A DNA stretch of 64,000 nt, taken from positions 868,001 through 932,000 of the forward strand of contig NZ_CP109473.1 in assembly GCF_036227405.1 (NCBI RefSeq), given 5' to 3'. The notes under the pieces were generated by a model. The model saw nothing but the letters and a program-made list of their open reading frames with translations. It had not been told where the DNA came from and made no database searches. This document shows, piece by piece, positions 1-64,000 of the stretch. Within the stretch, counting starts at the first letter, position 1. Every line of letters starts with the position of its first letter. This DNA is from Streptomyces sp. NBC_01460. GTDB taxonomy: Bacteria; Actinomycetota; Actinomycetes; Streptomycetales; Streptomycetaceae. The translations under genes were made by a program, and so were the position numbers.

Positions 1-58
1 TCTGCTCGCCCGCTATCCGGATGCGGGCGGCGACGACCTTCCCGAGGACGCCACATGA
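1..58 (+). CDS. 3' end of an unidentified upstream gene
   Basis: Only the last 18 codons are visible, reading [18 protein letters not shown] and then TGA. The stop overlaps the ATG of the following permease gene in an ATGA junction, so this gene is probably the upstream, translationally coupled member of the same operon. Too little is present to name a family. Confidence 0.6.
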
Positions 59-885
59 GTTCCACGGAGACACCCTTGAAGCGGGCCGCACCCGCGCCGG
101 AGGCGGCGGAACGCACCCGTGAGCCTCGCCGCAAGGGCGTCCGCGTCCCCGCGTTCGCCCTGAATCTGATCGCCCTGGTGGCAGGTGTCGGCCTGTGGGC
201 CTGGCTTGCCTCGCTCGGGGTCCAGGCGCTTCCCGGCCCGGCCGCCGTGGCGGGCAGGGCGGGCGAGCTGATCGCGGACGGCACGCTGGCCGAGGACTCC
301 CTGGCCAGCCTGCGGCGTGTCCTGACCGGCTTCGCGCTGGGCACCCTGCTGGCGGTGCCCGTGGGCTTCCTGATGGGCTGGTACCCGGTGGCGCGCGGAC
401 TGCTGGAGCCGTACGTCCAGTTCTTCCGCACGGTGCCGCCCCTGGCGATGATTCCGCTGGCCATCGTGCTGCTGGGCATCGGAGAGCTCCCCAAGATCTT
501 CGTGATCTTCCTGGCCGCGTTCCTGTCGAGCGTCGTGGCCGCCTTCCAGGGCGTCGTCGGGGTCGACCGGACACTCATCGACGCGGCCCGGGTGCTGGGC
601 GCCCGCGACGGGACGATCTTCCTGAAGGTGGTCGTCCCCGCTTCCGCGCCGTTCATCCTCGTCGGGATGCGGATCGGGCTGGGCTCCGCCTGGGGAACCC
701 TCGTCGCGGCGGAGCTGATCGCGGCGCAGGAAGGGCTCGGCTTCCGGATGCAGAACGCCCAGCTCTACTACGACCTCCCCACCATCTTCGTCGGCCTGAT
801 CACCATCGGCCTGCTCGGTCTCCTGATGGACCGGCTGCTGCTGCTCGCCGAACGACGCCTCACCCGCTGGCAGGAGACCCGATGA
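55..885 (+). CDS. ABC transporter permease, SsuC/TauC-like
   Basis: A 276-residue inner-membrane permease of the sulfonate/nitrate/taurine (SsuC/TauC) family. A basic, proline-rich N-terminus is followed by about six hydrophobic segments. The conserved permease loop around residues 170-205 ([20 protein letters not shown]) is the contact site for the ATPase. The start codon overlaps the preceding stop (ATGA) and the stop overlaps the ATPase start, so the module is translated as a coupled unit. The cognate ATPase, binding protein and a sulfatase follow directly, so the cargo is more likely a sulfate ester or sulfonate than nitrate. The substrate itself cannot be read from the sequence. Confidence 0.9.
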
Positions 886-1661
886 ACGCCAAGATCTCCT
901 TCCGGAAGGTCTCACGGACCTTTCCCCTGAAGAAGACCACCTTCACCGCCCTGGACGAGGTGTCGCTCGACATCGGTGACGAGGAGTTCGTCACCGTCGT
1001 CGGCCCGTCCGGCTGCGGGAAGAGCACCCTGCTCAATCTGGCGGCGGGGCTCACCCTGCCGACCTCGGGCGAGGTCCTCGTCGACGGCCGGCCGGTCACG
1101 GGCCCGGGGCCCGACCGGGGGGTGATCTTCCAGCAGTACGCGCTGTTCCCCTGGCTGACCGTGCGCGGAAACGTCGAGTTCGGACTGAAGCTGGCCTCCG
1201 TGGCGGCCGCCGAGCGGAGGCTGCGGGCGGAGCGCGCCATCGAGCTGGTCGGCCTCGGCGACTTCGCCGACGCGCTGCCGAGGACGCTGTCCGGCGGGAT
1301 GAAGCAGCGCTGCGCCATCGCCCGGGCCTACGCCGTCGATCCGCAGGTACTGCTGATGGACGAGCCCTTCGGCGCTCTGGACGCGCTGACCCGGGTCCAG
1401 ATGCAGGACCAGCTCCTGGAGACGTGGAGCCGGGACCGGCGCACGGTCATGTTCATCACGCACGACGTGGACGAGGCCGTGTACCTCGCCCGGCGTGTCG
1501 TGGTCATGGCCGCCAAGCCGGGCCGGATCCACTCGGTCGTCCCCGTGGACCTGCCCTACCCGCGTACCGAGGCCATGCGCCTCTCCCCCGCGTTCGCCCG
1601 GATCCGCAATGCCGTGTGGACCGCCGTCTACCACCAGACCCCGGCCGCTCCGGCCGCCTGA
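882..1661 (+). CDS. ABC transporter ATP-binding protein, SsuB/TauB-like
   Basis: A 259-residue nucleotide-binding subunit. Visible motifs are Walker [10 protein letters not shown] (about residues 44-52), a Q-loop FQQYALFPW, the ABC signature LSGGMKQR, Walker [13 protein letters not shown] and a switch histidine in FITHDVDEA. Length and motif spacing match the SsuB/TauB/NrtD group. It starts at an ATG overlapping the permease stop. It should energise the importer formed with the permease upstream and the lipoprotein downstream. Confidence 0.93.
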
Positions 1662-1712
1662 AGCCCCCACCCGATCACCCGCTCCCCCGAACTCCCCTAA
1701 GGAACCTGCGTC

Positions 1713-2696
1713 ATGCGTCTACCTCAGCGTGCCCTGACGGCGGTCGTCGCCGTGTCCGCCCTGGCACTCTCCGTCACCGGCTGCTCGGGCGACTCGTCGG
1801 CGGACGGCGGCTCCACCGTCCGTTTCGGCTACATCAGCGACTACAACGGAGCCAGTCTCCTGGCCATCGCGGACAAGCAGGGGCTGTGGAAGGAACAGGG
1901 GCTGAGCCCCGAGTACAAGACGTTCACCAACGGCCCCCTGCAGATCCAGGCGCTCGGCTCGGGCAACCTCGACTTCGGCTACATCGGTCCCGGAGCCATG
2001 TGGCTGCCCGCCTCCGGCAAGGCGAAGGTCGTCGCCATCAACACGCTCGCACGGGCCGACCGCGTCATAGCCCAGCCCGGGATCACCTCCATCGAGGGAC
2101 TCAAGGGCAAGAAGGTCGGCGTGCCCGAGGGCACCTCCGGTGCGATGGCGCTCAACCTCGCGCTGCAGAAGGCCGGGATGACGGAGAAGGACATCGAGAA
2201 GGTGCCGATGGATCCCTCCACCGTCGTCTCGGCGTTCGTCTCCGGGCAGATCGACGGAGCGGGCCTCTGGTACCCGCTGATCGACACCATCAAGGCGAAG
2301 AGGCCCGGCCTCAACGAGGTGGCCAGCACGGCGGACTTCACGGACCGCGCGTTCCCCACCGCCTTCGTCGCGCCCGCCGGGAGCGACGCCGCGCTGAACG
2401 CCAAGGTCGTCAAGGTCCTCCAGAAGGCCAACGACTGGCGGGCCGCCCATCCCGACGAGTCCATCGACGCGGCCGCCTCGCTGCTCAAGGTCGACCGCGC
2501 CAAGGTGGCGGCCGACGCGGCCAACGTGGAGACGCTGTCGACGGCCGACCTGGTCGCCAGGACCGAGGACGGCACCGTGGACGGCTGGCTGGACGGCCTC
2601 GGAAAGTTCTTCGTGGACACGGGTCAGCTCAAGAAGGCCCCCGCGGCGGACACGTACTACGAGGGCGACCTCTACGCGAAGGCGTACAAGAAGTGA
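1713..2696 (+). CDS. Substrate-binding lipoprotein, SsuA/TauA-like
   Basis: A 327-residue periplasmic-binding-type protein. The N-terminus has two arginine/basic positions, a hydrophobic stretch and a lipobox SVTGC with Cys24 as the predicted lipidation site. The rest fits the NMT1/SsuA-like fold: VRFGYISDYNGASLLAIADKQ near the start of the mature protein and a central GLKGKKVGVPEGTSGAMAL hinge region. An AAGGAA ribosome site lies about 9 bases upstream of the ATG. The stop overlaps the GTG of the sulfatase gene (GTGA), tying uptake to sulfate-ester hydrolysis. Confidence 0.9.
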   Translation: MRLPQRALTAVVAVSALALSVTGCSGDSSADGGSTVRFGYISDYNGASLLAIADKQGLWKEQGLSPEYKTFTNGPLQIQALGSGNLDFGYIGPGAMWLPASGKAKVVAINTLARADRVIAQPGITSIEGLKGKKVGVPEGTSGAMALNLALQKAGMTEKDIEKVPMDPSTVVSAFVSGQIDGAGLWYPLIDTIKAKRPGLNEVASTADFTDRAFPTAFVAPAGSDAALNAKVVKVLQKANDWRAAHPDESIDAAASLLKVDRAKVAADAANVETLSTADLVARTEDGTVDGWLDGLGKFFVDTGQLKKAPAADTYYEGDLYAKAYKK

Positions 2697-4204
2697 ACCT
2701 GTTGTTCCTGATGACCGATCAGCACCGGGTGGACACCCTCGGCTGTTACGGCAACCCGCACGTCGCCACACCCCACCTGGACCGGCTGGCGGCCACCGGC
2801 ACGCGCTTCGACCGCTTCTACACACCCACGGCGATCTGCACGCCCGCGCGGGCGAGCCTGCTGACGGGACAGGCGCCGTTCCGGCACCGGCTGCTCGCCA
2901 ACTACGAGCGCAACGTGGGCTATCTGGAGGACCTGCGCGAGGACGCGTTCACCTTCCCGGCGTCGCTGGCCGAACGCGACTACCGGCTCGGCCTGATCGG
3001 CAAGTGGCACGGCGGCACCCACCGCAACGCGGCCTCGTACGGCTTCGAGGGCCCCGATCTGCCCGGCTGGCACAACCCGGTCGACCACCCGGACTACCTG
3101 GCGTACCTGAAGGAGAACGGGCACCCGCCGTACCGCATCTCGGAGCCGATCCGGGGGACGGCACCCGGCGGGAACCCGGGGAACCTGCTGGCCGCCCGGC
3201 TGCACCAGCCGGTGGAGGCGACGTTCGAGCACTACCTCGCCACCCGCGCCATCGAGCACCTAGAGCGGTACGCCGCCGGCGACGAGCCGTTCTTCCTGGC
3301 CACGCACTTCTTCGGCCCGCATCTGCCCTATCTGCTGCCGGACGCCTACTTCGACCTCTACGACCCGGACCTCGTCGAGCTGCCCCCGTCCGTCGCCGAG
3401 ACCTTCGAGGGCAAACCGCCCGTGCAGCGCAACTACAGCGCGCACTGGGCCTTCGACACCATCCCGATCGAGACGACCCGCAAGCTGATCGCCGTCTACT
3501 GGGGGTACGTCACCCTGATCGACGAGCAGATCGGACGCATCCTCACACGCCTCGACGAACTGGGGCTCGGCGAGGACACGTCGGTCTTCTTCACCGCGGA
3601 CCACGGGGAGTTCACCGGTGCCCACCGGCTCCACGACAAGGGCCCGGCGATGTACGAGGACATCTACCGCATCCCCGGGATCATCCGGATCCCCGGGGCC
3701 GCCCCGCAGGTCAGGGACGAGCTGGTCAGCCTCACCGACTGCACCGCCACCCTGCTCGAACTGGCGGGCTGCGACCCGTCCCCGGCGGTCGACAGCCGCA
3801 GCCTGGTCCCGCTGGTGAGGGGCGAGCGGCCGGAGTGGCCGGGCGATCTGGTGGCGGAGTTCCACGGCCACCACTTCCCCTACCCGCAGCGGATGATCCG
3901 CGACGACCGCTACAAGCTCGTCGTCAACCCGGAGTCGGTCAACGAGCTGTACGACCTGGTGGCGGACCCGCACGAGCTCAGCAACCGGTACACGCACCCC
4001 GAGTTCGGGGAGGTGCGGGCCCGGCTGATGCGGCGGCTCTACGAGCTGCTGCGGGACCGGGGCGACAACTTCTACCACTGGATGACGTCGATGTACGACA
4101 TCGGCACCTCCGATTACGACCCGAGCCTCAGCGCCTTCGAGACCGATGACACGACCTGGACCGCGGCAGCGGATCCGGGCGGGACCCTCACGGAGACCCC
4201 ATGA
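2693..4204 (+). CDS. Type I (formylglycine-dependent) sulfatase, cytoplasmic
   Basis: A 503-residue sulfatase of the alkaline-phosphatase superfamily, started at GTG in a 4-bp overlap with the binding-protein gene. The N-terminus LLFLMTDQHR carries a metal-binding Asp. The formylglycine signature CTPAR begins at Cys49 (C-x-P-x-R, followed by ASLLTG). A second metal region, FFTADHGEFTGAHRLHDKG, lies near residue 300. There is no signal peptide, so the enzyme probably acts on imported sulfate esters, comparable in logic to the ats transporter/arylsulfatase systems of Pseudomonas (established for that genus, inferred here). Maturation needs a formylglycine-generating enzyme, which is not in the window. 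Confidence 0.88.
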   Translation: MNLLFLMTDQHRVDTLGCYGNPHVATPHLDRLAATGTRFDRFYTPTAICTPARASLLTGQAPFRHRLLANYERNVGYLEDLREDAFTFPASLAERDYRLGLIGKWHGGTHRNAASYGFEGPDLPGWHNPVDHPDYLAYLKENGHPPYRISEPIRGTAPGGNPGNLLAARLHQPVEATFEHYLATRAIEHLERYAAGDEPFFLATHFFGPHLPYLLPDAYFDLYDPDLVELPPSVAETFEGKPPVQRNYSAHWAFDTIPIETTRKLIAVYWGYVTLIDEQIGRILTRLDELGLGEDTSVFFTADHGEFTGAHRLHDKGPAMYEDIYRIPGIIRIPGAAPQVRDELVSLTDCTATLLELAGCDPSPAVDSRSLVPLVRGERPEWPGDLVAEFHGHHFPYPQRMIRDDRYKLVVNPESVNELYDLVADPHELSNRYTHPEFGEVRARLMRRLYELLRDRGDNFYHWMTSMYDIGTSDYDPSLSAFETDDTTWTAAADPGGTLTETP

Positions 4205-6594
4205 GACGCACGCGAAGGACCCACTCCCGCTTCCTGCCGCGGTGGGCGGCCGGGGCGGCTGCCCTGGTCTGGATCCTCACCCTCGCCTCCGCCCCCTCGC
4301 ACGGGGCCCCGAGCGGCCCGGCCGCCGGGAGCACGCGGAGCCGTCCGGCCGCCGCGACGACGTACACCAACCCGGTGTCCAAGGGTGCCGTGGACACGTT
4401 CCCCGACCCCGCGGTGATCCGCGGCAAGGACGGCCTCTGGTACGCCTACGGCACCCAGAACCCGGTCATGCAGAGCAAGGGCGAGGACGGCGAGCGCATG
4501 CTGCCGATCCTGCGCTCGGCGGACATGGTGACCTGGGAGTACGCGGGCGAGGTCTTCACCCCGGCGAACAAGCCCGCCTGGCACCAGGGTTCGCGCCTGT
4601 GGGCACCCGATGTGCGGTACGCGGCCGGCCTGTACCACCTCTACTACTCCGTGCCGGGGCGCAACACGGTCGGCCTGGTCACGTCCGCCACCCCCACGGG
4701 GCCGTGGACCGACCGGGGCGCCGTGCTGCCCTCGCCGAGCGGCTGCCCTGCGGGCAACATCGACCAGGCGCAGTTCACGGACACGGACGGCACGCCCTAC
4801 CTGTACTGGGGCAGCTACGACACGATCTGCGTGGCGAGGATGAACGCCGACCTGACGCGGACCGAGGGAGAGGTCACGCAGGTGGCCCGGGGCCGCCGGG
4901 TCGAGGGCGGCTTCGTCGTGCGGCGTGACGACTTCTACTACCTGTTCTACTCCGACGCGGGCTGCTGCGACGGCGCGTACAGCGGTTACCAGGTGAAGGT
5001 GGGCCGTTCCACCAGCCCGACCGGTCCGTTCACCGACGACGAGGGCACCGATCTCATGGCCCTCACCAGCAAGGCGGGTGTGGTCGCCGGGGCCAACGGC
5101 AACCGGTGGATCGGCCCAGGCCACAACTCCCTGCAGACCGACCTGGCGGGCCAGGACTGGCTGGTCTACCACGGCATCCCCACCGAGTCCCCGGACCTCG
5201 CCCCGGCCTCGAACGGCACCCTGAAGCTGACCCGGCGCCCGATGCTCGTCGACCGGCTCGACTGGATCGACGGCTGGCCCGTCGTACGGGCGGGCGCGGG
5301 CCCCTCGGACGGGCCGACGGCCGCACCGGTGACCTCGCCCGTCGCCGGAGGGACGTTCAACGACACCGGGCTGAAGGGCTGGCGGACCGAGGGCGCCTCC
5401 GGCTGGTCCGCCGCGACCGACCCCGACGCCCGCGGCTACGCGACGCACACCCCGGCCGGCTCCGGTTCCGGCACGAGCACCTCGTACCTCCTGGCCGGGG
5501 GACGCGCGCCCGCGGCCCTGCGTGCGGAGGCCGACCTGAGGGTGACGTCGGCCGACGGCGCGGCGGGGCTCACCGTCGCCCACCGGGACCCCGGCAACCG
5601 GATCGTTGCCTGGCTCGACCGCACGCGCGGCGCCCTCGTCACCGACGTACGGGTGGGCGGCAGGAGCCGAGGGGAGCAGGTCACGGCGCTGCCGTCCGGA
5701 TTCTCCTGGGACACCTGGAACAACGTGTCCGTCGAGCTGCGCGGCACCCGGCTGACGGCCGAGGTGTCCGGCGACCGGCTGCGGGACCCGGTGGCCGTGC
5801 AGTCCCGTGATCTGCCGGCCGCAGCCGTGCGCGAGGGCGCGGTGGGGGCCGTAGCGCGGGGTGCGGGCGCCGCGGCGGACAACGTGGGTGCCGCCGCCCT
5901 GTACCGGCCGGTGACCGAGCGGGTCGCCACCGCCGGGCCGGGGCCTCTCCTGCCCGGTCACAGCGACGAGTTCGACGGTGCCTCGGTCCCGGGCACGGAC
6001 GCCGGCTCCCCCTGGCAGTGGGTGCGCGGACCGGCGGCGGGCGTCGAGGTCTCCGGTGGGGCGCTCTCCTGGCCGACCCAGGACGCCGAGCTGTATCTCG
6101 GCGACAACACGGCCTCCGTGCTGCTCCGGGACGCGCCGAAGGGTGATTACACGGTCGAGACGAAGCTCCGTTTCGCTCCCGACCGGGCCGCCCAGCAGGC
6201 CGGTCTGGTGCTGTTCGAGAACGACGACCGCTGGTTCAAGCTCGTCCATTCCGTCCTTCCGCTCACCAACGGCAACGGTGCGGTGCTCGATGTCAGCGAG
6301 TTCGGCAAGGAGGGCGAGCGCCCCACGACCACCCCGCCGACCGCCGTGGCCAACGCACCGATGTTCGGGGGCCCCACGGCCGACACGATGTGGCTGCGGA
6401 TGGCCTACCACCGCGACACCGCGCACGGGGAGCACGAGGTACGCGCGTCCACCAGCCGTGACGGTGTCCACTGGTCGGCCGGCGGTGTCTGGACGCTCCC
6501 GGTCCGGGGCGAGCTGAGGATCGGCCTCGTCTCCCACAACCGCTCGGGCACCACGGCGGAGTTCGACTACGTACGGACGTACGCGGCACCGTGA
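4201..6594 (+). CDS. Secreted GH43-like glycoside hydrolase with C-terminal beta-sandwich domains
   Basis: A 797-residue exported enzyme. An Arg-rich signal peptide with hydrophobic core and an Ala-rich cleavage region spans residues 1 to about 36. Residues about 52-365 resemble a GH43 five-blade propeller: Asp69 in FPDPAV (candidate base), LWAPDVRY, Asp in GNIDQAQF and Glu in RRVEGGFV (candidate acid). Two further segments (about 385-575 and 590-797, the latter starting SDEFDGASVP) look like laminin-G/DUF1349-type beta-sandwich domains for glycan binding or exo-specificity. The ATG overlaps the sulfatase stop, so secreted glycan cleavage and intracellular desulfation are in one operon. The exact GH43 subfamily and substrate are not determined. 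Confidence 0.82.
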   Translation: MRRTRRTHSRFLPRWAAGAAALVWILTLASAPSHGAPSGPAAGSTRSRPAAATTYTNPVSKGAVDTFPDPAVIRGKDGLWYAYGTQNPVMQSKGEDGERMLPILRSADMVTWEYAGEVFTPANKPAWHQGSRLWAPDVRYAAGLYHLYYSVPGRNTVGLVTSATPTGPWTDRGAVLPSPSGCPAGNIDQAQFTDTDGTPYLYWGSYDTICVARMNADLTRTEGEVTQVARGRRVEGGFVVRRDDFYYLFYSDAGCCDGAYSGYQVKVGRSTSPTGPFTDDEGTDLMALTSKAGVVAGANGNRWIGPGHNSLQTDLAGQDWLVYHGIPTESPDLAPASNGTLKLTRRPMLVDRLDWIDGWPVVRAGAGPSDGPTAAPVTSPVAGGTFNDTGLKGWRTEGASGWSAATDPDARGYATHTPAGSGSGTSTSYLLAGGRAPAALRAEADLRVTSADGAAGLTVAHRDPGNRIVAWLDRTRGALVTDVRVGGRSRGEQVTALPSGFSWDTWNNVSVELRGTRLTAEVSGDRLRDPVAVQSRDLPAAAVREGAVGAVARGAGAAADNVGAAALYRPVTERVATAGPGPLLPGHSDEFDGASVPGTDAGSPWQWVRGPAAGVEVSGGALSWPTQDAELYLGDNTASVLLRDAPKGDYTVETKLRFAPDRAAQQAGLVLFENDDRWFKLVHSVLPLTNGNGAVLDVSEFGKEGERPTTTPPTAVANAPMFGGPTADTMWLRMAYHRDTAHGEHEVRASTSRDGVHWSAGGVWTLPVRGELRIGLVSHNRSGTTAEFDYVRTYAAP

Positions 6595-6736
6595 ACCGCC
6601 GCCATTTCCTGAATCCACGAACCGTCACATCTCACACTGCGTCACCCTTGGGAGGGCGCAGAGGGGGTGATCAAGAGGACGCAGTCATCAGTTCTTGTCA
6701 CCAACAGGCGCTGGTACATCTGTTGTTGCACATCTC

Positions 6737-6765
6737 TTGACGTGTTCGTAACAAGGGTGGAGTAT
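6737..6765 (+). promoter_or_regulatory. Candidate promoter for the CBM32/beta-helix gene
   Basis: TTGACG at 6737-6742 and GAGTAT at 6760-6765 are separated by 17 bases. The predicted start point falls inside the adjoining 32-bp palindrome. The -10 match is partial, so this is a reading of spacing and context rather than a certain promoter. Confidence 0.45.
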
Positions 6766-6767
6766 CA

Positions 6768-6799
6768 CGCACAGCCAGAGAGCGCTCTCTGGCTGTGCG
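6768..6799. promoter_or_regulatory. Perfect 32-bp palindrome, candidate LacI-type operator
   Basis: Sixteen-base arms pair without mismatch or spacer around the centre 6783/6784. The central GAGCGCTC is identical to the centre of the CebR box (TGGGAGCGCTCCCA) found upstream of the GH74 gene in this window, while the flanks differ. It lies 38-69 bases upstream of the ATG at 6837, just after a candidate -10, a repressor position. There is no T-run and no gene ends next to it, which argues against a terminator. Confidence 0.65.
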
Positions 6800-6836
6800 C
6801 GTCGTGTACCCGCCCCACGACTCAGGAGAATCCCCG

Positions 6837-9017
6837 ATGTACGCACCCCCGAACCTCCACAGACCCCTCCTCGCCCTGACGGGAAGACGCAGCGGCGTGC
6901 TGGCCGTCATCGCCGGACTGGTCCTGTCGCTCCTCGCGTTCGTCCCCCAGACCTCCGCGAGCGCCGCGCCCACCCTGCTCTCCCAGGGGAAGACGGTCAC
7001 GGCCTCCAGCCAGGAGAACGGCGGCACCCCCGCCACCGCCGCGGTGGACGGCAACACCGGCACCCGCTGGGCCAGCGCCTTCTCCGACCCTCAGTGGATC
7101 AAGGTCGACCTGGGTGCGGCCGCCTCGGTGAGCCAGATCGTGCTGCGCTGGGAGGCGGCCTACTCCACCGGCTACCGGATCGAGTTCTCCTCCGACAACA
7201 GCAGCTGGAGCACCGCCTACTCCACCACCACCGGCCCCGGCGGTACGGAGACCCTCAACGTCTCCGGCACCGCGCGCTACGTCCGGCTGACCGGCACCGC
7301 CCGCGCCACCGGATACGGCCACTCCCTCTGGGAGTTCCAGGTGTTCGGCACCACCGGCGGGGGCGACCCGCAGATCCCCGGCGGCGGTGACCTCGGCCCC
7401 AACGTCCTGGTCTTCGACCCCTCGACCCCGAACATCCAGGCCAAGGTCGACACGATCTTCAAGCAGCAGGAGTCCGCGCAGTTCGGCACGGGCCGCTACG
7501 CCCTGATGTTCAAGCCGGGCACGTACAACAACATCAACGCGCAGATCGGCTTCTACACCCAGATCGCCGGCCTCGGCCTCAAGCCCGACGACACCACGTT
7601 CAACGGTGACGTCACCGTCGACGCGGGCTGGTTCAACGGCAACGCCACCCAGAACTTCTGGCGCTCGGCCGAGAACCTCGCCCTCAACCCCGTCAGCGGC
7701 ACCAACCGCTGGGCCGTCTCCCAGGCCGCCCCCTTCCGCCGCATGCACGTCAAGGGCGGCCTCAACCTCGCGCCCAACGGCTACGGCTGGGCCAGCGGCG
7801 GTTACATCGCGGACAGCAAGATCGACGGCCAGGTCGGCCCCTACTCCCAGCAGCAGTGGTACACCCGCGACAGCTCGATCGGCAGCTGGGGCAACGGCGT
7901 CTGGAACATGACGTTCTCCGGCGTCGAGGGCGCCCCCGCCCAGAGCTTCCCCGAGCCCCCGTACACCACCCTGAACAACACCCCGGTCTCCCGCGAGAAG
8001 CCCTTCCTCTACCTCGACGGCAGCGCCTACAAGGTGTTCGTCCCCGCCAAGCGCACCAACGCGCGTGGCGTCTCGTGGAACGGCACCCCGCAAGGTGAGT
8101 CCATCCCGCTGAGCCAGTTCTACGTGGTCAAGCCGGGCGCGACCGCGCAGACGATCAACGCGGCCGTCCGCCAGGGCCTGCACCTGCTGTTCACCCCGGG
8201 CATCTACCACGTCAACGAGCCCATCGAGATCAACCGCGCGAACACCGTCGCCCTCGGGCTCGGCCTCGCCACGATCATCCCGGACAACGGGGTGACCGCG
8301 ATCAAGGTCGGCGACGTCGACGGCGTCAAGCTCGCCGGACTCCTGGTCGACGCCGGTACGCAGAACTCCTCGGTCCTCGTCCAGGTCGGGCCGGAGGGCG
8401 CGGCCGCCGACCACTCGGCGAACCCGACCAGCCTCCAGGACGTCTTCGTCCGGGTCGGCGGCGCGGGCGCCGGCAAGGCGACCACCGGCATGGTGGTGAA
8501 CAGCGACGACACGATCATCGACCACACCTGGCTGTGGCGGGCCGACCACGGTGACGGGGTCGGGTGGGAGACCAACCGCTCCGACTACGGACTCCGGGTG
8601 AACGGTGACGACGTGCTGGCCACCGGCCTGTTCGTCGAGCACTTCAACAAGTACGACGTCCAGTGGTACGGCGAGAACGGGAAGACGATCTTCTTCCAGA
8701 ACGAGAAGGCGTACGACGCCCCCAACCAGGCGGCCATCCAGAACGGTGACATCAAGGGGTACGCCGCCTACAAGGTCGGCGACTCCGTCACCACCCACGA
8801 GGGCTGGGGCATGGGCAGCTACTGCTACTTCAACGTCGACCCGACCATCCGCCAGCAGCACGGCTTCCAGGCGCCGGTGAAGCCCGGTGTGAAGTTCCAC
8901 GACCTGCTCGTCGTCTCGCTCGGCGGTCAGGGACAGTACGAGCACGTCATCAACAACACCGGGTCCCCCACATCCGGTACGTCGACCATCCCGTCCCAGG
9001 TGGTGTCCTTTCCCTGA
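6837..9017 (+). CDS. Secreted F5/8-type C (CBM32) plus right-handed beta-helix protein, GH55-like
   Basis: A 726-residue exported protein. The ATG at 6837 is preceded by CAGGAGA at a good distance. A signal peptide (GVLAVIAGLVLSLLAFV, then an Ala/Ser region) covers about residues 1-44. Residues about 46-176 form an F5/8 type C discoidin fold (SQENGGTPATAAVDGNTGTRW). After a Gly-rich linker come about 540 residues of repeated short beta-strands with Asn/Gly turns, typical of parallel beta-helices, with LLFTPGIYHVNEPIEI and LGLGLATIIP resembling GH55 beta-1,3-glucanases. Enzymatic function is inferred. Relatives can carry uninformative or misleading names, so the substrate is left open. Confidence 0.7.
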   Translation: MYAPPNLHRPLLALTGRRSGVLAVIAGLVLSLLAFVPQTSASAAPTLLSQGKTVTASSQENGGTPATAAVDGNTGTRWASAFSDPQWIKVDLGAAASVSQIVLRWEAAYSTGYRIEFSSDNSSWSTAYSTTTGPGGTETLNVSGTARYVRLTGTARATGYGHSLWEFQVFGTTGGGDPQIPGGGDLGPNVLVFDPSTPNIQAKVDTIFKQQESAQFGTGRYALMFKPGTYNNINAQIGFYTQIAGLGLKPDDTTFNGDVTVDAGWFNGNATQNFWRSAENLALNPVSGTNRWAVSQAAPFRRMHVKGGLNLAPNGYGWASGGYIADSKIDGQVGPYSQQQWYTRDSSIGSWGNGVWNMTFSGVEGAPAQSFPEPPYTTLNNTPVSREKPFLYLDGSAYKVFVPAKRTNARGVSWNGTPQGESIPLSQFYVVKPGATAQTINAAVRQGLHLLFTPGIYHVNEPIEINRANTVALGLGLATIIPDNGVTAIKVGDVDGVKLAGLLVDAGTQNSSVLVQVGPEGAAADHSANPTSLQDVFVRVGGAGAGKATTGMVVNSDDTIIDHTWLWRADHGDGVGWETNRSDYGLRVNGDDVLATGLFVEHFNKYDVQWYGENGKTIFFQNEKAYDAPNQAAIQNGDIKGYAAYKVGDSVTTHEGWGMGSYCYFNVDPTIRQQHGFQAPVKPGVKFHDLLVVSLGGQGQYEHVINNTGSPTSGTSTIPSQVVSFP

Positions 9018-9055
9018 GCCGGGGTGAGATGAGCGGAGTCGGCTCATCGGACGGC

Positions 9056-9086
9056 GCGGGGCCCGGCAGTCACTGCCGGGCCCCGC
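9056..9086. terminator. Strong inverted repeat, bidirectional terminator
   Basis: Fifteen-base GC-rich arms (GCGGGGCCCGGCAGT and its complement) flank a single base. The repeat sits between the convergent ends of the beta-helix gene and the flavin monooxygenase gene. A smaller stem (GATGAGC/GCTCATC, 9028-9048) precedes it. Confidence 0.85.
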
Positions 9087-9129
9087 GTCATGTCCCTCTC
9101 CCCCGCCCTCCGGCACTCCCGCCGCGCCG

Positions 9130-10752
9130 TCAGGCACCGAAGAGCGTCTCCAGGTAGGCGCGCAGTTCCGGGCCGTCCGCCGGGGCCGCGCGCACGCCGA
9201 CGTACCCGTCGGGCCGCACGAGGACCGCCTCGCCGCCCAGCACACCGTACGTACGGCGGAACTCGCCCTGCCCGTCGTGCACGGCGGGCAGGTGAGGCGT
9301 GGGGGCGCGCAGTTCCGGCGCGAGGACCACACAGGTGTTCAGCAGGCCGTGCGCGGTCCGGGCCGCGGCCGTCGCCACCGCGTCGAAGGGCGCCGCCTGC
9401 TCCTCCTGACCGGCGTAGAGCAGCAGCGTGTGCTCCCGCTCCCTCAGCAGGCTGAACAGCCTCACGGGAAAGGCCCCGAGGGCGTACAGGAGACCTCCGC
9501 AGTCCGGTGCCCGGTCACCGGGGGCGGGGCCCTCGCGCCGGGACCCTTCGGGCCCCACGACCGGGCTGCCCCGGTAACCGAGCAGGAGCTGGGCCTCCCG
9601 GAGCATCGTCGTCCCCGGGTCCTCCGGGTCGGCCTGGACGCCGCCCCGCACATGACGCAGGGTCCGTGCCACCACTTCCTCGCCGATCGGGCGGCGTTCG
9701 GCGTCGTAGCTCTCCAGGAGTCCCGCGCCCGCGTGGCCCCGTACGGCGGCGGCGAGCTTCCATGCCAGGTTGAACGCGTCCTGGACCCCGGTGTTCATCC
9801 CCTGCGCACCTGTCGGCGGATGGATGTGCGCGGCGTCGCCGGCCACCAGGACCCGCCCCCGGCCGTACCGGCCGACGATGCGGTGGCTGATGCGGAAGAC
9901 CGAGGACCAGCGCAGCATGGAGGCGGTCGTGGGGCGGGGGGCGAGCCGGTCGAGCACCGCCTGGATGTGCTGGACGCCCGGTACCGGCCCCTGGTCACCG
10001 CTCAGCCCGTGCGTCACCCCGTCCGCGTCTCCCGGCGCGGTCCGGGACAGTTCGGGCGGTGTCGCCATGGACATCCGATAGCGCTTCTCGCCGGGCAGCG
10101 GGATGCAGACAAGGATGTCGTCCGTGTGCCCGTCGACGACGTGCGAGGCCCGGATCGCGTACCCGTCCGGCAGGTCCCAGTCGACCTCCACGTCTCCCAG
10201 CATGTACTCCTCGGGCAGGGCCGCGCCCTCGAAGGACAGTCCGAGCCCCTTGCGTACGACGCTGTGGGCGCCGTCGCAGCCCACGAGGTAGCGGGCCGTC
10301 AGTTCCTCGGTGCCGCCCGAGGGCAGGGAAAGGATCGCTCGCACCTCGTCGGAGTCCTGCTCGAAGGAGAGGAGTTCCGTACCGCGTTCGACCCGGCCTC
10401 CCCGCCGGAGCAGGAGGTCCTCGAGGAGCCGCTCGGTCTCGTACTGCGGGAGGGCGGCGAAGCCGTAGGGCACCTCGGGGGGCAGTCGGAGGTCGGTCCG
10501 GGGCCCTTCCTCGCCGTTGACGTAGAGCAGCTGGCCCCTGAGGGGGACGGCCGTCTCCAGTGCCTCGCGGACCATCCCCATCCGGTCCCAGATCTCCAGC
10601 GTCCTCGGTTGGACGCCCACGGCCCGCGCGTAGGGGAGGCGGGCCGGGAGCCGGTCGACGATCCTGCACGACACGCCTCGCCTGCCCAGCTCCGCCCCGG
10701 CTGTCAGGCCCACGGGACCCGCCCCCGCGATGAGCACATCGACATCGACCAT
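9130..10752 (-). CDS. FAD-dependent aromatic hydroxylase (group A flavin monooxygenase)
   Basis: A 540-residue protein of the p-hydroxybenzoate-hydroxylase-like family. Motifs are GAGPVGL near the N-terminus for FAD, the DG motif YLVGCDGAHSVVRKGLG and the GD motif RVLVAGDAAHIHPPTGAQGMNTG. The C-terminal ~150 residues form the thioredoxin-like domain common in polyketide-tailoring or phenol hydroxylases. I chose the ATG at 10752 because TGGAGG lies 5 bases upstream. An ATG nine codons earlier would overlap an inverted repeat likely to be the operator. Likely NAD(P)H-dependent hydroxylation of an aromatic substrate. No biosynthetic neighbours identify it. Confidence 0.85.
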   Translation of the reverse strand: MVDVDVLIAGAGPVGLTAGAELGRRGVSCRIVDRLPARLPYARAVGVQPRTLEIWDRMGMVREALETAVPLRGQLLYVNGEEGPRTDLRLPPEVPYGFAALPQYETERLLEDLLLRRGGRVERGTELLSFEQDSDEVRAILSLPSGGTEELTARYLVGCDGAHSVVRKGLGLSFEGAALPEEYMLGDVEVDWDLPDGYAIRASHVVDGHTDDILVCIPLPGEKRYRMSMATPPELSRTAPGDADGVTHGLSGDQGPVPGVQHIQAVLDRLAPRPTTASMLRWSSVFRISHRIVGRYGRGRVLVAGDAAHIHPPTGAQGMNTGVQDAFNLAWKLAAAVRGHAGAGLLESYDAERRPIGEEVVARTLRHVRGGVQADPEDPGTTMLREAQLLLGYRGSPVVGPEGSRREGPAPGDRAPDCGGLLYALGAFPVRLFSLLREREHTLLLYAGQEEQAAPFDAVATAAARTAHGLLNTCVVLAPELRAPTPHLPAVHDGQGEFRRTYGVLGGEAVLVRPDGYVGVRAAPADGPELRAYLETLFGA

Positions 10753-10770
10753 GGGTGCCTCCAGGCGAGG

Positions 10771-10788
10771 TGCATTCACTTCAATGCA
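10771..10788. promoter_or_regulatory. Inverted repeat TGCATT-N6-AATGCA, candidate operator
   Basis: Perfect 6-base arms lie 19-36 bases upstream of the monooxygenase start. Size and spacing suit a MarR- or TetR-like dimer, but no regulator gene of these families is adjacent. Confidence 0.5.
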
Positions 10789-10832
10789 TCACACCGGGGG
10801 CGATATGTCCATTTCGATGCCGTGCGGGCCGA

Positions 10833-10860
10833 TGCGGGGGAAGAGGGGCTCCTCCCCGCA
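10833..10860 (-). terminator. Stem-loop after the GH74 gene
   Basis: TGCGGGG at 10833-10839 pairs with CCCCGCA at 10854-10860, flanked by GGCC on both sides. It begins 14 bases beyond the GH74 stop codon on the minus strand. Confidence 0.6.
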
Positions 10861-10873
10861 CCGGCCGCAGGCG

Positions 10874-13576
10874 TCAGCCGACGGTGCAGGCCTCACCGCC
10901 CAGCGTGAAGGCGGCCGGCTTCGCGTTGGCGCCCGTCCAGGTGCCGGTGAAGCCGAAGCCCGCCGAGGATCCGGGGGCCACCTTGCCGTTCCAGCCGACG
11001 TTCGTCGCGGTCACCTTTGCCCCGGACTGCTGGTGGGAGGCGTTCCACATCTGGGTGACCTTCTGGTCCCCGGGGAACGACCAGCCCAACTGCCAGCCGT
11101 CGTAGGCCGTGGTGCCGGTGTTGGTGACCGTGACATCGGCCTGGAATCCGCCCGACCACTGGTTGGTGACCTTGTACGTCACGGAGCAGGCGGAGTCACC
11201 CGGCTCCGGGTCGGGGTCGGGATCCGGGTCGGGATCCGTCCCCCCTCCGCCGGTGTCCGAGGTCTCGCCCACCTGGATCCCGCGTCCGTTGGTGGAGACG
11301 TAGACGCGCCCGTACACCCTCGGGTCGCCGGTGATGGCCGCCCCGGTCCAGGCCCACTGGTGCGCGTCGTCGTTGATCCGCGTCCAGGTCGCACCCTTGT
11401 CGGTGGAGCGGAAGATGCCGCGTACCCCGCCGATCTTCGCGCTGACGTAGACCGTCTGGTAGGAAGCACCCGGGGCCGCCTTGCCGAAGCCCACGCTGTC
11501 GGCCTGCTCGACGCCGGTGAACTTGCTGAAGGTCGCGCCCGAGTCGGTGGAACGCCACAGACCGTAGGAGCCCGTGGCCGCGCCGCCCGCGAACCAGATG
11601 TCGCCCTCCGTACCGGCCAACGCCTTGAAGCGCACGTTCCCTTCGGCGGGCAGGCCGGTCGCCCTGGCGGTGAAGCTGGCGCCGCCGTCGGTCGACACGT
11701 AGAAGGTGCCGGCCTTGAACCCGTAGAACTTCTTCGGGTTCACCCGGTCGGACTCGACCGTCGCCCCGGCCGGGATCCCGGTGGACGCGGTCCACGTGTT
11801 CCCGTAGCCGGTGGTGCGGTGGACACCCGCGCCCTCCGGGCTCCACACGAACCCGCTGCCGTCGGCCGCCGCCGCGACCGTGCCGCCGGCGGTGACTCCG
11901 GAGGGCTCGGAAGCCTGGAACCAGTTGGCGCCGTTGTCGGTGGAGAAGCCGATGTGGGGAGCGGCGTCGGCGTTGCCCACCCGTACGACCGTGCCGGGAG
12001 ACGCTTCCGCGAAGTCCAGGCTGGTGGTGGAGTCGAGGTTCGGCGAGGTGAACATCATCGCGGGCACGGCGTCGAGGTCCGTGTGCCGGAAACCGCCGAT
12101 GTCACCGAGCGCGCTGAGCAGCGGCGCGCCGGAGGGCGGGCTGGCCAGGTCGTTGACGGCCGTCTCCTCCAGCCCCTTGACCATGGGGGTGATCTTGAAC
12201 TGGCCGCCGGAGTCCCAGGACGTGAGGTTCTCGGTGCCGTAGACCGTCGCGCCGGTGCCGTACATCATGCGGTTCGAGTCGAACGGGTCGATCTCCAGGG
12301 CCTCCGTCATCCACCCCAGCTTGGGGGAGGTCTCGGGCGGTGAGGGGTTGGCGCCCCAGCTGAGCCACGGCACGGAGGAGACGTCCAGGGTGTACCGGTT
12401 GGAGCGGTTCGGATAACTGGTGTAGTCCCAGGCCTTGGTCCAGGTGGCGCCGCTGTCCGTGGAGCGGAAGATCTGGGTGTCGGGCCACCAGGAACTGTAG
12501 GCGGTGGCCATCAGCGTCCCCGGCTTCTGCCGGTCGACGGAGAGGCCGCTGAAGCCGTAGTAGGTGTCGGCCTCGGCGACGGGGCTGACGTCCGCCCACG
12601 CACCGGACTTCGTGTCGTACCGCCAGATCCGCCCCTTGGCACCGTCGTACGGGCCGCCCGTGTCGCTCAGCGTCAGATAGAGGTGGCCCGTCGAGGAGTC
12701 GAGCACGCCCTTGTGCGCGAGGTATCCGGTCGGCTGGCCGGCGATCCGGGACCAGGTGACGCCGCCGTCCGTGGAGCGGTAGACGGTGTTCTCCTTGTCG
12801 GCGACCCCGACGTAGATGTCCTTGGTGGCGCTGCCCGCGGTCCCGGAGCGCTCGTCGAAGGTCACCCACACGATGCCCTGGTTGTCGTTGCCGTATCCGC
12901 TGGTGTCGGAGGGGTCGGAGGCGTAGTTGCCCGGGTTCGGGAAGGCGGTCACCTGGGACCAGGTGACGCCCGAGTCGGTGGACCGCCACAGGCCCTTGCC
13001 GCTGGGGGCGCCGAGGTACAGCACGGAGTTCTTGTTGGGGTCGACCGCGAGCCGCTCCCCCATCCCCCGGCCCGGCATGTTGCCGCCGAGCTTGAAGGGC
13101 AGGGTGGCGGCCTTCCAGGAGGCGCCCCGGTCCGAGGAGCGCAGGACGGCGCCGTTGGTCGGGTCCCAGCTGTTCGTGTACGTGCCGACGGCGGCGTACA
13201 CGTTGTCCGGGTCGACCGTGTCCGAGGCGAGGCCCACCACCCCGGACCAGCCCCACCGGTCCCAGTCCACCCAGTCCAACAGCGGGGTCCACCGCTTGCC
13301 CGCCTGGTCCCAGCGGTAGGCGCCACCGATGTCGGTGCGCGCGTACGCGAGGTTCTTCTCGGACCGGTTGAAGACGATGCCCGGCACGAAGCCACCGCCG
13401 TCGATCCGGGCGTTCTTCCACGTGTACGTGTCCGCCGCGATGGACACATCCGATGCTTCGGCAGCGGCGGGCCGGTCGTCCGGGCGGGCGGCGGCCGGGT
13501 TCGCGGTGACCGACAACCCGACGGTGAGGGCAAGTGCCGCCAGTAGGGCGGCGATGGGTCTGGCGCTCAAGCGCAC
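10874..13576 (-). CDS. Secreted GH74 xyloglucanase with C-terminal CBM2
   Basis: A 900-residue exported enzyme with a GTG start and GAGAGGA ribosome site. Signal peptide about residues 1-34. The GH74 double seven-blade propeller runs from about 50 to 775, beginning WKNARIDGGGFVPGIVFN and ARTDIGGAYRWD (candidate catalytic Asp), with many Asp-box-like repeats of the type FRSTDSGATW. A PDPDPDPDPEPGD linker leads to a CBM2 of about 100 residues (CSVTYKVTNQWSGGFQADV to GGEACTVG) with the terminal Cys pair. It should bind cellulose and cleave xyloglucan backbones outside the cell. A perfect CebR-type box upstream suggests induction by cello-oligosaccharides. Confidence 0.95.
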   Translation of the reverse strand: MRLSARPIAALLAALALTVGLSVTANPAAARPDDRPAAAEASDVSIAADTYTWKNARIDGGGFVPGIVFNRSEKNLAYARTDIGGAYRWDQAGKRWTPLLDWVDWDRWGWSGVVGLASDTVDPDNVYAAVGTYTNSWDPTNGAVLRSSDRGASWKAATLPFKLGGNMPGRGMGERLAVDPNKNSVLYLGAPSGKGLWRSTDSGVTWSQVTAFPNPGNYASDPSDTSGYGNDNQGIVWVTFDERSGTAGSATKDIYVGVADKENTVYRSTDGGVTWSRIAGQPTGYLAHKGVLDSSTGHLYLTLSDTGGPYDGAKGRIWRYDTKSGAWADVSPVAEADTYYGFSGLSVDRQKPGTLMATAYSSWWPDTQIFRSTDSGATWTKAWDYTSYPNRSNRYTLDVSSVPWLSWGANPSPPETSPKLGWMTEALEIDPFDSNRMMYGTGATVYGTENLTSWDSGGQFKITPMVKGLEETAVNDLASPPSGAPLLSALGDIGGFRHTDLDAVPAMMFTSPNLDSTTSLDFAEASPGTVVRVGNADAAPHIGFSTDNGANWFQASEPSGVTAGGTVAAAADGSGFVWSPEGAGVHRTTGYGNTWTASTGIPAGATVESDRVNPKKFYGFKAGTFYVSTDGGASFTARATGLPAEGNVRFKALAGTEGDIWFAGGAATGSYGLWRSTDSGATFSKFTGVEQADSVGFGKAAPGASYQTVYVSAKIGGVRGIFRSTDKGATWTRINDDAHQWAWTGAAITGDPRVYGRVYVSTNGRGIQVGETSDTGGGGTDPDPDPDPDPEPGDSACSVTYKVTNQWSGGFQADVTVTNTGTTAYDGWQLGWSFPGDQKVTQMWNASHQQSGAKVTATNVGWNGKVAPGSSAGFGFTGTWTGANAKPAAFTLGGEACTVG

Positions 13577-13634
13577 GGAAACGTCCTCTCCGAGCTGGAC
13601 CGCCGACAGTGGCGGTACGGGACTGACACAGAGA

Positions 13635-13648
13635 TGGGAGCGCTCCCA
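13635..13648. promoter_or_regulatory. CebR-type operator TGGGAGCGCTCCCA
   Basis: This is an exact 14-bp match to the operator described for CebR, the LacI-family repressor of cellulase and cellobiose-uptake genes in Streptomyces (established knowledge). It lies 59 bases upstream of the xyloglucanase start codon. Binding by CebR here is inferred. No cebR gene is in the window. Confidence 0.85.
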
Positions 13649-13649
13649 T

Positions 13650-14353
13650 AAGGCATCACGATGGTAGCGCCGCGTGTCGCCCGAGAGAAGGGTGGTGCAG
13701 TCGTTTCATCGGATGAATACGGGGCCACGCCGTGAGGGCCCGGTCGACGGCCCCCGCTCGACCCCGCCCCGGCCGCACCGGACAAGGGCACCCTGGGGGC
13801 GGCGACGCCACACCCTCTCCACACAACCGGAGACGGTGTGATGCAAAGGGCACGCCATCCAGGAAAGCGCTTCATAAATACGCCGCCCATTCACGGGCGA
13901 CCCGCACAGGGAAATAGAGCCGTGTTCATCTTTTACAATGGCGTGAATATCGATACCTTCCGAGCTTTCCGTGTCGGCCCGCAGCACCCGCCCCTGGAAT
14001 TGCGATGGCCCGCTCGGGGAAACCTGCACACGGCGTGCGCACACCGATCACGCACCTCGGTGCGAAATGCCAGTTCCGAGGGGGTCCGAGGGGTGATTGG
14101 GGCGGGACTGCCCCACTTGGGGGGTGTGGAGGTGCGACGGCGCGGAATTCATCCGGTGAAGCTCGTGAAGAACCTGCTGCCGCGGAATGAACACTTCTGC
14201 ACGCAATCCGATTCCAGCGGGCCGACAACCACAGATCCGCCGCAGTTCGATTGGCTGTACGAGGCACAGGCGTGCTTTGATCCTGGCCCATACGGAGGCC
14301 GCAGCACAGGTTTCCGTATATAGGCAATTTCCATACGAAGGGCAGCGCTCATC
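13650..14353. other. Long gene-free region upstream of the peptide precursor
   Basis: About 700 bases with no convincing gene. Base composition is locally more AT-rich than the surroundings (13860-13960 and 14300-14340). It holds a TTCATC-G-GATGAA inverted repeat at 13705-13717, an AAGCGCTT core at 13865-13872 and a TATATA at 14317-14322 that could be a -10 for the precursor gene. Reading frames crossing it lack coding character. Confidence 0.5.
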
Positions 14354-14581
14354 ATGAACTACACCCCCCAGGTCGAGACCGCCGAGATCTCCGACAGCGA
14401 CCTCGACAACGTCGCGGGCGGCCTCGTCGGCAACGTGCTCGGCAACGTCACGGGCACCGTCGAGGGCATCGTCCCGGTCGCCGGCGTCGTCGGCTCGGTC
14501 ACCGGTCTCGTCGAGGGTGCCACCGGCGTGAACACCGGCGCGGTCACCGGCCTGGCCACCGGCCTCACCGCCGGTCTCTGA
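14354..14581 (+). CDS. Double-glycine-leader precursor of an exported glycine-zipper peptide
   Basis: A 75-residue precursor. Residues 1-23 form an acidic leader ending EISDSDLDNVAGG, the double-glycine signature cut by C39 peptidases. The 52-residue core has no Cys, Lys, Arg or aromatic residue and only two Glu. Glycines recur every fourth position in three blocks (core positions 3, 7, 11, 15; then 24, 28, 32; then 35, 39, 43, 47, 51), a near-perfect GxxxG zipper, with the pair VTGTVEG and VTGLVEG repeated inside. The exporter genes for such leaders follow directly. Absence of Cys and of any LanM or cyclodehydratase gene argues against a lanthipeptide. Activity (bacteriocin, pore, fibre, surface-active peptide) is unknown. 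Confidence 0.85.
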   Translation: MNYTPQVETAEISDSDLDNVAGGLVGNVLGNVTGTVEGIVPVAGVVGSVTGLVEGATGVNTGAVTGLATGLTAGL

Positions 14582-14598
14582 GACACGGCAGCACCCCG

Positions 14599-14632
14599 CC
14601 GAGCCCCGGAACCCGTCGGTTCCGGGGCTCGG
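14599..14632 (+). terminator. Stem-loop between precursor and exporter genes
   Basis: CCGAGCCCCGGAAC pairs perfectly with its complement across a 6-base loop, 18 bases after the precursor stop and about 30 bases before the HlyD-like start. The position suits partial termination, giving more precursor mRNA than exporter mRNA, as is common in secreted-peptide operons. It could also be a 3' mRNA stabiliser. Confidence 0.8.
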
Positions 14633-14664
14633 TGCCGACCGCTGACAGGTGAGGGAAGAGTTCC

Positions 14665-15471
14665 GTGCAGTTCCGCCAACAGGCCCTTTCCAAGCTGCAG
14701 TCGCCCGAACAGCTCGACCTGCCGGTGCGCTTCGCCCGCCCGCAGGGCCTGCTCGTCCTCTGCGTCACCGTCGCCGTGATGGCGGCGGCGTGCTTCTGGG
14801 CCGTGACCGGTTCGGTCGCCAGCACCCTCGACGCGCCGGGCATCCTCACGCACTCCCGCGGCAGTTACCTCCTGCAGAGCCCGGTCGCCGGGCAGATCAC
14901 CGAGGTGCTCGCCGACGAGGGCGAGACACTGCCCCGGAACTCCCCCCTGCTCAAGGTCCGTACGGACACCGGCGAACGCGTCGTCCGTACGATCGACGCG
15001 GGCCGGCTCACCTCCGTGACGGCCACCATCGGCGCGGTGGTCACCACCGGCGCGGACGTGGCGAGTGTCGAACGGATCGACGGTGCCGACGACCCGCTGG
15101 TCGCCCTGCTGTACGTCTCGGGCAGCGGTGCGGCCTCGGTCCCGGTGGGAGCCTCCGTCGACCTCACCGTCCAGTCCGTCCCGGCCCAGCAGTACGGGGT
15201 GCTCCGCGGCAAGGTGGCGGCGGTCGGCAGGGCGGCGCAGACGCAGCAGCAGATCACCCGCTTCCTCGGCGACGCCCAGCTCGGCGAGCAGTTCTCCGCG
15301 CACGGGCGTCCGCTGGCGGTCCTGGTGAGGATCGAGCGTTCCGGCTCCACCGAGTCCGGCTACCGGTGGTCCTCGGCCGAGGGTCCGCCGTACGCGATCG
15401 GCTCCATGACCCTGGCCTCCGGCTCCGTCCGTCTCGCCGACCAGCGCCCCGTCGATTGGCTGCTCCCGTGA
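14665..15471 (+). CDS. HlyD-like membrane-fusion protein of an NHLM-type peptide exporter
   Basis: A 268-residue protein with GTG start and GAGGGAAGAG ribosome site. A short cytoplasmic N-terminus precedes one membrane segment (LLVLCVTVAVMAAACFWAV, about residues 29-47). The external part holds a lipoyl/biotinyl-like hammerhead (SPVAGQITEVLADEGETLPRNSPLLKV) and a beta-barrel-like tail. This is the layout of the secretion protein of NHLM bacteriocin systems. The stop overlaps the start of the peptidase-ABC gene (GTGA), so the two are co-translated. Confidence 0.85.
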   Translation: MQFRQQALSKLQSPEQLDLPVRFARPQGLLVLCVTVAVMAAACFWAVTGSVASTLDAPGILTHSRGSYLLQSPVAGQITEVLADEGETLPRNSPLLKVRTDTGERVVRTIDAGRLTSVTATIGAVVTTGADVASVERIDGADDPLVALLYVSGSGAASVPVGASVDLTVQSVPAQQYGVLRGKVAAVGRAAQTQQQITRFLGDAQLGEQFSAHGRPLAVLVRIERSGSTESGYRWSSAEGPPYAIGSMTLASGSVRLADQRPVDWLLP

Positions 15472-17741
15472 CCGCACCCCACCCGTCCCCCGCCGCCCAG
15501 CAGCTTCCCCCGCCCGGCCGCGGCAGGCACCGCCCGGAAGGCGCTCCGGGCACCAGGCGGCGTTCGCGTCCCGCTCCGAAGCCCGGGCGGACGAAGACCG
15601 TACGCACCCCCACCGTGCTCCAGATGGAGGCCCTGGAGTGCGGTGCCGCGTCGCTGGCGATGGTGCTCGGCCACCACGGACGCCATGTGCCGCTGGAGGA
15701 GCTCCGGATCGCCTGCGGCGTCTCGCGTGACGGCTCGCGCGCGAGCAACGTGCTGAAGGCAGCCCGTGGTTACGGCCTCCAGGCCAAGGGCATGCAGATG
15801 GAACCCGCCGCCCTCGCGGAGGTCCAGGCACCCGCGATCCTGTTCTGGGAGTTCAACCACTACGTCGTGTACGACGGAACGGGACGCCGCCTCGGCCGGA
15901 GCGGGGTGTACATCAACGACCCCGACAAGGGGCGCCGGTTCGTGCCCGCCGAGGACTTCGACACCAGTTTCACGGGGGTCGTCCTCGTCCTCGAACCCGG
16001 CGAGGACTTCCGGCGTGGCGGCCGTGGGCCCGGCGTCATGTCCGCACTGCCGGCCCGGCTGCGCGGCACCACGGGCACGATGCTCGTGGCCCTGCTCGCC
16101 AGCCTGCTGCTGGTGGCCGTCGGGGCGACGCTCCCGGCCCTGAGCCGCACCTATATCGACATGTTCATGATTGGTGAACAGACCTCGCTGCTGGGCGTGC
16201 TGTTCGCCGCCATGGGCACGACTGTCGCCCTCACCGTTGTCCTGACCTGGCTCCAGCAGGCCAATCTGCTGCGCGGGCGCATCATCTCGTCCACGCTCGG
16301 AAGCGCGCGCTTCTTCCGCCATCTGCTCCGGCTGCCGGTCACCTTCTTCTCACAGCGCAGTCCCGCCGATCTCGTCCAGCGCCTGCAGTCGAACGACGCG
16401 GTGGCCGAGACGCTCGCCAGGGATCTCACCGCGGCGGGCGTGGACGGCATCGTCGTCCTCCTCTACGCGTTCCTGCTGTGGACGTACGATCCGCAGCTGA
16501 CCGTCATCGGCGTGGGGATCGCGCTGCTCAACGTCGTCGCCATGCGCATCGTCGTGCGGATGCGGGCCACCGGGACCCAGAAGCTGCGGGCCGACAGCGC
16601 ACGGCTGACGAACACCTCGTACACCGGTCTCCAGCTGATCGAGACGATGAAGGCCACCGGCGGCGAGGACGGGTACTTCCGCCGCTGGGCGGGACAGCAC
16701 GCGACGACGCTGGAGCAGCAGCAGCGTCTCGGGGTGCCGAGCGCCTGGCTGGGCGTCGTCGCTCCCGCCCTCGCCACGTTCAACAGCGCGGTGATCCTGT
16801 GGATCGGCGGGCTGCGGGCCGTCGAGGGCCACCTCTCGATCGGTCTGCTGGTCGCCTTCCAGGCGCTGGTCACCCGCTTCACCGCACCGGTCACCCGGCT
16901 CAACGGGGTGGCCGGCCGGGTCCAGGACTTCGCCGCCGACGTGGCACGCCTCAAGGACGTCGAGAACTTCCCCGTCGACGCGCTGTACTCCCGTCCCGAA
17001 CCGGCAGCGAGCACCCGCCGTCTCAAGGGCCATGTGACGCTGGAGGACATCACCTTCGGCTACAGCCCTCTCGACAAGCCGCTGCTCACCGGCTTCTCCC
17101 TCTCGGTGGGGCCGGGGCAGCAGGTGGCGCTCGTGGGCGGTTCCGGCAGCGGCAAGTCGACGGTCTCGCGGCTCATCTCGGGGCTCTACAGCCCGTGGGA
17201 GGGCACGATCCGCATCGACGGGCAGCGTCTGGAGGACATCCCCAGGGGCGCCCTGGCCGCGTCGGTGTCCTTCGTCGACCAGGAGGTCTTCCTCTTCGAG
17301 GGGACGGTCAGGGACAACGTGGCGCTGTGGGACCCCTCGGTCCCCGACGAGGCCGTGGCCGAGGCCCTGCGGGACGCCGCGCTGTACGACGTCGTCGCCC
17401 GGCGGCCCCGCGGCATCCACAGCCGGGTGGAGCAGGACGGCAGGAACTTCTCCGGCGGGCAGCGCCAGCGCCTGGAGATCGCCCGGGCCCTCGTGCGCCG
17501 CCCCAGCATCCTGGTCCTGGACGAGGTCACCAGCGCGCTGGACGCCGAGACGGAGCGGATCATCATCGACAACCTGCGGCGGCGCGGCTGCGCCTGTGTC
17601 GTGATCGCGCACCGGCTGAGCACCGTCCGCGACAGCGACGAGATCGTGGTCCTGGACCACGGGACGGTCGTGGAGCGCGGCCGTCACGAGAATCTGGTGG
17701 CCGCCGGAGGCCCCTACGCCGACCTGGTCAGGGAGCACTGA
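15468..17741 (+). CDS. NHLM-type ABC exporter with N-terminal C39 leader peptidase
   Basis: A 757-residue fusion. After a basic, proline-rich 45-residue N-terminus comes a C39 peptidase: catalytic Cys58 in ECGAASL, His in FNHYVVYDG and Asp in INDPDKG. Membrane segments follow from about residue 190 to 470. The C-terminal nucleotide-binding domain has Walker A GGSGSGKST, signature FSGGQRQR and Walker B ILVLDEVTSALD. It should cut the double-glycine leader of the precursor encoded at 14354 and export the core peptide. All three peptidase residues are present, so it looks active. Confidence 0.93.
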   Translation: MTAPHPSPAAQQLPPPGRGRHRPEGAPGTRRRSRPAPKPGRTKTVRTPTVLQMEALECGAASLAMVLGHHGRHVPLEELRIACGVSRDGSRASNVLKAARGYGLQAKGMQMEPAALAEVQAPAILFWEFNHYVVYDGTGRRLGRSGVYINDPDKGRRFVPAEDFDTSFTGVVLVLEPGEDFRRGGRGPGVMSALPARLRGTTGTMLVALLASLLLVAVGATLPALSRTYIDMFMIGEQTSLLGVLFAAMGTTVALTVVLTWLQQANLLRGRIISSTLGSARFFRHLLRLPVTFFSQRSPADLVQRLQSNDAVAETLARDLTAAGVDGIVVLLYAFLLWTYDPQLTVIGVGIALLNVVAMRIVVRMRATGTQKLRADSARLTNTSYTGLQLIETMKATGGEDGYFRRWAGQHATTLEQQQRLGVPSAWLGVVAPALATFNSAVILWIGGLRAVEGHLSIGLLVAFQALVTRFTAPVTRLNGVAGRVQDFAADVARLKDVENFPVDALYSRPEPAASTRRLKGHVTLEDITFGYSPLDKPLLTGFSLSVGPGQQVALVGGSGSGKSTVSRLISGLYSPWEGTIRIDGQRLEDIPRGALAASVSFVDQEVFLFEGTVRDNVALWDPSVPDEAVAEALRDAALYDVVARRPRGIHSRVEQDGRNFSGGQRQRLEIARALVRRPSILVLDEVTSALDAETERIIIDNLRRRGCACVVIAHRLSTVRDSDEIVVLDHGTVVERGRHENLVAAGGPYADLVREH

Positions 17742-17742
17742 C

Positions 17743-20601
17743 GTGACATCCGCACATCCCGTCGCGGGCCCGGAGGCTCCTGGCCAGGACCCGGTCATCG
17801 GCGCTCTGGGAACCCTCGGCGGACCGGTCGACTGCACCGGGCTGCGGAGCCTGTCCCTGGAAGGGCCCCAGGTCCTGTGGCTGGTCGTGGGCGGCGCCCT
17901 CGACCTGTTCGCGGTGGACGCGCTGGAGCAGGGGCACTGGCACTTCCTGGGCAGGCTCGAACCGGGGACGCTCGTCCTGGGTCCGGTCGAGGGCCCGCAG
18001 CACACCCTGGTCGGCCGGCCGCTCCAGGAGTGCGTGCTGCGGCGGATCCCGCTGCGTGAGCTGTACCGGCCGGACTACGCCGACCAGGGGGCGTACGAGG
18101 CGCAGTACCGCAGCCGTTACGACACCGGGGACGCGACGCTCAGCCTGCTGGAGCACGCCTTCTCGCTCGGCGTGGGCCGGAGCCGGCGGGTGCTGTTCGA
18201 GGCCCCGCTGGACGGGCGGACCACCTTCGACGGGGCGGTGGGCGACGACGACGTCCTGTGGCTTCCGGTGTCGCCGGGCAGTGTGCAGTACGGCGCCGCG
18301 TTCAGCGCCGAGGCGGCGGGGGACCTGCTGGTCGACCCGTCGATGTGGCAGGGGATGGTCAACCAGCAGTACCGCCTGCTGTCGGCGCTGGACCGCTGGA
18401 TCGAACAGCTGGAGCGTGCGCACGAGGACCGGACCGCGGCCGGCATGAAGGCGGGCGAGGCCGTCCGCAAGGAGGCCGACCAGGCGCTGCTGACCTCGAT
18501 CGGCCGGTCCGGCAGGGGTGCCTCGCGTGCGACGGGCGCCTCGGACGACGCGGTGTACGCGGCGTGCCGTCTGGTGGCCCGGGACTCCGGGATCGTCCTG
18601 GCGGAGCCCTCGTCGGGCGGGGCGGTGAGCGACCGGATCGACCCGGTCGAGCGGGTCGCGGTCGCCTCGCGCGTCCGTACCCGCGCGGTCCGGCTGGCCG
18701 GGCGCTGGTGGCGGGAGGACTCCGGTCCGCTGGTGGGTCACCGCGCCGCGTCCGGGGCGCCGGTCGCCCTTCTCTGGCGCCGCGGACGCTACGAGGCGGT
18801 CAACCCTCTGACGGGACGGCGCAGCCGGATCGACCGCGCCTCGGCCGAGGAGTTCGAGGAGCGCGCCGTGATGTTCTACAGGCCGCTGCCGGAGCAGCCG
18901 CTGTCCAGGAGGCAGTTGCTGCGCTTCGGTCTGTTCGGGACCCGTGGCGACCTGCGGAAGCTGGTGCTCGCCGGTCTGGTGACGGTCGGGCTGGGTTCCC
19001 TGGTGCCCCTCGCGACCGGCAGGGTGCTCGGCGTGTACGTGCCCACCGCCCAGACCTCCCTCATCGTGCAGGTGTCGCTGGCCGTGATCATCGCCGGTGT
19101 CGTCTCGGCCGCCTTCATGCTGCTCCAGAACCTCACGATCCTGCGGATGGAGGGGCGTATCGAGAGCACGCTCCAGCCCGCGGTCTGGGACCGTCTGCTG
19201 AGGCTGCCGACGAAGTTCTTCACCGAGCGGTCCACGGGAGAGCTGGCGAGCGCGGCGATGGGGGTGAGTGCCATCCGCCGGGTGCTCTCCGGCACCGGGC
19301 CGGTCGTGGTGCAGGCGGGCACTCTCGGGGCGGTGAACCTGGGCCTGCTGCTCTGGTTCAGCGTCCCGCTGGCTCTCACCGCCGTCGCGATGCTGATGGT
19401 CATCGCCGGGGTGTTCCTCACCATGGGCATGTGGGAGCTCCGGTGGCAGCGCCGGCTGGTCGAGCTGGGGAACAAGCTCAACAACCAGGCGTTCCAGACG
19501 CTTCGGGGACTGCCCAAGCTGCGGGTCGCGGCGGCGGAGAGTTTCGCCTACGGGGCGTGGGCGTCGGAGTTCGCACGCAGCCGTGAGCTGCAGAAGCGGG
19601 CGGGCCGGATCAAGAACCTCACAACGGTCCTCAACGCGGTCTACCTTCCGCTGTGTTCGCTGGTCATCTTCGTCCTGCTGGCCGGCCCCGCGCGCGGGTC
19701 CCTGACGGCCGGTGAGTTCCTGACCTTCAACACGTCCGTGACGATGCTGCTCACGGCCGTCACCCAGCTGACGGGTGCCTTCGTGTCCGCCGCTGCGGTG
19801 CTGCCGATGTTCGAGCAGATCAAGCCGGTGCTCGACGAGGCACCCGAGGTGCGCGGTGCCAGCACCCAGCCGGGCGAGCTGACCGGGGAGATCGAGGCGA
19901 GAGGCGTGACCTTCCGCTACTCCGACGACGGTCCCGTCGTCCTCGACGAGGTCTCGCTGACCGTGCGGCCGGGCGAGTTCGTGGCGATCGTGGGCCCCAG
20001 CGGGTGCGGCAAGTCGACGCTGCTGAGGATGCTCATCGGCTTCGACAGGCCGGTCTCGGGCAGTGTCCTGTACGACGGGCAGGATCTGACGTCACTCGAC
20101 CAGGCGGCCGTGCGCCGTCAGTGCGGGGTCGTCCTGCAGAACGCCCAGCCGCTGTCCGGGTCGATCCTGGACTGCATCTGCGGCGCCGAGGTCTTCACCC
20201 AGGAGGAGGCGTGGGAGGCCGCCGCCATGGCGGGGCTGGCCGAGGACATCAAGCGCATGCCGATGGGGCTGCACACGATGATCTCCGGGGGCGGCTCGAT
20301 CTCCGGCGGGCAGCGCCAGCGGCTGATGATCGCCCAGGCTCTCGTCCGGCGTCCCCGTGTGCTCTTCTTCGACGAGGCGACCAGCGCACTGGACAACGAG
20401 ACCCAGCGCACCGTGATCGAGAGCACCAAGTCCCTGCGGGCCACCCGGGTCGTGATCGCGCACCGGCTGTCCACGGTCATGGACGCCGACCGGGTCGTCG
20501 TCATGGCCGACGGCCGTGTCGTGCAGGAAGGGCCGCCGGCCGTGCTCCTCGCGGACACGGGCGGGCAGCTCCACGAGCTGGTCCGGCGCCAGATGAGCTG
20601 A
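17743..20601 (+). CDS. Second NHLM-type ABC transporter, permease/ATPase
   Basis: A 952-residue protein with a GTG start one base after the previous stop. About 390 N-terminal residues have no membrane segments and include a beta-rich, cyclic-nucleotide-binding-like stretch, as in the second ABC protein of NHLM bacteriocin systems. A six-helix exporter domain follows (about 400-690). The nucleotide-binding domain has Walker [10 protein letters not shown], signature ISGGQRQR and Walker B VLFFDEATSALD. It has no peptidase domain. It likely works with, or dimerises with, the C39-containing exporter. Confidence 0.9.
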   Translation: MTSAHPVAGPEAPGQDPVIGALGTLGGPVDCTGLRSLSLEGPQVLWLVVGGALDLFAVDALEQGHWHFLGRLEPGTLVLGPVEGPQHTLVGRPLQECVLRRIPLRELYRPDYADQGAYEAQYRSRYDTGDATLSLLEHAFSLGVGRSRRVLFEAPLDGRTTFDGAVGDDDVLWLPVSPGSVQYGAAFSAEAAGDLLVDPSMWQGMVNQQYRLLSALDRWIEQLERAHEDRTAAGMKAGEAVRKEADQALLTSIGRSGRGASRATGASDDAVYAACRLVARDSGIVLAEPSSGGAVSDRIDPVERVAVASRVRTRAVRLAGRWWREDSGPLVGHRAASGAPVALLWRRGRYEAVNPLTGRRSRIDRASAEEFEERAVMFYRPLPEQPLSRRQLLRFGLFGTRGDLRKLVLAGLVTVGLGSLVPLATGRVLGVYVPTAQTSLIVQVSLAVIIAGVVSAAFMLLQNLTILRMEGRIESTLQPAVWDRLLRLPTKFFTERSTGELASAAMGVSAIRRVLSGTGPVVVQAGTLGAVNLGLLLWFSVPLALTAVAMLMVIAGVFLTMGMWELRWQRRLVELGNKLNNQAFQTLRGLPKLRVAAAESFAYGAWASEFARSRELQKRAGRIKNLTTVLNAVYLPLCSLVIFVLLAGPARGSLTAGEFLTFNTSVTMLLTAVTQLTGAFVSAAAVLPMFEQIKPVLDEAPEVRGASTQPGELTGEIEARGVTFRYSDDGPVVLDEVSLTVRPGEFVAIVGPSGCGKSTLLRMLIGFDRPVSGSVLYDGQDLTSLDQAAVRRQCGVVLQNAQPLSGSILDCICGAEVFTQEEAWEAAAMAGLAEDIKRMPMGLHTMISGGGSISGGQRQRLMIAQALVRRPRVLFFDEATSALDNETQRTVIESTKSLRATRVVIAHRLSTVMDADRVVVMADGRVVQEGPPAVLLADTGGQLHELVRRQMS

Positions 20602-20664
20602 GGGTGCGCGCCGGGCGAAGGTCCTCCTCGATCGGCGGGGTATCACCGGACCTGCCAGCCGGCC

Positions 20665-23043
20665 TCAGCCGGCCGCGGGCAGGGGCTGCTCGGTCCAGAT
20701 GGTCTTCCCGGAGCGGGTGTAGCGCGTTCCCCACCTCTGGACGAGCTGCGCGACGATGAACAGGCCGCGCCCGCCTTCGTCCTCGTCGCCGCTGTGGCGC
20801 AGGTGCGGTGAGGTGTGGCCCGTGTCCGCGACCTCGCACAGGACGGTGCGGTCGCGGATGAGACGTACGTGCAGCGGCCCTTCGGCGTACCTGACGGCGT
20901 TGGTCACCAGCTCGCTGACGACGAGCTCGGTCGCGAACGACAGCTCCTCCAGGCCCCAGCGGCGCAGTTGTGCGGTGGCCAGCTCCCTCGCCCGGCCGAC
21001 GGCGACCGGTTCAGAGGGCAGCTCCCATTCGACGACCTGCGAGCTGTCGAGCTCACGGGTGCGGACGAGCAGCAGGGCGGTGTCGTCGGGTGTCGCGCCG
21101 TCCGGCAGGAGTTCCGCCACGGCGCGGTCGCAGAGTTCTTCGAGCGACGCGTGCCGGTCGCCGAGTACCCGCCCCAGGGTGTCGAGTCCGTGATCGATGT
21201 CGCGGTCGCGGGCCTCGACCAGGCCGTCGGTGAAGAGGGCCAGCAGGCTGCCGACCGGCAGCTCGACCTCCATGGACTCGAACGGCAGGCCTCCCAGGCC
21301 CAGGGGCGGGCCGGCCGGCAGGTCGGGGAAGGACGGCCCTCCGTCCGGGGCGACGACCGCCGGCGGCAGGTGCCCGGCCCTGGCCATGACGCAGCGCCGC
21401 GAGACCGGGTCGTAGACGGCGTAGAGACAGGTCGCCCCGGTGGTCACATCGGCGTCCGTGCCGACGGGTGTGCCCAGCTCGCCCCAGCGCTCCTCCGCGG
21501 ACTGGCCGACCAGATCGTCGAGCCTCGACAGCAGTTCGACGGGGTCCAGGTCCAGCTGGGCGAAGGCCCGTACGGTCGTGCGGAGCCGGCCCATGGTGGC
21601 GGCTGCCTGGAGGCCGTGGCCCACCACGTCCCCGACGACGAGCCCGACCCGGGTCCCGGACAGCGGGATGACGTCGAACCAGTCACCGCCGACCCCGGTC
21701 ACGCCGTCGGCGGGCAGGTAGCGGTAGGCGAATTCGACCGCCGACTGCTCCGGCACGTGGTGCGGCAGCAGCTGGCGCTGGAGGGCCAGGGACGCGGAGC
21801 GTTCCCGGGTGAACCGACGGGCGTTGTCGATGGACACCGCTGTCCGGGCGGCCAGTTCGTCGGCCAGTGCCACTTCGCCGCTGTCGAACGTGGCCGAGGG
21901 GGTACCGCGCAGGAAGGTGACGAGCCCCAGCGTGCTGTCCCCGGCCCGCAGCGGTACCACCAGCGCCGCGTCGTCGAGTACGAGACCGCCGGAGGAGAGG
22001 CTGCGGTGCTGCGGCGAACCGGGCGGGTACTCCACGGGTGAGGGGTGCGCATCCGCCTTCTCCCCCGGGGAGGCCTCCGCCGAGCAGCGGGCGACCCGGA
22101 CCAGGGACATCGCCGCCGGGTCGCCGGTGGCCGGCACCTCTCCCTCCAGGACCGCCCTCGAGAGGTCGACCGTGACCGTGGCGGCGAAGTCGGGGACCGC
22201 CACCTCGGTGATCTTCTCGGCGGTGGCCCTCACATCGAGGGCGGTGCCGATGCTGCGGCCCGCCTCGACGAGCAGGGCCAGACGCTGCTGGGCCTTGTAG
22301 CGGTCGGAGATGTCGAAGGCGTCCTCGCACACCCCGAACACATGGCCGTCGGCGTCCTGGAGCCGGTAGTAGGCGCAGGACCAGACGTGGTCCGTCCCCG
22401 GGTCGCTGGGCGGCCGGCCGCGGAAGTGCAGGTCCAGGATCGGGTCGCCGGTGTCCAGTACGTGCTGCATGACCGCGTCGAGCGTGGGCGGATGCCCCTG
22501 CGTCACGAAGCGTCCCTCGGAGTACAGCTCGTCGGCCCGGCGGCCGCGGAACTCGGCGAACGGCTGCCCGATCTCCTGCTCGTACGCCGCGTTGCACCAG
22601 GTCAGGCGCAGGTCGGTGTCGTAGATGGCCAGCCCGAGAGGTGACTGGGTGGCCAGTCCGTTCAACAGGGCCAGCCGGGACTCCCACAGCCGGAGATCCG
22701 TCAGCTCCGTCGCGAGGAGGACGCGTTCCGCCGCGCCGGCGCCCGGGAGAGGACACACCGCGGTGGCGACGGTCAGCTCACGCCCGTCCCGGTGCCGGGC
22801 GGCCCGGATCTCGTTCCCCCGGTGCGGAGCGGGGAACGGACGGGCGTGGGGCGCCGGGCCGGAGGACAGGAACGTGGCCAGGGGCCGCCCGACCACCTCG
22901 TGCGGGCGGTAACCGAACAGCCGCTCCGCCGCGGGGCTCCATCCGATGACCGTGCCCTGGGCGTCGAGGACCGCCGTGGCCGCCCGGCTGACGTCGAGGG
23001 GACCACGGAAGTCGGCAGTCTGCTCCGTGTTCCATGCAGTCAT
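20665..23043 (-). CDS. PAS-PAS-GAF-SpoIIE phosphatase with C-terminal HATPase domain
   Basis: A 792-residue cytoplasmic signalling protein. Approximate order: PAS (15-125, GWSPAAERLFGYRPHEVVGRP), second PAS (130-250), GAF (255-425), PP2C/SpoIIE phosphatase (445-665, with GGDWFDVIPL, VGDVVGHGLQAA and FTDGLVEARDRDID) and an RsbW-like kinase/ATPase fold (675-792, FATELVVSELVTNAVRYA and GGRGLFIVAQL). This architecture is common in Streptomyces partner-switching systems that act on anti-sigma-factor antagonists. No sigma factor or antagonist lies nearby. It converges on the peptide exporter with only 63 bases between and no clear terminator. Confidence 0.9.
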   Translation of the reverse strand: MTAWNTEQTADFRGPLDVSRAATAVLDAQGTVIGWSPAAERLFGYRPHEVVGRPLATFLSSGPAPHARPFPAPHRGNEIRAARHRDGRELTVATAVCPLPGAGAAERVLLATELTDLRLWESRLALLNGLATQSPLGLAIYDTDLRLTWCNAAYEQEIGQPFAEFRGRRADELYSEGRFVTQGHPPTLDAVMQHVLDTGDPILDLHFRGRPPSDPGTDHVWSCAYYRLQDADGHVFGVCEDAFDISDRYKAQQRLALLVEAGRSIGTALDVRATAEKITEVAVPDFAATVTVDLSRAVLEGEVPATGDPAAMSLVRVARCSAEASPGEKADAHPSPVEYPPGSPQHRSLSSGGLVLDDAALVVPLRAGDSTLGLVTFLRGTPSATFDSGEVALADELAARTAVSIDNARRFTRERSASLALQRQLLPHHVPEQSAVEFAYRYLPADGVTGVGGDWFDVIPLSGTRVGLVVGDVVGHGLQAAATMGRLRTTVRAFAQLDLDPVELLSRLDDLVGQSAEERWGELGTPVGTDADVTTGATCLYAVYDPVSRRCVMARAGHLPPAVVAPDGGPSFPDLPAGPPLGLGGLPFESMEVELPVGSLLALFTDGLVEARDRDIDHGLDTLGRVLGDRHASLEELCDRAVAELLPDGATPDDTALLLVRTRELDSSQVVEWELPSEPVAVGRARELATAQLRRWGLEELSFATELVVSELVTNAVRYAEGPLHVRLIRDRTVLCEVADTGHTSPHLRHSGDEDEGGRGLFIVAQLVQRWGTRYTRSGKTIWTEQPLPAAG

Positions 23044-23126
23044 GGCGCCACACCGACCGCCCTTCGTCCCCTACAGAATCCGCCGCACCCGGGGACACCA
23101 CAACCGCGGCACACCGCTCCGACAGC

Positions 23127-23141
23127 GTAGACAGTGTCTAC
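23127..23141. promoter_or_regulatory. Palindrome GTAGACA-G-TGTCTAC, candidate TetR operator
   Basis: Perfect 7-base arms around one base lie just upstream of the truncated MFS gene. The form is typical of TetR-family operators controlling drug-efflux genes. No tetR gene is beside it, which fits loss of sequence at this site. Confidence 0.6.
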
Positions 23142-23149
23142 GGACCCTG

Positions 23150-24076
23150 GTAGACGTCGCCGTCCTCACCCTCGCCATGCGGACACCGACGCACTCCCGT
23201 GCCGGGGCCCAGCGGCTGGACCTCACCGGCGCGGCACTGCTCGCCACCGCGCTCGCGGTCCTGGTCCACGCCCTGTCCGGCATACCGGCGCACGGGTGGA
23301 CGACCGAGCCGACCTGGCTCGGCCTCGCCGCCGTCGCGGGCCTCGCGGCTTCGCTCGTCCTGCACGAACGCCGCACCGGGCACCCGATCGTGCCGTCGCC
23401 GGTGGCGCGGTCCGTACCGGTGACGGCATCGGTGGCGCTCCTGATCCTCACCACCGGCGGCATGTTCGGTGCGCTGTTCGTGTCCACGTTCTTCTTCCAG
23501 GACGTTCTCGGGCTCGGTCCTCTCGCCAGTGGCCTGAGGGGGCTCCCGCTGACCGTGCTCATGGTCCTCGGTGCGCCTGCCGCCGCCGTGGCGCTGCGCC
23601 GGTACGGCCCACGCCGCACCGCGGTCCTCGGTACGGTCCTCGTCGTCCTCGGCACGGCCGGTCTGTCCCGGCTGGGCACGGCCGGCTCGTGGGCGGTCAC
23701 CGGTGTGGCCTTCGCCGTCCTCGGTGCGGGATTCGCCGTCGTCATGGTCACGGCCACCGCGACCGTCGTCGGCGAGGCGCCGTCCGGATACGCAGGGGTC
23801 ATCGGCGGACTCAAGCAGACCGCCATGAACGTCGGCCCGACCCTCGGGATCGCTGTGGCCGCCGGCCTGATGCTGCCCGGACCGTCCGACGCCGGGCACC
23901 GGGTCATGTCCGCCTCGGCAACAGGCCCCACCCTGCTGGTCCTCGCCGGACTCGCGGCCCTCGCCCTGCTCCCGGCATGGCTGCTGCCCACGCGGCCGGT
24001 CCGCGCGGCACCTGACGCGCCGGCAGTGGCGGATTCCGGCGTCCTTCCCGTCGGCCGGCCGGAGCGAAGCGGGTGA
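23150..24076 (+). pseudogene. Truncated DHA2-type MFS transporter lacking its N-terminal half
   Basis: The readable part matches the second half of a 14-helix DHA2 (EmrB/QacA-like) drug transporter: the post-helix-6 linker (RLDLTGAALLATALAVLVHAL), about eight membrane segments, and GGLKQTAMNVGPTLGIAVAAGL near the end. The first in-frame ATG (23177) gives only 299 residues against roughly 450-500 for the family. The bases before it read LVDVAVLTLAM, resembling the helix-1 motif LDVTIVNVAL fused directly to the linker, so an internal deletion of roughly 150 codons is inferred. The upstream operator survives. Probably non-functional. Confidence 0.75.
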
Positions 24077-24099
24077 CCGGCCGGTGCCGGTCGATCCTC

Positions 24100-24131
24100 G
24101 GGGAGGCCGTGCCCCGGGGCACGGCCTCCCC
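24100..24131. terminator. Bidirectional terminator
   Basis: GGGGAGGCCGTGCC and its exact complement flank a 4-base loop between the convergent truncated MFS gene and the transketolase gene. Confidence 0.88.
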
Positions 24132-24137
24132 AGGGGG

Positions 24138-26318
24138 TCAGGACCGCTGTCCGCCGGGCCTCGGGGGCTCCACCGCGTCCCGGATGCTGGCGCGCGCGGC
24201 CGAGGCGACCGCTTCCGCCGTGATGCCGAACTCCTCGTACAGCCGCTGGTAGTCGGCGGACGCGCCGTAGTGCTCCAGGCTGACGATCCGCCCCGCGTCA
24301 CCGACCACCTCGCGCCAGCCCTGGCCCACGGCGGCCTCGACGCTGACGCGGGCGCGCACGTCGGGCGGGAGCACGTCGTCCTGGTAGGGCAGCGGCTGCG
24401 CGGCGAACCATTCGCGGCAGGGCATCGAGACGACGCGTACGGCCAGCCCCTCGTCGACCAGCAGCTTGCGGGCGTCGAGCGCGATCTGGACCTCGGACCC
24501 CGTCGCCACCAGGATGACGTCGGGGGCGCTCCCGGCCGCCTCGACGAGGATGTAGGCGCCGCGCGCCGCTCCCTCGGCGGCGGCGTGGACACCGTCGGCG
24601 CGGTCGAGCACCGGCAGGTTCTGCCGGGTGAGGACGAGGCCGGCGGGGCGGTCGGTGTGCTCCAGGATCGTCCGCCAGCAGACCGTGGTCTCGTTGGCGT
24701 CGCCGGGGCGTACGACGTCGAGCCCCGGGATGGCGCGCAGCGCGGCCAGGTGTTCCACGGGCTGGTGGGTGGGGCCGTCCTCCCCCAGGCCGATGGAGTC
24801 GTGGGTCCACACGTAGGTGGCGGGCAGCTTCATCAGGGCGCCGAGGCGGACCGCGGGCCGCATGTAGTCGCTGAACGTGAGGAAGGTGCCGCCGTAGGGG
24901 CGGGTCAGGCTCTGCAGGGCGATGCCGTTGAGTACGGCGCCCATCGCGTGCTCACGGATGCCGAAGTGCAGCGTCCGGCCGTAGGGGCCTCCGGCGAACT
25001 CCTCGGTCTGCCGGTCGGCGGGGACGAACGAGGGCTCGCCGTCCATGGTGGTGTTGTTGCTGCCCGCGAGGTCGGCCGAGCCGCCCCACAGCTCGGGCAG
25101 CACGGGCGCGAGGGCGGTGAGGACGTTCCCGGAGGCCTTGCGGGTGGCCATGCCCTTGGCGTCGGCCGGGAACACCGGCAGGGCGTCGGTCCAGCCCGCG
25201 GGCAGCTTCTGTTCGCGCAGCCGGTCCAGCAGGGCCGCCCGCTCCGGGGCCGCGGTCCGCCACGTGTCGTAGGCCCGCTGCCAGCTCTCCCGGGCCGCCC
25301 GGCCCCGCTCCCCCACCGCCCGGGTGTGGGCCAGGACGTCGTCCTCGACGGGGAAGAACGCCTCGGGGTCGAAGCCGAGGAGCCGCTTGGTTCCGGCGAC
25401 CTCGTCGTCACCCAGCGCCGCTCCGTGCGCCTTGCCGGTGTTGCGCTTCGTCGGGGCGGGCCATCCGATGATCGTGCGCAGCATGATCAACGAGGGCCGG
25501 GACCGCTCCTGCTTGGCCGTCTCGATCGCGGCGAGCAGCGCGTCGACGTCCTCGACGTAGTCACCCGTCCGGGTCCAGTCCACCGTCTGCACGTGCCATC
25601 CGTACGCCGCGAAGCGCGCCGGGACGTCCTCGCTGAACGAGATGTCGGTGTCGTCCTCGATGGAGATGTGGTTGGAGTCGTAGAACGTGATGAGGTTGCC
25701 GAGCTGCTGGTGGCCGGCCAGGGACGCGGCCTCGGACGCGACGCCCTCCATCATGTCGCCGTCGGACGCCAGCACGTAGACGTGATGGTCGAACGGGCTG
25801 GCCCCGGGGGCGGCGTCGGGATCGAGCAGACCCCTCTCCCGGCGGGCCGCCATCGCCATCCCCACGGAGGCGCCCATGCCCTGGCCCAGCGGGCCGGTGG
25901 TGATCTCGACGCCCCGGGTGTGCCGGTACTCCGGATGGCCGGGGGTCGCCGAGTCCCAGGTCCGGAGCGCCTTCAGGTCGTCCATCTCCAGGCCGTAGCC
26001 GGACAGGTAGAGCTGGATGTAGAGGGTGAGGCTGGTGTGGCCGCAGGAGAGGACGAAACGGTCCCTGCCCAGCCACTGGTCGTCGGCTGGGTCGTGGCGC
26101 ATGACCTGCTGGAACAGCAGGTAGGCGAGCGGTGCCAGGCTCATCGCCGTACCGGGGTGGCCGTTGCCGGTCTTCTGGACGGCGTCGGCGGCCAGCACCC
26201 TGACGGTGTCCACCGCGCGCACGTCCACGTCGCTCCAGCCCGCCCGTTCGGCCACGGGAAGGGCGAGCCCGGCGTCTCGCGATGCCGTGCTGCCGGAAGA
26301 GGATCGCTCGGGCGCCAT
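24138..26318 (-). CDS. tkt: Transketolase
   Basis: A 726-residue thiamine-diphosphate enzyme exchanging two-carbon ketol units in the pentose phosphate pathway. The ATG follows a GAGGGAGA ribosome site. Family hallmarks: QKTGNGHPGTAMSLAPLAYLL near the N-terminus, the ThDP motif GDMMEGVASEAASLAGHQQLGNL with Asn in YDSNHISIE, FGIREHAMGAVLNGIAL in the pyrimidine domain, and THDSIGLGEDGPTHQPVEHL. Full length. It stands alone, without tal, zwf or opcA, so it is probably a second, accessory transketolase rather than the housekeeping copy (inference). Confidence 0.93.
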   Translation of the reverse strand: MAPERSSSGSTASRDAGLALPVAERAGWSDVDVRAVDTVRVLAADAVQKTGNGHPGTAMSLAPLAYLLFQQVMRHDPADDQWLGRDRFVLSCGHTSLTLYIQLYLSGYGLEMDDLKALRTWDSATPGHPEYRHTRGVEITTGPLGQGMGASVGMAMAARRERGLLDPDAAPGASPFDHHVYVLASDGDMMEGVASEAASLAGHQQLGNLITFYDSNHISIEDDTDISFSEDVPARFAAYGWHVQTVDWTRTGDYVEDVDALLAAIETAKQERSRPSLIMLRTIIGWPAPTKRNTGKAHGAALGDDEVAGTKRLLGFDPEAFFPVEDDVLAHTRAVGERGRAARESWQRAYDTWRTAAPERAALLDRLREQKLPAGWTDALPVFPADAKGMATRKASGNVLTALAPVLPELWGGSADLAGSNNTTMDGEPSFVPADRQTEEFAGGPYGRTLHFGIREHAMGAVLNGIALQSLTRPYGGTFLTFSDYMRPAVRLGALMKLPATYVWTHDSIGLGEDGPTHQPVEHLAALRAIPGLDVVRPGDANETTVCWRTILEHTDRPAGLVLTRQNLPVLDRADGVHAAAEGAARGAYILVEAAGSAPDVILVATGSEVQIALDARKLLVDEGLAVRVVSMPCREWFAAQPLPYQDDVLPPDVRARVSVEAAVGQGWREVVGDAGRIVSLEHYGASADYQRLYEEFGITAEAVASAARASIRDAVEPPRPGGQRS

Positions 26319-26625
26319 GGTGTTGTCTCCCTCGGATGTCGCTTCTCGTACGACGGGGCCGGTCGGTGCGGCTCGCCACCCCTTCGCATCCTCGGTTCAC
26401 TCGACGCCCTCCGCACCCGGAGCGGGCCCGGCGGTGCGGTGGAGCGCCCGATGCCCGCCGGGCGCGGACGCGCCCGGCGCGGGTGGCGGGGACGCACGCC
26501 CCGCCGACCGGTCGCCTACCCCCGGCGGCCCCCCACAGGCGTGTGCCACCCCGCGTCGACCAGGACGGGCCCCCGGATTCCCGGAGGGCCGGTACAGCGG
26601 GCGGAGGGTGTGGCACAGTCGTGCG

Positions 26626-28278
26626 GTGGACGGTCTGCGGCCCCAGGATCCCTCGCGCATAGGCGCCTACCAGCTGATGGCCCGTCTCGGTGCCGGCGGA
26701 ATGGGGCAGGTGTATCTCGGCCGCTCCCCCGGAGGACGGCTCGTCGCGGTGAAGGTGATCCGCGACGAGATCAGCGAGCACCCGGAGTCGCTGGCCCGCT
26801 TCCGGCGCGAGGCCGCCACCGTGGAGACGGTGCGCAGCGCGTGGACCGCCCGGTTGATCGAGGCGTCCCTCGACACCTCGCCCTACTGGCTGGCCACCGA
26901 GTACGTGCCGGGACCCACGCTGTACGGGGCGGTGCGGGACGGCGGCGCGTTCCCGCCCGACAGCGCGCGGAAGCTGTGCGCCGCCCTCGCCGAGGGGCTG
27001 GCGGCGGTCCACGCCCACGGAGTCACGCACCGGGACCTGAAGCCGCAGAACGTGATCCTCTCGCCGCAGGGACCGCAGCTGATCGACTTCGGCATCGCGC
27101 GGGGGCTCGGGCAGACGGTGCTCACCCGGGACGGGACGGCCCCGGGAACCCCGGGGTTCGCGGCGCCCGAGGTCGTCCTGCGCAACGAGACCGGCCCGGC
27201 CGCGGACGTGTTCGCGCTGGGGGCGACCCTCGCGTACACCGTGACCGGCAGGCCTCCGTTCGGCTACGGGGACCCGGCCACGGTGAGTTACCGGGCCGTG
27301 CACGAGGACATCGACCTGGAGGGCGTGCACCCCGCGCTCGCCGCGCTGATCGAGGAGTGCGTCGCCAAGGATCCCGCGGAGCGGCCGGATCCGGCGGCCC
27401 TGATCGCACGGTGCGCGGTGGACTCGGCCCTGGCGGGGGACGCCCACTACCGGGCCCTGACCGGTGCGGAGGCCGCTGCCGCAGTGGCGGACGGCGCGAA
27501 GACCGCCGTCCTGCCGGCCGGAGCGACGACGCGGGGCGAGGACGGGGCGGTCGTCTCCGCGGGGCCGCCCGGCCCCACCCCGCTCGACGGACCGGACCGC
27601 GGGGCACGCCCCTCCCGCACGGGTCGCCGCGGGGCCCTGGGCCTCGCGGCGGTCGCGGCCGTGCTGGCGGCATCGGCGACGGCCTGGCTGCTCTCGGGCC
27701 CGCCGCAGGACCGGGACACCGGGGCGGGGCCCACGGACAGCGCGGAGGCACCCCGGCGGCCTGCGACGACGTCACCGGAACCGGCCGCGGGGCCGCCGGA
27801 CCACATCGTGGACGACCGCACGTCACAGGATCGCTGGGCCTTGTCCGAGGACCCCGCACAGGCGGCCCAGGGCATCGGCTCCTGCGACCTGTCCGCCCCG
27901 GCGACGGCCTCGCTGCCGGTGGACCTCCAGTCGTCCGTGTCGCACACGACGGGCTCGGACACGGCCTCGGTGACGATGCGCCCGAAGGACGCCGGCGAGG
28001 GGATGCGGCCGGCGCCCTACTACGTGGCCGTGGGTGTCCGCCCTCCGCACGGGACCGACCCCGCCACGGGCCGTCCCACCCGGTCCGTGGGCGAGGGCGT
28101 CGGCTTCACCAGCAAGCCCGTCGACCTCTTCTCGACGTGGTCCTCCGGCGGCTCCCTCACCTTCCGGTATCCGGAGGACTTCCGGGCCCACTTCGACGAC
28201 CGGACCGTGGTGCTGTACCACGTCGAAGGCGGCCCCCGTCAGTTCACCTCCGTCGTCTGCAACGGCTTCCACGCCTGA
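26626..28278 (+). CDS. Membrane Ser/Thr protein kinase (PknB-like) with extracellular domain
   Basis: A 550-residue kinase. The start is uncertain: GTG at 26626 begins VDGLRPQDPSRIGAYQL, matching relatives; another GTG lies six codons upstream and no well-spaced ribosome site serves either. The kinase domain (about 12-265) has GAGGMGQVYLG, the lysine in VAVKVI, HRDLKPQN, DFG and TPGFAAPE. A low-complexity juxtamembrane region precedes one membrane helix (about 331-352). The ~190-residue outer domain has no PASTA repeats and contains two Cys (GSCDLS and VVCNGF) that may form a disulfide. The 307 bases upstream (26319-26625) show no gene. Confidence 0.88.
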   Translation: MDGLRPQDPSRIGAYQLMARLGAGGMGQVYLGRSPGGRLVAVKVIRDEISEHPESLARFRREAATVETVRSAWTARLIEASLDTSPYWLATEYVPGPTLYGAVRDGGAFPPDSARKLCAALAEGLAAVHAHGVTHRDLKPQNVILSPQGPQLIDFGIARGLGQTVLTRDGTAPGTPGFAAPEVVLRNETGPAADVFALGATLAYTVTGRPPFGYGDPATVSYRAVHEDIDLEGVHPALAALIEECVAKDPAERPDPAALIARCAVDSALAGDAHYRALTGAEAAAAVADGAKTAVLPAGATTRGEDGAVVSAGPPGPTPLDGPDRGARPSRTGRRGALGLAAVAAVLAASATAWLLSGPPQDRDTGAGPTDSAEAPRRPATTSPEPAAGPPDHIVDDRTSQDRWALSEDPAQAAQGIGSCDLSAPATASLPVDLQSSVSHTTGSDTASVTMRPKDAGEGMRPAPYYVAVGVRPPHGTDPATGRPTRSVGEGVGFTSKPVDLFSTWSSGGSLTFRYPEDFRAHFDDRTVVLYHVEGGPRQFTSVVCNGFHA

Positions 28279-28324
28279 GACAGAGGCTCCGGGCAGGGGT
28301 CCGAGCCCTCGGAACCCGACCGAC

Positions 28325-28349
28325 GAACTTGTTCGTGACGAACATGTTC
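28325..28349. promoter_or_regulatory. 25-bp inverted repeat, candidate TetR autoregulatory operator
   Basis: GAACTTGTTCGT and ACGAACATGTTC flank one G, with a single mismatch between the arms. It ends 14 bases before the TetR-type start codon. A TTGTTC (28330-28335) and TTACTG (28351-28356) pair could form the promoter, which would make the transcript start at or near the GTG. Confidence 0.65.
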
Positions 28350-28363
28350 GTTACTGTCGAGGG

Positions 28364-29047
28364 GTGACTCCGCGAACCCCAGCCCCCCGCAGCCGCCGCG
28401 AACGGCCGGCCAAGCCCGCCCTCACCCACGAGGCCATCGTCACCGCCGCCGTCCGGCTCATGGCGGCCGAAGGGCTGGAGCGCGTCACCATGCGCCGGCT
28501 GGCCCAGGAGCTCGACACCGGTCCCGCCTCGCTGTACGTGTACGTCGCCGGCACCGCCGAGCTGCACGCCGCGATCCTCGAGGAACTGCTCGGCGCGGTC
28601 GACCTCTCCCCCACGACCGGGGAGGGCGACTGGCGCGACCGGCTGGCCCAGGTGCTCCTGTCGTACACCCGTGTCCTGTTCGACCACCCCGGCCTCGCCC
28701 GGTCCGCCCTGGTCACCCGCCCTTCCGGGCCGCACTACCTCGCCCTCGTCGAGAGCGTCCTCGGCCTCCTGCACGAGGGCGGCGTGCCCGGCGGGCAGGC
28801 GGCCTGGGGGGTGGACGTCCTCCTCCAGGTGGCCACCGCGACCGCCACCGAGCAGTCCGTACGCGAGGGCGCCCCCGACGCCGAGGACGACCACGACGCG
28901 CTCGTCGAGGCGCTGGGGCAGGCATCCGCCCGGACCCATCCACGCATCGCCGCGCTCGGCACCGACCTGTTCTCCGGCACCCCGCAGGAACGCCTGGCCT
29001 GGATCTTCCGGGCGGTCGTCAACGGCACGGCCACCACACCCCGCTGA
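28364..29047 (+). CDS. TetR-family regulator
   Basis: A 227-residue regulator with GTG start. The helix-turn-helix is at about residues 20-65 (THEAIVTAAVRLMAAEGLERVTMRRLAQEL, then PASLYVYVAGTAELHAAILEEL), and the C-terminal part is a TetR_C-like alpha-helical ligand domain. The close spacing of operator, -10 and start suggests a leaderless mRNA. It directly precedes a TetX-like flavin monooxygenase on the same strand, so it probably represses both in response to that enzyme's substrate. Confidence 0.88.
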   Translation: MTPRTPAPRSRRERPAKPALTHEAIVTAAVRLMAAEGLERVTMRRLAQELDTGPASLYVYVAGTAELHAAILEELLGAVDLSPTTGEGDWRDRLAQVLLSYTRVLFDHPGLARSALVTRPSGPHYLALVESVLGLLHEGGVPGGQAAWGVDVLLQVATATATEQSVREGAPDAEDDHDALVEALGQASARTHPRIAALGTDLFSGTPQERLAWIFRAVVNGTATTPR

Positions 29048-29090
29048 GGCGGCCGGGGGCCCCTCCCCCACAGCGAAAGCGAGCATCGCC

Positions 29091-30251
29091 ATGAACACCA
29101 CCCCGCACCACCCCCTCACCGTCGTCGGCGCCGGCCTCGGCGGCCTGGTCCTCGCCAGGGTCCTCCACGTGCACGGGATCGAGGCCGCCGTGTTCGACCT
29201 GGACGCCGACCGGCACGCGCGCACCCAGGGCGGCATGCTCGACATCCACGAGGAGACCGGGCAGGCGGCCCTGCACGCCGCGGACCTGTACGAGGAGTTC
29301 CGCGCACGGGTCCACCCCGGCGGTGAGGCGATGCGCGTCCTCGACAAGGCGGCTCGCGTCGCGCTGGAGGAGAAGGACGACGGCGACGGAGGCCGCCCCG
29401 AGATCGACCGGGGCGATCTGCGCGACCTCCTGCTCGACGAGCTCCCCGAGGGAACCGTCCGCTGGGGCGCCAAGGTCGCGGGCGCCGAGCCGCTGGGCGA
29501 CGGACGCCACGCGGTGACGCTCGCCGACGGCACCACGTTCACCACCGGACTGCTCGTCGGCGCCGACGGCGCCTGGTCGCGGATCCGGCCACTGCTCTCC
29601 GACGCCCGGCCCGCCTACACCGGCATCTCCTTCGTGGAGCTCGACCTCCTCGACGCCGACACCCGCCACCCCGGGTGCGCCGAACTGATCGGGGGCGGCA
29701 TGTTCTTCGCCCTCGGCGACCACAAGGCGTTCCTCGCCCACCGCGAGACGGACGGCAGCCTGCACGTCTACACGGCGCTGCGCGCGGCCGAGGACTGGCT
29801 GCCCACCATCGACTTCACCGACACCGAGGCCGCGAAGGCCGCGCTGCTGGAGCACTTCGCCGACTGGGCACCGGGCCTGCGCGCCCTGGTCACCGAGGCC
29901 GACGGCGCACTGACCCCCCGCCACATCCACGCGCTGCCCGTCGAGCACCGGTGGCAGCGGATCCCCGGTGTCACCCTCCTCGGGGACGCCGCCCACCTGA
30001 TGTCCCCGTTCGCCGGCGAGGGAGCCAACCTCGCCATGTTCGACGGCGCGGAGCTGGGCCGCGCCCTCGCCGCACACCCGGGTGACACCGAGGCCGCACT
30101 GACCGCGTACGAGGACGCCCTGTTCCCGCGTAGCGAGCGGACGGCCCAGGATTCCGCGCGGAGCCAGGAGATGATCTTCCACGACCGGGCACCGCAGCCG
30201 CTGGTCGACATGTTCACCTCCTTCGCCGTGGAGCCGCGCTCGGAGGGATGA
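29091..30251 (+). CDS. TetX-like FAD-dependent monooxygenase
   Basis: A 386-residue group A flavin monooxygenase. FAD motif GAGLGGLVLARVLHVHGI, a conserved RGDLRDLLL-type region (EIDRGDLRDLLLDEL), DG motif LLVGADGAWSRIRPLL and GD motif GVTLLGDAAHLMSPFAGEGANLAM. The last is close in form to the tetracycline-inactivating TetX group, whose length is similar (about 380-390). It lies 43 bases after a TetR-family gene. Relatives also include enzymes acting on other aromatics, so antibiotic inactivation is only a possibility. Confidence 0.8.
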   Translation: MNTTPHHPLTVVGAGLGGLVLARVLHVHGIEAAVFDLDADRHARTQGGMLDIHEETGQAALHAADLYEEFRARVHPGGEAMRVLDKAARVALEEKDDGDGGRPEIDRGDLRDLLLDELPEGTVRWGAKVAGAEPLGDGRHAVTLADGTTFTTGLLVGADGAWSRIRPLLSDARPAYTGISFVELDLLDADTRHPGCAELIGGGMFFALGDHKAFLAHRETDGSLHVYTALRAAEDWLPTIDFTDTEAAKAALLEHFADWAPGLRALVTEADGALTPRHIHALPVEHRWQRIPGVTLLGDAAHLMSPFAGEGANLAMFDGAELGRALAAHPGDTEAALTAYEDALFPRSERTAQDSARSQEMIFHDRAPQPLVDMFTSFAVEPRSEG

Positions 30252-30301
30252 GCGGTACCCGACCCGGCGGCCTCGTCCTGGCGGTGCCGCAGACTGGGCG
30301 G

Positions 30302-31663
30302 ATGGCAGACACCGAGGACGCAGCCACCGCACACGCCTGGGCAGCTCTGGGGGGCCGCGCCCGACTCGTCCGGCGTGTCTCCTTCCAGGAGGCGGGCCCT
30401 GTCCTGCCGTCCCGGCTTCCTGTGCGAGAACTGGCGCGGGCCTGCGTGGGAGTGTCCTCGCTGGCCGCCGCGGAACTGCTGGCGCTGCGCAACCGCGTGC
30501 CGGTGCCCGCGGTGCGGGTGGACGAGGCGGCGGTGGCCACCGCGTTCGTCAGCGAGCGCCGTCTGAGGATCGACGGCCGGGCCCCGACGTCCTTCGCTCC
30601 GCTGTCCGGGTTCTGGAGGACCACCGACGGGTGGGTGCGCACGCACGCCAACTACCCGCACCACCGCGCCCGGCTGCTCGGCGCACTGGGCATCGCGGAC
30701 ACCGGAGGCGACCGGGAGCCGGTCGGTGTGCTCGCGAAGGAGCTGGCATCGCGTCAGGCCCGCGAGGTCCAGGAGACCGTTTACGCGGCGGGCGGGCTGG
30801 CCGTGGCCGTGGCGTCCGCCCCTGCTGCGGCCGGCCCCGCCCTGGTGGAGACGCCGCAGGTGACCGAAGGCGGCCACCGGTCTCCGGCACCCGCGTCCCT
30901 GCCCGCCCAGGGGGTGCGGGTCCTGGACCTGACCCGCGTCATCGCCGGCCCGGTCGCCACCCGCTCACTGGCGCTGCTGGGCGCCGACGTGCTGCGCGTG
31001 GACACTCCCCGTATCCCCGAGGACCCGGATGCCCACGCCGACACCGGCCCGGGCAAACGCTCCACGCTGCTGGACCTCACCAGTACCGGCGACCGCCACG
31101 TCTTCGAGGACCTTCTCGGCCGGGCGGACGTCGTGGTGACGGGCTACCGCCCCGGCGCTCTGGACCGGCACGGGCTGAGCCCCGAGGTGCTCCTGGCCAA
31201 GCGTCCCGGGCTGATCGTCGCCCAGCTGTGCGCCTGGGGCTGGTCCGGCCCCTGGGCGGGCCGCCGCGGCTTCGACAGCCTGGTCCAGGCCGGTACCGGC
31301 ATCGCCTCCATCGAAGCCGGGCCCGACGGCCGCCCCGGTGCACTGCCCGCGCAGGCGCTGGATCACGGAACCGGATACCTGCTCGCCGCCGCCGTCCTCC
31401 GCGCACTGAGCGACCGCCTGACCACCGGCGGCGGGCGGCATCTCCGTCTCTCCCTGGCAGGCACGGCCTCATGGCTGCTGCACGACATCCGCCCCGCACA
31501 GGAAACGGCCGGCACCTACGACCCCGGCCACTGGCTCACGGAGACCGGATCGCCCTACGGCCTGCTGCGACATGCCCTGCCCCCGGTGCACTACACCGGC
31601 GCACCCGCGAACTGGGACCGTGCGCCGACCCGGTGGGGCACCGATGCGCCCTCCTGGGCATAG
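30302..31663 (+). CDS. Class III (CaiB/BaiF-type) CoA-transferase family protein
   Basis: A 453-residue protein. The C-terminal half opens with the family hallmark GVRVLDLTRVIAGPVATRSLALLGADVLRVD and continues with TGYRPGALDRHGLSPEVL and GFDSLVQAGTGIA. The N-terminal ~190 residues contain a second, weaker CaiB-like segment. An ATG at 30248 overlaps the previous stop, but its GGAGG is too close. The ATG at 30302, after GACTGGGCGG, fits better and may be leaderless. It should move CoA between carboxylic acids. No substrate is indicated by neighbours. Confidence 0.78.
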   Translation: MADTEDAATAHAWAALGGRARLVRRVSFQEAGPVLPSRLPVRELARACVGVSSLAAAELLALRNRVPVPAVRVDEAAVATAFVSERRLRIDGRAPTSFAPLSGFWRTTDGWVRTHANYPHHRARLLGALGIADTGGDREPVGVLAKELASRQAREVQETVYAAGGLAVAVASAPAAAGPALVETPQVTEGGHRSPAPASLPAQGVRVLDLTRVIAGPVATRSLALLGADVLRVDTPRIPEDPDAHADTGPGKRSTLLDLTSTGDRHVFEDLLGRADVVVTGYRPGALDRHGLSPEVLLAKRPGLIVAQLCAWGWSGPWAGRRGFDSLVQAGTGIASIEAGPDGRPGALPAQALDHGTGYLLAAAVLRALSDRLTTGGGRHLRLSLAGTASWLLHDIRPAQETAGTYDPGHWLTETGSPYGLLRHALPPVHYTGAPANWDRAPTRWGTDAPSWA

Positions 31664-31699
31664 CGCGGGGGCGCGGGACGACCGGACCGAGGGCCTGCG

Positions 31700-31718
31700 G
31701 CACACGCCGTCGGTGTGC
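31700..31718. terminator. Small stem-loop between convergent genes
   Basis: GCACAC and GTGTGC pair across a 7-base loop between the CoA-transferase stop and the end of the IclR-type gene. The stem is short, so termination is uncertain. Confidence 0.4.
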
Positions 31719-31741
31719 GGGGTGCACCACGACCGCACGGC

Positions 31742-33406
31742 TCAGAGAACCGCCACACGGGTGAAGCGGGCGGCGGTGTGCAGTTCGGCCTCGATTCGCC
31801 CCGCGGTGAGGCGCAGCAGGGGCAGCACCTGCTCCAGGCACTCCTCGATGGTGCGGCTGCTGCTGTGCATCGCGACGTTGATCGAGGCGACGGCGGTGCC
31901 TGCCCGGTCGCGCACGGGTACCGCGATCGAGCGCAGGCCGGCCTCCAGTTCCTCGTCGACCAGGGCGTACCCCTCGGCCCGCACACGCTCCAGAACCGCT
32001 TCCAGCGCGGCACGGCGGGTGAGGGTGTGGGGAGCCAGGGGGCGCAGTTCGGAGTGGGCGAGGACCGGCTCGAGCGCCGCGCCGGACAGGTCGGCCAGCA
32101 GGACCCGGCCGAGCGAGGTGGCGTAGGCGGGGAAGCGGGTCCCGACGGTGATGTCGACGGTCATGATGCGGTGGGTGGCGGCGCGCGCCACGTACTGCAC
32201 GGAGTCGTCGACGAGGACCGCGAGGGAGGTGGAGTCCTGGATCCGTCCCGCCAGCGCGGCGAGGTGCGGCTCGGCGATCCGCGGGAGCGTGGTGCGGGAG
32301 AGCACCGGGTACCCGAGGGCCAGGACGCGCGGTGTCAGCCGGTGGCCCCGGCCGTCGGCCGTGACGTAGCCGAGGTGGTCGAGGGTGATCAGCGCCCTGC
32401 GCGCCGAGGCGCGCGAGAGTCCGGTCGCACGGGCCACGTCGCTGAGCGTGAGAGCCGCTCCGTCGTCACCGAAGGCGGTGACGACGGTCAGGCCCCGGGC
32501 GAGGGACTCCACGAACTCCCGGCCCAGCTCCTGCTTCGAGGCCGCGGTCCACGAGGCGAGCGTCCCGGGGCCGGCCGGTGGGCTCGCGGGGGGCGCGTCA
32601 CGCAGTCGCCCCTCCATCGCGTCGGCGGCGGCGCGCAGCCGGGGCAGGAGGCTGTCGCGGAGTCCTCGCGCGGTGTGCCTGCTGGTGTGGCTGACCACGC
32701 TGAGGACGCACGCGATGGATCCGGCGGGGTCCCGTACGGGTGTGGCGAGGGCGAGAAGGCCGGGCTCGATCAGCTGGTCGTCCAGCGCCCAGCCGTCGGC
32801 CCGTGCGGCTTCCACGCGGTCCTCGAACAGGTCGTCCTCCGGGCCCGGGCGCCCCCGGAGGGACGGGAAACCGGCTCCGTCGGGATCGGCCTCCCGCCGC
32901 TCCCGCCAGGCCCCCCAGGCCTCGGGACCCCAGAGGGTGGCGAACAGTGCGCCCGGGGCGGTGCGCTCGGCGGGCAGCAGGTCACCGATGCGGAAGCGCA
33001 GGGACATGGCCCGGCGCCGGGTGGCCTGATGCACGAAGCGGATGCCGTCGCCGTCGGGCACCGCGAGGGAGACGGACTCGTCGAGTTCGTCCGCGAGTGC
33101 GTCCACCTCGTCGCCGAGCAGGCCGGGGAGCCGGATCGAGGACAGGTAGGCGTTGCCCAGCTCCATGAGGCGCGGCGCGAGGGTGACGGTCCTGCCGTCG
33201 ACGCGGACGTATCCCGTGCGGGCGAGCGTGAGCGTGACCCGGTCGACGGTCGAGCGGGCCAGACCGCTGGCACGCTCCAGGTCGCTGAGGCTGAGGGAGC
33301 CGTCCGCGTCGGTCAGCCGGCGCAGGACCGCGATGCCGCGCATGAGCGGGGCGACGGCCTCCGCGGGGACGTCCGTGTCCGGCCGGGCGGTGCTGGTCGG
33401 GGGCAT
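31742..33406 (-). CDS. Tandem-fused IclR-family regulator (two complete IclR units)
   Basis: A 554-residue protein, about twice the usual IclR length. The ATG at 33406 follows CGGAGAACAG. Unit 1: winged HTH (about 20-85, [30 protein letters not shown]) and effector domain (about 90-270). Unit 2: HTH (about 300-365, [30 protein letters not shown]) and effector domain (about 370-550, ending [19 protein letters not shown]). It is divergent from 3-oxoacid CoA-transferase genes with an inverted repeat between, so it probably controls them. Two effector pockets in one chain could sense two ligands or allow a pseudo-tetramer from a dimer. Confidence 0.9.
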
Positions 33407-33566
33407 CTGTTCTCCGTCGGGTGGGTCCGTGCCGGAAGGACACGGTACGGCGCCGCGCGGCCTCCCGGGCGCGCGCCCTCCCGCCGGGGGCGTGGTCCGG
33501 ACGCACCCGGCGGGAGTGGGGGCCGTTGACACGGCTCCGGTGCGGGCGGCAAACTCCAGGCATTCG

Positions 33567-33584
33567 AGTGAAGGAAACTTCACT
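33567..33584. promoter_or_regulatory. Inverted repeat AGTGAAG-N4-CTTCACT, candidate IclR operator
   Basis: Perfect 7-base arms sit in the divergent gap, 29 bases before the CoA-transferase subunit A start. Placement suits control of that operon, and possibly of the regulator, by the tandem IclR protein. Confidence 0.65.
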
Positions 33585-33612
33585 GGGCGAACACTAGTGG
33601 AGGGACGGTCCC

Positions 33613-34383
33613 ATGGACAAGGTGGTCGCGTCGGCGGCGCTGGCCGTCGCCGACGTGCCGGAGGGCGCGTCGGTGGCGGTGGGAGGCTTCGGCCTCAGCG
33701 GTGTGCCGAACGTGCTGATCGACGCCCTGCACGCGAGCGGGGTCAGCGGGCTCGCCGTCGTGTCCAACAACTGCGGGGCGCTGGACTCCGGTCTCGCGGT
33801 CCTGCTCTCCGCCGGCCGCATCAGCCGGGTGACCGGCTCCTACATCGGCGGCAACAAGGAGTTCGCCCGGCAGTACCTCGGGGGCGAACTGGAGCTGGAG
33901 CTGATCCCGCAGGGCACCCTGGCCGAGCGGCTTCGGGCCGGCGGCGCGGGGATACCCGCGTTCTACACGCCGGCCGGGGTGGGCACCCAGGTCGCCGACG
34001 GCGGTCTCCCCTGGCGCTACGACGGCGAGGGCGGGGTGGCGGTGGCCTCCCCGGCCAAGGAGGTACGCGACTTCGACGGCACCGAGTACGTCCTGGAGCA
34101 CAGCATCCGTACCGACTTCGCGCTCGTCAGGGCGGCGAAGGGCGACCGGCACGGCAACCTCGTCTTCAACAAGTCCGCACGCAACTTCAACCCGCTCGCC
34201 GCCATGGCCGGACGCGTCACCGTCGCGGAGGTCGAGGAGCTGGTCGAGCCGGGCGGGATCGACCCCGACGATGTGCATCTGCCCGGCATCTTCGTGCAGC
34301 GGGTCGTCGCGCTCACTCCCGGGCAGGCCGCGGACAAGAAGGTCGAGAAGCGGACGGTCACGGAGAGGGAGGCGCGGGACTGA
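33613..34383 (+). CDS. 3-oxoacid CoA-transferase subunit A
   Basis: A 256-residue family I CoA-transferase alpha subunit, with GAGGGACGG upstream of the ATG. Hallmarks: [25 protein letters not shown], and [49 protein letters not shown]. It pairs with the subunit B gene, whose ATG overlaps its last base. The complex moves CoA from succinyl-CoA to acetoacetate or 3-oxoadipate. With no other pca genes and an IclR regulator alongside, the acceptor stays open (ScoA- or PcaI-like). Confidence 0.9.
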
Positions 34384-35015
34384 TGGCCTGGAACCGGAAC
34401 GAGATGGCCGCCAGGGCGGCCGCGGAGTTGCGCGACGGCGAGTACGTCAACCTGGGGATCGGGCTGCCGACGCTGATCCCGAACCACCTCCCGGGGGGCG
34501 TGCACGTCGTCCTGGAGTCAGAGAACGGCATCCTGGGCACCGGCGCGTTCCCGTACGACGAGGACGTCGACCCCGACCTGATCAACGCGGGCAAGGAGAC
34601 GGTGACGGTCCGGCCGGGCGCCTCGTTCTTCGACTCGGCGCTCTCCTTCGGGATGATCCGCGGCGGCCACATCGACACCGCCGTGCTCGGGGCCATGGAG
34701 GTCTCGGCCCGGGGCGACCTCGCCAACTGGGCGGTGCCGGGCAGGATGGTGACGGGCATCGGCGGAGCGATGGACCTCGTGCACGGGGCACGCCGCGTCA
34801 TCGTGACCATGACGCACACCGCGAAGGACGGCAGCCCGAAGATCGTCGAGGAGTGCACCCTGCCGCTGACCGGCAAGGCCTGCGTCCACCGCGTCATCAC
34901 GGACCTCGCGGTGCTCGACGTGACCGAGGACGGCCTGGTCCTGATCGAGACCGCCCCCGGGGTGAGCATCGCCGAGGTCCTGGAGAGGACGGCCGCTCCG
35001 GTCCGTGCGGAGTGA
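34383..35015 (+). CDS. 3-oxoacid CoA-transferase subunit B
   Basis: A 210-residue beta subunit. The catalytic glutamate lies in the conserved ESENGILG motif (about residues 44-51), with [10 protein letters not shown] before it and [26 protein letters not shown] and [20 protein letters not shown] after it. Its ATG shares a base with the subunit A stop, giving equal translation of the two partners. Confidence 0.92.
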
Positions 35016-35056
35016 CCCTCTCGCGCGGTCGGGGCTCCCTCCGCCGCCCCGGGCGT

Positions 35057-35072
35057 GCCGCTCCCGAGCGGC
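35057..35072. terminator. Short GC-rich stem after the CoA-transferase operon
   Basis: GCCGCTC and GAGCGGC flank two bases, 42 bases after the subunit B stop. A plausible terminator but a small one. Confidence 0.4.
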
Positions 35073-35187
35073 GGAACGGGCGTACCGGATGAATGATGAA
35101 CAGATGCCACGGTGGAGCGGGTGCCGCCCGGCGTCTTCACCGGGCGGACCGGGCCGGCTCCGGCCATGAAGCGGAAGGCACGAGCGC

Positions 35188-35319
35188 ATGACCTCCCAGA
35201 GCGCGTCTCCGGCGTCGGACCGGGTGCCGCCCGTGCCGCCGCCGGGAGGACCTGCGCGCGTGGGGACGGCGGACACGGGCGGAGAGGCCCGCCCGGCGAC
35301 GACGGAGGGCGCCCCATGA
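35188..35319 (+). CDS. Possible 43-residue small ORF coupled to the SpoIIE phosphatase gene
   Basis: ATG at 35188 follows GGAAGG at about 9 bases. The frame encodes a Pro/Gly/Ala-rich peptide beginning MTSQSASPASD and ends in a TGA that overlaps the phosphatase ATG (ATGA). Third positions are mostly G/C, as in real genes here. It may be a coupled leader peptide, or a phosphatase N-terminus separated by a frameshift. Nothing identifies a function. Confidence 0.3.
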   Translation: MTSQSASPASDRVPPVPPPGGPARVGTADTGGEARPATTEGAP

Positions 35320-37139
35320 GGTCCACGGACGGGGCACTGGAGATCGGCTTCATGCGCACGGTGTTCGACAGCCTCGGAGCGGGGGTCTTCGTCACCGACA
35401 CCGCGGGCCTGCTCACCGCGTGCAATCCACGGGCACAGGAGCTGCTCGGCCGCACGCTGGAGCAGATGCTCGGCCGCGACATGCACGACCTGATGCACCG
35501 CGGCCCGGACGGCGGCACGATCCCGCGCGACGCGTGCGGGCTGCTGGCCGTCCTGGACAGCGGCCGGCCCTCGGAGGGCAGCGAGGAACTCCTCCTGCGC
35601 GGGGACGGCACCCTGGTGCCCGTCATCTGGGCCGCCACTCCCCTGCGGGTCGAGGGCCGCACGGAGGGCGCGGTGATCGTCTTCCACGACTTCAGCCTGC
35701 ACCGCGACGCCGCCGAGCAGACCGCGGCCTACCTCGCCGCCCTGGAGGGGCTCACCGCCCGGCTGACGATGGTGGCGGAGGTCTCGACCGTCCTCATCTC
35801 CACCCTGGAGACAGAGGAGATGCTGAACAGGCTGGCCGGGCTGCTCGTGCCGGACATGGGTGACTGGGCCGCGATCGACGTGCGTACCCCGGGACGTGTA
35901 GGCGAGATGCGGCGCGTGGCCGTCCGCACCCCCGGCGACCGAGGGCCGGCGGAGGCGCTCACGGGGCCGTTGCCGCCCCTGTCCGAGTCGACCCGCTCGG
36001 CCGTGGTCCGAGCGCTGCGGGGAGGCGAGCCCGTCGTCCTGGACGCGGCCGACCTCGCCGAGCCGCCGGACGGTCCTCTCGCCCTCGCCCACCGGGTGCT
36101 GTTCGACCGGCTGGGAGGGACCTGCGCCGTCGTGGTCCCCCTGCACACGCGGCGGCAGGTCCTCGGCGCGCTGACCGTGGCGCGCGTGGCCCCGGACTCC
36201 TCCTACAGCGACGCCGAGGTCTTCGTACTCGCCGACATCGCGCGCCGGGCCGGCATCGTGATGGAGGCCGCCGAGCTGTTCGAACAGCAGCGCCACGTCG
36301 CGGAGACCATGCAGCGCCAGCTCCTCACCCCCCTGCCACAGGTCGACCACCTCACGCTGGCGGCCCGCTACCGGCCCGCGGAGAGCGCCGCCGAGATCGG
36401 CGGGGACTGGTACGACTCCTTCCTCCTCGGCGACGGGGTCCTGACGATGGTCATCGGTGACGTCGTCGGGCACGACCTCAAGGCCGCCGCCCACATGGCC
36501 GAGGTCCGCAACATGCTGCGCGCCCTGGCCTGGGACCGGACGGAGCCGCCCAGCCTGATCATGCGCCGTCTGGACGAGGCCATGACCCACACCAGCGACG
36601 CCCCCATGGCCACCTGCGTCTTCGCACGCGTCGAAGGCGAGGAGGGCGGCCCGTGGGAGCTCCACTGGGTCAACGCCGGGCACCCGCCGCCCCTGCTGGT
36701 CACCGCCGACGGCGACACCCGCTTCCTCGAAGCGGGTCACGGCCCCCTGCTCGGACTCAGCTCGGCCCTGCACATGGGGCTTGGGTGGCCCGACGCCCGC
36801 GCCGAGCTCCCGCCCCGGTCGACCCTCCTGCTCTACACCGACGGGCTGGTCGAGAGCCGCGCCCGGGACATCGAGGCCGGTCTCGCCCTGCTGCGCCGGC
36901 ACGCCGCGGACCTGGCCCACCATGACGTCGAGGACTTCCTCGACGAACTCCTGGCGCGCATCGACCCCAGCGGCGACGACGTCGCCCTGCTGGTGCTGCG
37001 CATCCCGCCGGAGGGTGTCGGTGCCGGCGACGACGAGGCACCGCCTCAGCACTCCCACAGCCCGGCCGCCGCCGACCGGGGTGCCCCGGGCTCCCGTATC
37101 GAGGGCACCCCGGTCAGGGACACCTCCGAGCCGGCCTGA
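35316..37139 (+). CDS. PAS-GAF-SpoIIE family protein phosphatase
   Basis: A 607-residue cytoplasmic PP2C-type phosphatase. I chose the ATG at 35316 because GGAGGG lies 7 bases upstream. Order: PAS (about 8-130, VFDSLGAGVFVTDTAGLLTACN), GAF (about 150-320) and SpoIIE/PP2C (about 340-560, with GGDWYDSFLL, IGDVVGHDLKAAAH and LYTDGLVESRARDIE, plus the metal-binding Asp in GDDVALLVLR). The tail is disordered. Unlike the 20665 phosphatase it lacks an HATPase domain, so its partner anti-sigma components must be encoded elsewhere. Confidence 0.88.
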   Translation: MRSTDGALEIGFMRTVFDSLGAGVFVTDTAGLLTACNPRAQELLGRTLEQMLGRDMHDLMHRGPDGGTIPRDACGLLAVLDSGRPSEGSEELLLRGDGTLVPVIWAATPLRVEGRTEGAVIVFHDFSLHRDAAEQTAAYLAALEGLTARLTMVAEVSTVLISTLETEEMLNRLAGLLVPDMGDWAAIDVRTPGRVGEMRRVAVRTPGDRGPAEALTGPLPPLSESTRSAVVRALRGGEPVVLDAADLAEPPDGPLALAHRVLFDRLGGTCAVVVPLHTRRQVLGALTVARVAPDSSYSDAEVFVLADIARRAGIVMEAAELFEQQRHVAETMQRQLLTPLPQVDHLTLAARYRPAESAAEIGGDWYDSFLLGDGVLTMVIGDVVGHDLKAAAHMAEVRNMLRALAWDRTEPPSLIMRRLDEAMTHTSDAPMATCVFARVEGEEGGPWELHWVNAGHPPPLLVTADGDTRFLEAGHGPLLGLSSALHMGLGWPDARAELPPRSTLLLYTDGLVESRARDIEAGLALLRRHAADLAHHDVEDFLDELLARIDPSGDDVALLVLRIPPEGVGAGDDEAPPQHSHSPAAADRGAPGSRIEGTPVRDTSEPA

Positions 37140-37291
37140 TACACACAACTCGCGCCTCCGCAAGGGGGGTTGGGGACACCCTGGATCCGGGTACGGGGCG
37201 TACCGATCTTCCGTCGGCGTCCTGGCAGGGTCATCGGTGAACGACCGACCGGCCCGCGAAGCGCGGGCCACGACCCAGGGGGAACACACTC

Positions 37292-38395
37292 ATGCGTCGC
37301 ACACGCCTCGCCGCCGCAGTCCTGCTCGCCGCCACCCTCACCGGGGCACTCTCCCCCGCGGCAGCCGCCCGTCCGTCGGATCCGGTGCAGCGCCGGCTCG
37401 ATCTGCTGGTGGAGCGGGACGGCGTCCCGGGCGCCCTCGCGTACGGCGGCGGGACGACCCGTACGGCCGGAGTCTCGGATATGACGACGAACCGTCAGAT
37501 GGTGGGACCACAGGGCCGGTTCCGGCTCGCCAGCAACACCAAGGCCTTCACCGCCACCGCCGTGATGCGTCTGGTGGCGGACGGGCGGATACGCCTCGAC
37601 GACCGCGCCGGGACCTACGTGCCCCAGCTCGCCACGCACGCCGTCACCGTACGGCAGTTGCTGAAGCAGACGAGCGGGCTCCCGGAGTACACCGCGCTGG
37701 TCGACTGGTCGAAGGGCGGCACGTCGCAGGAGTATCTGGCTCTCGCGCTCGGCGCGGAGCCCGATTTCGAGCCCGGCACCGACTGGGGGTACTCCAACAC
37801 GAACTACCTGGTGCTCGGCATGGTGATCGACCGGGCCTCCGGCGTCGGTTTCCGCACCTATGTCGAGCGTACGATCCTGCGCCCGCTGCACCTGGACGAC
37901 ACCTACTGGCCCGCCCCCGGCGAACTGGCCCTGCGAGGACCGCACGCCCGTAACTACGGTGTGCACCCCGCGTTCCCGGAGGCGGGGGTCGTCGACGTGA
38001 CGGAGCTTCCCGGGTACGAGTTCGGTGCGTCCGGCGGGCTCGTCTCCACGCCCGGGGACCTCGACGCCTTCTGGAACGGTCTGTTCGGCGGCCGTCTCCT
38101 GCCGGGCTGGGCACTGGGTCTGATGACGCGGGACACCACCGACGTCGGCGGCCGGGACGTGTACCCCGCGGGCAGCCGTTACGGCTACGGCATCGCCTCG
38201 CACCCGCTCAGCTGCGGCGGGGTCTACTGGGGCCACGGCGGCGACCTGCCCGGCGGCTCGGTGGGCGGCGGCCGGGCCACGGGCGGCCGGGGCACCGTGA
38301 CCGTCTACACCACGACGTGGGCGGGCGGCGGCGAGAGCCTGGGCCACCTCCAGGGCGCGGTGGACGCCGCGTTGTGCGCCGGCGGCCGCGGGTGA
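37292..38395 (+). CDS. Secreted serine hydrolase, class C beta-lactamase/D-alanyl carboxypeptidase family
   Basis: A 367-residue exported protein with signal peptide (RRTRLAAAVLLAATLTGALSPAAAA) cleaved near residue 26. Penicillin-binding motifs: SNTK (Ser81-Lys84, SxxK), YSN in DWGYSNTNYLVLG, and HGG in WGHGGDLPG near the C-terminus. Length and motif order match Streptomyces R61-type carboxypeptidases and esterase EstB-like enzymes. Which activity (peptidase, esterase, lactamase) is not resolved. AGGGGG lies 8 bases before the ATG. It stands alone. Confidence 0.87.
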   Translation: MRRTRLAAAVLLAATLTGALSPAAAARPSDPVQRRLDLLVERDGVPGALAYGGGTTRTAGVSDMTTNRQMVGPQGRFRLASNTKAFTATAVMRLVADGRIRLDDRAGTYVPQLATHAVTVRQLLKQTSGLPEYTALVDWSKGGTSQEYLALALGAEPDFEPGTDWGYSNTNYLVLGMVIDRASGVGFRTYVERTILRPLHLDDTYWPAPGELALRGPHARNYGVHPAFPEAGVVDVTELPGYEFGASGGLVSTPGDLDAFWNGLFGGRLLPGWALGLMTRDTTDVGGRDVYPAGSRYGYGIASHPLSCGGVYWGHGGDLPGGSVGGGRATGGRGTVTVYTTTWAGGGESLGHLQGAVDAALCAGGRG

Positions 38396-38401
38396 ACCGA
38401 A

Positions 38402-38425
38402 GGCCCGCCGCCACGCCGGCGGGCC
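38402..38425. terminator. Bidirectional terminator
   Basis: GGCCCGCCG and CGGCGGGCC pair across a 6-base loop between the convergent serine hydrolase and amidase genes. Confidence 0.8.
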
Positions 38426-38440
38426 CCGCACGCCAGGGCC

Positions 38441-39889
38441 TCAGCAACCGGCGGGCCAGCGGTGGGCCCACGGAGCCGCCCGCTCGAACGCGGCTGCCGC
38501 ACGCAGGACCTGCGCGTCGGCGAGATGCCGGCCGACGATGTGCAGCCCCACCGGCAGACCGTCCCGGGTCCAGCCGGCGGGGACGCTCACGGCGGGCTGG
38601 CCGGTGAGGTTGGCCGGGAAGGTGAAACCGGTCCAGGCGGTGTCCGCCACCTCCCGGCCGTCGATGTGCCCGGGCCCCTGGATGCCGACGGCGAACGGCG
38701 GCACGGCGGCGGTCGGGGTGACCAGCAGGTCGTACGTGGACATCAGCCGCGCCGTCCGGTTGACGACCGCCTTACGGACGATGTTGGCGTCGGTGAACTC
38801 CTCGGCCGTCCAGCGGCGTCGCATCATCGCCACGAGATGGGGCGACATCCGCTCGCCGTGCACATCGACGAGGCCGCGCATGCCGGTGAGGTCCGTCTCG
38901 GCGGCGATGAGGGCGGCGAAGGCCTCGGCGGGGTCGTCCCACCCGGGGTCCACCGCCTCGACCCGGCAGCCGAGGTCCTTCTCCAGGACGCCGACCGCGG
39001 CGTCGACGACTCGGCGCACCTCGGGGTCGACGGCGAGGTAGCCGAGGTCGGCGCTGTAGGCGACGCGCAGCCCTTGAACACCCGCCCCGTCGGGCGCCCC
39101 GTTCCAGTCGACGTCACCGCACGGGATCGAGTGACGGTCGCGCGGGTCGGGCCCGGCCAGCACGGACATCATCAGAGCCGCGTCGGCGACCGTGCGGGTC
39201 AGCGGGCCGATGTGTTCGAGCGACTCCCAGCCCGAGACCCCGGGATAGCGTTCGTCGCGGCAGCCGGGCCACACCGGGACCCGTCCCATCGCCGCCTTGA
39301 AGCCGACCAGCCCGCAGTGCGCGGCCGGCACCCGTACCGAGCCGCCCCCGTCGGATCCCAGCGAGACGGGCCCGAGGCCCGCGGCGACGGCCGCCGCCGA
39401 TCCCGCGCTCGAACCGCCGGGCGTGAGTGCCGTGTTCCACGGGTTGCGGGTGGCGGGGAAGACCGGGTTGTGGCCCACGGCGCTGTATCCGAACTCGGTG
39501 GCGTTGGTCTTGCCGAGCACCACTGCCCCGGCACCGAGGACGCGCTCCACCACGATGTCGTCCTCGTCCGGCACGAAGTCCTCGTAGGCGGGCGAGCCGG
39601 ACGTGGTACGGATGCCACGGGTCGCGATCAGGTCCTTCACCCCGATCGGCACGCCCGCCAGCGGGCCGACCTCCTCGCCGTGCGCGAGGCGCTCGCCGAT
39701 CCGGCGGGCACGGGCACGCGCCTGGTCGGGGACGGGGGTGCAGTAGGCGTGCAGAGCGGGATCCAGCTCCGCCGTCCGGTCGAGGACCGCATCCACGGCT
39801 TCGAGGGGCGACACCTCCGACTTCCTTATGCGGGAGGCGAGTTCAGTGGCGGAAAGGCGGCAGATCTCGTCGCGTGCGGCGCGGTCCAC
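38441..39889 (-). CDS. Amidase-signature family hydrolase
   Basis: A 482-residue cytoplasmic amidase. The GTG at 39889 has GAGGAG upstream. The Ser-cisSer-Lys triad is visible as Lys in GVKDLIA, the Gly/Ser-rich TPGGSSAGSAAAVAAGL, and GSDGGGSVRVPAAHCGLVGFK. It follows an NCS1 permease by 28 bases, so the two form an uptake-plus-hydrolysis pair, perhaps for a nitrogen-rich amide or a cyclic-imide breakdown product. The substrate is not readable. GatA is unlikely because no gatB/gatC is present. Confidence 0.88.
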   Translation of the reverse strand: MDRAARDEICRLSATELASRIRKSEVSPLEAVDAVLDRTAELDPALHAYCTPVPDQARARARRIGERLAHGEEVGPLAGVPIGVKDLIATRGIRTTSGSPAYEDFVPDEDDIVVERVLGAGAVVLGKTNATEFGYSAVGHNPVFPATRNPWNTALTPGGSSAGSAAAVAAGLGPVSLGSDGGGSVRVPAAHCGLVGFKAAMGRVPVWPGCRDERYPGVSGWESLEHIGPLTRTVADAALMMSVLAGPDPRDRHSIPCGDVDWNGAPDGAGVQGLRVAYSADLGYLAVDPEVRRVVDAAVGVLEKDLGCRVEAVDPGWDDPAEAFAALIAAETDLTGMRGLVDVHGERMSPHLVAMMRRRWTAEEFTDANIVRKAVVNRTARLMSTYDLLVTPTAAVPPFAVGIQGPGHIDGREVADTAWTGFTFPANLTGQPAVSVPAGWTRDGLPVGLHIVGRHLADAQVLRAAAAFERAAPWAHRWPAGC

Positions 39890-39917
39890 AGGTGTTCTCC
39901 TCGGTGGGCGGATCGGG

Positions 39918-41246
39918 TCAGGCGACCTGGGCGACGGGCGCGGGCGCGGTGCGTTCGACGGCCAGGAAGACGCCGCACGCGACGGCCATGCCGATGAGCG
40001 CGTCGACGGAACCGGGCAGGAGGTAGTGGGCCACCGTCGCGGCGCCGGCGCCGGCCCCCCACGCGACGAGGGCGCCCGGCCTGTAGGCACGGGCCTCCCG
40101 GCCCGCCGTGCGGCGGCGCAGGAACAGCTGGTCCGTGATCAGGACGGCGCCGATGGGCGGCACGAAGATGCCGAGGAGGTTCAGCCAGTCGAGGAAGAGG
40201 CTCCACACCCCGGTCATCGCCGCGACCAGACCGAGGACGCTCAGGGCGATCGCGAGGGGCCGCATGCGGAACGGAGTGATGGCGGACCAGCCGACGGCCC
40301 CGTTGTAGAGGCAGTGCGAGGCGACCGAGCCGAGGTTGACGAAGACGAACAGGACGGCGACCGAGGTCAGCAGGGGTCCGTGGCCGGTGAGCAGCCCGAG
40401 GAATCCGCCGCCGTTGACGGCGGGGTCCACGGCCCCGCCGACCGCGACGACGAGCCCGCCCACGAGGTACGAGACGCTGTTGGCGAAGGGGAACGCGCAG
40501 CTCGCCGCGGCGACGGCGGCCCGTCCGCTCCTGGCCCAGCGGGTGAAGTCGGCGGTCATGGTGCCCGAGTCGGAGAACCCCGCGATCACGATGCTCATGG
40601 CCGCGCCGAAGGACAGGGCGTGACCGGCGCCCTCGTACGACAGGGCGTGGCCCAGGGATGTGCCGCCCTCGGCCAGGCCGAACCAGAGGGCGACACCCGC
40701 CAGGACGACGAACAGCGGGGTGGCGACGAGCCCGATCAGCGACAGGGCGCGGATGCCGAGGACGGTGAGCACGGTGTAGAGGACTCCCCCGGCGAGCGCG
40801 CCCAGCAACGGCGCCCACCCCAGGGCCTCCTGGAGCGTGGTGCCGCTCAGCCCGATCTGGAAGGAGTACCAGCCGATGACGACCGTGGAGAGGAAGGCCG
40901 CGGGTATGCGGCTCCCGAGCGTGCCGAACGTCCGGGCGGCCTGGTGGGAGAAGTTCTCGCCGGTACGGCCCGCGAGCCAGCTGAGTGCGCCGACGTAGGC
41001 GAAGAGCACGAGGTTGCCGAGGAGGATGGCCGCCGCCCCCTGCGCGAGGCCCAGGTTGTAGACGATGACGCCGCCGAACACGGCGTTGCCGAGGTTCATC
41101 GGGAAGCCGAACCACACGGCCGACACGGACAGCAGCCCGCGGCGCGCCCCCTGGGGCACCGGCTCGTGCTCGTACTCCTCGCCCAGCGGACCGCCTTCAC
41201 GCAGGCGCGGCTCCTGACGTCGTGTTGCGCTCGTGGTCGTGGTCAC
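39918..41246 (-). CDS. NCS1-family permease (cytosine/purine/allantoin type)
   Basis: A 442-residue membrane protein with about 12 hydrophobic segments. The GTG at 41246 lies just after GGGAGGG. The N-terminus LLSVSAVWFGFPMNLGNAVFGGVIVYNLGL and the middle AMSIVIAGFSDSGTMTADFTRWA match the nucleobase:cation symporter-1 family, CodB-like branch. It is co-directional with, and 28 bases from, the amidase gene, so it probably imports the amidase substrate or its precursor. Confidence 0.87.
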   Translation of the reverse strand: MTTTTSATRRQEPRLREGGPLGEEYEHEPVPQGARRGLLSVSAVWFGFPMNLGNAVFGGVIVYNLGLAQGAAAILLGNLVLFAYVGALSWLAGRTGENFSHQAARTFGTLGSRIPAAFLSTVVIGWYSFQIGLSGTTLQEALGWAPLLGALAGGVLYTVLTVLGIRALSLIGLVATPLFVVLAGVALWFGLAEGGTSLGHALSYEGAGHALSFGAAMSIVIAGFSDSGTMTADFTRWARSGRAAVAAASCAFPFANSVSYLVGGLVVAVGGAVDPAVNGGGFLGLLTGHGPLLTSVAVLFVFVNLGSVASHCLYNGAVGWSAITPFRMRPLAIALSVLGLVAAMTGVWSLFLDWLNLLGIFVPPIGAVLITDQLFLRRRTAGREARAYRPGALVAWGAGAGAATVAHYLLPGSVDALIGMAVACGVFLAVERTAPAPVAQVA

Positions 41247-41262
41247 GGGCCCTCCCGGTTTG

Positions 41263-41272
41263 CGGTATACCG
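41263..41272. promoter_or_regulatory. Palindrome CGGTATACCG upstream of the permease
   Basis: A 10-bp perfect palindrome 17-26 bases upstream of the permease GTG. GTATAC cores are typical of GntR-family operators, and TATACC read on the minus strand could also serve as a -10. No GntR gene is in the window. Confidence 0.4.
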
Positions 41273-41372
41273 TTCTGACGCTTGGACGGTAGGTTCCGGG
41301 TGTTTCCGCCGACGGCACGGCTTGTTACGGGATGGGGACGCCGGGACCGCGTGGCAATCCGGCCCTCGGAGG

Positions 41373-42278
41373 TCAGCCGGCCGTACGCGCGGCCATGTCG
41401 AGCAGCCTCTGGATGTGCAGGCCGTGGGCCGCGTCGATGCCGGTGCCCCGGCCGGTCCGTACGGCGGTGGCGAACTCGCGCCGGAGGACGGGCCAGCACT
41501 CCTCGTGGTCGATGCCGGCCGTGTCGTAGACCAGCTCCTCGCCGGGGCCGAAGAGTTCGACCCGCGTCCTGGCCCGCTCCAGCCGCACGCTGCCCGACAG
41601 GGACGCCTGGCTGACCGCGCCGTTCTCGTGCTCGCAGGTGAGCTCGATCCAGCGGCGCGGATCACCGGCGGCCCGTACGGAGACGATGGGGCCGACCGCA
41701 CTGTCGAGGATGTCCAGGAGGTGCGGACCGAGGTCGAGCAGCGCCCCGTGCTCCAGCCGCCACGACGTGGCGAACTCCCCGCCCAGGAAGGCCCCGTGCA
41801 GATAGCAGGAGCGTGCTCCCGTCACCTCGCGGTTGGCCGCCTCGGCGAGGAAGGCGCGGGTGGCCGGGTGGTAGCGCTTGGTGAGGACGAGCTGGGAGAT
41901 CACCCCGTGGTCGCTGACGGCGTCCGCCACTTTGCGCGCCGAGTCGAGGTCGGCGCCGAGCGGCTTCTCCAGCAGGAGGGCGCGGCCTGCGGCAGCGGCG
42001 CGTGGGGCGAGGACGGCCTGGACGGCGGGGGGCACGGCGAACGCGACCGCCTCGCACCGGTCGAGGAGTTCTTCGAAGGACGCGGCGACCGGCGCACCGT
42101 AGGGTTCGGCGACCTCGGCGGCGGCCTCCTGGCGGCGGGCCCAGACCGCCGCGAGTGTGGTCTCCGGCCCGGCCGCCAGCATGCGGGCGTGCATGGTGCG
42201 GGCCCAGGGGCCGGCGCCGACGAGGCCGACGCGGACCGGTTCGTGGGGCCAGACGTCCGGGAGGGGTGGGGTGGACAT
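41373..42278 (-). CDS. Gfo/Idh/MocA-family oxidoreductase
   Basis: A 301-residue NAD(P)-dependent sugar oxidoreductase. N-terminal Rossmann motif VRVGLVGAGPWARTMHARML, the family EKP motif in LLLEKPLGADLDSARKV with the catalytic-region lysine, and a His-containing GALLDLGPHLLDILD segment. CGGAGAAG precedes the ATG. It is the last gene of the minus-strand ABC-importer/ROK group. Members oxidise sugar hydroxyls (for example inositol, glucose or 3-keto-glycoside chemistry). Together with the divergent dehydrogenase and isomerase genes it may oxidise or reduce the imported glycoside. Confidence 0.87.
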   Translation of the reverse strand: MSTPPLPDVWPHEPVRVGLVGAGPWARTMHARMLAAGPETTLAAVWARRQEAAAEVAEPYGAPVAASFEELLDRCEAVAFAVPPAVQAVLAPRAAAAGRALLLEKPLGADLDSARKVADAVSDHGVISQLVLTKRYHPATRAFLAEAANREVTGARSCYLHGAFLGGEFATSWRLEHGALLDLGPHLLDILDSAVGPIVSVRAAGDPRRWIELTCEHENGAVSQASLSGSVRLERARTRVELFGPGEELVYDTAGIDHEECWPVLRREFATAVRTGRGTGIDAAHGLHIQRLLDMAARTAG

Positions 42279-42402
42279 GGTGCTTCTCCGTCGTTCAGCT
42301 GTGGGTACGGTGCGCGCGCCGGGCGTGGGGTGCCGTCCGCGCGGTGCGCCCCGGCGCGTCGGTTGTGGTGCGCCGGGCCCCGGCCGGCCCGGCGCCCGGC
42401 GT

Positions 42403-43611
42403 TCAGGCGCCGACGCGGGCCAGGGCCGCGAGGCGGGCGTCGGCGCGGTCGGGGGCGTAGAGGTGGTCGATGACCATGTGGGCGGCTCCGGCCAGGGCCG
42501 CGCGGTCGCCCAGTTCGGAGGTGACGACCTGGAGGTGGGCCGTGGTGCGTGGCATGGCGCGCTGGTAGAGGAGTTCGCGGACCCCGGTGAGGAACGGGGT
42601 GCCCGCCAGGTCCCCGCTCAGCATCAGCACACCGGGGTTGAGCAGGGTGACGACGGTGACCAGGACCTCGCCGACGCGCTGCCCGGCCTCGCGGGCGAGC
42701 CGTACGGCGTCCGGATGCCCCGCGGCGAGGTGCTCGCGGACATCGGATCCCGAGGCGGTGGGCACTCCGGCGTCGGTCAGTTGCGCGGCGATCGACCGGC
42801 CGCTGGCGACCGCCGCGAGGCATCCGTAGGAGCCGCACATGCACAGTGCGTCGGGGCGGTCGTGCAGCCGGATGTGTCCGATGTCGCCCGCTCCGCCGTC
42901 GATGCCCCGGTAGATCTCGCCGCCGACGACGACGCCGGCGCCGATCCCGGTGGAGGCCTTGATCAGGACGAAGGCGCTGCACTCCGGGTGTCCGGCCTGC
43001 TGTTCGGCCAGGGCCATCAGGTTGGCGTCGTTGTCGACGAAGACCGGCAGCGGTCCCGCGGCGGGCATGGGGCCGACGTGCTCGGTCCAGGCCTCACGCA
43101 TGCGCTCGCGTACAGGGAAGCGGTCCCATCCGGGCATGATCGGGGGCTGGACGATCCGGGCGGACTCCCAGTCGACCGGGCCGGGCACGGAGAGTCCGAT
43201 GCCGCAGACCCGCTCGGGTCCCACGCCCGCCTCGGCGAGCAGCGGGCCGAACCGGCGGGCCAGTTGGTCCAGGGCCCGGTCGGGGCCGTCGGCGATGACG
43301 AGTGCGCCGGTGTGCTCGGCCAGCACCTCTCCGGACAGGTCGAGCACGGCGAGGCGTGCGTGCCGGGTCTCCAGGTCCGCCACGAGGACGACCGCGTGGG
43401 TCGCGTCGAACTCCAGCCGGGCGGAGGGGCGTCCGCCGGTGGAGGTGCCGGTGGCGCCACGCAGCCAGCCCGCTCCGAAGAGCTGGTCGAGCCGGTGTCC
43501 CACCGTCGAGCGGGACAGTCCGGTCGCCTGCTGGAGCTCGCCGCGCGTGGTGGCCTCGCCGCTGCGGATGAGCTGCAGGAGGTGCCCCGCGCTGGCCTGG
43601 TTTCCTGCCAT
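42403..43611 (-). CDS. ROK-family transcriptional regulator
   Basis: A 402-residue NagC/XylR-type repressor. The ATG at 43611 has a GAGGA upstream; a GTG five codons earlier is possible. An N-terminal winged HTH (TTRGELQQATGLSRSTVGHRLDQLFGAGWL) precedes the ROK sugar-kinase-like fold with VFVDNDANLMALAE, the zinc-binding cluster CMCGSYGCL and GAGVVVGGEIYRGIDGGAGDIGH. Located between the ABC permeases and the oxidoreductase, it is the likely sensor of the sugar carried by this locus and the candidate regulator of the divergent promoter region at 47059-47194. Confidence 0.9.
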   Translation of the reverse strand: MAGNQASAGHLLQLIRSGEATTRGELQQATGLSRSTVGHRLDQLFGAGWLRGATGTSTGGRPSARLEFDATHAVVLVADLETRHARLAVLDLSGEVLAEHTGALVIADGPDRALDQLARRFGPLLAEAGVGPERVCGIGLSVPGPVDWESARIVQPPIMPGWDRFPVRERMREAWTEHVGPMPAAGPLPVFVDNDANLMALAEQQAGHPECSAFVLIKASTGIGAGVVVGGEIYRGIDGGAGDIGHIRLHDRPDALCMCGSYGCLAAVASGRSIAAQLTDAGVPTASGSDVREHLAAGHPDAVRLAREAGQRVGEVLVTVVTLLNPGVLMLSGDLAGTPFLTGVRELLYQRAMPRTTAHLQVVTSELGDRAALAGAAHMVIDHLYAPDRADARLAALARVGA

Positions 43612-43699
43612 CCCTGCTGTCCTCACCCTGTCTGTCGCGTCCGTGCCCGCTGCCCCTGGGGGCCAGGCGGTTAGTCCTGCCTGCCCCCCTGACCCGGGG

Positions 43700-44644
43700 T
43701 CAGCCCTTGTCCGCACCGCTGGTCAGACCCTCGGTGAGGAGCCGTTCGGCGGAGAAGAACAGGAGTACCACAGGGATGGTGAGGACCACCGACCCGGCCA
43801 TCAGCACCGTCTTCGACACCTCGATGCCGTTGGCCAGTTGCTGGAGTCCCAGCGAGACCGTCCACCTCTCGGGGTCGGCCGCGAGGAAGAGGAGGGCGAA
43901 GAGGAACTCGTTCCAGGCGATCATGAAAACGTACAGCCCGGTCGCCATGAGGGTCGGCAGGGCGAGCGGCAGGATGATCTTGCGTACGGTCTGCAGGCGT
44001 GACGCGCCGTCGATCGACGCCGCCTCCTCGATGCTGTACGGGATGGTGACGAAGTAGTTCTTCAGCATGTAGATCGAGACGGGCACGGTCTGCGCGATGT
44101 AGACGATGGCGAGTCCGACCAGGCTGCCGGAGAGTCCCATCTTCGCGAACATGACGAAGAGCGGTACGGCCAGCAGGGTGGCCGGGAAGAGGTAGACGGC
44201 CAGGAAGACCGCGCTGACCTGCCGGTTGCCGAAGAACTTCAGCCGGCTCACCGCGTAGGCCCCCGGCACCGCCGCGGCCAGCGTGAGCAGGACCGTGGCG
44301 ACGGCAACGAGCGCCGAGTTGACCAGCATGCCGAGGAATCCCTGGCCGCCGTCGGACGAGGACTTGAGGACGCTCTCGTAGGTGTCGAGCGTGAAGTCCT
44401 TCGCCGAGACCCAGAGGTTGCCGGGGTCCAGGAGCAGGGCGTCGATGGGCTTCACCGACAGCATGAGCATGTAGTAGAAGGGCACGATCGTGATCGCCGC
44501 GAGGAAGGCGATCACCACCCAGCGCAGCACGCCGAAGAAGCGTTCCTCGAACTGGGCGCGGGTGAGCCGGGGGCGCCTGGCCGCGGGCGGCGGGCTCGTG
44601 GTCCGCCCGGTCTCGTCGCGGGTCAGGGTGTCGGTGGCGGTCAT
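43700..44644 (-). CDS. Sugar ABC transporter permease, MalG/UgpE-like
   Basis: A 314-residue permease with six hydrophobic segments and the MalG-type EAA loop YSIEEAASIDGASRLQTVRKIILPLALP. The ATG overlaps the stop of the MalF-like permease (ATGA). It forms the heterodimeric channel with that protein. The ATPase is not encoded here, so a shared MsiK-type ATPase, usual in Streptomyces, is inferred. Confidence 0.92.
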   Translation of the reverse strand: MTATDTLTRDETGRTTSPPPAARRPRLTRAQFEERFFGVLRWVVIAFLAAITIVPFYYMLMLSVKPIDALLLDPGNLWVSAKDFTLDTYESVLKSSSDGGQGFLGMLVNSALVAVATVLLTLAAAVPGAYAVSRLKFFGNRQVSAVFLAVYLFPATLLAVPLFVMFAKMGLSGSLVGLAIVYIAQTVPVSIYMLKNYFVTIPYSIEEAASIDGASRLQTVRKIILPLALPTLMATGLYVFMIAWNEFLFALLFLAADPERWTVSLGLQQLANGIEVSKTVLMAGSVVLTIPVVLLFFSAERLLTEGLTSGADKG

Positions 44645-45621
44645 GCCGATTCCTCCTGCATCTTCTTGCCGAAGAACTTGAAGTAGACGCCCAGGAGGGC
44701 CATGAGCACGACGGCCAGGACGAGCGCCTGCGCGGAGGCGGCACCGACGTCGAAGCGCGAGGTCAGGAAGTCGTACACGCGGACGGCCACGACGTCCGTG
44801 CCCGATCCGCCGCCGGTGAGCAGGTAGATGTCGTCGAACTTGTTGAACGTCATGATGAAGCGCAGGACGGAGAGCAGGGCGATCACGGGCATCAGCTGCG
44901 GCAGCAGGATGTGCCGGAAGCGCTGGGACAGGGTGGCGCCGTCGACCTCCGCCGCCTCCTCGAGTCCGGCGGGTACGGCCTGGAGCCGGGCCAGCATGAA
45001 GAGGAAGGCGAACGGGAAGTAGCGCCAGGTCTCGAAGGCGATGACGGTGAGCAGCGCGAGCGGGATGTCGAAGTGGACACCGAGCAGGCCGACTTCGTAG
45101 GACCGGGTGGAGAGGAAGGCGATGGGGTCGTCCCACCCGAAGAGCTTCTGGCCCCACTCGTTCACGATGCCGTACTGCGGGCTGAGCGCCACCTCCCAGA
45201 CGAAGGAGACCGCGACCACGGGGGCCACGTACGGCAGGAGCATGGCCGCGCGCAGGACACCCCGGCCGCGGAAGGGCCGGCGCAGCGCGAGGGCGGCGAT
45301 CAGCCCGAGGACGACGGAGCCCGCGGTGGCGCCGACGGTGTAGAGCAGCGTGGTGCCAAGGCTGCTCCAGAAGCCGGGTGAGCCGAAGACCTGCGAGAAG
45401 TTGTCCAGGGTCCACCGGCCGAAGAGGCCGTTCTCCTGGATGTCGACGAGCCGGGCGTTCTGGAAGGCGAGCAGGACGGTCCACAGGATCGGCAGGATCA
45501 CCACGACCAGGACCACCAGGAAGGTGGGGGTCACGAAGGCGAGGCCCGCGCGGTTCTCCCGCCTGCTGGAACTCTGCGCGGGGACGCGGCGCTGCTTCGC
45601 GCCGCTCTGGGTTGTGCTCAT
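44641..45621 (-). CDS. Sugar ABC transporter permease, MalF/UgpA-like
   Basis: A 326-residue permease with a basic N-terminus (KQRRVPAQSSSRRENRAG) and six membrane segments. The EAA loop is LEEAAEVDGATLSQRFRHILLPQLMP. It lies 33 bases after the binding-protein gene and overlaps the MalG-like gene by 4 bases, so the order binding protein - MalF - MalG is that of a CUT1 importer. Confidence 0.92.
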   Translation of the reverse strand: MSTTQSGAKQRRVPAQSSSRRENRAGLAFVTPTFLVVLVVVILPILWTVLLAFQNARLVDIQENGLFGRWTLDNFSQVFGSPGFWSSLGTTLLYTVGATAGSVVLGLIAALALRRPFRGRGVLRAAMLLPYVAPVVAVSFVWEVALSPQYGIVNEWGQKLFGWDDPIAFLSTRSYEVGLLGVHFDIPLALLTVIAFETWRYFPFAFLFMLARLQAVPAGLEEAAEVDGATLSQRFRHILLPQLMPVIALLSVLRFIMTFNKFDDIYLLTGGGSGTDVVAVRVYDFLTSRFDVGAASAQALVLAVVLMALLGVYFKFFGKKMQEESA

Positions 45622-45654
45622 GGGTCGGTTACCTCGCGAGGGAGCGGCGTGCGG

Positions 45655-47058
45655 CTACTGGAGGGACTTCTGGAGGGCGGTCACTTCGTCGTCGGCCTCC
45701 TTCGCGGCCTCGTCCGGCGAGAGCTGGCCGCTGGTCATCGCCCCGATGGCCTTGGCCACGGGGAGTTCGCCGTTCGTCGCGCCGACGAGCGCGCCCTGCC
45801 CCTGGGTGAGTCCCCAGCGCTTCATGTCGCCGACACCGGTGACGAGCCGGTCGAGGAGGGCCGAGGGGTAGGCCTTCTGCATGGACTCGCGGCGGTCGAC
45901 GCCCATGACGCTGGCGCGCCACGCCTGCTCGAAGGAGCCGGGCTTCTGCACCGTGCCGGTACGGACGGGGATCTTGCCCTCGGGGGCCATGCCGAACCAG
46001 TCGGCGTACCCCTTGCCCATCATGTAGTCGATGAACTTCCTGGAGGCGCCCGTCTCGGCGGTCCTGGTGACGGCCCATGACGTGATCTCGCCGAACTGGG
46101 CGGGTTCCTTGCCGTCGGGGCCCTTCAGGGAGGTGACGACGCCGGTGTTGCGGGCCAGGAACTTCGGGTCCTTCTTGCACTGCGGGCAGCTGGGCAGCGC
46201 GTCCGACCGCAGTCCCGCCAGCTCGTCGAGCAGGAAGGACGACCAGACCATCATCGAGGACTGTCCGGCGAAGTAGGTGGCGCGGGTGGTGTCCACGCTC
46301 TGGGTGCCGGGCGCACCGTGCTTGCGGGCCAGATCGTCGTACGCCGCGAAGGCGTTGCGGCAGGCAGGGGAGTCGAGGGCGGGCTCGCCCGTGCCGTCGA
46401 CCAGCTCGCAGCCGTTGGCCAGGGCGAGGTCCTCGAAGCTCTGCTGGGTGAAGACGTCCGAGGGGTCGGTGGCCAGGGAGATGCCGTCCCGGCCGTCCTT
46501 GTCGAGGGAGGCGGCTGCCTTCAGGGCGCTCGCGTAGTCGTCGGGGGCGTCGAGCCCCGCCTCGGCGAAGAGGTCCTTGCGGTAGACGAGGATCTGGAGC
46601 CAGGCGTCGGAGGGGACGCCGAGCCGGGTCCCCCCGTCGGCCGTGAGCGCGAGCGCGTTGCTGTTGAACGTGCCCGGGTCGAGGTCCTTGACGATGCGGT
46701 TCGCGACCTCGGTGTTGAGGAGGCCGTTGCCGTACATCTGCCAGACCTGGCCCATCGGGACCGCCCCGATCACGTCCGGGAGCTTGCCGGCCGCCGCCGC
46801 GGACATGATCAGCTGCGGCAGCTGGGCCTCGTCCACGCCGACGAGATCGACCTGGACGCCGGTCTCCTTCTCGAAGCGGCTGACGACCTTCCTGGTCGCC
46901 GCCATCCTCGGCGGCAGGTTCTCCTGCGACCACACCGTGATCCTGTTGTCGGGCCGCTCCGCACCGGAGCCGCCCGAGCAGCCGGCCAGCAGACCGGCCG
47001 CCAGGGTCGCGGCGAGCCCGAACAGGGTCGCCCTCGACCGTCGGGTCTTCATCACCAT
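45655..47058 (-). CDS. Extracellular sugar-binding lipoprotein (CUT1 family)
   Basis: A 467-residue solute-binding protein. The N-terminus MVMKTRRSR, hydrophobic stretch and lipobox LAGC (Cys about 27) indicate a lipoprotein. The mature part begins with ITVWSQENLPPRMAATRKVVSRFEKETG, typical of CUT1 binding proteins for oligosaccharides or glycosides. A second in-frame ATG two codons downstream is an alternative start. It is divergent from the MDR dehydrogenase gene across 136 bases. Four Cys (two in SCPQCKKDPK) could form disulfides. Confidence 0.9.
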   Translation of the reverse strand: MVMKTRRSRATLFGLAATLAAGLLAGCSGGSGAERPDNRITVWSQENLPPRMAATRKVVSRFEKETGVQVDLVGVDEAQLPQLIMSAAAAGKLPDVIGAVPMGQVWQMYGNGLLNTEVANRIVKDLDPGTFNSNALALTADGGTRLGVPSDAWLQILVYRKDLFAEAGLDAPDDYASALKAAASLDKDGRDGISLATDPSDVFTQQSFEDLALANGCELVDGTGEPALDSPACRNAFAAYDDLARKHGAPGTQSVDTTRATYFAGQSSMMVWSSFLLDELAGLRSDALPSCPQCKKDPKFLARNTGVVTSLKGPDGKEPAQFGEITSWAVTRTAETGASRKFIDYMMGKGYADWFGMAPEGKIPVRTGTVQKPGSFEQAWRASVMGVDRRESMQKAYPSALLDRLVTGVGDMKRWGLTQGQGALVGATNGELPVAKAIGAMTSGQLSPDEAAKEADDEVTALQKSLQ

Positions 47059-47117
47059 GCTCTGTCCTCACGCCACTTACGCACTTTCCTGATGCATCAC
47101 AGCATTACTTTTGCGTG

Positions 47118-47145
47118 TTGACAAGACATAACTCTGAGATATCTT
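47118..47145 (+). promoter_or_regulatory. Consensus-like promoter for the glycoside catabolic operon
   Basis: TTGACA (47118-47123) and TATCTT (47140-47145) are 16 bases apart, about 50 bases upstream of the GTG at 47195. The -35 lies in GTGTTG-A-CAAGAC (47115-47127), an imperfect inverted repeat that could bind the ROK regulator. The divergent binding-protein gene starts at 47058. Confidence 0.6.
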
Positions 47146-47194
47146 CGACTGAAGTCAGCGAGCAACACCCCTCCCAGCGCTACCGGAGCTCCCC

Positions 47195-48241
47195 GTGGAA
47201 CGCGTCGTCCAGTTCACCGGCCCCCGTCAGGTCGAAGTCGCCGAGCACGAGAGCGCTCCGCTCCCCGCGGGACACCTGCGGGTCCGCACCCGCTACTCCG
47301 GCATTTCGGCAGGAACCGAACTCACCGCCTACCGGGGTACGAACCCGTACCTGACGCGCACCTGGGACGCCGAGGCCCGGATCTTCCGCGACGGAGCGGC
47401 CGGGATCGAATACCCGGTGGCCGGCTGGGGCTACTCCGAGGTCGGCGAGGTCACCGAGGTCTCGCCCGAGCTCGTCGGCACGCCCGGCATGCCCGTCACG
47501 GGCGATCTGGTCTGGGGCATCTGGGGCCACCGCAGCGAGGGCATCGTCCCCGCCGAGCGCATGGTCGGGCACACCCTGCCCGCCGGTCTCGAACCCCTCG
47601 CCGGAGCCTTCGCCCGCGTCGGCGCCATCGCGTACAACGCGATCCTCGCCGCCGACATCCACCTCGGCGAGGACGTGGCCGTCTTCGGCCAGGGCGTCAT
47701 CGGGCTGCTCACCACCCGCCTCGCCCAGCTCAACGGCGCGCGGGTCACCGCGGTCGACGCGCTCGACGGCCGCCTCGCGACCGCCCGTGAGTACGGCGCG
47801 CGGCACACCCTCAACGCGCGGACCGACGACGTCGCCGAACGGATCCGCGCCGCCACGGGCGGGGCGGGTGCCGACGTCGCCATCGAGATCAGTGGGGTGT
47901 ACCCCGCCCTGCACGAGGCCGTCCGATCCGTCACCGTCGGCGGCCGTGTCGTGGCGTCCGGCTTCTACCAGGGCGACGGCGCCGGGCTGCGGCTCGGCGA
48001 CGAGTTCCACCACAACCGGATCCAGCTGATCTGCTCCCAGATCGGCGGGGTGCCCCCGCAGCTGGCCGGACGCTGGACCGTCGAGCGGCTCCAGCAGACC
48101 TTCCTCTCACTGGTCGCCGAAGGCCAGGTCGATGTGAAGTCGCTGGTCAGCCATGTCGTGCCGGTGGCGGAGTCCGCCGACGCGTATGTGCTGCTCGACG
48201 AGACGCCGGCCGACGCCCTCCAGGTCGTCCTGGAGTTCTGA
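47195..48241 (+). CDS. MDR-family (zinc-type) dehydrogenase lacking the catalytic-zinc cysteine
   Basis: A 348-residue medium-chain dehydrogenase/reductase. The GroES-like N-terminal domain has RVRTRYSGISAGTELTAYRG where zinc alcohol dehydrogenases carry a catalytic Cys, so it is probably zinc-independent at that site. The Rossmann domain has VAVFGQGVIGLLTTRLAQLNGARVTAVDAL. GTG start with CGGAG upstream. First gene of the plus-strand operon, divergent from the sugar importer. Likely oxidises or reduces a sugar or polyol; the substrate is not known. Confidence 0.87.
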   Translation: MERVVQFTGPRQVEVAEHESAPLPAGHLRVRTRYSGISAGTELTAYRGTNPYLTRTWDAEARIFRDGAAGIEYPVAGWGYSEVGEVTEVSPELVGTPGMPVTGDLVWGIWGHRSEGIVPAERMVGHTLPAGLEPLAGAFARVGAIAYNAILAADIHLGEDVAVFGQGVIGLLTTRLAQLNGARVTAVDALDGRLATAREYGARHTLNARTDDVAERIRAATGGAGADVAIEISGVYPALHEAVRSVTVGGRVVASGFYQGDGAGLRLGDEFHHNRIQLICSQIGGVPPQLAGRWTVERLQQTFLSLVAEGQVDVKSLVSHVVPVAESADAYVLLDETPADALQVVLEF

Positions 48242-48347
48242 GTCCGTCGGCCCTGAGCCCGTCGGCCCGGGCGACCGGGCAGCCCCTCCACCCCACCCGT
48301 ACCGCCAGAACACCCGAGCGCCCTCCGAAGGCGCTGAAAGGCATCCC

Positions 48348-49148
48348 ATGCTGAAAACCGCCTGCCAGGAACAGCTCCTCCCCGGTGACACGCTCCAGGA
48401 GAAATGGACCTTCGCCCAGGAGGCCGGCTACGACGCCGTGGAGCTGCGGTCCAAGGGCGACTTCCACTTCCGCGACCGTCTGCCCGAGCTGAAGCAGGCC
48501 CTCGCCGACGGCGTCGTCATGCCGACCGTCTGCGTCGACATGCTGCACTTCTTCGCCGCGTTCGACGACGGGCTGCGCCGTGACGCGCTGGAGCAGATGA
48601 AGTCGCAGCTGACCGTCGCGGCCGAGATCGGCGCGCTGGGTGTGCAGACCCCCGCGTCGTACGGGATGTTCTCGCGCAGGCTCCCTCCCTTCGAGCCGCC
48701 GCGCACCGAGGAGCAGGACCGCGAGGTGCTGCTGTCCGGCCTCTCCGAGCTGGGCGAGCACGCGCGCGCCGAGGGCGTCACCCTGTATCTGGAGCCGCTC
48801 AACCGCTACGAGGACCACATGGTCAACCGGCTGGAGCAGGCCGTCGACCTCATCCGCACGGTCGGCCTGGACTCCGTCCGCATCGGCATCGACAGCTACC
48901 ACATGAACATCGAGGAGTCCGACCCCTCGGCCTCGATCCTCGCGGCGGCCCCGTACATCGGCCACGCCCAGGTCAGCGACTCCAACCGCTTCCAGCCAGG
49001 AGCCGGCCACCTCGACTGGCCGGCCTGGATCGGCGCCCTGCACAGCATCGGCTACGACGGCTACCTCGCCGCCGAGTGCCGGCTGACCGGCGACCCCGTC
49101 GCGGCCGTACGCTCCGTCCCCGCGTTCCTGCGGAGGTCCGGCGCGTGA
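48348..49148 (+). CDS. Sugar phosphate isomerase/epimerase-like TIM-barrel protein
   Basis: A 266-residue xylose-isomerase-like TIM barrel. Candidate metal ligands are Glu in LYLEPLNRYEDH, Asp-x-x-His in IGIDSYHMNIEE, His in IGHAQVSDSNR and Glu in YLAAECRL. GAAAGG precedes the ATG. Its stop overlaps the next gene (GTGA). Members isomerise or epimerise sugars, and some perform beta-elimination of 3-keto-glycosides. With Gfo/Idh and MDR oxidoreductases in the same locus, that oxidation-assisted chemistry is a reasonable hypothesis. Confidence 0.85.
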   Translation: MLKTACQEQLLPGDTLQEKWTFAQEAGYDAVELRSKGDFHFRDRLPELKQALADGVVMPTVCVDMLHFFAAFDDGLRRDALEQMKSQLTVAAEIGALGVQTPASYGMFSRRLPPFEPPRTEEQDREVLLSGLSELGEHARAEGVTLYLEPLNRYEDHMVNRLEQAVDLIRTVGLDSVRIGIDSYHMNIEESDPSASILAAAPYIGHAQVSDSNRFQPGAGHLDWPAWIGALHSIGYDGYLAAECRLTGDPVAAVRSVPAFLRRSGA

Positions 49149-50536
49149 CGTCGCTGCTCGAGACCCCCGTGCCCACCGCCGCCGATCACCTGACCCTTCG
49201 GCGCGGTGCGGCACGGGTACTCCTCACCAACTGGACGGGCTCCTCCACCGTCCCGTCCCGCGGGCTGTATCCGCACCAGTGGAGCTGGGACTCGGCCTTC
49301 ATCGCGATCGGCCTGCGCCACCTGTCGGTGCGCAGGGCCCAGCGCGAGCTGGAGAGCCTGCTGGGCGCCCAGTGGGCCGACGGACGCGTCCCGCACATCG
49401 TGTTCAGCCCCGCGGTGCCCCTGGACGCGTACTTCCCCAGCCCCGACTTCTGGCGCTCCTCCACGGCAGGCGCCCCCGCGGGCGCCCCGGCCGGGACCGA
49501 GACCTCCGGCATCGTGCAGCCCCCCGTGCACGCGCTGGCCGCGTGGCTCGTCCACGAGGCCGACCCGGAGGCCTCGCGCAGCCGCGGCTTCCTGCCCCGT
49601 GTGTACGACCGGCTCGTGGCCTGGCACGACTACCTCACGGGCGCCCGCGACCTCGGCGGCGGCGGCCTGGCCGCCATGGTGCATCCGTGGGAGCCCGGCA
49701 TGGACAACAGCCCGTGCTGGGACGGCCCGTTGCGGCGCGTCGAGCCGGCCGCCCCGGGCTCGTACCGGCGCGCCGACCTCGACCACGGGCAGGCCTCGGA
49801 GCGCCCCACCGACCTGGACTACGGCCGCTATGTGCGGCTCGCCTCCGACTACCGGGACAGCGGCTACGCGGACGTGCGGGGGACGCACGCCTTCGCGGTC
49901 GAGGACCCCTGTGTCAACGCGCTGCTGATCGTCTCGGAGCACGCGCTCGCCCGGATCGCCGCCGGGACGGGGGCGGACCCCGCCCCGCACGAGGCGCGGG
50001 CCGAGCGGCTCACGGCGGCGCTGGTGGAGCGGCTCTGGTCGCCCGCCGACGGCATGTTCCTCTGCCGCGACGTGGTCGGTGACGAGCTGATCCCCGAGCG
50101 CAGTGTCGCCGGGCTCGTCCCGCTCATCGTCCCCGGGCTCCCCCGGCACATCGCCGACGCCCTGCTCGACACGGCGTCGGGCCCGGGCTTCCGCCTGGGC
50201 GACGTGCCGATGGCGCCGTCGTACGACTTCGCCGGGCACGCCTTCGACCCCTCCCGCTACTGGCGCGGTCCCGCCTGGTTCAACACCAACTGGCTGCTGG
50301 AGCGCGGGCTTCGCCTGTACGGGCGCCCCCGCACGGCGGACGCGCTGCGCACGGCCATGCTCGACGCCGCCGGGGCCAGCGCCTTCGCCGAGTACGTGGA
50401 CCCGGTCACGGCCGAGGCCCGCGGCACCCGTGCCTTCGGCTGGACGGCGGCCCTCACCCTCGATCTGCTCGCCGCGGCCGGGTCGGCCTCCGGCGACGGC
50501 GGCCCGAGCACCCCTTCGATCGGAGTACGCACGTGA
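49145..50536 (+). CDS. MGH1/GH63-like alpha-glycoside hydrolase
   Basis: A 463-residue (alpha/alpha)6-barrel hydrolase. PSRGLYPHQWSWDSAFIAIG near residues 38-57 and WRGPAWFNTNWLLERGL near 380-396 are typical of GH63-type glucosidases and of mannosylglycerate or glucosylglycerate hydrolases. The Asp in HQWSWDS is a candidate catalytic acid, and HPWEPGMDNSPCWD is a conserved substrate-binding segment. GTG start overlaps the isomerase stop, and its own stop overlaps the next start. No signal peptide, so it hydrolyses an imported glycoside in the cytoplasm. Confidence 0.85.
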   Translation: MTSLLETPVPTAADHLTLRRGAARVLLTNWTGSSTVPSRGLYPHQWSWDSAFIAIGLRHLSVRRAQRELESLLGAQWADGRVPHIVFSPAVPLDAYFPSPDFWRSSTAGAPAGAPAGTETSGIVQPPVHALAAWLVHEADPEASRSRGFLPRVYDRLVAWHDYLTGARDLGGGGLAAMVHPWEPGMDNSPCWDGPLRRVEPAAPGSYRRADLDHGQASERPTDLDYGRYVRLASDYRDSGYADVRGTHAFAVEDPCVNALLIVSEHALARIAAGTGADPAPHEARAERLTAALVERLWSPADGMFLCRDVVGDELIPERSVAGLVPLIVPGLPRHIADALLDTASGPGFRLGDVPMAPSYDFAGHAFDPSRYWRGPAWFNTNWLLERGLRLYGRPRTADALRTAMLDAAGASAFAEYVDPVTAEARGTRAFGWTAALTLDLLAAAGSASGDGGPSTPSIGVRT

Positions 50537-52485
50537 ACGGCGCAGCGGACACCACCCTGGTCCGTGCGGGCACCTTCGCCGTCCTGGGCCCCGACGGCGG
50601 TGTCGGTGGCCGGCGCGGCACCTCCCCCGACGGGCTGTTCCACCGCGACGCGCGCCACCTGAGCCGGTGGACGCTGACCGTCGACGGTGCGGCACCGGAC
50701 GTGCTGGTGCCGTCGGGCGGCGAGGCCTCCGCGCTGTGCGTGCTCACGCCGCCGGGCACCCGGGACGAACCGGCCGCGTACACCGTTTTTCGTGAACAGG
50801 CCGTGGACTGCGGCGTCCTGACGGAGTGTCTGCGGTTGGTGAACAACCGCCCCGTGCCTGTCACCGCCGTGCTGTCGCTGACCGCGGACGCCGACTTCGC
50901 CGACCAGTTCGAGCTGCGCTCCGACAAGCGCCGGTACGAGAAGGACGGCGCCCGGCACTCGGCGGCCGTCCACCCGGACGGAGTCACCTTCACCTACGAG
51001 CGCGGCGACTGGCTGTCCCGGACGGCGGTGTGCGCCTCCCCGGCTCCGGCCGCCGTCCGCCCCGTAGGCGAACGGGACACGGCGCACCGGCTGGACTGGC
51101 ACCTGGAGCTGCCCGCCCACGGCGCGGCCGAACTCCTGCTCTCCGTCACGGCGTACGCGCACGGAGCACCCGCGCCGGCCCTCGTCGGCTCGCCGGCCGA
51201 GGCGGTAGCGGAGCAGGCGGCCGACACGTCCGCCTTCACCGGGGCGCCGCTGCCCATGCCGCCCGGCGCTCCGGGCGGTCTGGCCGCGGCGTGCGCGCGC
51301 GGGCTGAGCGACCTGGCCGCCCTGCGGGTTCCCGCGACCGGCCCGGACGGCGAGCGCCTGCGGGTGCCGGCGGCCGGAATCCCGTGGTTCCTCACGCTGT
51401 TCGGCCGGGACTCCCTCTTCACCTCGCTGTTCGCGCTGCCCTACCGGCCCGAGCTGGCGGAGGGGACCCTGCTGGCCCTCGCGGCGACCCAGGGCACCGT
51501 CCACGACGCCGGCCGCGGGGAGCAGCCGGGGCGCATCGTCCACGAGATCCGCCACGGCGAGCTGGCCCACTTCCGCCAGGTGCCGTACGGCCGTTACTAC
51601 GGCTCGGTGGACGCCACCCCGCTCTTCCTGGTGCTGCTGGACAGCTACACGGAGGCCACCGGCGACCGCACGCTCGTCGCCCGCCTGGAGCGTGAGGCGC
51701 GGGCCGCCGTGAGCTGGATGTTCCGCGACGGCGGCCTGGACGACAGCGGCTATCTGGTCTACACGCCCGACCCGCAGGGCCTGGTGAACCAGAACTGGAA
51801 GGACTCCGAGGGCGCGATCTGCTTCCTGGACGGCACCCAGGCCGAGGGCCCGATCGCGGTCGCCGAGGCACAGGGGTACGCCTACGACGCGCTGGTGCGC
51901 ACCGCGCGCACGGCCCGCTCGGTGTGGGACGACCCCGCGTACGCCGACCGTCTGGAGAAGGCCGCCGCCGAATTGCGGGAGCGGTTCCTGCGGGACTTCT
52001 GGATGACCGGCCCCGACTTCCCCGCGCTCGCGCTGGACGGCCGGGGCCGGCAGGTCGACTCGCTGGCCTCCGACGCCGGGCACCTGCTGTGGTCGGGCAT
52101 CCTGGACGGCCGGCACGCCGAGCGCGTGGGGCGGCGTCTGCTGGAACCCGACTTCTTCTCCGGCTGGGCCGTCCGCACCCTGGCGTCCGGCCAGCCCGCG
52201 TACCACCCGCTCTCGTACCACCGGGGCACGTCCTGGCCGCACGACAACGCGGTCGTCCTGCTCGGTCTGGCCCGGTGCGGGCTCGACGACGAGGCGCGCA
52301 CGGTCGCCCTCGGTCTGCTGGAGGCGTCGGCACACCACGGGCACCGTCTGCCCGAGGTCATGGCGGGCTACTCCCGCGCCCAGCACCCCCGCCCGGTGCC
52401 GTATCCCCACTCATGCTCACCGCAGGCGTGGGCGGCCGCCACTCCCCTTGCCGTCCTCACGGCGCTGCGGGGGATGACGGACTAG
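50533..52485 (+). CDS. Glycogen-debranching-enzyme-like (amylo-alpha-1,6-glucosidase family) hydrolase
   Basis: A 650-residue cytoplasmic protein. N-terminal ~240 residues are a beta-rich debranching N-domain (GGRRGTSPDGLFHRDARHLSRWTL). The C-terminal (alpha/alpha)6 part includes IPWFLTLFGRDSLFTSLF, RIVHEIRHGELAHFRQVPYGRYYGSVDATPLFLVLL and LVNQNWKDSEGAI. GTG start in a 4-bp overlap with the previous gene. Such proteins are often named debranching enzymes but many act on small glycosides. Paired with the GH63-like enzyme it probably degrades an imported oligosaccharide or glycoside rather than glycogen. Confidence 0.85.
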   Translation: MNGAADTTLVRAGTFAVLGPDGGVGGRRGTSPDGLFHRDARHLSRWTLTVDGAAPDVLVPSGGEASALCVLTPPGTRDEPAAYTVFREQAVDCGVLTECLRLVNNRPVPVTAVLSLTADADFADQFELRSDKRRYEKDGARHSAAVHPDGVTFTYERGDWLSRTAVCASPAPAAVRPVGERDTAHRLDWHLELPAHGAAELLLSVTAYAHGAPAPALVGSPAEAVAEQAADTSAFTGAPLPMPPGAPGGLAAACARGLSDLAALRVPATGPDGERLRVPAAGIPWFLTLFGRDSLFTSLFALPYRPELAEGTLLALAATQGTVHDAGRGEQPGRIVHEIRHGELAHFRQVPYGRYYGSVDATPLFLVLLDSYTEATGDRTLVARLEREARAAVSWMFRDGGLDDSGYLVYTPDPQGLVNQNWKDSEGAICFLDGTQAEGPIAVAEAQGYAYDALVRTARTARSVWDDPAYADRLEKAAAELRERFLRDFWMTGPDFPALALDGRGRQVDSLASDAGHLLWSGILDGRHAERVGRRLLEPDFFSGWAVRTLASGQPAYHPLSYHRGTSWPHDNAVVLLGLARCGLDDEARTVALGLLEASAHHGHRLPEVMAGYSRAQHPRPVPYPHSCSPQAWAAATPLAVLTALRGMTD

Positions 52486-52503
52486 CCGGGCCGCCACGGG
52501 AGA

Positions 52504-52555
52504 GGCCCGGACACCGCGCCGGCCGGCCCCGGACGCCGGTGCGGTGTCCGGGGCC
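52504..52555 (+). terminator. Large inverted repeat after the glycoside operon
   Basis: GGCCCGGACACCGC pairs with GCGGTGTCCGGG-GCC (one extra G) around a GC-rich internal stem. It begins 18 bases after the debranching-enzyme stop. Confidence 0.75.
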
Positions 52556-52576
52556 ACGGGTTCCTAAGGTGCAGGC

Positions 52577-52669
52577 ATGCGCAGAACCACACATCCCTCC
52601 CCCGCGCGGCCGGAGCACCTCCGCCGCGACCGCCTCCCCGCGTCCGCCCCGCACGAGGAGGCGGCATGA
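52577..52669 (+). CDS. Possible 30-residue leader ORF coupled to the LysR gene
   Basis: ATG at 52577 opens a frame of 30 codons (begins MRRTTHPSPARPEH, ends PHEEAA) whose TGA overlaps the LysR ATG (ATGA). TAAGGT lies 7 bases before the ATG, a spacing that suits a -10 element and a leaderless transcript. Third positions are mostly G/C. The peptide is Arg/His/Pro-rich. It may exist to couple translation into the regulator. No homologue is known to me. Confidence 0.4.
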   Translation: MRRTTHPSPARPEHLRRDRLPASAPHEEAA

Positions 52670-53577
52670 CCCTCAATCAACTGCGGGCCTTCGTCGAGGC
52701 GGAGCGCCTCGGGTCCTTCACCGCCGCCGCGCAGGCCATGGACATCGCCCAGGCGTCCGCCTCCGAGCTGGTCCGCCGCCTGGAGGCGGAGCTCGACGCG
52801 GAGCTGTTCCTCCGCGGCAGCCGCACCCTGAGCCTGACGGCGGCGGGGCAGGAGCTCCTCCCCTACGCCCAGGAGGCGCTGGAGGCGGCGGACAGCGGGA
52901 TGCGGGCCGTGCACTCCCTCGGGTCCCTGGGCGGGGGCACGGCCACCTTCGGGGTGCTGCGCAACGCCGACTACTACCTGCTCGCCAATCTCGTGCAGAT
53001 GTTCCACGCCCGGTACCCGTCCGTCCGCGTGAGGCTGGTGGGGCAGAACTCGGCCGAGACCGCCACGGCCGTCGCGGCGGGCCAGATCGAGGCGGGCCTG
53101 GTCATCCTGCCCGTCGACGAGGACGGACTCGCGGTCACCCCGCTCATGCGCGACGAGGTGTACTACGTCAGCGCGAGCGCCGAGCGCACCCGGACCCCGG
53201 TCACCATCGAGGCCTTCTCGCGGGCCCCTCTCGTGCTCTACGACGCCCACTACGGGTGGAAGGACCCGACCAGGAGGCAGATCGCGGCACGCGCCCAGCT
53301 CGCCGGGGTGGGCGTCGATCCGCTGATCGAGCTCGAACACGTGGAGGCGGCGCTGAAGCTGGCCGCGGCCGGCATCGGCGACACGATCGCCAGCCGGGCG
53401 GTGATCGCCAGCCCTTCCTTCCCCGCAGGACTGCGCACCGTTCCCTTCGCCGAGCCGCTGTACGACACCATCGCACTGGTCAGACGGCGTGGCCACCCCC
53501 TCTCGCGCGCCACCAGGGAACTCGCCCGCCTCGCCGAGGACACCCTCCGCGAGATCGGCAACGGCCTGCCGCTCTGA
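52666..53577 (+). CDS. LysR-family transcriptional regulator
   Basis: A 303-residue regulator. Winged HTH at residues 1-60 (LNQLRAFVEAERLGSFTAAAQAMDIAQASASELVRRLEAEL) and a periplasmic-binding-like effector domain (about 90-295). GAGGAGG precedes the ATG. It reads into a HisD-paralogue gene 89 bases downstream, and the inverted repeat in that gap is a candidate site. It likely activates the dehydrogenase and permease genes in response to their substrate. Confidence 0.92.
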   Translation: MTLNQLRAFVEAERLGSFTAAAQAMDIAQASASELVRRLEAELDAELFLRGSRTLSLTAAGQELLPYAQEALEAADSGMRAVHSLGSLGGGTATFGVLRNADYYLLANLVQMFHARYPSVRVRLVGQNSAETATAVAAGQIEAGLVILPVDEDGLAVTPLMRDEVYYVSASAERTRTPVTIEAFSRAPLVLYDAHYGWKDPTRRQIAARAQLAGVGVDPLIELEHVEAALKLAAAGIGDTIASRAVIASPSFPAGLRTVPFAEPLYDTIALVRRRGHPLSRATRELARLAEDTLREIGNGLPL

Positions 53578-53590
53578 CCCGTCCCGCGAA

Positions 53591-53609
53591 CCACAGGGAA
53601 ACCCTGTGG
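53591..53609. promoter_or_regulatory. Inverted repeat CCACAGGG-AAA-CCCTGTGG
   Basis: Perfect 8-base arms with a 3-base spacer lie 14 bases after the LysR stop and 58 bases before the HisD-paralogue start. A further half-site CCTGTGG occurs at 53635-53641. The position fits a LysR operator; a terminator for the LysR gene is the alternative. Confidence 0.55.
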
Positions 53610-53666
53610 GAGACGCAGGCAAGGCCCCTCTGGTCCTGTGGCAGCGTCGCGTCTACCGTCCCAGGC

Positions 53667-55028
53667 ATGCAGATCACGCACGACGAACAGAAGACCCTCG
53701 CCCCCTTCCGCTGGATCAAGAAGCCGGCGGTCGACGGGCCTCCCGCCCAGCGCGACCCCCAGGTGGTCGAGCGGGTCTCCCAGATGCTGAAGGAGATCGA
53801 GAACAAGGGCATGGACGCGGTCCGTGCCTACGGCAAGGAGCTCGACGGCTGGTCCGGCGAGCTGGAGATCGGGGCCACCGAGCTCAAGAAGTCGGGGGAC
53901 TCCCTGCCCGCCGACGTCCGCACCGCCCTGGAGATGGGCTACGAGCGCACGCACCGCTTCGCCTCCGCCCAGCGCGAGCACCTGACCGACTTCGAGATCG
54001 AGGTGGCCCCCGGGGTGGCGGGCGGCCAGCGCTACGTGCCGGTGTCCCGGGTCGGCGCCTACCTCCCGGCCGGCCGCTTCCCCCTGCTGGCCAGCGCGTT
54101 CATGACCGTGGGTGTGGCCAAGACGGCCGGCGTGCCGACGGTGGTGGCGTGCACGCCCCCGTCCGGCGAACACGGCGCCCACCCCGCCGTCCTCTACGGC
54201 GCCTACCTCTCCCGGGCCGACCGCGTCTTCGCCGTCGGAGGTGTCCAGGCCCTCGGCGCGATGGCGTTCGGCCTGCTGGGCGAGGCCCCGGTGGACATGC
54301 TGGTCGGCGCGGGCAACGCCTTCGTGACCGAGGCGAAGCGGCAGCTCTTCGGCCGCGTCGGGATCGACCTGCTGGCCGGTCCGTCCGAGGTGGCCGTCAT
54401 CGCCGACGACAGCGCCGACCCGGCCTGGGTCGCCGCGGACCTGCTCGGGCAGGCCGAACACGGCCCCAACTCACCGGCCGCCCTGATCACGACCTCCGAG
54501 CGGACGGGCCGTGCGGTCGCCGCCGAGATCGACCGCCAGCTCGAGACCCTCACCACCCGCGACATCGCCGGGCCCGCCTGGCGGGACTTCGGCTCGGTCA
54601 TCGTCGTACGCGACCGTGACGAGGCCGTCGCCGTGTCGGACATCCTGGGCCCGGAGCACCTGGAGATCCAGACCGAGGACGACGACTTCTACCTGCGAAA
54701 CCTCACCAACTACGGTTCGCTCTTCATCGGCCCGTGGTCCACCGTCGCCTACTCGGACAAGGGCATCGCGGGCACGAACCACGTCCTGCCGACCGGCAAG
54801 ACGGCCCGTTACAACGCGGGGCTCTCGGTCTCCCGCTTCCTCAAGCCGCTGACGTACCAGCGGACCGCCCGGGAGGGTACGGCCGCCCTGGCGCCCGCCG
54901 TCGAGCGGATCTCGGCCTTCGAGGGGCTCGCCGCCCACGGGGCGACCGCCACGGTCCGCATCGACCGGATCGGGCGCACCTCCGGCGCGTTCGACTCCGT
55001 CCCCGAGGCGCTGCGCGAACAGCTCTGA
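53667..55028 (+). CDS. Histidinol-dehydrogenase-family enzyme, non-histidine paralogue (copy 1)
   Basis: A 453-residue zinc- and NAD-dependent alcohol dehydrogenase of the HisD family. Zinc/catalytic regions are intact: GQAEHGPNSPA (Gln and His ligands), GPEHLEI (catalytic Glu-His), YSDKGIAGTNHVLPT (Asp ligand) and a C-terminal His in GLAAHG. The SDK-x-x-GTNH form resembles catabolic paralogues such as sulfopropanediol dehydrogenase HpsN rather than biosynthetic HisD. It lies between a LysR regulator and an amino-acid permease, with no his genes. It should oxidise an imported amino- or sulfo-alcohol to the acid (inferred). Confidence 0.85.
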   Translation: MQITHDEQKTLAPFRWIKKPAVDGPPAQRDPQVVERVSQMLKEIENKGMDAVRAYGKELDGWSGELEIGATELKKSGDSLPADVRTALEMGYERTHRFASAQREHLTDFEIEVAPGVAGGQRYVPVSRVGAYLPAGRFPLLASAFMTVGVAKTAGVPTVVACTPPSGEHGAHPAVLYGAYLSRADRVFAVGGVQALGAMAFGLLGEAPVDMLVGAGNAFVTEAKRQLFGRVGIDLLAGPSEVAVIADDSADPAWVAADLLGQAEHGPNSPAALITTSERTGRAVAAEIDRQLETLTTRDIAGPAWRDFGSVIVVRDRDEAVAVSDILGPEHLEIQTEDDDFYLRNLTNYGSLFIGPWSTVAYSDKGIAGTNHVLPTGKTARYNAGLSVSRFLKPLTYQRTAREGTAALAPAVERISAFEGLAAHGATATVRIDRIGRTSGAFDSVPEALREQL

Positions 55029-55051
55029 CGACGCTGCGCGAACAGCTCTGA
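55009..55051 (+). repeat. Tandem duplication of the HisD-paralogue 3' end
   Basis: The 20 bases CGCTGCGCGAACAGCTCTGA, which encode LREQL and the stop codon, occur at 55009-55028 and again at 55032-55051, offset by 23 bases. The second copy is outside the gene. Confidence 0.9.
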
Positions 55052-55235
55052 TCCCGTCCCTCGCCTCCGCCTCCATGCCGCCCCGGCGGGGGCGAGGGGT
55101 TGTCGGCGCCCGCGACACCGTGCACAGTCGTAGCCGGTGTTCCCGGGCCGCCGGCCGGCGTCGCCCGCCCGAGGCGGACGAGCACAGTCCTGCAGCAGGG
55201 GCACCTGCGCTCCCACTCCCGCGAGGATTCTCCCC

Positions 55236-56687
55236 ATGCACCATCCCTCACCGGCCTCTCCCCCGTCGGACGGGTCGGGTCCCGCGCTCACCCAGGGCCT
55301 CAAGGGACGCCAGATCACGATGATCTCCATCGGAGGCGTCATCGGAGCCGGCCTGTTCGTCGGCTCGTCCACCGCCGTGGCCGCCGCCGGTCCCGCCGTC
55401 CTGATCTCCTTCCTGCTGGCCGCCACCCTGGTGGTGCTCGTCATGCAGATGCTCGGAGAGATGGCCGTGGCCCATCCCGACACGGGCTCCTTCTCCACCT
55501 ACGCGGACCGCGCACTGGGCCGCTGGGCCGGCTTCTCCATCGGCTGGCTGTACTGGTGGTTCTACATCCTCGTCATCCCCATCGAGGCGATCGCCGCGGG
55601 CGAGGTCATCGCCGGGCTCACCTCGCTCCCCAGCTGGATCCCGGCTCTCGCCATGATCGCCCTGCTCGCGGGCAGCAATCTGCTCGCCGTGCGCAACTAC
55701 GGCGAGTTCGAGTACTGGTTCGCGCTCCTCAAGGTCGTCGCGATCATCGCCTTCCTCGTGCTCGGCGCCCTCGCGATCTTCGGTGTGCTCCCCGGTTCGG
55801 ACACCCACGGGGTGTCGAACCTGTGGAGCAACGGAGGGTTCGCCCCCAAGGGCGGGGTCGCCGTGCTCGCCGGCCTGCTCACGGCGATGTTCAGTTTCCA
55901 GGGCAGCGAGATCGTCACGATCGCCGCCGCCGAGTCGGCGGAGCCGAGGAAGAACATCAAGAAGGCCGTCCGCGCCGTCGTGTGGCGCCTCGGGCTCTTC
56001 TACGTCGGTTCGATCTTCGTCGTGGTCAGCCTGGTGCCGTGGAACGCCGACGGCCTGGCCGCCGGTTCCTACCAGGCGGTCCTGGACCGTATGAACATCC
56101 CCGGCGCGGGCCGGATCATGGACGTGGTCCTCGTCGTGGCGGTGAGCAGCTGTCTCAACTCGGCCATCTACACCGCCTCACGCATGGCCTTCTCGCTGGC
56201 CCGCCGCAAGGACGCGCCGGCCGCACTGGCGGTCACATCGGCGTCCGGTGTCCCCCGGAACGCGGTCGTCGCCTCCACCGTCATCGGCGTCGCGGCGGTG
56301 ATCGCCAACTACCTCCTGCCGAGCGTCTTCACGTACCTCATCGCGTCGAGCGGTGCGATCGCCCTGATGATGTACATGGTCATCGCCATCACCCAGTACG
56401 CCACCCGCCGCAAGGAGGATGAGCCGGGCGAGGTGCGGATGTGGGCCTTCCCGTATCTGACCCTTGCCACGATCGCCTTCATCGCCGGGGTGCTGGTCCT
56501 CATGGCGGTGCTGCCCGGTCACCGTCTCGAACTCTGGCTCTCGCTCGCCCTGGCCGCGGTGCTCGTCGGCGTCGGCGTACTGAGGCAGAAGCGGTACGGC
56601 GGCCGGTCCGGTGCGGAGGGGGCCGCCCCAGGAACCGCGGAGAGCGGCCGCACCGCGTCCCTCCCGGCCGGATCGCCGCAGCGCTGA
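55236..56687 (+). CDS. APC-superfamily amino-acid permease (GABA/Asn permease-like)
   Basis: A 483-residue transporter with 12 hydrophobic segments. GLKGRQITMISIGGVIGAGLFVGSS is the family N-terminal signature; FSFQGSEIVTIAAAESAEPRKNIKKAV lies in the middle. GAGGA is 8 bases before the ATG at 55236. It is the likely importer for the substrate of the HisD paralogue upstream, 207 bases away. The tail is polar and disordered. The 183 bases between the repeat and this gene hold nothing recognisable. Confidence 0.88.
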   Translation: MHHPSPASPPSDGSGPALTQGLKGRQITMISIGGVIGAGLFVGSSTAVAAAGPAVLISFLLAATLVVLVMQMLGEMAVAHPDTGSFSTYADRALGRWAGFSIGWLYWWFYILVIPIEAIAAGEVIAGLTSLPSWIPALAMIALLAGSNLLAVRNYGEFEYWFALLKVVAIIAFLVLGALAIFGVLPGSDTHGVSNLWSNGGFAPKGGVAVLAGLLTAMFSFQGSEIVTIAAAESAEPRKNIKKAVRAVVWRLGLFYVGSIFVVVSLVPWNADGLAAGSYQAVLDRMNIPGAGRIMDVVLVVAVSSCLNSAIYTASRMAFSLARRKDAPAALAVTSASGVPRNAVVASTVIGVAAVIANYLLPSVFTYLIASSGAIALMMYMVIAITQYATRRKEDEPGEVRMWAFPYLTLATIAFIAGVLVLMAVLPGHRLELWLSLALAAVLVGVGVLRQKRYGGRSGAEGAAPGTAESGRTASLPAGSPQR

Positions 56688-56707
56688 CGGGCCGGGGGAC
56701 GCCGACG

Positions 56708-56824
56708 TGCGTATCGCCGACGGCCCTGGCGACGCCGGGATGCGTGGCGCCGACGGATCAGGAAAGCCGGGCGTGCGTGGCTGCGACGGGTCAGGAGATC
56801 CGGGCGTGCGTGGCGCGGGGTACG
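56708..56824 (-). repeat. 33-bp tandem repeat spanning the LacI gene 3' end
   Basis: Three full units of 33 bases (56708-56740, 56741-56773, 56774-56806) and a partial fourth, each beginning TGCGT. Identity falls with distance from the gene. On the minus strand each unit is 11 codons: the LacI end reads PRATHARIS-stop, and the next unit reads PVAATHARLS-stop, so the gene's own terminus has been copied outward. Confidence 0.85.
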
Positions 56825-57789
56825 AATTCGGTCGGCAGGACGAGGCGTTCCCCGGCGGGGTCCGCGCCGCCGTCGATGCGCCGCACCAGCAGCCGCGCAG
56901 CCTGACGCGACAGCTCCCGCAGGTCGTGCCGGACCGTGGTCAGCCGGAACACCTCCCAGGCGGCCATCGGGAGGTCGTCGAAGCCGATCACGGTCAGGTC
57001 GTCGGGAACCCTGAGCCCTGCCTTGAGGGCGGCGTTCAGGACGCCGATGGCGACCACGTCGTTGCCGCAGAAGACCGCCGTGGGTGTCTCGGCAGCGTCG
57101 AGCAGGAAGGGCAGGGCGCCGTAGCCGGTGTCGTACTCGAAAGCTCCGCGTGCCACCCGGTCCTCCGGGAGCCCGATGCCCGCGTCGGCCAGGGCCAGCC
57201 GGAAGCCCAGCTCGCGTTCACGCCCGGTCGTCGTGTTGGCCGCGCCGAAGATGCCCGCGATCCTCCGGTGGCCCAGGCCGACCAGGACGTCGGCGACCAG
57301 GCGCCCGCCGCCCTCGTTGTCGACGACGGAGGCGTAGTCGCCGCTGCCGCCGGTGTCACGGTTGAGGAAGACGTAGGGCATGCCGCGGCGGTCGAGCTGG
57401 GCCGGAAGACGGGAGTCGGTGGTGGCCGTCGCGAGGACGACGCCGTCCAGGGACTGGTCCAGGAGCTTCTCCTCGGCCACCGCCTCGTCGGAGCGCTCCA
57501 TGAGGAGCATCATGCGGTAGCCCAGGCGCTGCAGCTCGTCGTGCAGGGGTGCGATGACGTGGGGGTAGAACGGGTTCGTCAGATCGGTCACGATGACGCC
57601 GATCCGGCGCGTGGAACGGGTCGAGAGGGTCCGCCCCGCCTCGCTGGGCACGTAGTTCAGCGCTTCCGCGGCCCGCCTGACCTTCTCCCGGGTGGCCGCG
57701 GACACGCGGTTGTCGTCCCGCAGGGCCCGGGACACCGTGGGCTGGGAGACGCCCGCCAGCCTCGCCACGTCGTGACTCGTGATCGCCAT
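56791..57789 (-). CDS. LacI-family transcriptional regulator
   Basis: A 332-residue repressor. HTH at residues 1-25 (ITSHDVARLAGVSQPTVSRAL) and hinge to about 60, then a sugar-binding-type core with IGVIVTDLTNPFYPHVIAPLHDEL and FCGNDVVAIGVLNAA. The ATG at 57789 follows GAGGAGAAGAGGG. Its own promoter region contains an ATACGTAT site, and the same site occurs at the two catabolic promoters at about 58060 and 63350. It therefore likely represses the bicupin-to-aldolase operon, the MHS transporter and itself. Confidence 0.92.
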   Translation of the reverse strand: MAITSHDVARLAGVSQPTVSRALRDDNRVSAATREKVRRAAEALNYVPSEAGRTLSTRSTRRIGVIVTDLTNPFYPHVIAPLHDELQRLGYRMMLLMERSDEAVAEEKLLDQSLDGVVLATATTDSRLPAQLDRRGMPYVFLNRDTGGSGDYASVVDNEGGGRLVADVLVGLGHRRIAGIFGAANTTTGRERELGFRLALADAGIGLPEDRVARGAFEYDTGYGALPFLLDAAETPTAVFCGNDVVAIGVLNAALKAGLRVPDDLTVIGFDDLPMAAWEVFRLTTVRHDLRELSRQAARLLVRRIDGGADPAGERLVLPTEFVPRATHARIS

Positions 57790-57838
57790 CCGCCCTCTTC
57801 TCCTCGCCCAGGGCGCCACCGCCGGCTCCCCGGATTTC

Positions 57839-57850
57839 AGTATACGTATG
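57839..57850 (-). promoter_or_regulatory. LacI operator site 1 over the lacI-type gene promoter
   Basis: ATACGTAT at 57842-57849 within CATACGTATACT read on the minus strand. TATACT (complement of 57839-57844) is a near-perfect -10 for the LacI gene, so bound repressor would block its own transcription. Confidence 0.7.
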
Positions 57851-58034
57851 TAGCCAACACCCCATGGCTGACCGGCGCCTCTGCACCTGGGGCCGCCGCG
57901 GCAGGCGCCACGCCCCGGACACCCGCACTCCCTCCGCCCAGCGGTCGCGCTTCCGGAGCATCCCGGCGGATCCCCCGGCCCGCACACCGGGAGCCCTGCG
58001 CACCCTACGCCCGAAATCGACCTCGCATGATCCC

Positions 58035-58063
58035 TTGACATTGCCCGAGGGAAGGCCTGTCAT
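58035..58063 (+). promoter_or_regulatory. Promoter of the bicupin operon
   Basis: TTGACA (58035-58040) and TGTCAT (58058-58063) are 17 bases apart. The expected start point falls in operator site 2 immediately downstream. Confidence 0.75.
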
Positions 58064-58064
58064 G

Positions 58065-58082
58065 GGAATGCATACGTATTCC
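58065..58082. promoter_or_regulatory. LacI operator site 2
   Basis: GGAATGCATACGTATTCC, with core ATACGTAT at 58072-58079, lies directly after the -10 of the bicupin promoter and 18 bases before the ATG at 58100. The 12-mer ATGCATACGTAT is shared, in inverted orientation, with operator site 3. Confidence 0.8.
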
Positions 58083-58099
58083 AAGTGAGGGAGCAAGCC

Positions 58100-59239
58100 A
58101 TGCCCGACGCCGTCGTGTCCACCGCGGAGCTGGGGCGCCGCACGATCCGCCGCAGCGACTTCGTCTCGTGCGACCAGGCCTTCATCGACTGCCGTACGCC
58201 GGGATCGGACCGGAAGGAGAACTACGCCATGATCGGGCCCGGCGTCTCGCAGGCCGCCGGACAGCACGTCAACCTCCGCCTGCCGCACGGCTACAACATC
58301 GGCGCGGCCGCCATGCCCCACGGCGTCACCAACAACCTCCACCTCCACTACACGGCCGAGGTGTTCGTCTGCACCGAGGGCGAGTACCTGCTGCGCTGGG
58401 GCGCCGACGGCACCGAGGGGGAACACCTCCTCAGGGCGGGCGACATCGCCTCCGTGCCCACCTGGATCTTCCGCGGCTTCACCAACACCGGCCCGGACGA
58501 CGGCTGGATGTTCACCGTGCTCGGCATGGACCACACCGGCGGCATCATCTGGGGCCCCTCGGTCCTGCGCGAGGCCGAGGGACACGGCCTGTACCTCACC
58601 GCCGACAACGAACTGGTCGACACGGTCGCCGGCGACGAGATCCCGTCCGGCTCCGAGCTGACCCAGCCGATGGCCCAGGAGCACATCGACCGGCTGCGCC
58701 ACTACAGCGCCGACGAGATGAAGCGCCGTGTCGCGGCGTCCGGCGAGCTGGTCTGGTCCGACCGGCCCTTCCTGGACAGCACCCTGCCGGGCGGAGGGGC
58801 GCGCCTGAGCTGCGTCATCGGATACGGCATGACCGAGGATCCGCACCAGGAACCCCGGATCTTCAATCCGCACGGCCACAACGCCGCCTGGCTGCGCGCC
58901 GAACCGGGCCAGGGCGTGTCGCTCCACCGGCAGCACGAGACGCAGACCCTGATCGTCAAGGACGGCCTGTGGGAGGTCACGCTCAACCGCACGGACCCCG
59001 TCTCGGTGAGGCTGGGACCGCGCGACATGCTGTCCGTCCCCCAGGACGCCTGGCGCACGCTGCGCAACGTCGGCGAGGAGGAGGGCGATCTCCTGGTCGT
59101 CAACTCCGGTGACGGCCGCGTCCGTCTGGACTGGGACGAGGAGGTCTCCAAGAGCGCCGCCGACGCGGGTCTCGGCATCGACCACAACGGCTACCTCGCG
59201 CCCTACGCGCTGCTGCCCCGCTCAGCGCGCCGCTGGTGA
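58100..59239 (+). CDS. Bicupin protein, gentisate-dioxygenase-like size and layout
   Basis: A 379-residue two-cupin protein. Cupin 1 has NNLHLHYTAEVFVCTEGEYLLRWG with candidate metal ligands His-x-His and Glu. Cupin 2 has VSLHRQHETQTLIVKDGLWEVTL, with His residues similarly placed. GTGAGGGAG lies upstream of the ATG at 58100. First gene of a five-gene coupled operon. Overall size recalls bicupin dioxygenases, but ring-cleavage activity is not shown. It could also be an isomerase or hydrolase-type cupin. Confidence 0.75.
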   Translation: MPDAVVSTAELGRRTIRRSDFVSCDQAFIDCRTPGSDRKENYAMIGPGVSQAAGQHVNLRLPHGYNIGAAAMPHGVTNNLHLHYTAEVFVCTEGEYLLRWGADGTEGEHLLRAGDIASVPTWIFRGFTNTGPDDGWMFTVLGMDHTGGIIWGPSVLREAEGHGLYLTADNELVDTVAGDEIPSGSELTQPMAQEHIDRLRHYSADEMKRRVAASGELVWSDRPFLDSTLPGGGARLSCVIGYGMTEDPHQEPRIFNPHGHNAAWLRAEPGQGVSLHRQHETQTLIVKDGLWEVTLNRTDPVSVRLGPRDMLSVPQDAWRTLRNVGEEEGDLLVVNSGDGRVRLDWDEEVSKSAADAGLGIDHNGYLAPYALLPRSARRW

Positions 59240-59982
59240 CCGCCGTGCCCCGCGTCGGCCCGTCGCGCCCGCTGCCCCTGGTGGTCGTTCCCGGGATGCT
59301 GTGCGACACGAGCCTCTGGTCCGAGGTGGAGTACCCCGAAGGCCACGACGTCCACCACCTCGCGCTGGGGAGGTCCACCATCGGTGCGCTGGCCCAGGAC
59401 CTCCTGTCGTCGGTGCCGGGCCCCTTCGTCGCCGTCGGACTGAGCCTCGGAGCCGTCGTCGCCTTCGAGGCGCTGCACCTGGCCCCGGAGCGGATCGCCG
59501 GCCTCTGCGTCATGTCGGCGAACGCGGGCGCACCACGCCCCGACCAGTACGCCGCTTGGCGCGCCTGGGACGGGCTGATCGCCGACGGACGCTTCGCGGA
59601 CGTCGTCGAGGAGACCCTGCCGGGTATGTTCCCCGCTCCACCGGGCCCCTCGGGCGGGGAGGCCGAGCGGTACCGGCGGATGGCCCGCGCCGTGGGCCCC
59701 GCCGCCGCACGCGCCCAGCTCGCCGCGCAGGCGACCCGCTCGGACCGCGTGGACGCGCTGCGCACCGCCCGCTGCCCCACCGTGGTCCTCTCCGGGGCGC
59801 GCGACGCCCTCTGTCCCCCGGACTTCCACCGGCTGATCGCGCGGGCCGCCCCGGACGCCGAGCTGCGTGAGGTGCCCGGGGCCGGACACCTGCTGCCCTG
59901 GCAGTGCCCCTCCGACGTCTCCGCCGCGCTGCGGGACCTGCTCGTACGGGTGCGGAGTTCCCGGCCGCCCGCGCTGTCCTGA
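59236..59982 (+). CDS. Alpha/beta-fold hydrolase
   Basis: A 248-residue hydrolase. Nucleophile elbow GLSLG (Ser about 69), Asp in GARDALCPPDF and His in GAGHLLPW complete the triad. LVVVPGMLCDTSLW supplies the oxyanion-hole region. GTG start overlaps the bicupin stop (GTGA), so it acts in the same pathway, perhaps hydrolysing an ester, lactone or C-C bond product of the preceding step. Confidence 0.85.
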   Translation: MTAVPRVGPSRPLPLVVVPGMLCDTSLWSEVEYPEGHDVHHLALGRSTIGALAQDLLSSVPGPFVAVGLSLGAVVAFEALHLAPERIAGLCVMSANAGAPRPDQYAAWRAWDGLIADGRFADVVEETLPGMFPAPPGPSGGEAERYRRMARAVGPAAARAQLAAQATRSDRVDALRTARCPTVVLSGARDALCPPDFHRLIARAAPDAELREVPGAGHLLPWQCPSDVSAALRDLLVRVRSSRPPALS

Positions 59983-60071
59983 CCCCGTCCGGCCGTACGG
60001 CCGGCCGGTCCTCTCCGGCCGGAATCACCTCCTCCCCACACCGCCACCGCCACACCGAGAAGAGAGCCGTC

Positions 60072-61382
60072 ATGCCTCAGTTCCTCAAGTCCCCCGTGCC
60101 CGCCGGTCAGGTGCGCGCGGCCCGCGCGGATGTCGCCGAGCGCGTCCGCGCGATCCTCGACGACATCCGTGAGCGCGGTGACGAAGCGGTCCGCCAGTAC
60201 TCCGAGAAGTTCGACGACTGGAGTCCCGAGTCCTTCCGGCTGAGTCAGGACGAGATCGGGAAGATCGTCGCCGGGGTTCCGGAGACGGTGCTGGAGGACA
60301 TCCGCTTCGTCCAGCGGCAGGTGCGCACGTTCGCCCAGGCCCAGCGCGACTCGCTGCGGGACATCGAGATCGAGACCCTGCCCGGCGTCCACCTCGGACA
60401 CCGTCACGTCCCCGTGTCCGGTGCCGGGGCCTACGTGCCCGGCGGGCGTTACCCGCTGACCGCCTCCGCGCACATGACCATCGTGACGGCCAAGGTGGCC
60501 GGGGTGGAGCGGGTCGCCGCCTGCACCCCGCCGATACGGGGCGAGATCCCTGCGGCGACGGTCGCGGCGATGCACCTGGCGGGCGCCGACGAGATCTACC
60601 TGCTCGGCGGGGTGCAGGCCGTCGCGGCGCTCGCCGTCGGCACCGAGACGATCGGCCGGGTGCCGCTCATCGCCGGCCCGGGCAACGCGTACGTCGCCGA
60701 GGCCAAGCGGCAGTTGTTCGGCGAGGTCGGCATCGACCTGTTCGCGGGCCCGACGGAGATCCTGGTGATCGCGGACGAGCACGCGGACCCGTTCGTGGTG
60801 GCCGTCGACCTCCTCTCGCAGGCCGAGCACGGCCCGGACTCCCCCGCCGTGCTCGTCACCACGTCCGAGGAGCTGGGCCGGGAGGTCGAGGCCCACATCG
60901 AGCGGCTGCTCCCGGGCATGCCGACGAAGGACTTCGCCGGTCCGGCCTGGCGGGACCACGGCGAGATCGTCGTGGCCGGCTCCCTGGCGGAAGCCTTCGA
61001 GATCGCGGACTCCTACGCCAGCGAGCACGTCGAGGTCCTCACCGAGAACCCGCGCCAGGCCCTGGACCGGATGCGCGACTACGGCGCACTCTTCCTCGGC
61101 GAGGGCACCTGCGTCTCGTACGGGGACAAGGTCATCGGCACCAACCACGTCCTGCCCACGCGGGGGGCCGCGCGCTACACCGGCGGTCTGTGGGTGGGCA
61201 AGTACCTGAAGACCGTTACCTACCAGGAGGTCACGGACACCGCCTCGTCGGCCCTGCTCGGCGAGGTCTGCGGGCGCGCGGCGCGCGTCGAGCTGTTCGA
61301 GGGGCACGCCCGCTCCGGTGACGTACGGGCGGCGAAGTACGGCAACGGGACGCTGCCGTGGAACGACGAGGCCGGCGCATGA
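60072..61382 (+). CDS. Histidinol-dehydrogenase-family enzyme, non-histidine paralogue (copy 2)
   Basis: A 436-residue HisD-family enzyme. Intact metal and catalytic regions: SQAEHGPDSPAVL, SEHVEVLTENP, YGDKVIGTNHVLPT and a C-terminal FEGHARSGD. As in copy 1 the GDK-x-I-GTNH segment and the catabolic neighbourhood point away from histidine biosynthesis. GAGAAGAGAG precedes the ATG. The stop overlaps the SDR start (ATGA). A four-electron oxidation of a pathway alcohol to a carboxylate is inferred from the family. Confidence 0.85.
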   Translation: MPQFLKSPVPAGQVRAARADVAERVRAILDDIRERGDEAVRQYSEKFDDWSPESFRLSQDEIGKIVAGVPETVLEDIRFVQRQVRTFAQAQRDSLRDIEIETLPGVHLGHRHVPVSGAGAYVPGGRYPLTASAHMTIVTAKVAGVERVAACTPPIRGEIPAATVAAMHLAGADEIYLLGGVQAVAALAVGTETIGRVPLIAGPGNAYVAEAKRQLFGEVGIDLFAGPTEILVIADEHADPFVVAVDLLSQAEHGPDSPAVLVTTSEELGREVEAHIERLLPGMPTKDFAGPAWRDHGEIVVAGSLAEAFEIADSYASEHVEVLTENPRQALDRMRDYGALFLGEGTCVSYGDKVIGTNHVLPTRGAARYTGGLWVGKYLKTVTYQEVTDTASSALLGEVCGRAARVELFEGHARSGDVRAAKYGNGTLPWNDEAGA

Positions 61383-62152
61383 GCGGCGGTACGGCCCCGC
61401 TGGCCGGGCGCACCGCGCTCGTCAGCGGAGGCGGCAGCGGCCTGGGCGCCGCGATCGCGCGCTCGCTGCTGTCCGACGGGGCTCGTGTGGTGATCACGGG
61501 CCGCAACGGACACACCCTGGAGGCGACGGCCGCCCGCCTGGGGCCGGGTGTGGTCCACCGCGTCTGCGACGTGTCGCGGCCCGAGGAGGTCGAACGGCTC
61601 GCGGAGAGCCTCGCGCACGAGGAGATCTCGGTGCTGGTCAACAACGCGGGGATCGCCGGCCCGGTGGCGCCGCTCACCGAGATCCCGGTGCGGGAATGGG
61701 ACGAGGTCTTCGACGTGAACGTGCGCGGGGTGTTCCTGATGTGCCGGGCGTTCCTTCCGTCCATGACGGAGCGGGGCGCGGGCGACGTGGTGAACATCGC
61801 CTCGGTGTCGGGCAAGCGGCCGCTGCTGCGGCGCACGCCCTACTGCGCGTCGAAGATGGCGGTCATCGGGCTGACCGCGACGCTGGCGGGCGAGGTCGGG
61901 CCCTTGGGGGTGACCGTGAACTCGCTGTCCCCGGGGCCCGTGTCGGGGCCCCGGATGGAGCGGAACTTCCGCCTGGAGGCGGAGCGCACCGGCAGAAGCC
62001 ACGCGGAGGCCGAGGAGGAGTTCGTGTCACGGTCGGCCCTCGGGCGGATGGTCACCGAGGAGGAGGTGGGCGCGGCGGTGAGCGCGATGCTGCGGATGCC
62101 GGGACTGTGCGGCGCCGACATCGACCTCTCCGCGGGGATGGTGGCACGGTGA
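61379..62152 (+). CDS. Short-chain dehydrogenase/reductase
   Basis: A 257-residue classical SDR: cofactor motif SGGGSGLGAAIA, NNAG at about residue 87, catalytic Ser in NIASVSG and YxxxK in PYCASKMA. The conserved VNSLSPGPV follows. It overlaps the HisD paralogue upstream and the aldolase downstream by 4 bases each. It probably interconverts a hydroxyl and a ketone of the pathway intermediate before aldol cleavage. Confidence 0.92.
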   Translation: MSGGTAPLAGRTALVSGGGSGLGAAIARSLLSDGARVVITGRNGHTLEATAARLGPGVVHRVCDVSRPEEVERLAESLAHEEISVLVNNAGIAGPVAPLTEIPVREWDEVFDVNVRGVFLMCRAFLPSMTERGAGDVVNIASVSGKRPLLRRTPYCASKMAVIGLTATLAGEVGPLGVTVNSLSPGPVSGPRMERNFRLEAERTGRSHAEAEEEFVSRSALGRMVTEEEVGAAVSAMLRMPGLCGADIDLSAGMVAR

Positions 62153-62955
62153 CGGCGGCACGAGCGGATCGCCGCCCGGCCCCCGCGGGGCGTCCTTCCC
62201 TCAAGGCACGGCTCGCGGCCGGCGAACGGCTGTACGGTGCGCTGCTGCGGCTTCCGTCGGAGACCCTGGTGGAGATGGCGGGTGTCGCCGGCCTCGACTA
62301 CGTGGTCATCGACTGCGAGCACGGGCCGGCCGACATGACGGTGCTCCAGCACCACATGACCGCAGCGGCCGCCCGGGGCATCGACGTCCTGGTCCGCGTC
62401 GGCACCTCCGAGCCCGCTCTCGCCCTGCGCTGCCTCGACCTGGGGGCCGCGGGCCTCATCCACCCGCACGTCGACAGTGCGCGGGACGCGCGCCGGGCGG
62501 TGGAGGCGGTCCACTATCCGCCCCTGGGGACACGGGGCTTCGCGACGTACAGCAGAGCCGGCCGCTTCGGCACCGTGTCGGCGGCCGAGCACGTCGCCGC
62601 TTCGCGGGACGCCCTGGTGGTGGCGATGATCGAGACGGACAAGGCCGTCGCCGCCGCCGGGGAGATAGCCGCCTCGGAGGGGGTGGACGCGGTGCTCGTG
62701 GGACCGGCCGACCTCGCGGCGGACTGCGCCTTCCCCGGGCCGGACGTGATCGACGGGCTGGTCGCCGCCGCCCACCGGGCGACCCACGCGGCCGGGCGGG
62801 CGGTCATGACGATCGTGCCGGGCGTGGAGGGCGCCCGGGAGGCCGAGCGGGCGGGGGCGGAGCTGGTGCTCTACAACACGACCCAGGTCCTCATGGACAC
62901 CTTCCGGTCCCTCGCGGCCCCTGCGTCGCGCGGGGAGGGCGACCGGCCGTCGTGA
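62149..62955 (+). CDS. HpcH/HpaI-family class II aldolase
   Basis: A 268-residue metal-dependent aldolase. GTG start in a GTGA overlap. Motifs: YVVIDCEHGPADMTVLQHH, Arg in DVLVRVGTSEP, Glu in AMIETDKAV and Asp in GPADLAADC as metal ligands. It cleaves 4-hydroxy-2-oxo acids to pyruvate (or oxaloacetate) and an aldehyde. As the last enzyme of the operon it marks the exit of the pathway into central metabolism. Confidence 0.9.
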   Translation: MTAARADRRPAPAGRPSLKARLAAGERLYGALLRLPSETLVEMAGVAGLDYVVIDCEHGPADMTVLQHHMTAAAARGIDVLVRVGTSEPALALRCLDLGAAGLIHPHVDSARDARRAVEAVHYPPLGTRGFATYSRAGRFGTVSAAEHVAASRDALVVAMIETDKAVAAAGEIAASEGVDAVLVGPADLAADCAFPGPDVIDGLVAAAHRATHAAGRAVMTIVPGVEGAREAERAGAELVLYNTTQVLMDTFRSLAAPASRGEGDRPS

Positions 62956-63316
62956 GACGACGTACCGCCCCGCACCGCCACGCACCGCCCCGGCGCCGTA
63001 CCGTCCGGGTCCGGCGTCATACCGTCCGGCGTCATACCGTCCGGGGCATCCCGGCCGGGGGCGGCGAGGAGGCGCCTTGTGTCCTCCGCAGCGGCGTCCC
63101 GCGGGGCGCCCGTCGGGGCTTCCGCAGGGCCGCCCTTCGAGGCTTCCGCCAAGAGGGGCGTGAGGGCACCCGTCGAGATCCGGGGCCCCGACGGCCCCCT
63201 GGGCCCCGCAGTCCGCGCGGGGCCCAGGTGAGGGGCGTACACCCCGGCCTCCCGCGCCGTCGCGCGGCAGCCCGTCACGGCCTCCCGGAGCGCGCCGAAT
63301 CCGTCGCGCGCACCTC
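62956..63316. other. Gene-free region with short tandem repeats
   Basis: About 360 bases between the aldolase and the transporter promoter. It includes a 15-base tandem duplication (GTCATACCGTCCGGC at 63016-63030 and its near-complete copy to 63044) and degenerate ACCGCCCCGCACCGCC-like runs. Frames across it look like by-products of composition. Confidence 0.55.
63199..63227. terminator. Stem-loop between the aldolase operon and the transporter
   Basis: CTGGGCCCCGC pairs exactly with GCGGGGCCCAG across a 7-base loop, about 240 bases past the aldolase stop and before the transporter promoter. Confidence 0.7.
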
Positions 63317-63345
63317 TTGACGCCCCACTCCGCGCTCCCTAGTGT
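63317..63345 (+). promoter_or_regulatory. Promoter of the MHS transporter gene
   Basis: TTGACG (63317-63322) and TAGTGT (63340-63345) are 17 bases apart, matching the arrangement at the bicupin operon. The predicted start point is just ahead of operator site 3. Confidence 0.7.
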
Positions 63346-63355
63346 TCGGCGGAAG

Positions 63356-63373
63356 TTCATACGTATGCATAAC
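63356..63373. promoter_or_regulatory. LacI operator site 3
   Basis: TTCATACGTATGCATAAC with core ATACGTAT at 63359-63366. Its reverse complement shares ATGCATACGTAT with operator site 2. It ends 24 bases before the transporter ATG. Confidence 0.78.
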
Positions 63374-63397
63374 TCTCACCGCGCGAACGGAGAACCC

Positions 63398-64000
63398 ATG
63401 TCCGCTGTAGCGCCGCCCACCGCCGTCGCCACGCACGAGGTCGACCCGGAGAAGCGGAAGGAGATACGCCGAGCCATCGGCGCGGGAAGCGTCGGGAATT
63501 TCGTCGAGCAGTTCGACTACGGCCTCTACGGCTACATGGCCCCGGTCCTGGCCCCCGCCTTCTTCCCGGAGAGCAACCAGGCGGTGGCGGTGCTGAGCAC
63601 CTACGCGATCATCGCCGTCGCCTGCCTCTTCCGCCCCCTGGGGGGAACGCTCGTCGGCCGCTGGGGAGACCGGGTCGGCCGGAAGAAGACACTGCTCTGG
63701 ACCATCGTGCTCATGGGGGTGAGCACCGCCCTGATCGGTGCCCTCCCGACGTATCACCAGATCGGGATCCTCGCGCCCCTGCTGCTCCTGTTCCTGCGCG
63801 TCGTGCAGGGGATGGTGTCGGGCGGGGAGTACGTCGGGGCGGTGACCTTCATCGTCGAGTGGGCGGAGCCGAACCGGCGTGCCTACTACGCCTCGTACGC
63901 CTCCAACAGCTGCTTCGTCGGGATCCTCGCCGGCGCCGGCACCGCCGCACTCGCCAGCTGGCTGTTCCAGGGCCCCTCGCTGGACTCGTGGGGCTGGCGC
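63398..64000 (+). CDS. MFS transporter, metabolite:H+ symporter (MHS) family, 5' part
   Basis: The gene runs off the window; 201 codons are visible. The N-terminus EKRKEIRRAIGAGSVGNFVEQFDYGLYGYMAP and LFRPLGGTLVGRWGDRVGRKKTLLW match the ProP/KgtP-like MHS branch for organic acids or betaines. LFLRVVQGMVSGGEYVGAVTFIVEWA carries the second conserved motif. CGGAGAA precedes the ATG. With the shared LacI operator it is very likely the importer for the substrate of the bicupin-to-aldolase pathway. Confidence 0.88.
   Translation, partial: MSAVAPPTAVATHEVDPEKRKEIRRAIGAGSVGNFVEQFDYGLYGYMAPVLAPAFFPESNQAVAVLSTYAIIAVACLFRPLGGTLVGRWGDRVGRKKTLLWTIVLMGVSTALIGALPTYHQIGILAPLLLLFLRVVQGMVSGGEYVGAVTFIVEWAEPNRRAYYASYASNSCFVGILAGAGTAALASWLFQGPSLDSWGWR

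Follow-up and report, generated by a model that had tools for sequence, protein, structure and literature searches.

What is exported by a peptidase-containing ABC exporter operon of Streptomyces sp. NBC_01460, and does the operon work alone? The window analyzed here is the whole stretch of 64,000 nucleotides in which this operon lies. An earlier note on this DNA had described a self-contained export system for a glycine-zipper peptide to which it knew no characterized counterpart. As shown below, its NHLM-type exporter, its hydrophobic and probably unmodified peptide, and its option of a surface role are supported, whereas the self-containment, a strict zipper, and the novelty are not.

An exporter operon present in most sampled genomes of the genus

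The locus comprises the following features.

14249-14283, + strand: bipartite promoter-like element (GATTGG at 14249-14254, a 16-nt spacer, and CGTGCTTTGATCC at 14271-14283)
14354-14581, + strand: precursor peptide of 75 aa, with a leader (residues 1-23, ending in GlyGly) and a core (residues 24-75)
14665-15471, + strand: HlyD-like adaptor of 268 aa with a GTG start (TIGR03794, 160.3 bits; cut-off 156.2)
15468-17741, + strand: C39-peptidase ABC exporter (TIGR03796, 1009 bits; cut-off 853.3; Peptidase_C39, E 2.8e-33)
17743-20601, + strand: second NHLM-type ABC protein, ABC2 (TIGR03797, 889 bits, residues 268-951; cut-off 709.4)

The earlier note had listed a 23-residue double-glycine leader and a 52-residue core followed by HlyD, C39-ABC, and second ABC genes, and this layout was recovered from the window sequence. 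It had also called the catalytic residues of the C39 domain intact, and the Cys, His, and Asp motifs can indeed be read directly in the window protein. In all 61 loci scored, these motifs are found somewhere in the three-frame translation (presence was scored, not position). With these scores, the three exporter proteins lie above the curated NCBIfam cut-offs of the NHLM export triad. The better of the two stretches in which the adaptor matches TIGR03794 pairs residues 107-268 with profile positions 256-417 of 421, and ABC2 has an N-terminal extension of 267 aa ahead of its TIGR03797 region.

Is this operon common? Among the 295 genomes sampled from this Streptomyces-like genus, 218 have a match to the first 268 residues of ABC2, and 218 likewise have a match to the peptide profile A1. 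The two occur together in 216 genomes, and 75 have neither; among the four discordant genomes, three are cut by contig ends and one has a mere relic of ABC2. Matches to the precursor were found in 210 genomes, five of them with weak matches and without the exporter, and three of these five (G075, G203, and G223) are blank with profile A1. In summary, an exporter for a hydrophobic glycine-rich peptide is present in about three quarters of the sampled genomes of the genus. A precursor of this type lies upstream of the HlyD match in 93 of 93 loci, of which 51 were fetched via the precursor itself and 42 via the exporter (L093, an exporter locus truncated at a contig end and lacking HlyD, was excluded), and the dN/dS ratio is 0.36 for the leader and 0.51 for the core. 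Thus, the precursor gene looks real.

A locus of this kind is already in print, so that the novelty suggested by the earlier note is not supported. The available text of PMC6629963 describes SCO0753-SCO0756 of S. coelicolor, where a small hydrophobic Cys-free peptide is encoded directly upstream of HlyD, ABC, and ABC genes in an order conserved in many Streptomyces. Judged by order, size, and composition rather than by sequence, this is probably the orthologous locus. A dispersed-growth strain in which a two-component system is activated expresses SCO0753 at a more than 60-fold higher level, and in the null mutant of that system the gene is almost silent; the locus responds strongly to a regulator of hyphal clumping (PMC6629963). 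The same text already proposes this exporter as the route of the peptide and a possible change of the hyphal surface by it, a role that the earlier note had likewise offered as one option. In other work, an aor1 mutant shows raised expression of both SCO0753 and two genes of the SapB cluster, and SCO0756 is slightly down in a copper-related mutant. No study of the peptide product was found in the literature searched.

Chemistry and helical periodicity of the core

The window core (52 aa) contains 13 Gly and two Glu; Cys, Lys, Arg, and aromatic residues are absent. The Gly residues stand at positions 3, 7, 11, 15, 21, 24, 28, 32, 35, 39, 43, 47, and 51, which matches the blocks of four, three, and five glycines seen earlier, with Gly21 in addition. 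Nine Gly pairs are four apart, as compared with 2.8 expected from shuffles (p ~5e-5). Core sequences diverge widely among relatives; the core chemistry is maintained across 85 distinct precursors. None of the 85 cores has Cys, Lys, Trp, or Met, the net charge is 0 to -4 in every one, and 74 end with Gly-Leu. Thr and Ser make up about 20% of the core residues, and no core has fewer than three small-xxx-small motifs. Only 10 of the 85 attain a 19-residue Kyte-Doolittle mean of 1.6.

Is the glycine spacing itself under selection? Gly pairs four apart are significantly enriched in 54 of the 85 cores, and 23 cores have three GxxxG motifs or fewer. In the 29 gapless precursors, Gly-majority columns are as variable as the other core columns (0.84 versus 0.83, p 0.40), and dN/dS is no lower at Gly codons than elsewhere (0.56 versus 0.50). 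At the Gly columns of the window, 57 of 62 replacements are Ala or Ser. A strict glycine zipper under selection was rejected on this comparison. The window precursor scores 13.5 bits with the Pfam domain Gly-zipper_OmpA, below the gathering score of 27; at E<=0.1, the OmpA type matches three and the YMGG type two of the 85 precursors (best E 0.0025).

The alternation of Gly with Val/Leu/Ile has the period of a helix. Over 19 representatives, the power of Gly versus Val/Leu/Ile peaks at 98-100 degrees with z 16, a value inflated because the representatives are related; the window core alone gives z 7.2 at 100 degrees. For the representatives, z is below 0 at 160-180 degrees, which disfavors beta structure or an amyloid-like alternation. 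At 170 degrees, Gly alone (a small peak, z 3.3), small residues, and polar residues give z values of 3.3 to 3.9, and the polar residues have their maximum at 148 degrees across the family (z 5.9) and at 168 degrees for the window core (z 5.8). Thus, a minor alternating component is possible. AlphaFold models are weak and disagree: the precursor (pLDDT 62, pTM 0.25) is modeled as three helices interrupted near Pro18, and the core (pLDDT 66, pTM 0.30) as one helix through Pro18. Most likely, the core helices would have a small-residue face (Gly/Ala/Ser) opposite a Val/Leu/Ile face.

Leader peptides elsewhere and a shared upstream element

Small peptides sharing the leader but having other cores are encoded elsewhere in these genomes. 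Two or more leader-peptide matches, counted as profile matches, were found in 100 of 218 exporter-positive genomes versus none of 77 exporter-negative genomes, while five examined genomes with ABC2 above the cut-off have one ABC2 each. This does not support the earlier note's description of the system as self-contained. Eighteen other leader-peptide loci were inspected. Their cores, some of which contain Cys, Lys, or His runs, were sorted by eye into about nine kinds; thus, they are not 18 independent cases. The largest neighbor family at these loci, found at three of them, is made up of the ORF located at the peptide; the remaining shared families each join two loci. Four of the paired families link loci with different cores, and ten such neighbors are miscellaneous by Pfam.

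Do these peptides share a switch with the exporter operon? The box CGTGCTTTGATCC, with up to one mismatch allowed, occurs only once in the 8.8 Mb genome of the window strain. A relaxed box, whose form was fitted on these same 93 loci, lies upstream of 92 of the 93 precursors, as compared with eight background matches in 2.25 million strand-bases of the same loci. The GATTGG arm is present at a spacer of 12-18 nt in 66 of the 93 loci (16 nt in 62 and 15 nt in four), with one background match in 2.25 million strand-bases, and at 17-25 nt in 12 loci. Most of the 27 loci without the arm at 12-18 nt have an arm variant by eye, such as GATTAG or GAGTGG; a box is missing at L098, and L069 is doubtful.

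The 18 other leader-peptide loci played no part in finding the element. In their 468 kb of strand-bases, 11 of 12 matches to the strict box lie at most 300 nt upstream of the peptide. The relaxed box precedes 13 of the 18 peptides, including the second peptide of the window genome, and is absent from five. As a genome-wide marker the box was rejected, since its one-mismatch form has background, with matches in at least 268 of 295 genomes including exporter-negative ones. Among the matches listed, 31 box loci comprise 22 exact boxes, 20 of them ahead of a leader peptide, and nine one-mismatch boxes, none of which is. Five further exact boxes among the matches listed lie away from exporters; three precede a leader peptide and two do not. 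In most cases examined, it is likely from these sequence matches that the other leader peptides share a switch with the exporter operon. What is new here is that same-leader peptides with other cores occur elsewhere, mostly with the same upstream element. Since most of them have this element, the unit of function would be a regulon.

Possible functions and known systems

I consider it about an even chance (probability 0.5) that one exporter serves a co-regulated set of unmodified peptides, perhaps acting at an interface, either the hyphal surface or the membrane. The product of the operon would be a small exported peptide of hydrophobic character: cleavage after Gly23 by the C39 domain would be followed by release of a core of about 50 residues, most likely unmodified, through the ABC/HlyD machine. 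The core would have its place at the hyphal surface or within the membrane instead of serving as a soluble signal, and the same exporter would most likely export the other same-leader peptides in trans. This reading draws on gene order, co-occurrence, conserved chemistry, helical periodicity, and the shared leader and upstream element, all of them features of sequence.

The flanks of 58 exporter loci, from 500 nt beyond the operon outward (55 with 4 kb upstream and 41 with 4 kb downstream), were searched for recurring neighbors. No window ORF of at least 100 aa recurs in more than nine of the 58 loci, and no other ORF of at least 180 aa in more than eight. A modification-enzyme gene beside orthologous loci, which the earlier note had named as evidence against its proposal, was not found to recur in these flanks. 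Thus, the product is most likely unmodified, as that note had supposed for its hydrophobic peptide. Neither an NHLP nor a Nif11 leader is among the 17 NCBIfam and 16 Pfam families matched by any of the 85 precursors (E<=0.1), in agreement with its NHLM-type exporter lacking such a leader; a PDB sequence search gave one weak match (E 0.3), which lies at the end of a Nif11-domain protein. A LanM-type class II lanthipeptide is disfavored by the Cys-free cores and the lack of a recurring large neighbor in the 58 loci.

An unmodified class II-type bacteriocin or pore former, whose helices would enter competitor membranes by the small-xxx-small packing available in all 85 cores, is unlikely. The double-glycine leader and the C39 exporter fit this possibility, and 21 of the 85 precursors weakly match the bacteriocin model TIGR01847 (E<=0.1). 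However, the cores are neutral or anionic, none being cationic, and are under purifying selection, and the peptide is present in about three quarters of the sampled genus genomes. Among ORFs of at least 100 aa at the 58 loci, none resembling an immunity gene is a recurrent neighbor of the operon, although immunity genes can be smaller.

It is quite improbable that the exported core or a fragment of it serves as a within-species signal of envelope or density state. C39 exporters are generally known to transport pheromones as well, and 16 of the 85 precursors weakly match a pheromone model, but neither a receptor nor a kinase recurs beside the operon (58 loci), the cores differ widely among relatives, and so hydrophobic a core of ~50 residues would hardly diffuse as a signal. 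The dependence of S. coelicolor expression on a two-component system (PMC6629963) would suit such a signal.

Slightly less probable again is a RiPP with Ser/Thr or backbone modifications made by an unlinked enzyme: NHLM exporters were described with modified precursors, Thr and Ser are abundant, and a lantibiotic Pfam model finds weak matches in 24 of the 85 precursors (E<=0.1), but Cys and NHLP or Nif11 leaders are absent from the 85 precursors' cores and family matches, respectively, and neighbors recur in no more than nine of the 58 exporter loci and in pairs of the 18 other loci.

The favored reading, a regulon of unmodified peptides, can be given a more specific form, which is plausible but tentative. 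In Streptomycetaceae, an NHLM-type C39 exporter freed from RiPP enzymes would export unmodified peptides of several unrelated cores in trans, mostly switched by GATTGG-16 nt-CGTGCTTTGATCC via an alternative sigma factor or an SCO5283-type regulator, and the peptides would jointly coat or remodel the hyphal surface. If one exporter serves the regulon, a single exporter deletion would remove all of its peptides. A single strain would then test what acts on the Streptomyces surface besides SapB, chaplins, and polysaccharides, and an NHLM exporter would be working without RiPP enzymes.

The operon resembles the NHLM/NHLP export triad (TIGR03794, TIGR03796, and TIGR03797) in its three exporter proteins and differs in its leader and in the lack of a modification enzyme recurring beside it. 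With class II bacteriocins it shares the double-glycine leader, the C39 exporter, and a probably unmodified core; unlike them, it has genus-wide conservation, several leader peptides per exporter, and no recurring immunity gene (ORFs of at least 100 aa). SapB is a Cys-containing lanthipeptide, and chaplins are exported by Sec and have chaplin domains. The peptide described here is likewise hydrophobic and presumably secreted, with expression data linking its type to morphology, but Cys is absent from the 85 cores and no chaplin family is among the Pfam matches of the 85 precursors. In Mycobacterium tusciae, LanT and LanB are encoded next to a putative precursor that is rich in Gly and free of Cys (PMC3951391). 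Compared by the available description, both cores are Gly-rich, lack Cys, and adjoin a C39-type transporter, whereas no LanB recurs at the window-type loci. The nearest system is SCO0753-SCO0756; to the available text of PMC6629963, which makes no mention of them, the present analysis adds the leader peptides elsewhere, the upstream element, and the helical pattern.

The peptide operon and its distribution

The own genome of the window is 8.8 Mb in size, and the window lies on contig 1 at positions 868001-932000. The features are as follows (window positions except in the last line; NCBIfam bit scores with the cut-off in brackets).

14249-14283: upstream element ahead of the precursor gene, GATTGG + 16 nt + CGTGCTTTGATCC
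14354-14581: precursor, 75 residues
14665-15471: HlyD; TIGR03794, 160.3 bits (156.2)
15468-17741: C39-peptidase ABC exporter; TIGR03796, 1009 bits (853.3)
17743-20601: second NHLM-type ABC protein (ABC2); TIGR03797, 889 bits (709.4)
G000:C1:5927114-5927338 (L138, L002): second leader peptide of the own genome, found with profile A1

All three exporter proteins score above the curated NCBIfam thresholds for the NHLM export triad. The precursor itself matched 0 NCBIfam models at E<=0.1 and 0 Pfam models above cut-off. The window HlyD (14665-15471) is short, at 268 amino acids; since its best stretch covers positions 256-417 of the 421 in the TIGR03794 profile, the usual middle part seems to be largely missing.

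How widely does this operon occur? Related precursors were found in 22 named records, 21 from Streptomyces and one from Actinacidiphila. With the window precursor as the query, 210 of the 295 genomes in the genus sample were matched at E<=0.01. ABC2 has a 267-residue N-terminal extension ahead of its TIGR03797 match (17743-18546); of the 25 Pfam matches listed out of 26, none in this stretch exceeds its cut-off. Used as the query, this domain is present in 218 of the 295 genomes. The precursor query missed 13 exporter-positive genomes, 11 of which are matched by profile A1, built from 85 distinct precursors. For six of these 13, the locus was retrieved from the position of the exporter; all six have a divergent precursor ahead of HlyD. 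At E<=0.001, A1 matches 218 of the 295 genomes: the exporter and an A1 match occur together in 216, the exporter alone in two, an A1 match alone in two, and neither in 75. Three of the four discordant cases (G119, G151 and G001) involve truncation at contig ends. The fourth, G289, has an exporter relic consisting of a broken, partly deleted ABC2 alone (L186, 2870-5079); HlyD, the C39-peptidase ABC exporter and the precursor gave no match there, and A1 has no leader-peptide match anywhere in G289. In the family-level sample, A1 matches 74 of 150 genomes, which belong to 9 of the 17 genera; this counts the peptide profile, the exporter having been checked only in the Actinacidiphila record (L040). 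In the class-level sample it matches 24 of 296, 23 from the own genus and one weakly elsewhere. Thus, among the genomes sampled, the peptide family seems to be limited to Streptomycetaceae.

I surveyed the flanks of 58 loci (at least 4 kb upstream in 55 and downstream in 41) beyond 500 nt from the operon, with window ORFs of at least 100 aa and other ORFs of at least 180 aa. The best-shared window ORF occurs in nine loci, the window counted, and no other ORF family occurs in more than eight. The four genes travel as a cassette through differing neighbourhoods. The earlier note would have been contradicted by a modification gene kept next to the operon in relatives; among ORFs of these sizes, none recurs in the flanks of the 58 loci. 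The peptide may still be modified by an unlinked enzyme encoded elsewhere.

A core that keeps small residues, with a mainly helical period

A precursor is present in 93 of 93 loci with HlyD (51 fetched by precursor and 42 by exporter), giving 85 distinct sequences. The earlier note's description of a double-glycine leader of 23 residues, a core of 52 and three blocks of spaced glycines was correct, with one extra glycine at core position 21. In the window core, nine glycine pairs stand at distance four, versus 2.8 expected from shuffling (p about 5e-5). The 85 cores are 42-62 residues long (mean 51.5) and consist mainly of Gly (21.3 per cent), Val (20.7), Thr (14.0), Ala (11.4) and Leu (11.4). 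None of them contains Cys, Lys, Trp or Met; Arg is present in 10, His in 20, Phe in two and Tyr in one. Every core has a net charge between 0 and -4, and 74 of the 85 end in Gly-Leu. In a 26-row alignment of closer cores, L1, P18, V19, V30, G35, N37 and G47 are invariant.

Are the glycines themselves conserved? In 29 gapless relatives, glycine columns are no better kept than the remaining columns (0.84 versus 0.83, p 0.40). Where relatives differ from glycine at the 13 columns that hold it in the window, the replacement is Ala or Ser in 57 of 62 cases. Thus, small size rather than glycine is kept. Over 149 pairs, dN/dS is 0.36 in the leader and 0.51 in the core, with 0.37 in the C-terminal and 0.68 in the N-terminal half of the core.

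The periodicity was assessed in 19 representatives less than 65% identical, against composition-keeping shuffles. The contrast between Gly and Val/Leu/Ile has power at 98-100 degrees per residue with z 16, a value inflated because the representatives are related, and z is below 0 at 160-180 degrees. For the window core by itself, z is 7.2 at 100 degrees. Judged by sequence, the main period of the core is helical. A weaker alternating signal is also present: for Gly alone, z is 3.3 at 170 degrees, and for polar residues it is 5.9 at 148 degrees across the family and 5.8 at 168 degrees for the window. Distances of 4, 7, 8 and 11 are over-represented among glycine pairs, and those of 2, 5 and 6 are rare. 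Low-confidence AlphaFold models place helices at 18-36, 43-57 and 61-74 of the precursor and at 2-34 and 38-51 of the core, and disagree at Pro18. The mean hydropathy of the window core is 1.08. Over 19 residues, however, a value of 1.6 is attained by only 10 of the 85 cores, so I lean towards interface-bound helices rather than plain membrane-spanning ones.

One upstream element and several peptides

Allowing no more than one mismatch, the strict box TGCTTTGATC was found in 76 of the 93 exporter loci, 75-148 nt ahead of the start. The relaxed box, fitted on these same 93 loci, is found in 92 of them; the background over 2.25 million strand-bases is 8 hits. In 66 of the 93, a TTGG-type arm is present, set off by a spacer of 15-16 nt. 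In the own genome, CGTGCTTTGATCC with up to one mismatch occurs once, at the 14249-14283 element. Between this element and the ribosome site, 14288-14340 contains related inverted and direct repeats (CCATACGGA / TTTCCGTAT / TTCCATACGAA); by eye, L003, L005 and L006, all close relatives, retain them; L004 does so in part, and distant relatives do not.

A1 also detects small genes distant from the exporter, with a near-identical leader and other cores. In the second leader peptide of the own genome, the 55-residue core is free of Cys, Lys, Arg and aromatics; the gene has no exporter alongside, and a relaxed element lies 160 nt ahead of its start. Several core kinds recur in other genomes, such as one with LNPH or LSPH (G098, G009, G103, G049) and one-Cys cores (G026, G009, G007, G049). 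In one genome, a His-rich core with a His-Gly-His repeat run (L146 near 6500; G190:C11:194999) possibly binds metal, and another core has a Gly-Leu-Pro repeat (L154 near 6450; G190:C11:113452). At least two A1 matches were found in 100 of the 218 exporter-positive genomes versus 0 of 77 exporter-negative ones, two of which (G001 and G151) have a single match; the number of extra matches, 123, is rough because they were inspected in part and scoring covered only the 20 best candidates of each genome. ABC2 scores above cut-off in 5 of 11 genomes examined, with one copy each.

Eighteen of these other loci, which took no part in finding the element, gave 12 strict hits in 468 kb strand-bases, 11 of them within 300 nt upstream of the peptide. 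The relaxed box reaches 13 of the 18, gaining two loci, one of them the second peptide of the own genome, and the element is absent from five; the 18 loci are not independent, because they comprise about nine core kinds by eye. Among their neighbours, no family was found beyond locus pairs, except an ORF at the peptide itself in three loci. Among the matches listed for the 295 genomes, the one-mismatch form has background, and two of five exact boxes picked away from exporters have no following leader peptide. Two exact boxes in exporter-negative genomes have neither a leader peptide downstream nor a GATTGG arm.

Published record, function and known export systems

Judged by gene order, size and composition, the window locus probably corresponds to SCO0753-SCO0756 as described in PMC6629963. 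There, SCO0753 is a 77-residue hydrophobic, Cys-free peptide upstream of SCO0754-0756 (HlyD, ABC, ABC), in an order kept across many Streptomyces; it was proposed to be exported via SCO0754-0756 and possibly to affect the hyphal surface. The novelty seen in the earlier note thus does not hold for the locus, whose gene order was already in print. Searches by gene names, leader strings and key words gave no study of the peptide itself, the leader strings having 0 matches. In other reports, SCO0753 is up in an aor1 mutant along with two SapB-cluster genes (PMC5733086), sco0756 is up in a strain without polyprenol phosphate mannose synthase (PMC5882110), SCO0756 is slightly down in another mutant (PMC6414726), and PMC4433243 concerns sco0757 only.

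Taken together, conservation, chemistry and published expression suggest, as a best guess, a role at the hyphal surface; the peptide may instead act as a bacteriocin or as a signal. As far as its protein families tell, this is an ordinary exporter of the NHLM triad type. The whole system is a variant: its leader is of another family, no enzyme recurs in the flanks surveyed, and each exporter probably serves several peptides, most of them under a shared switch.
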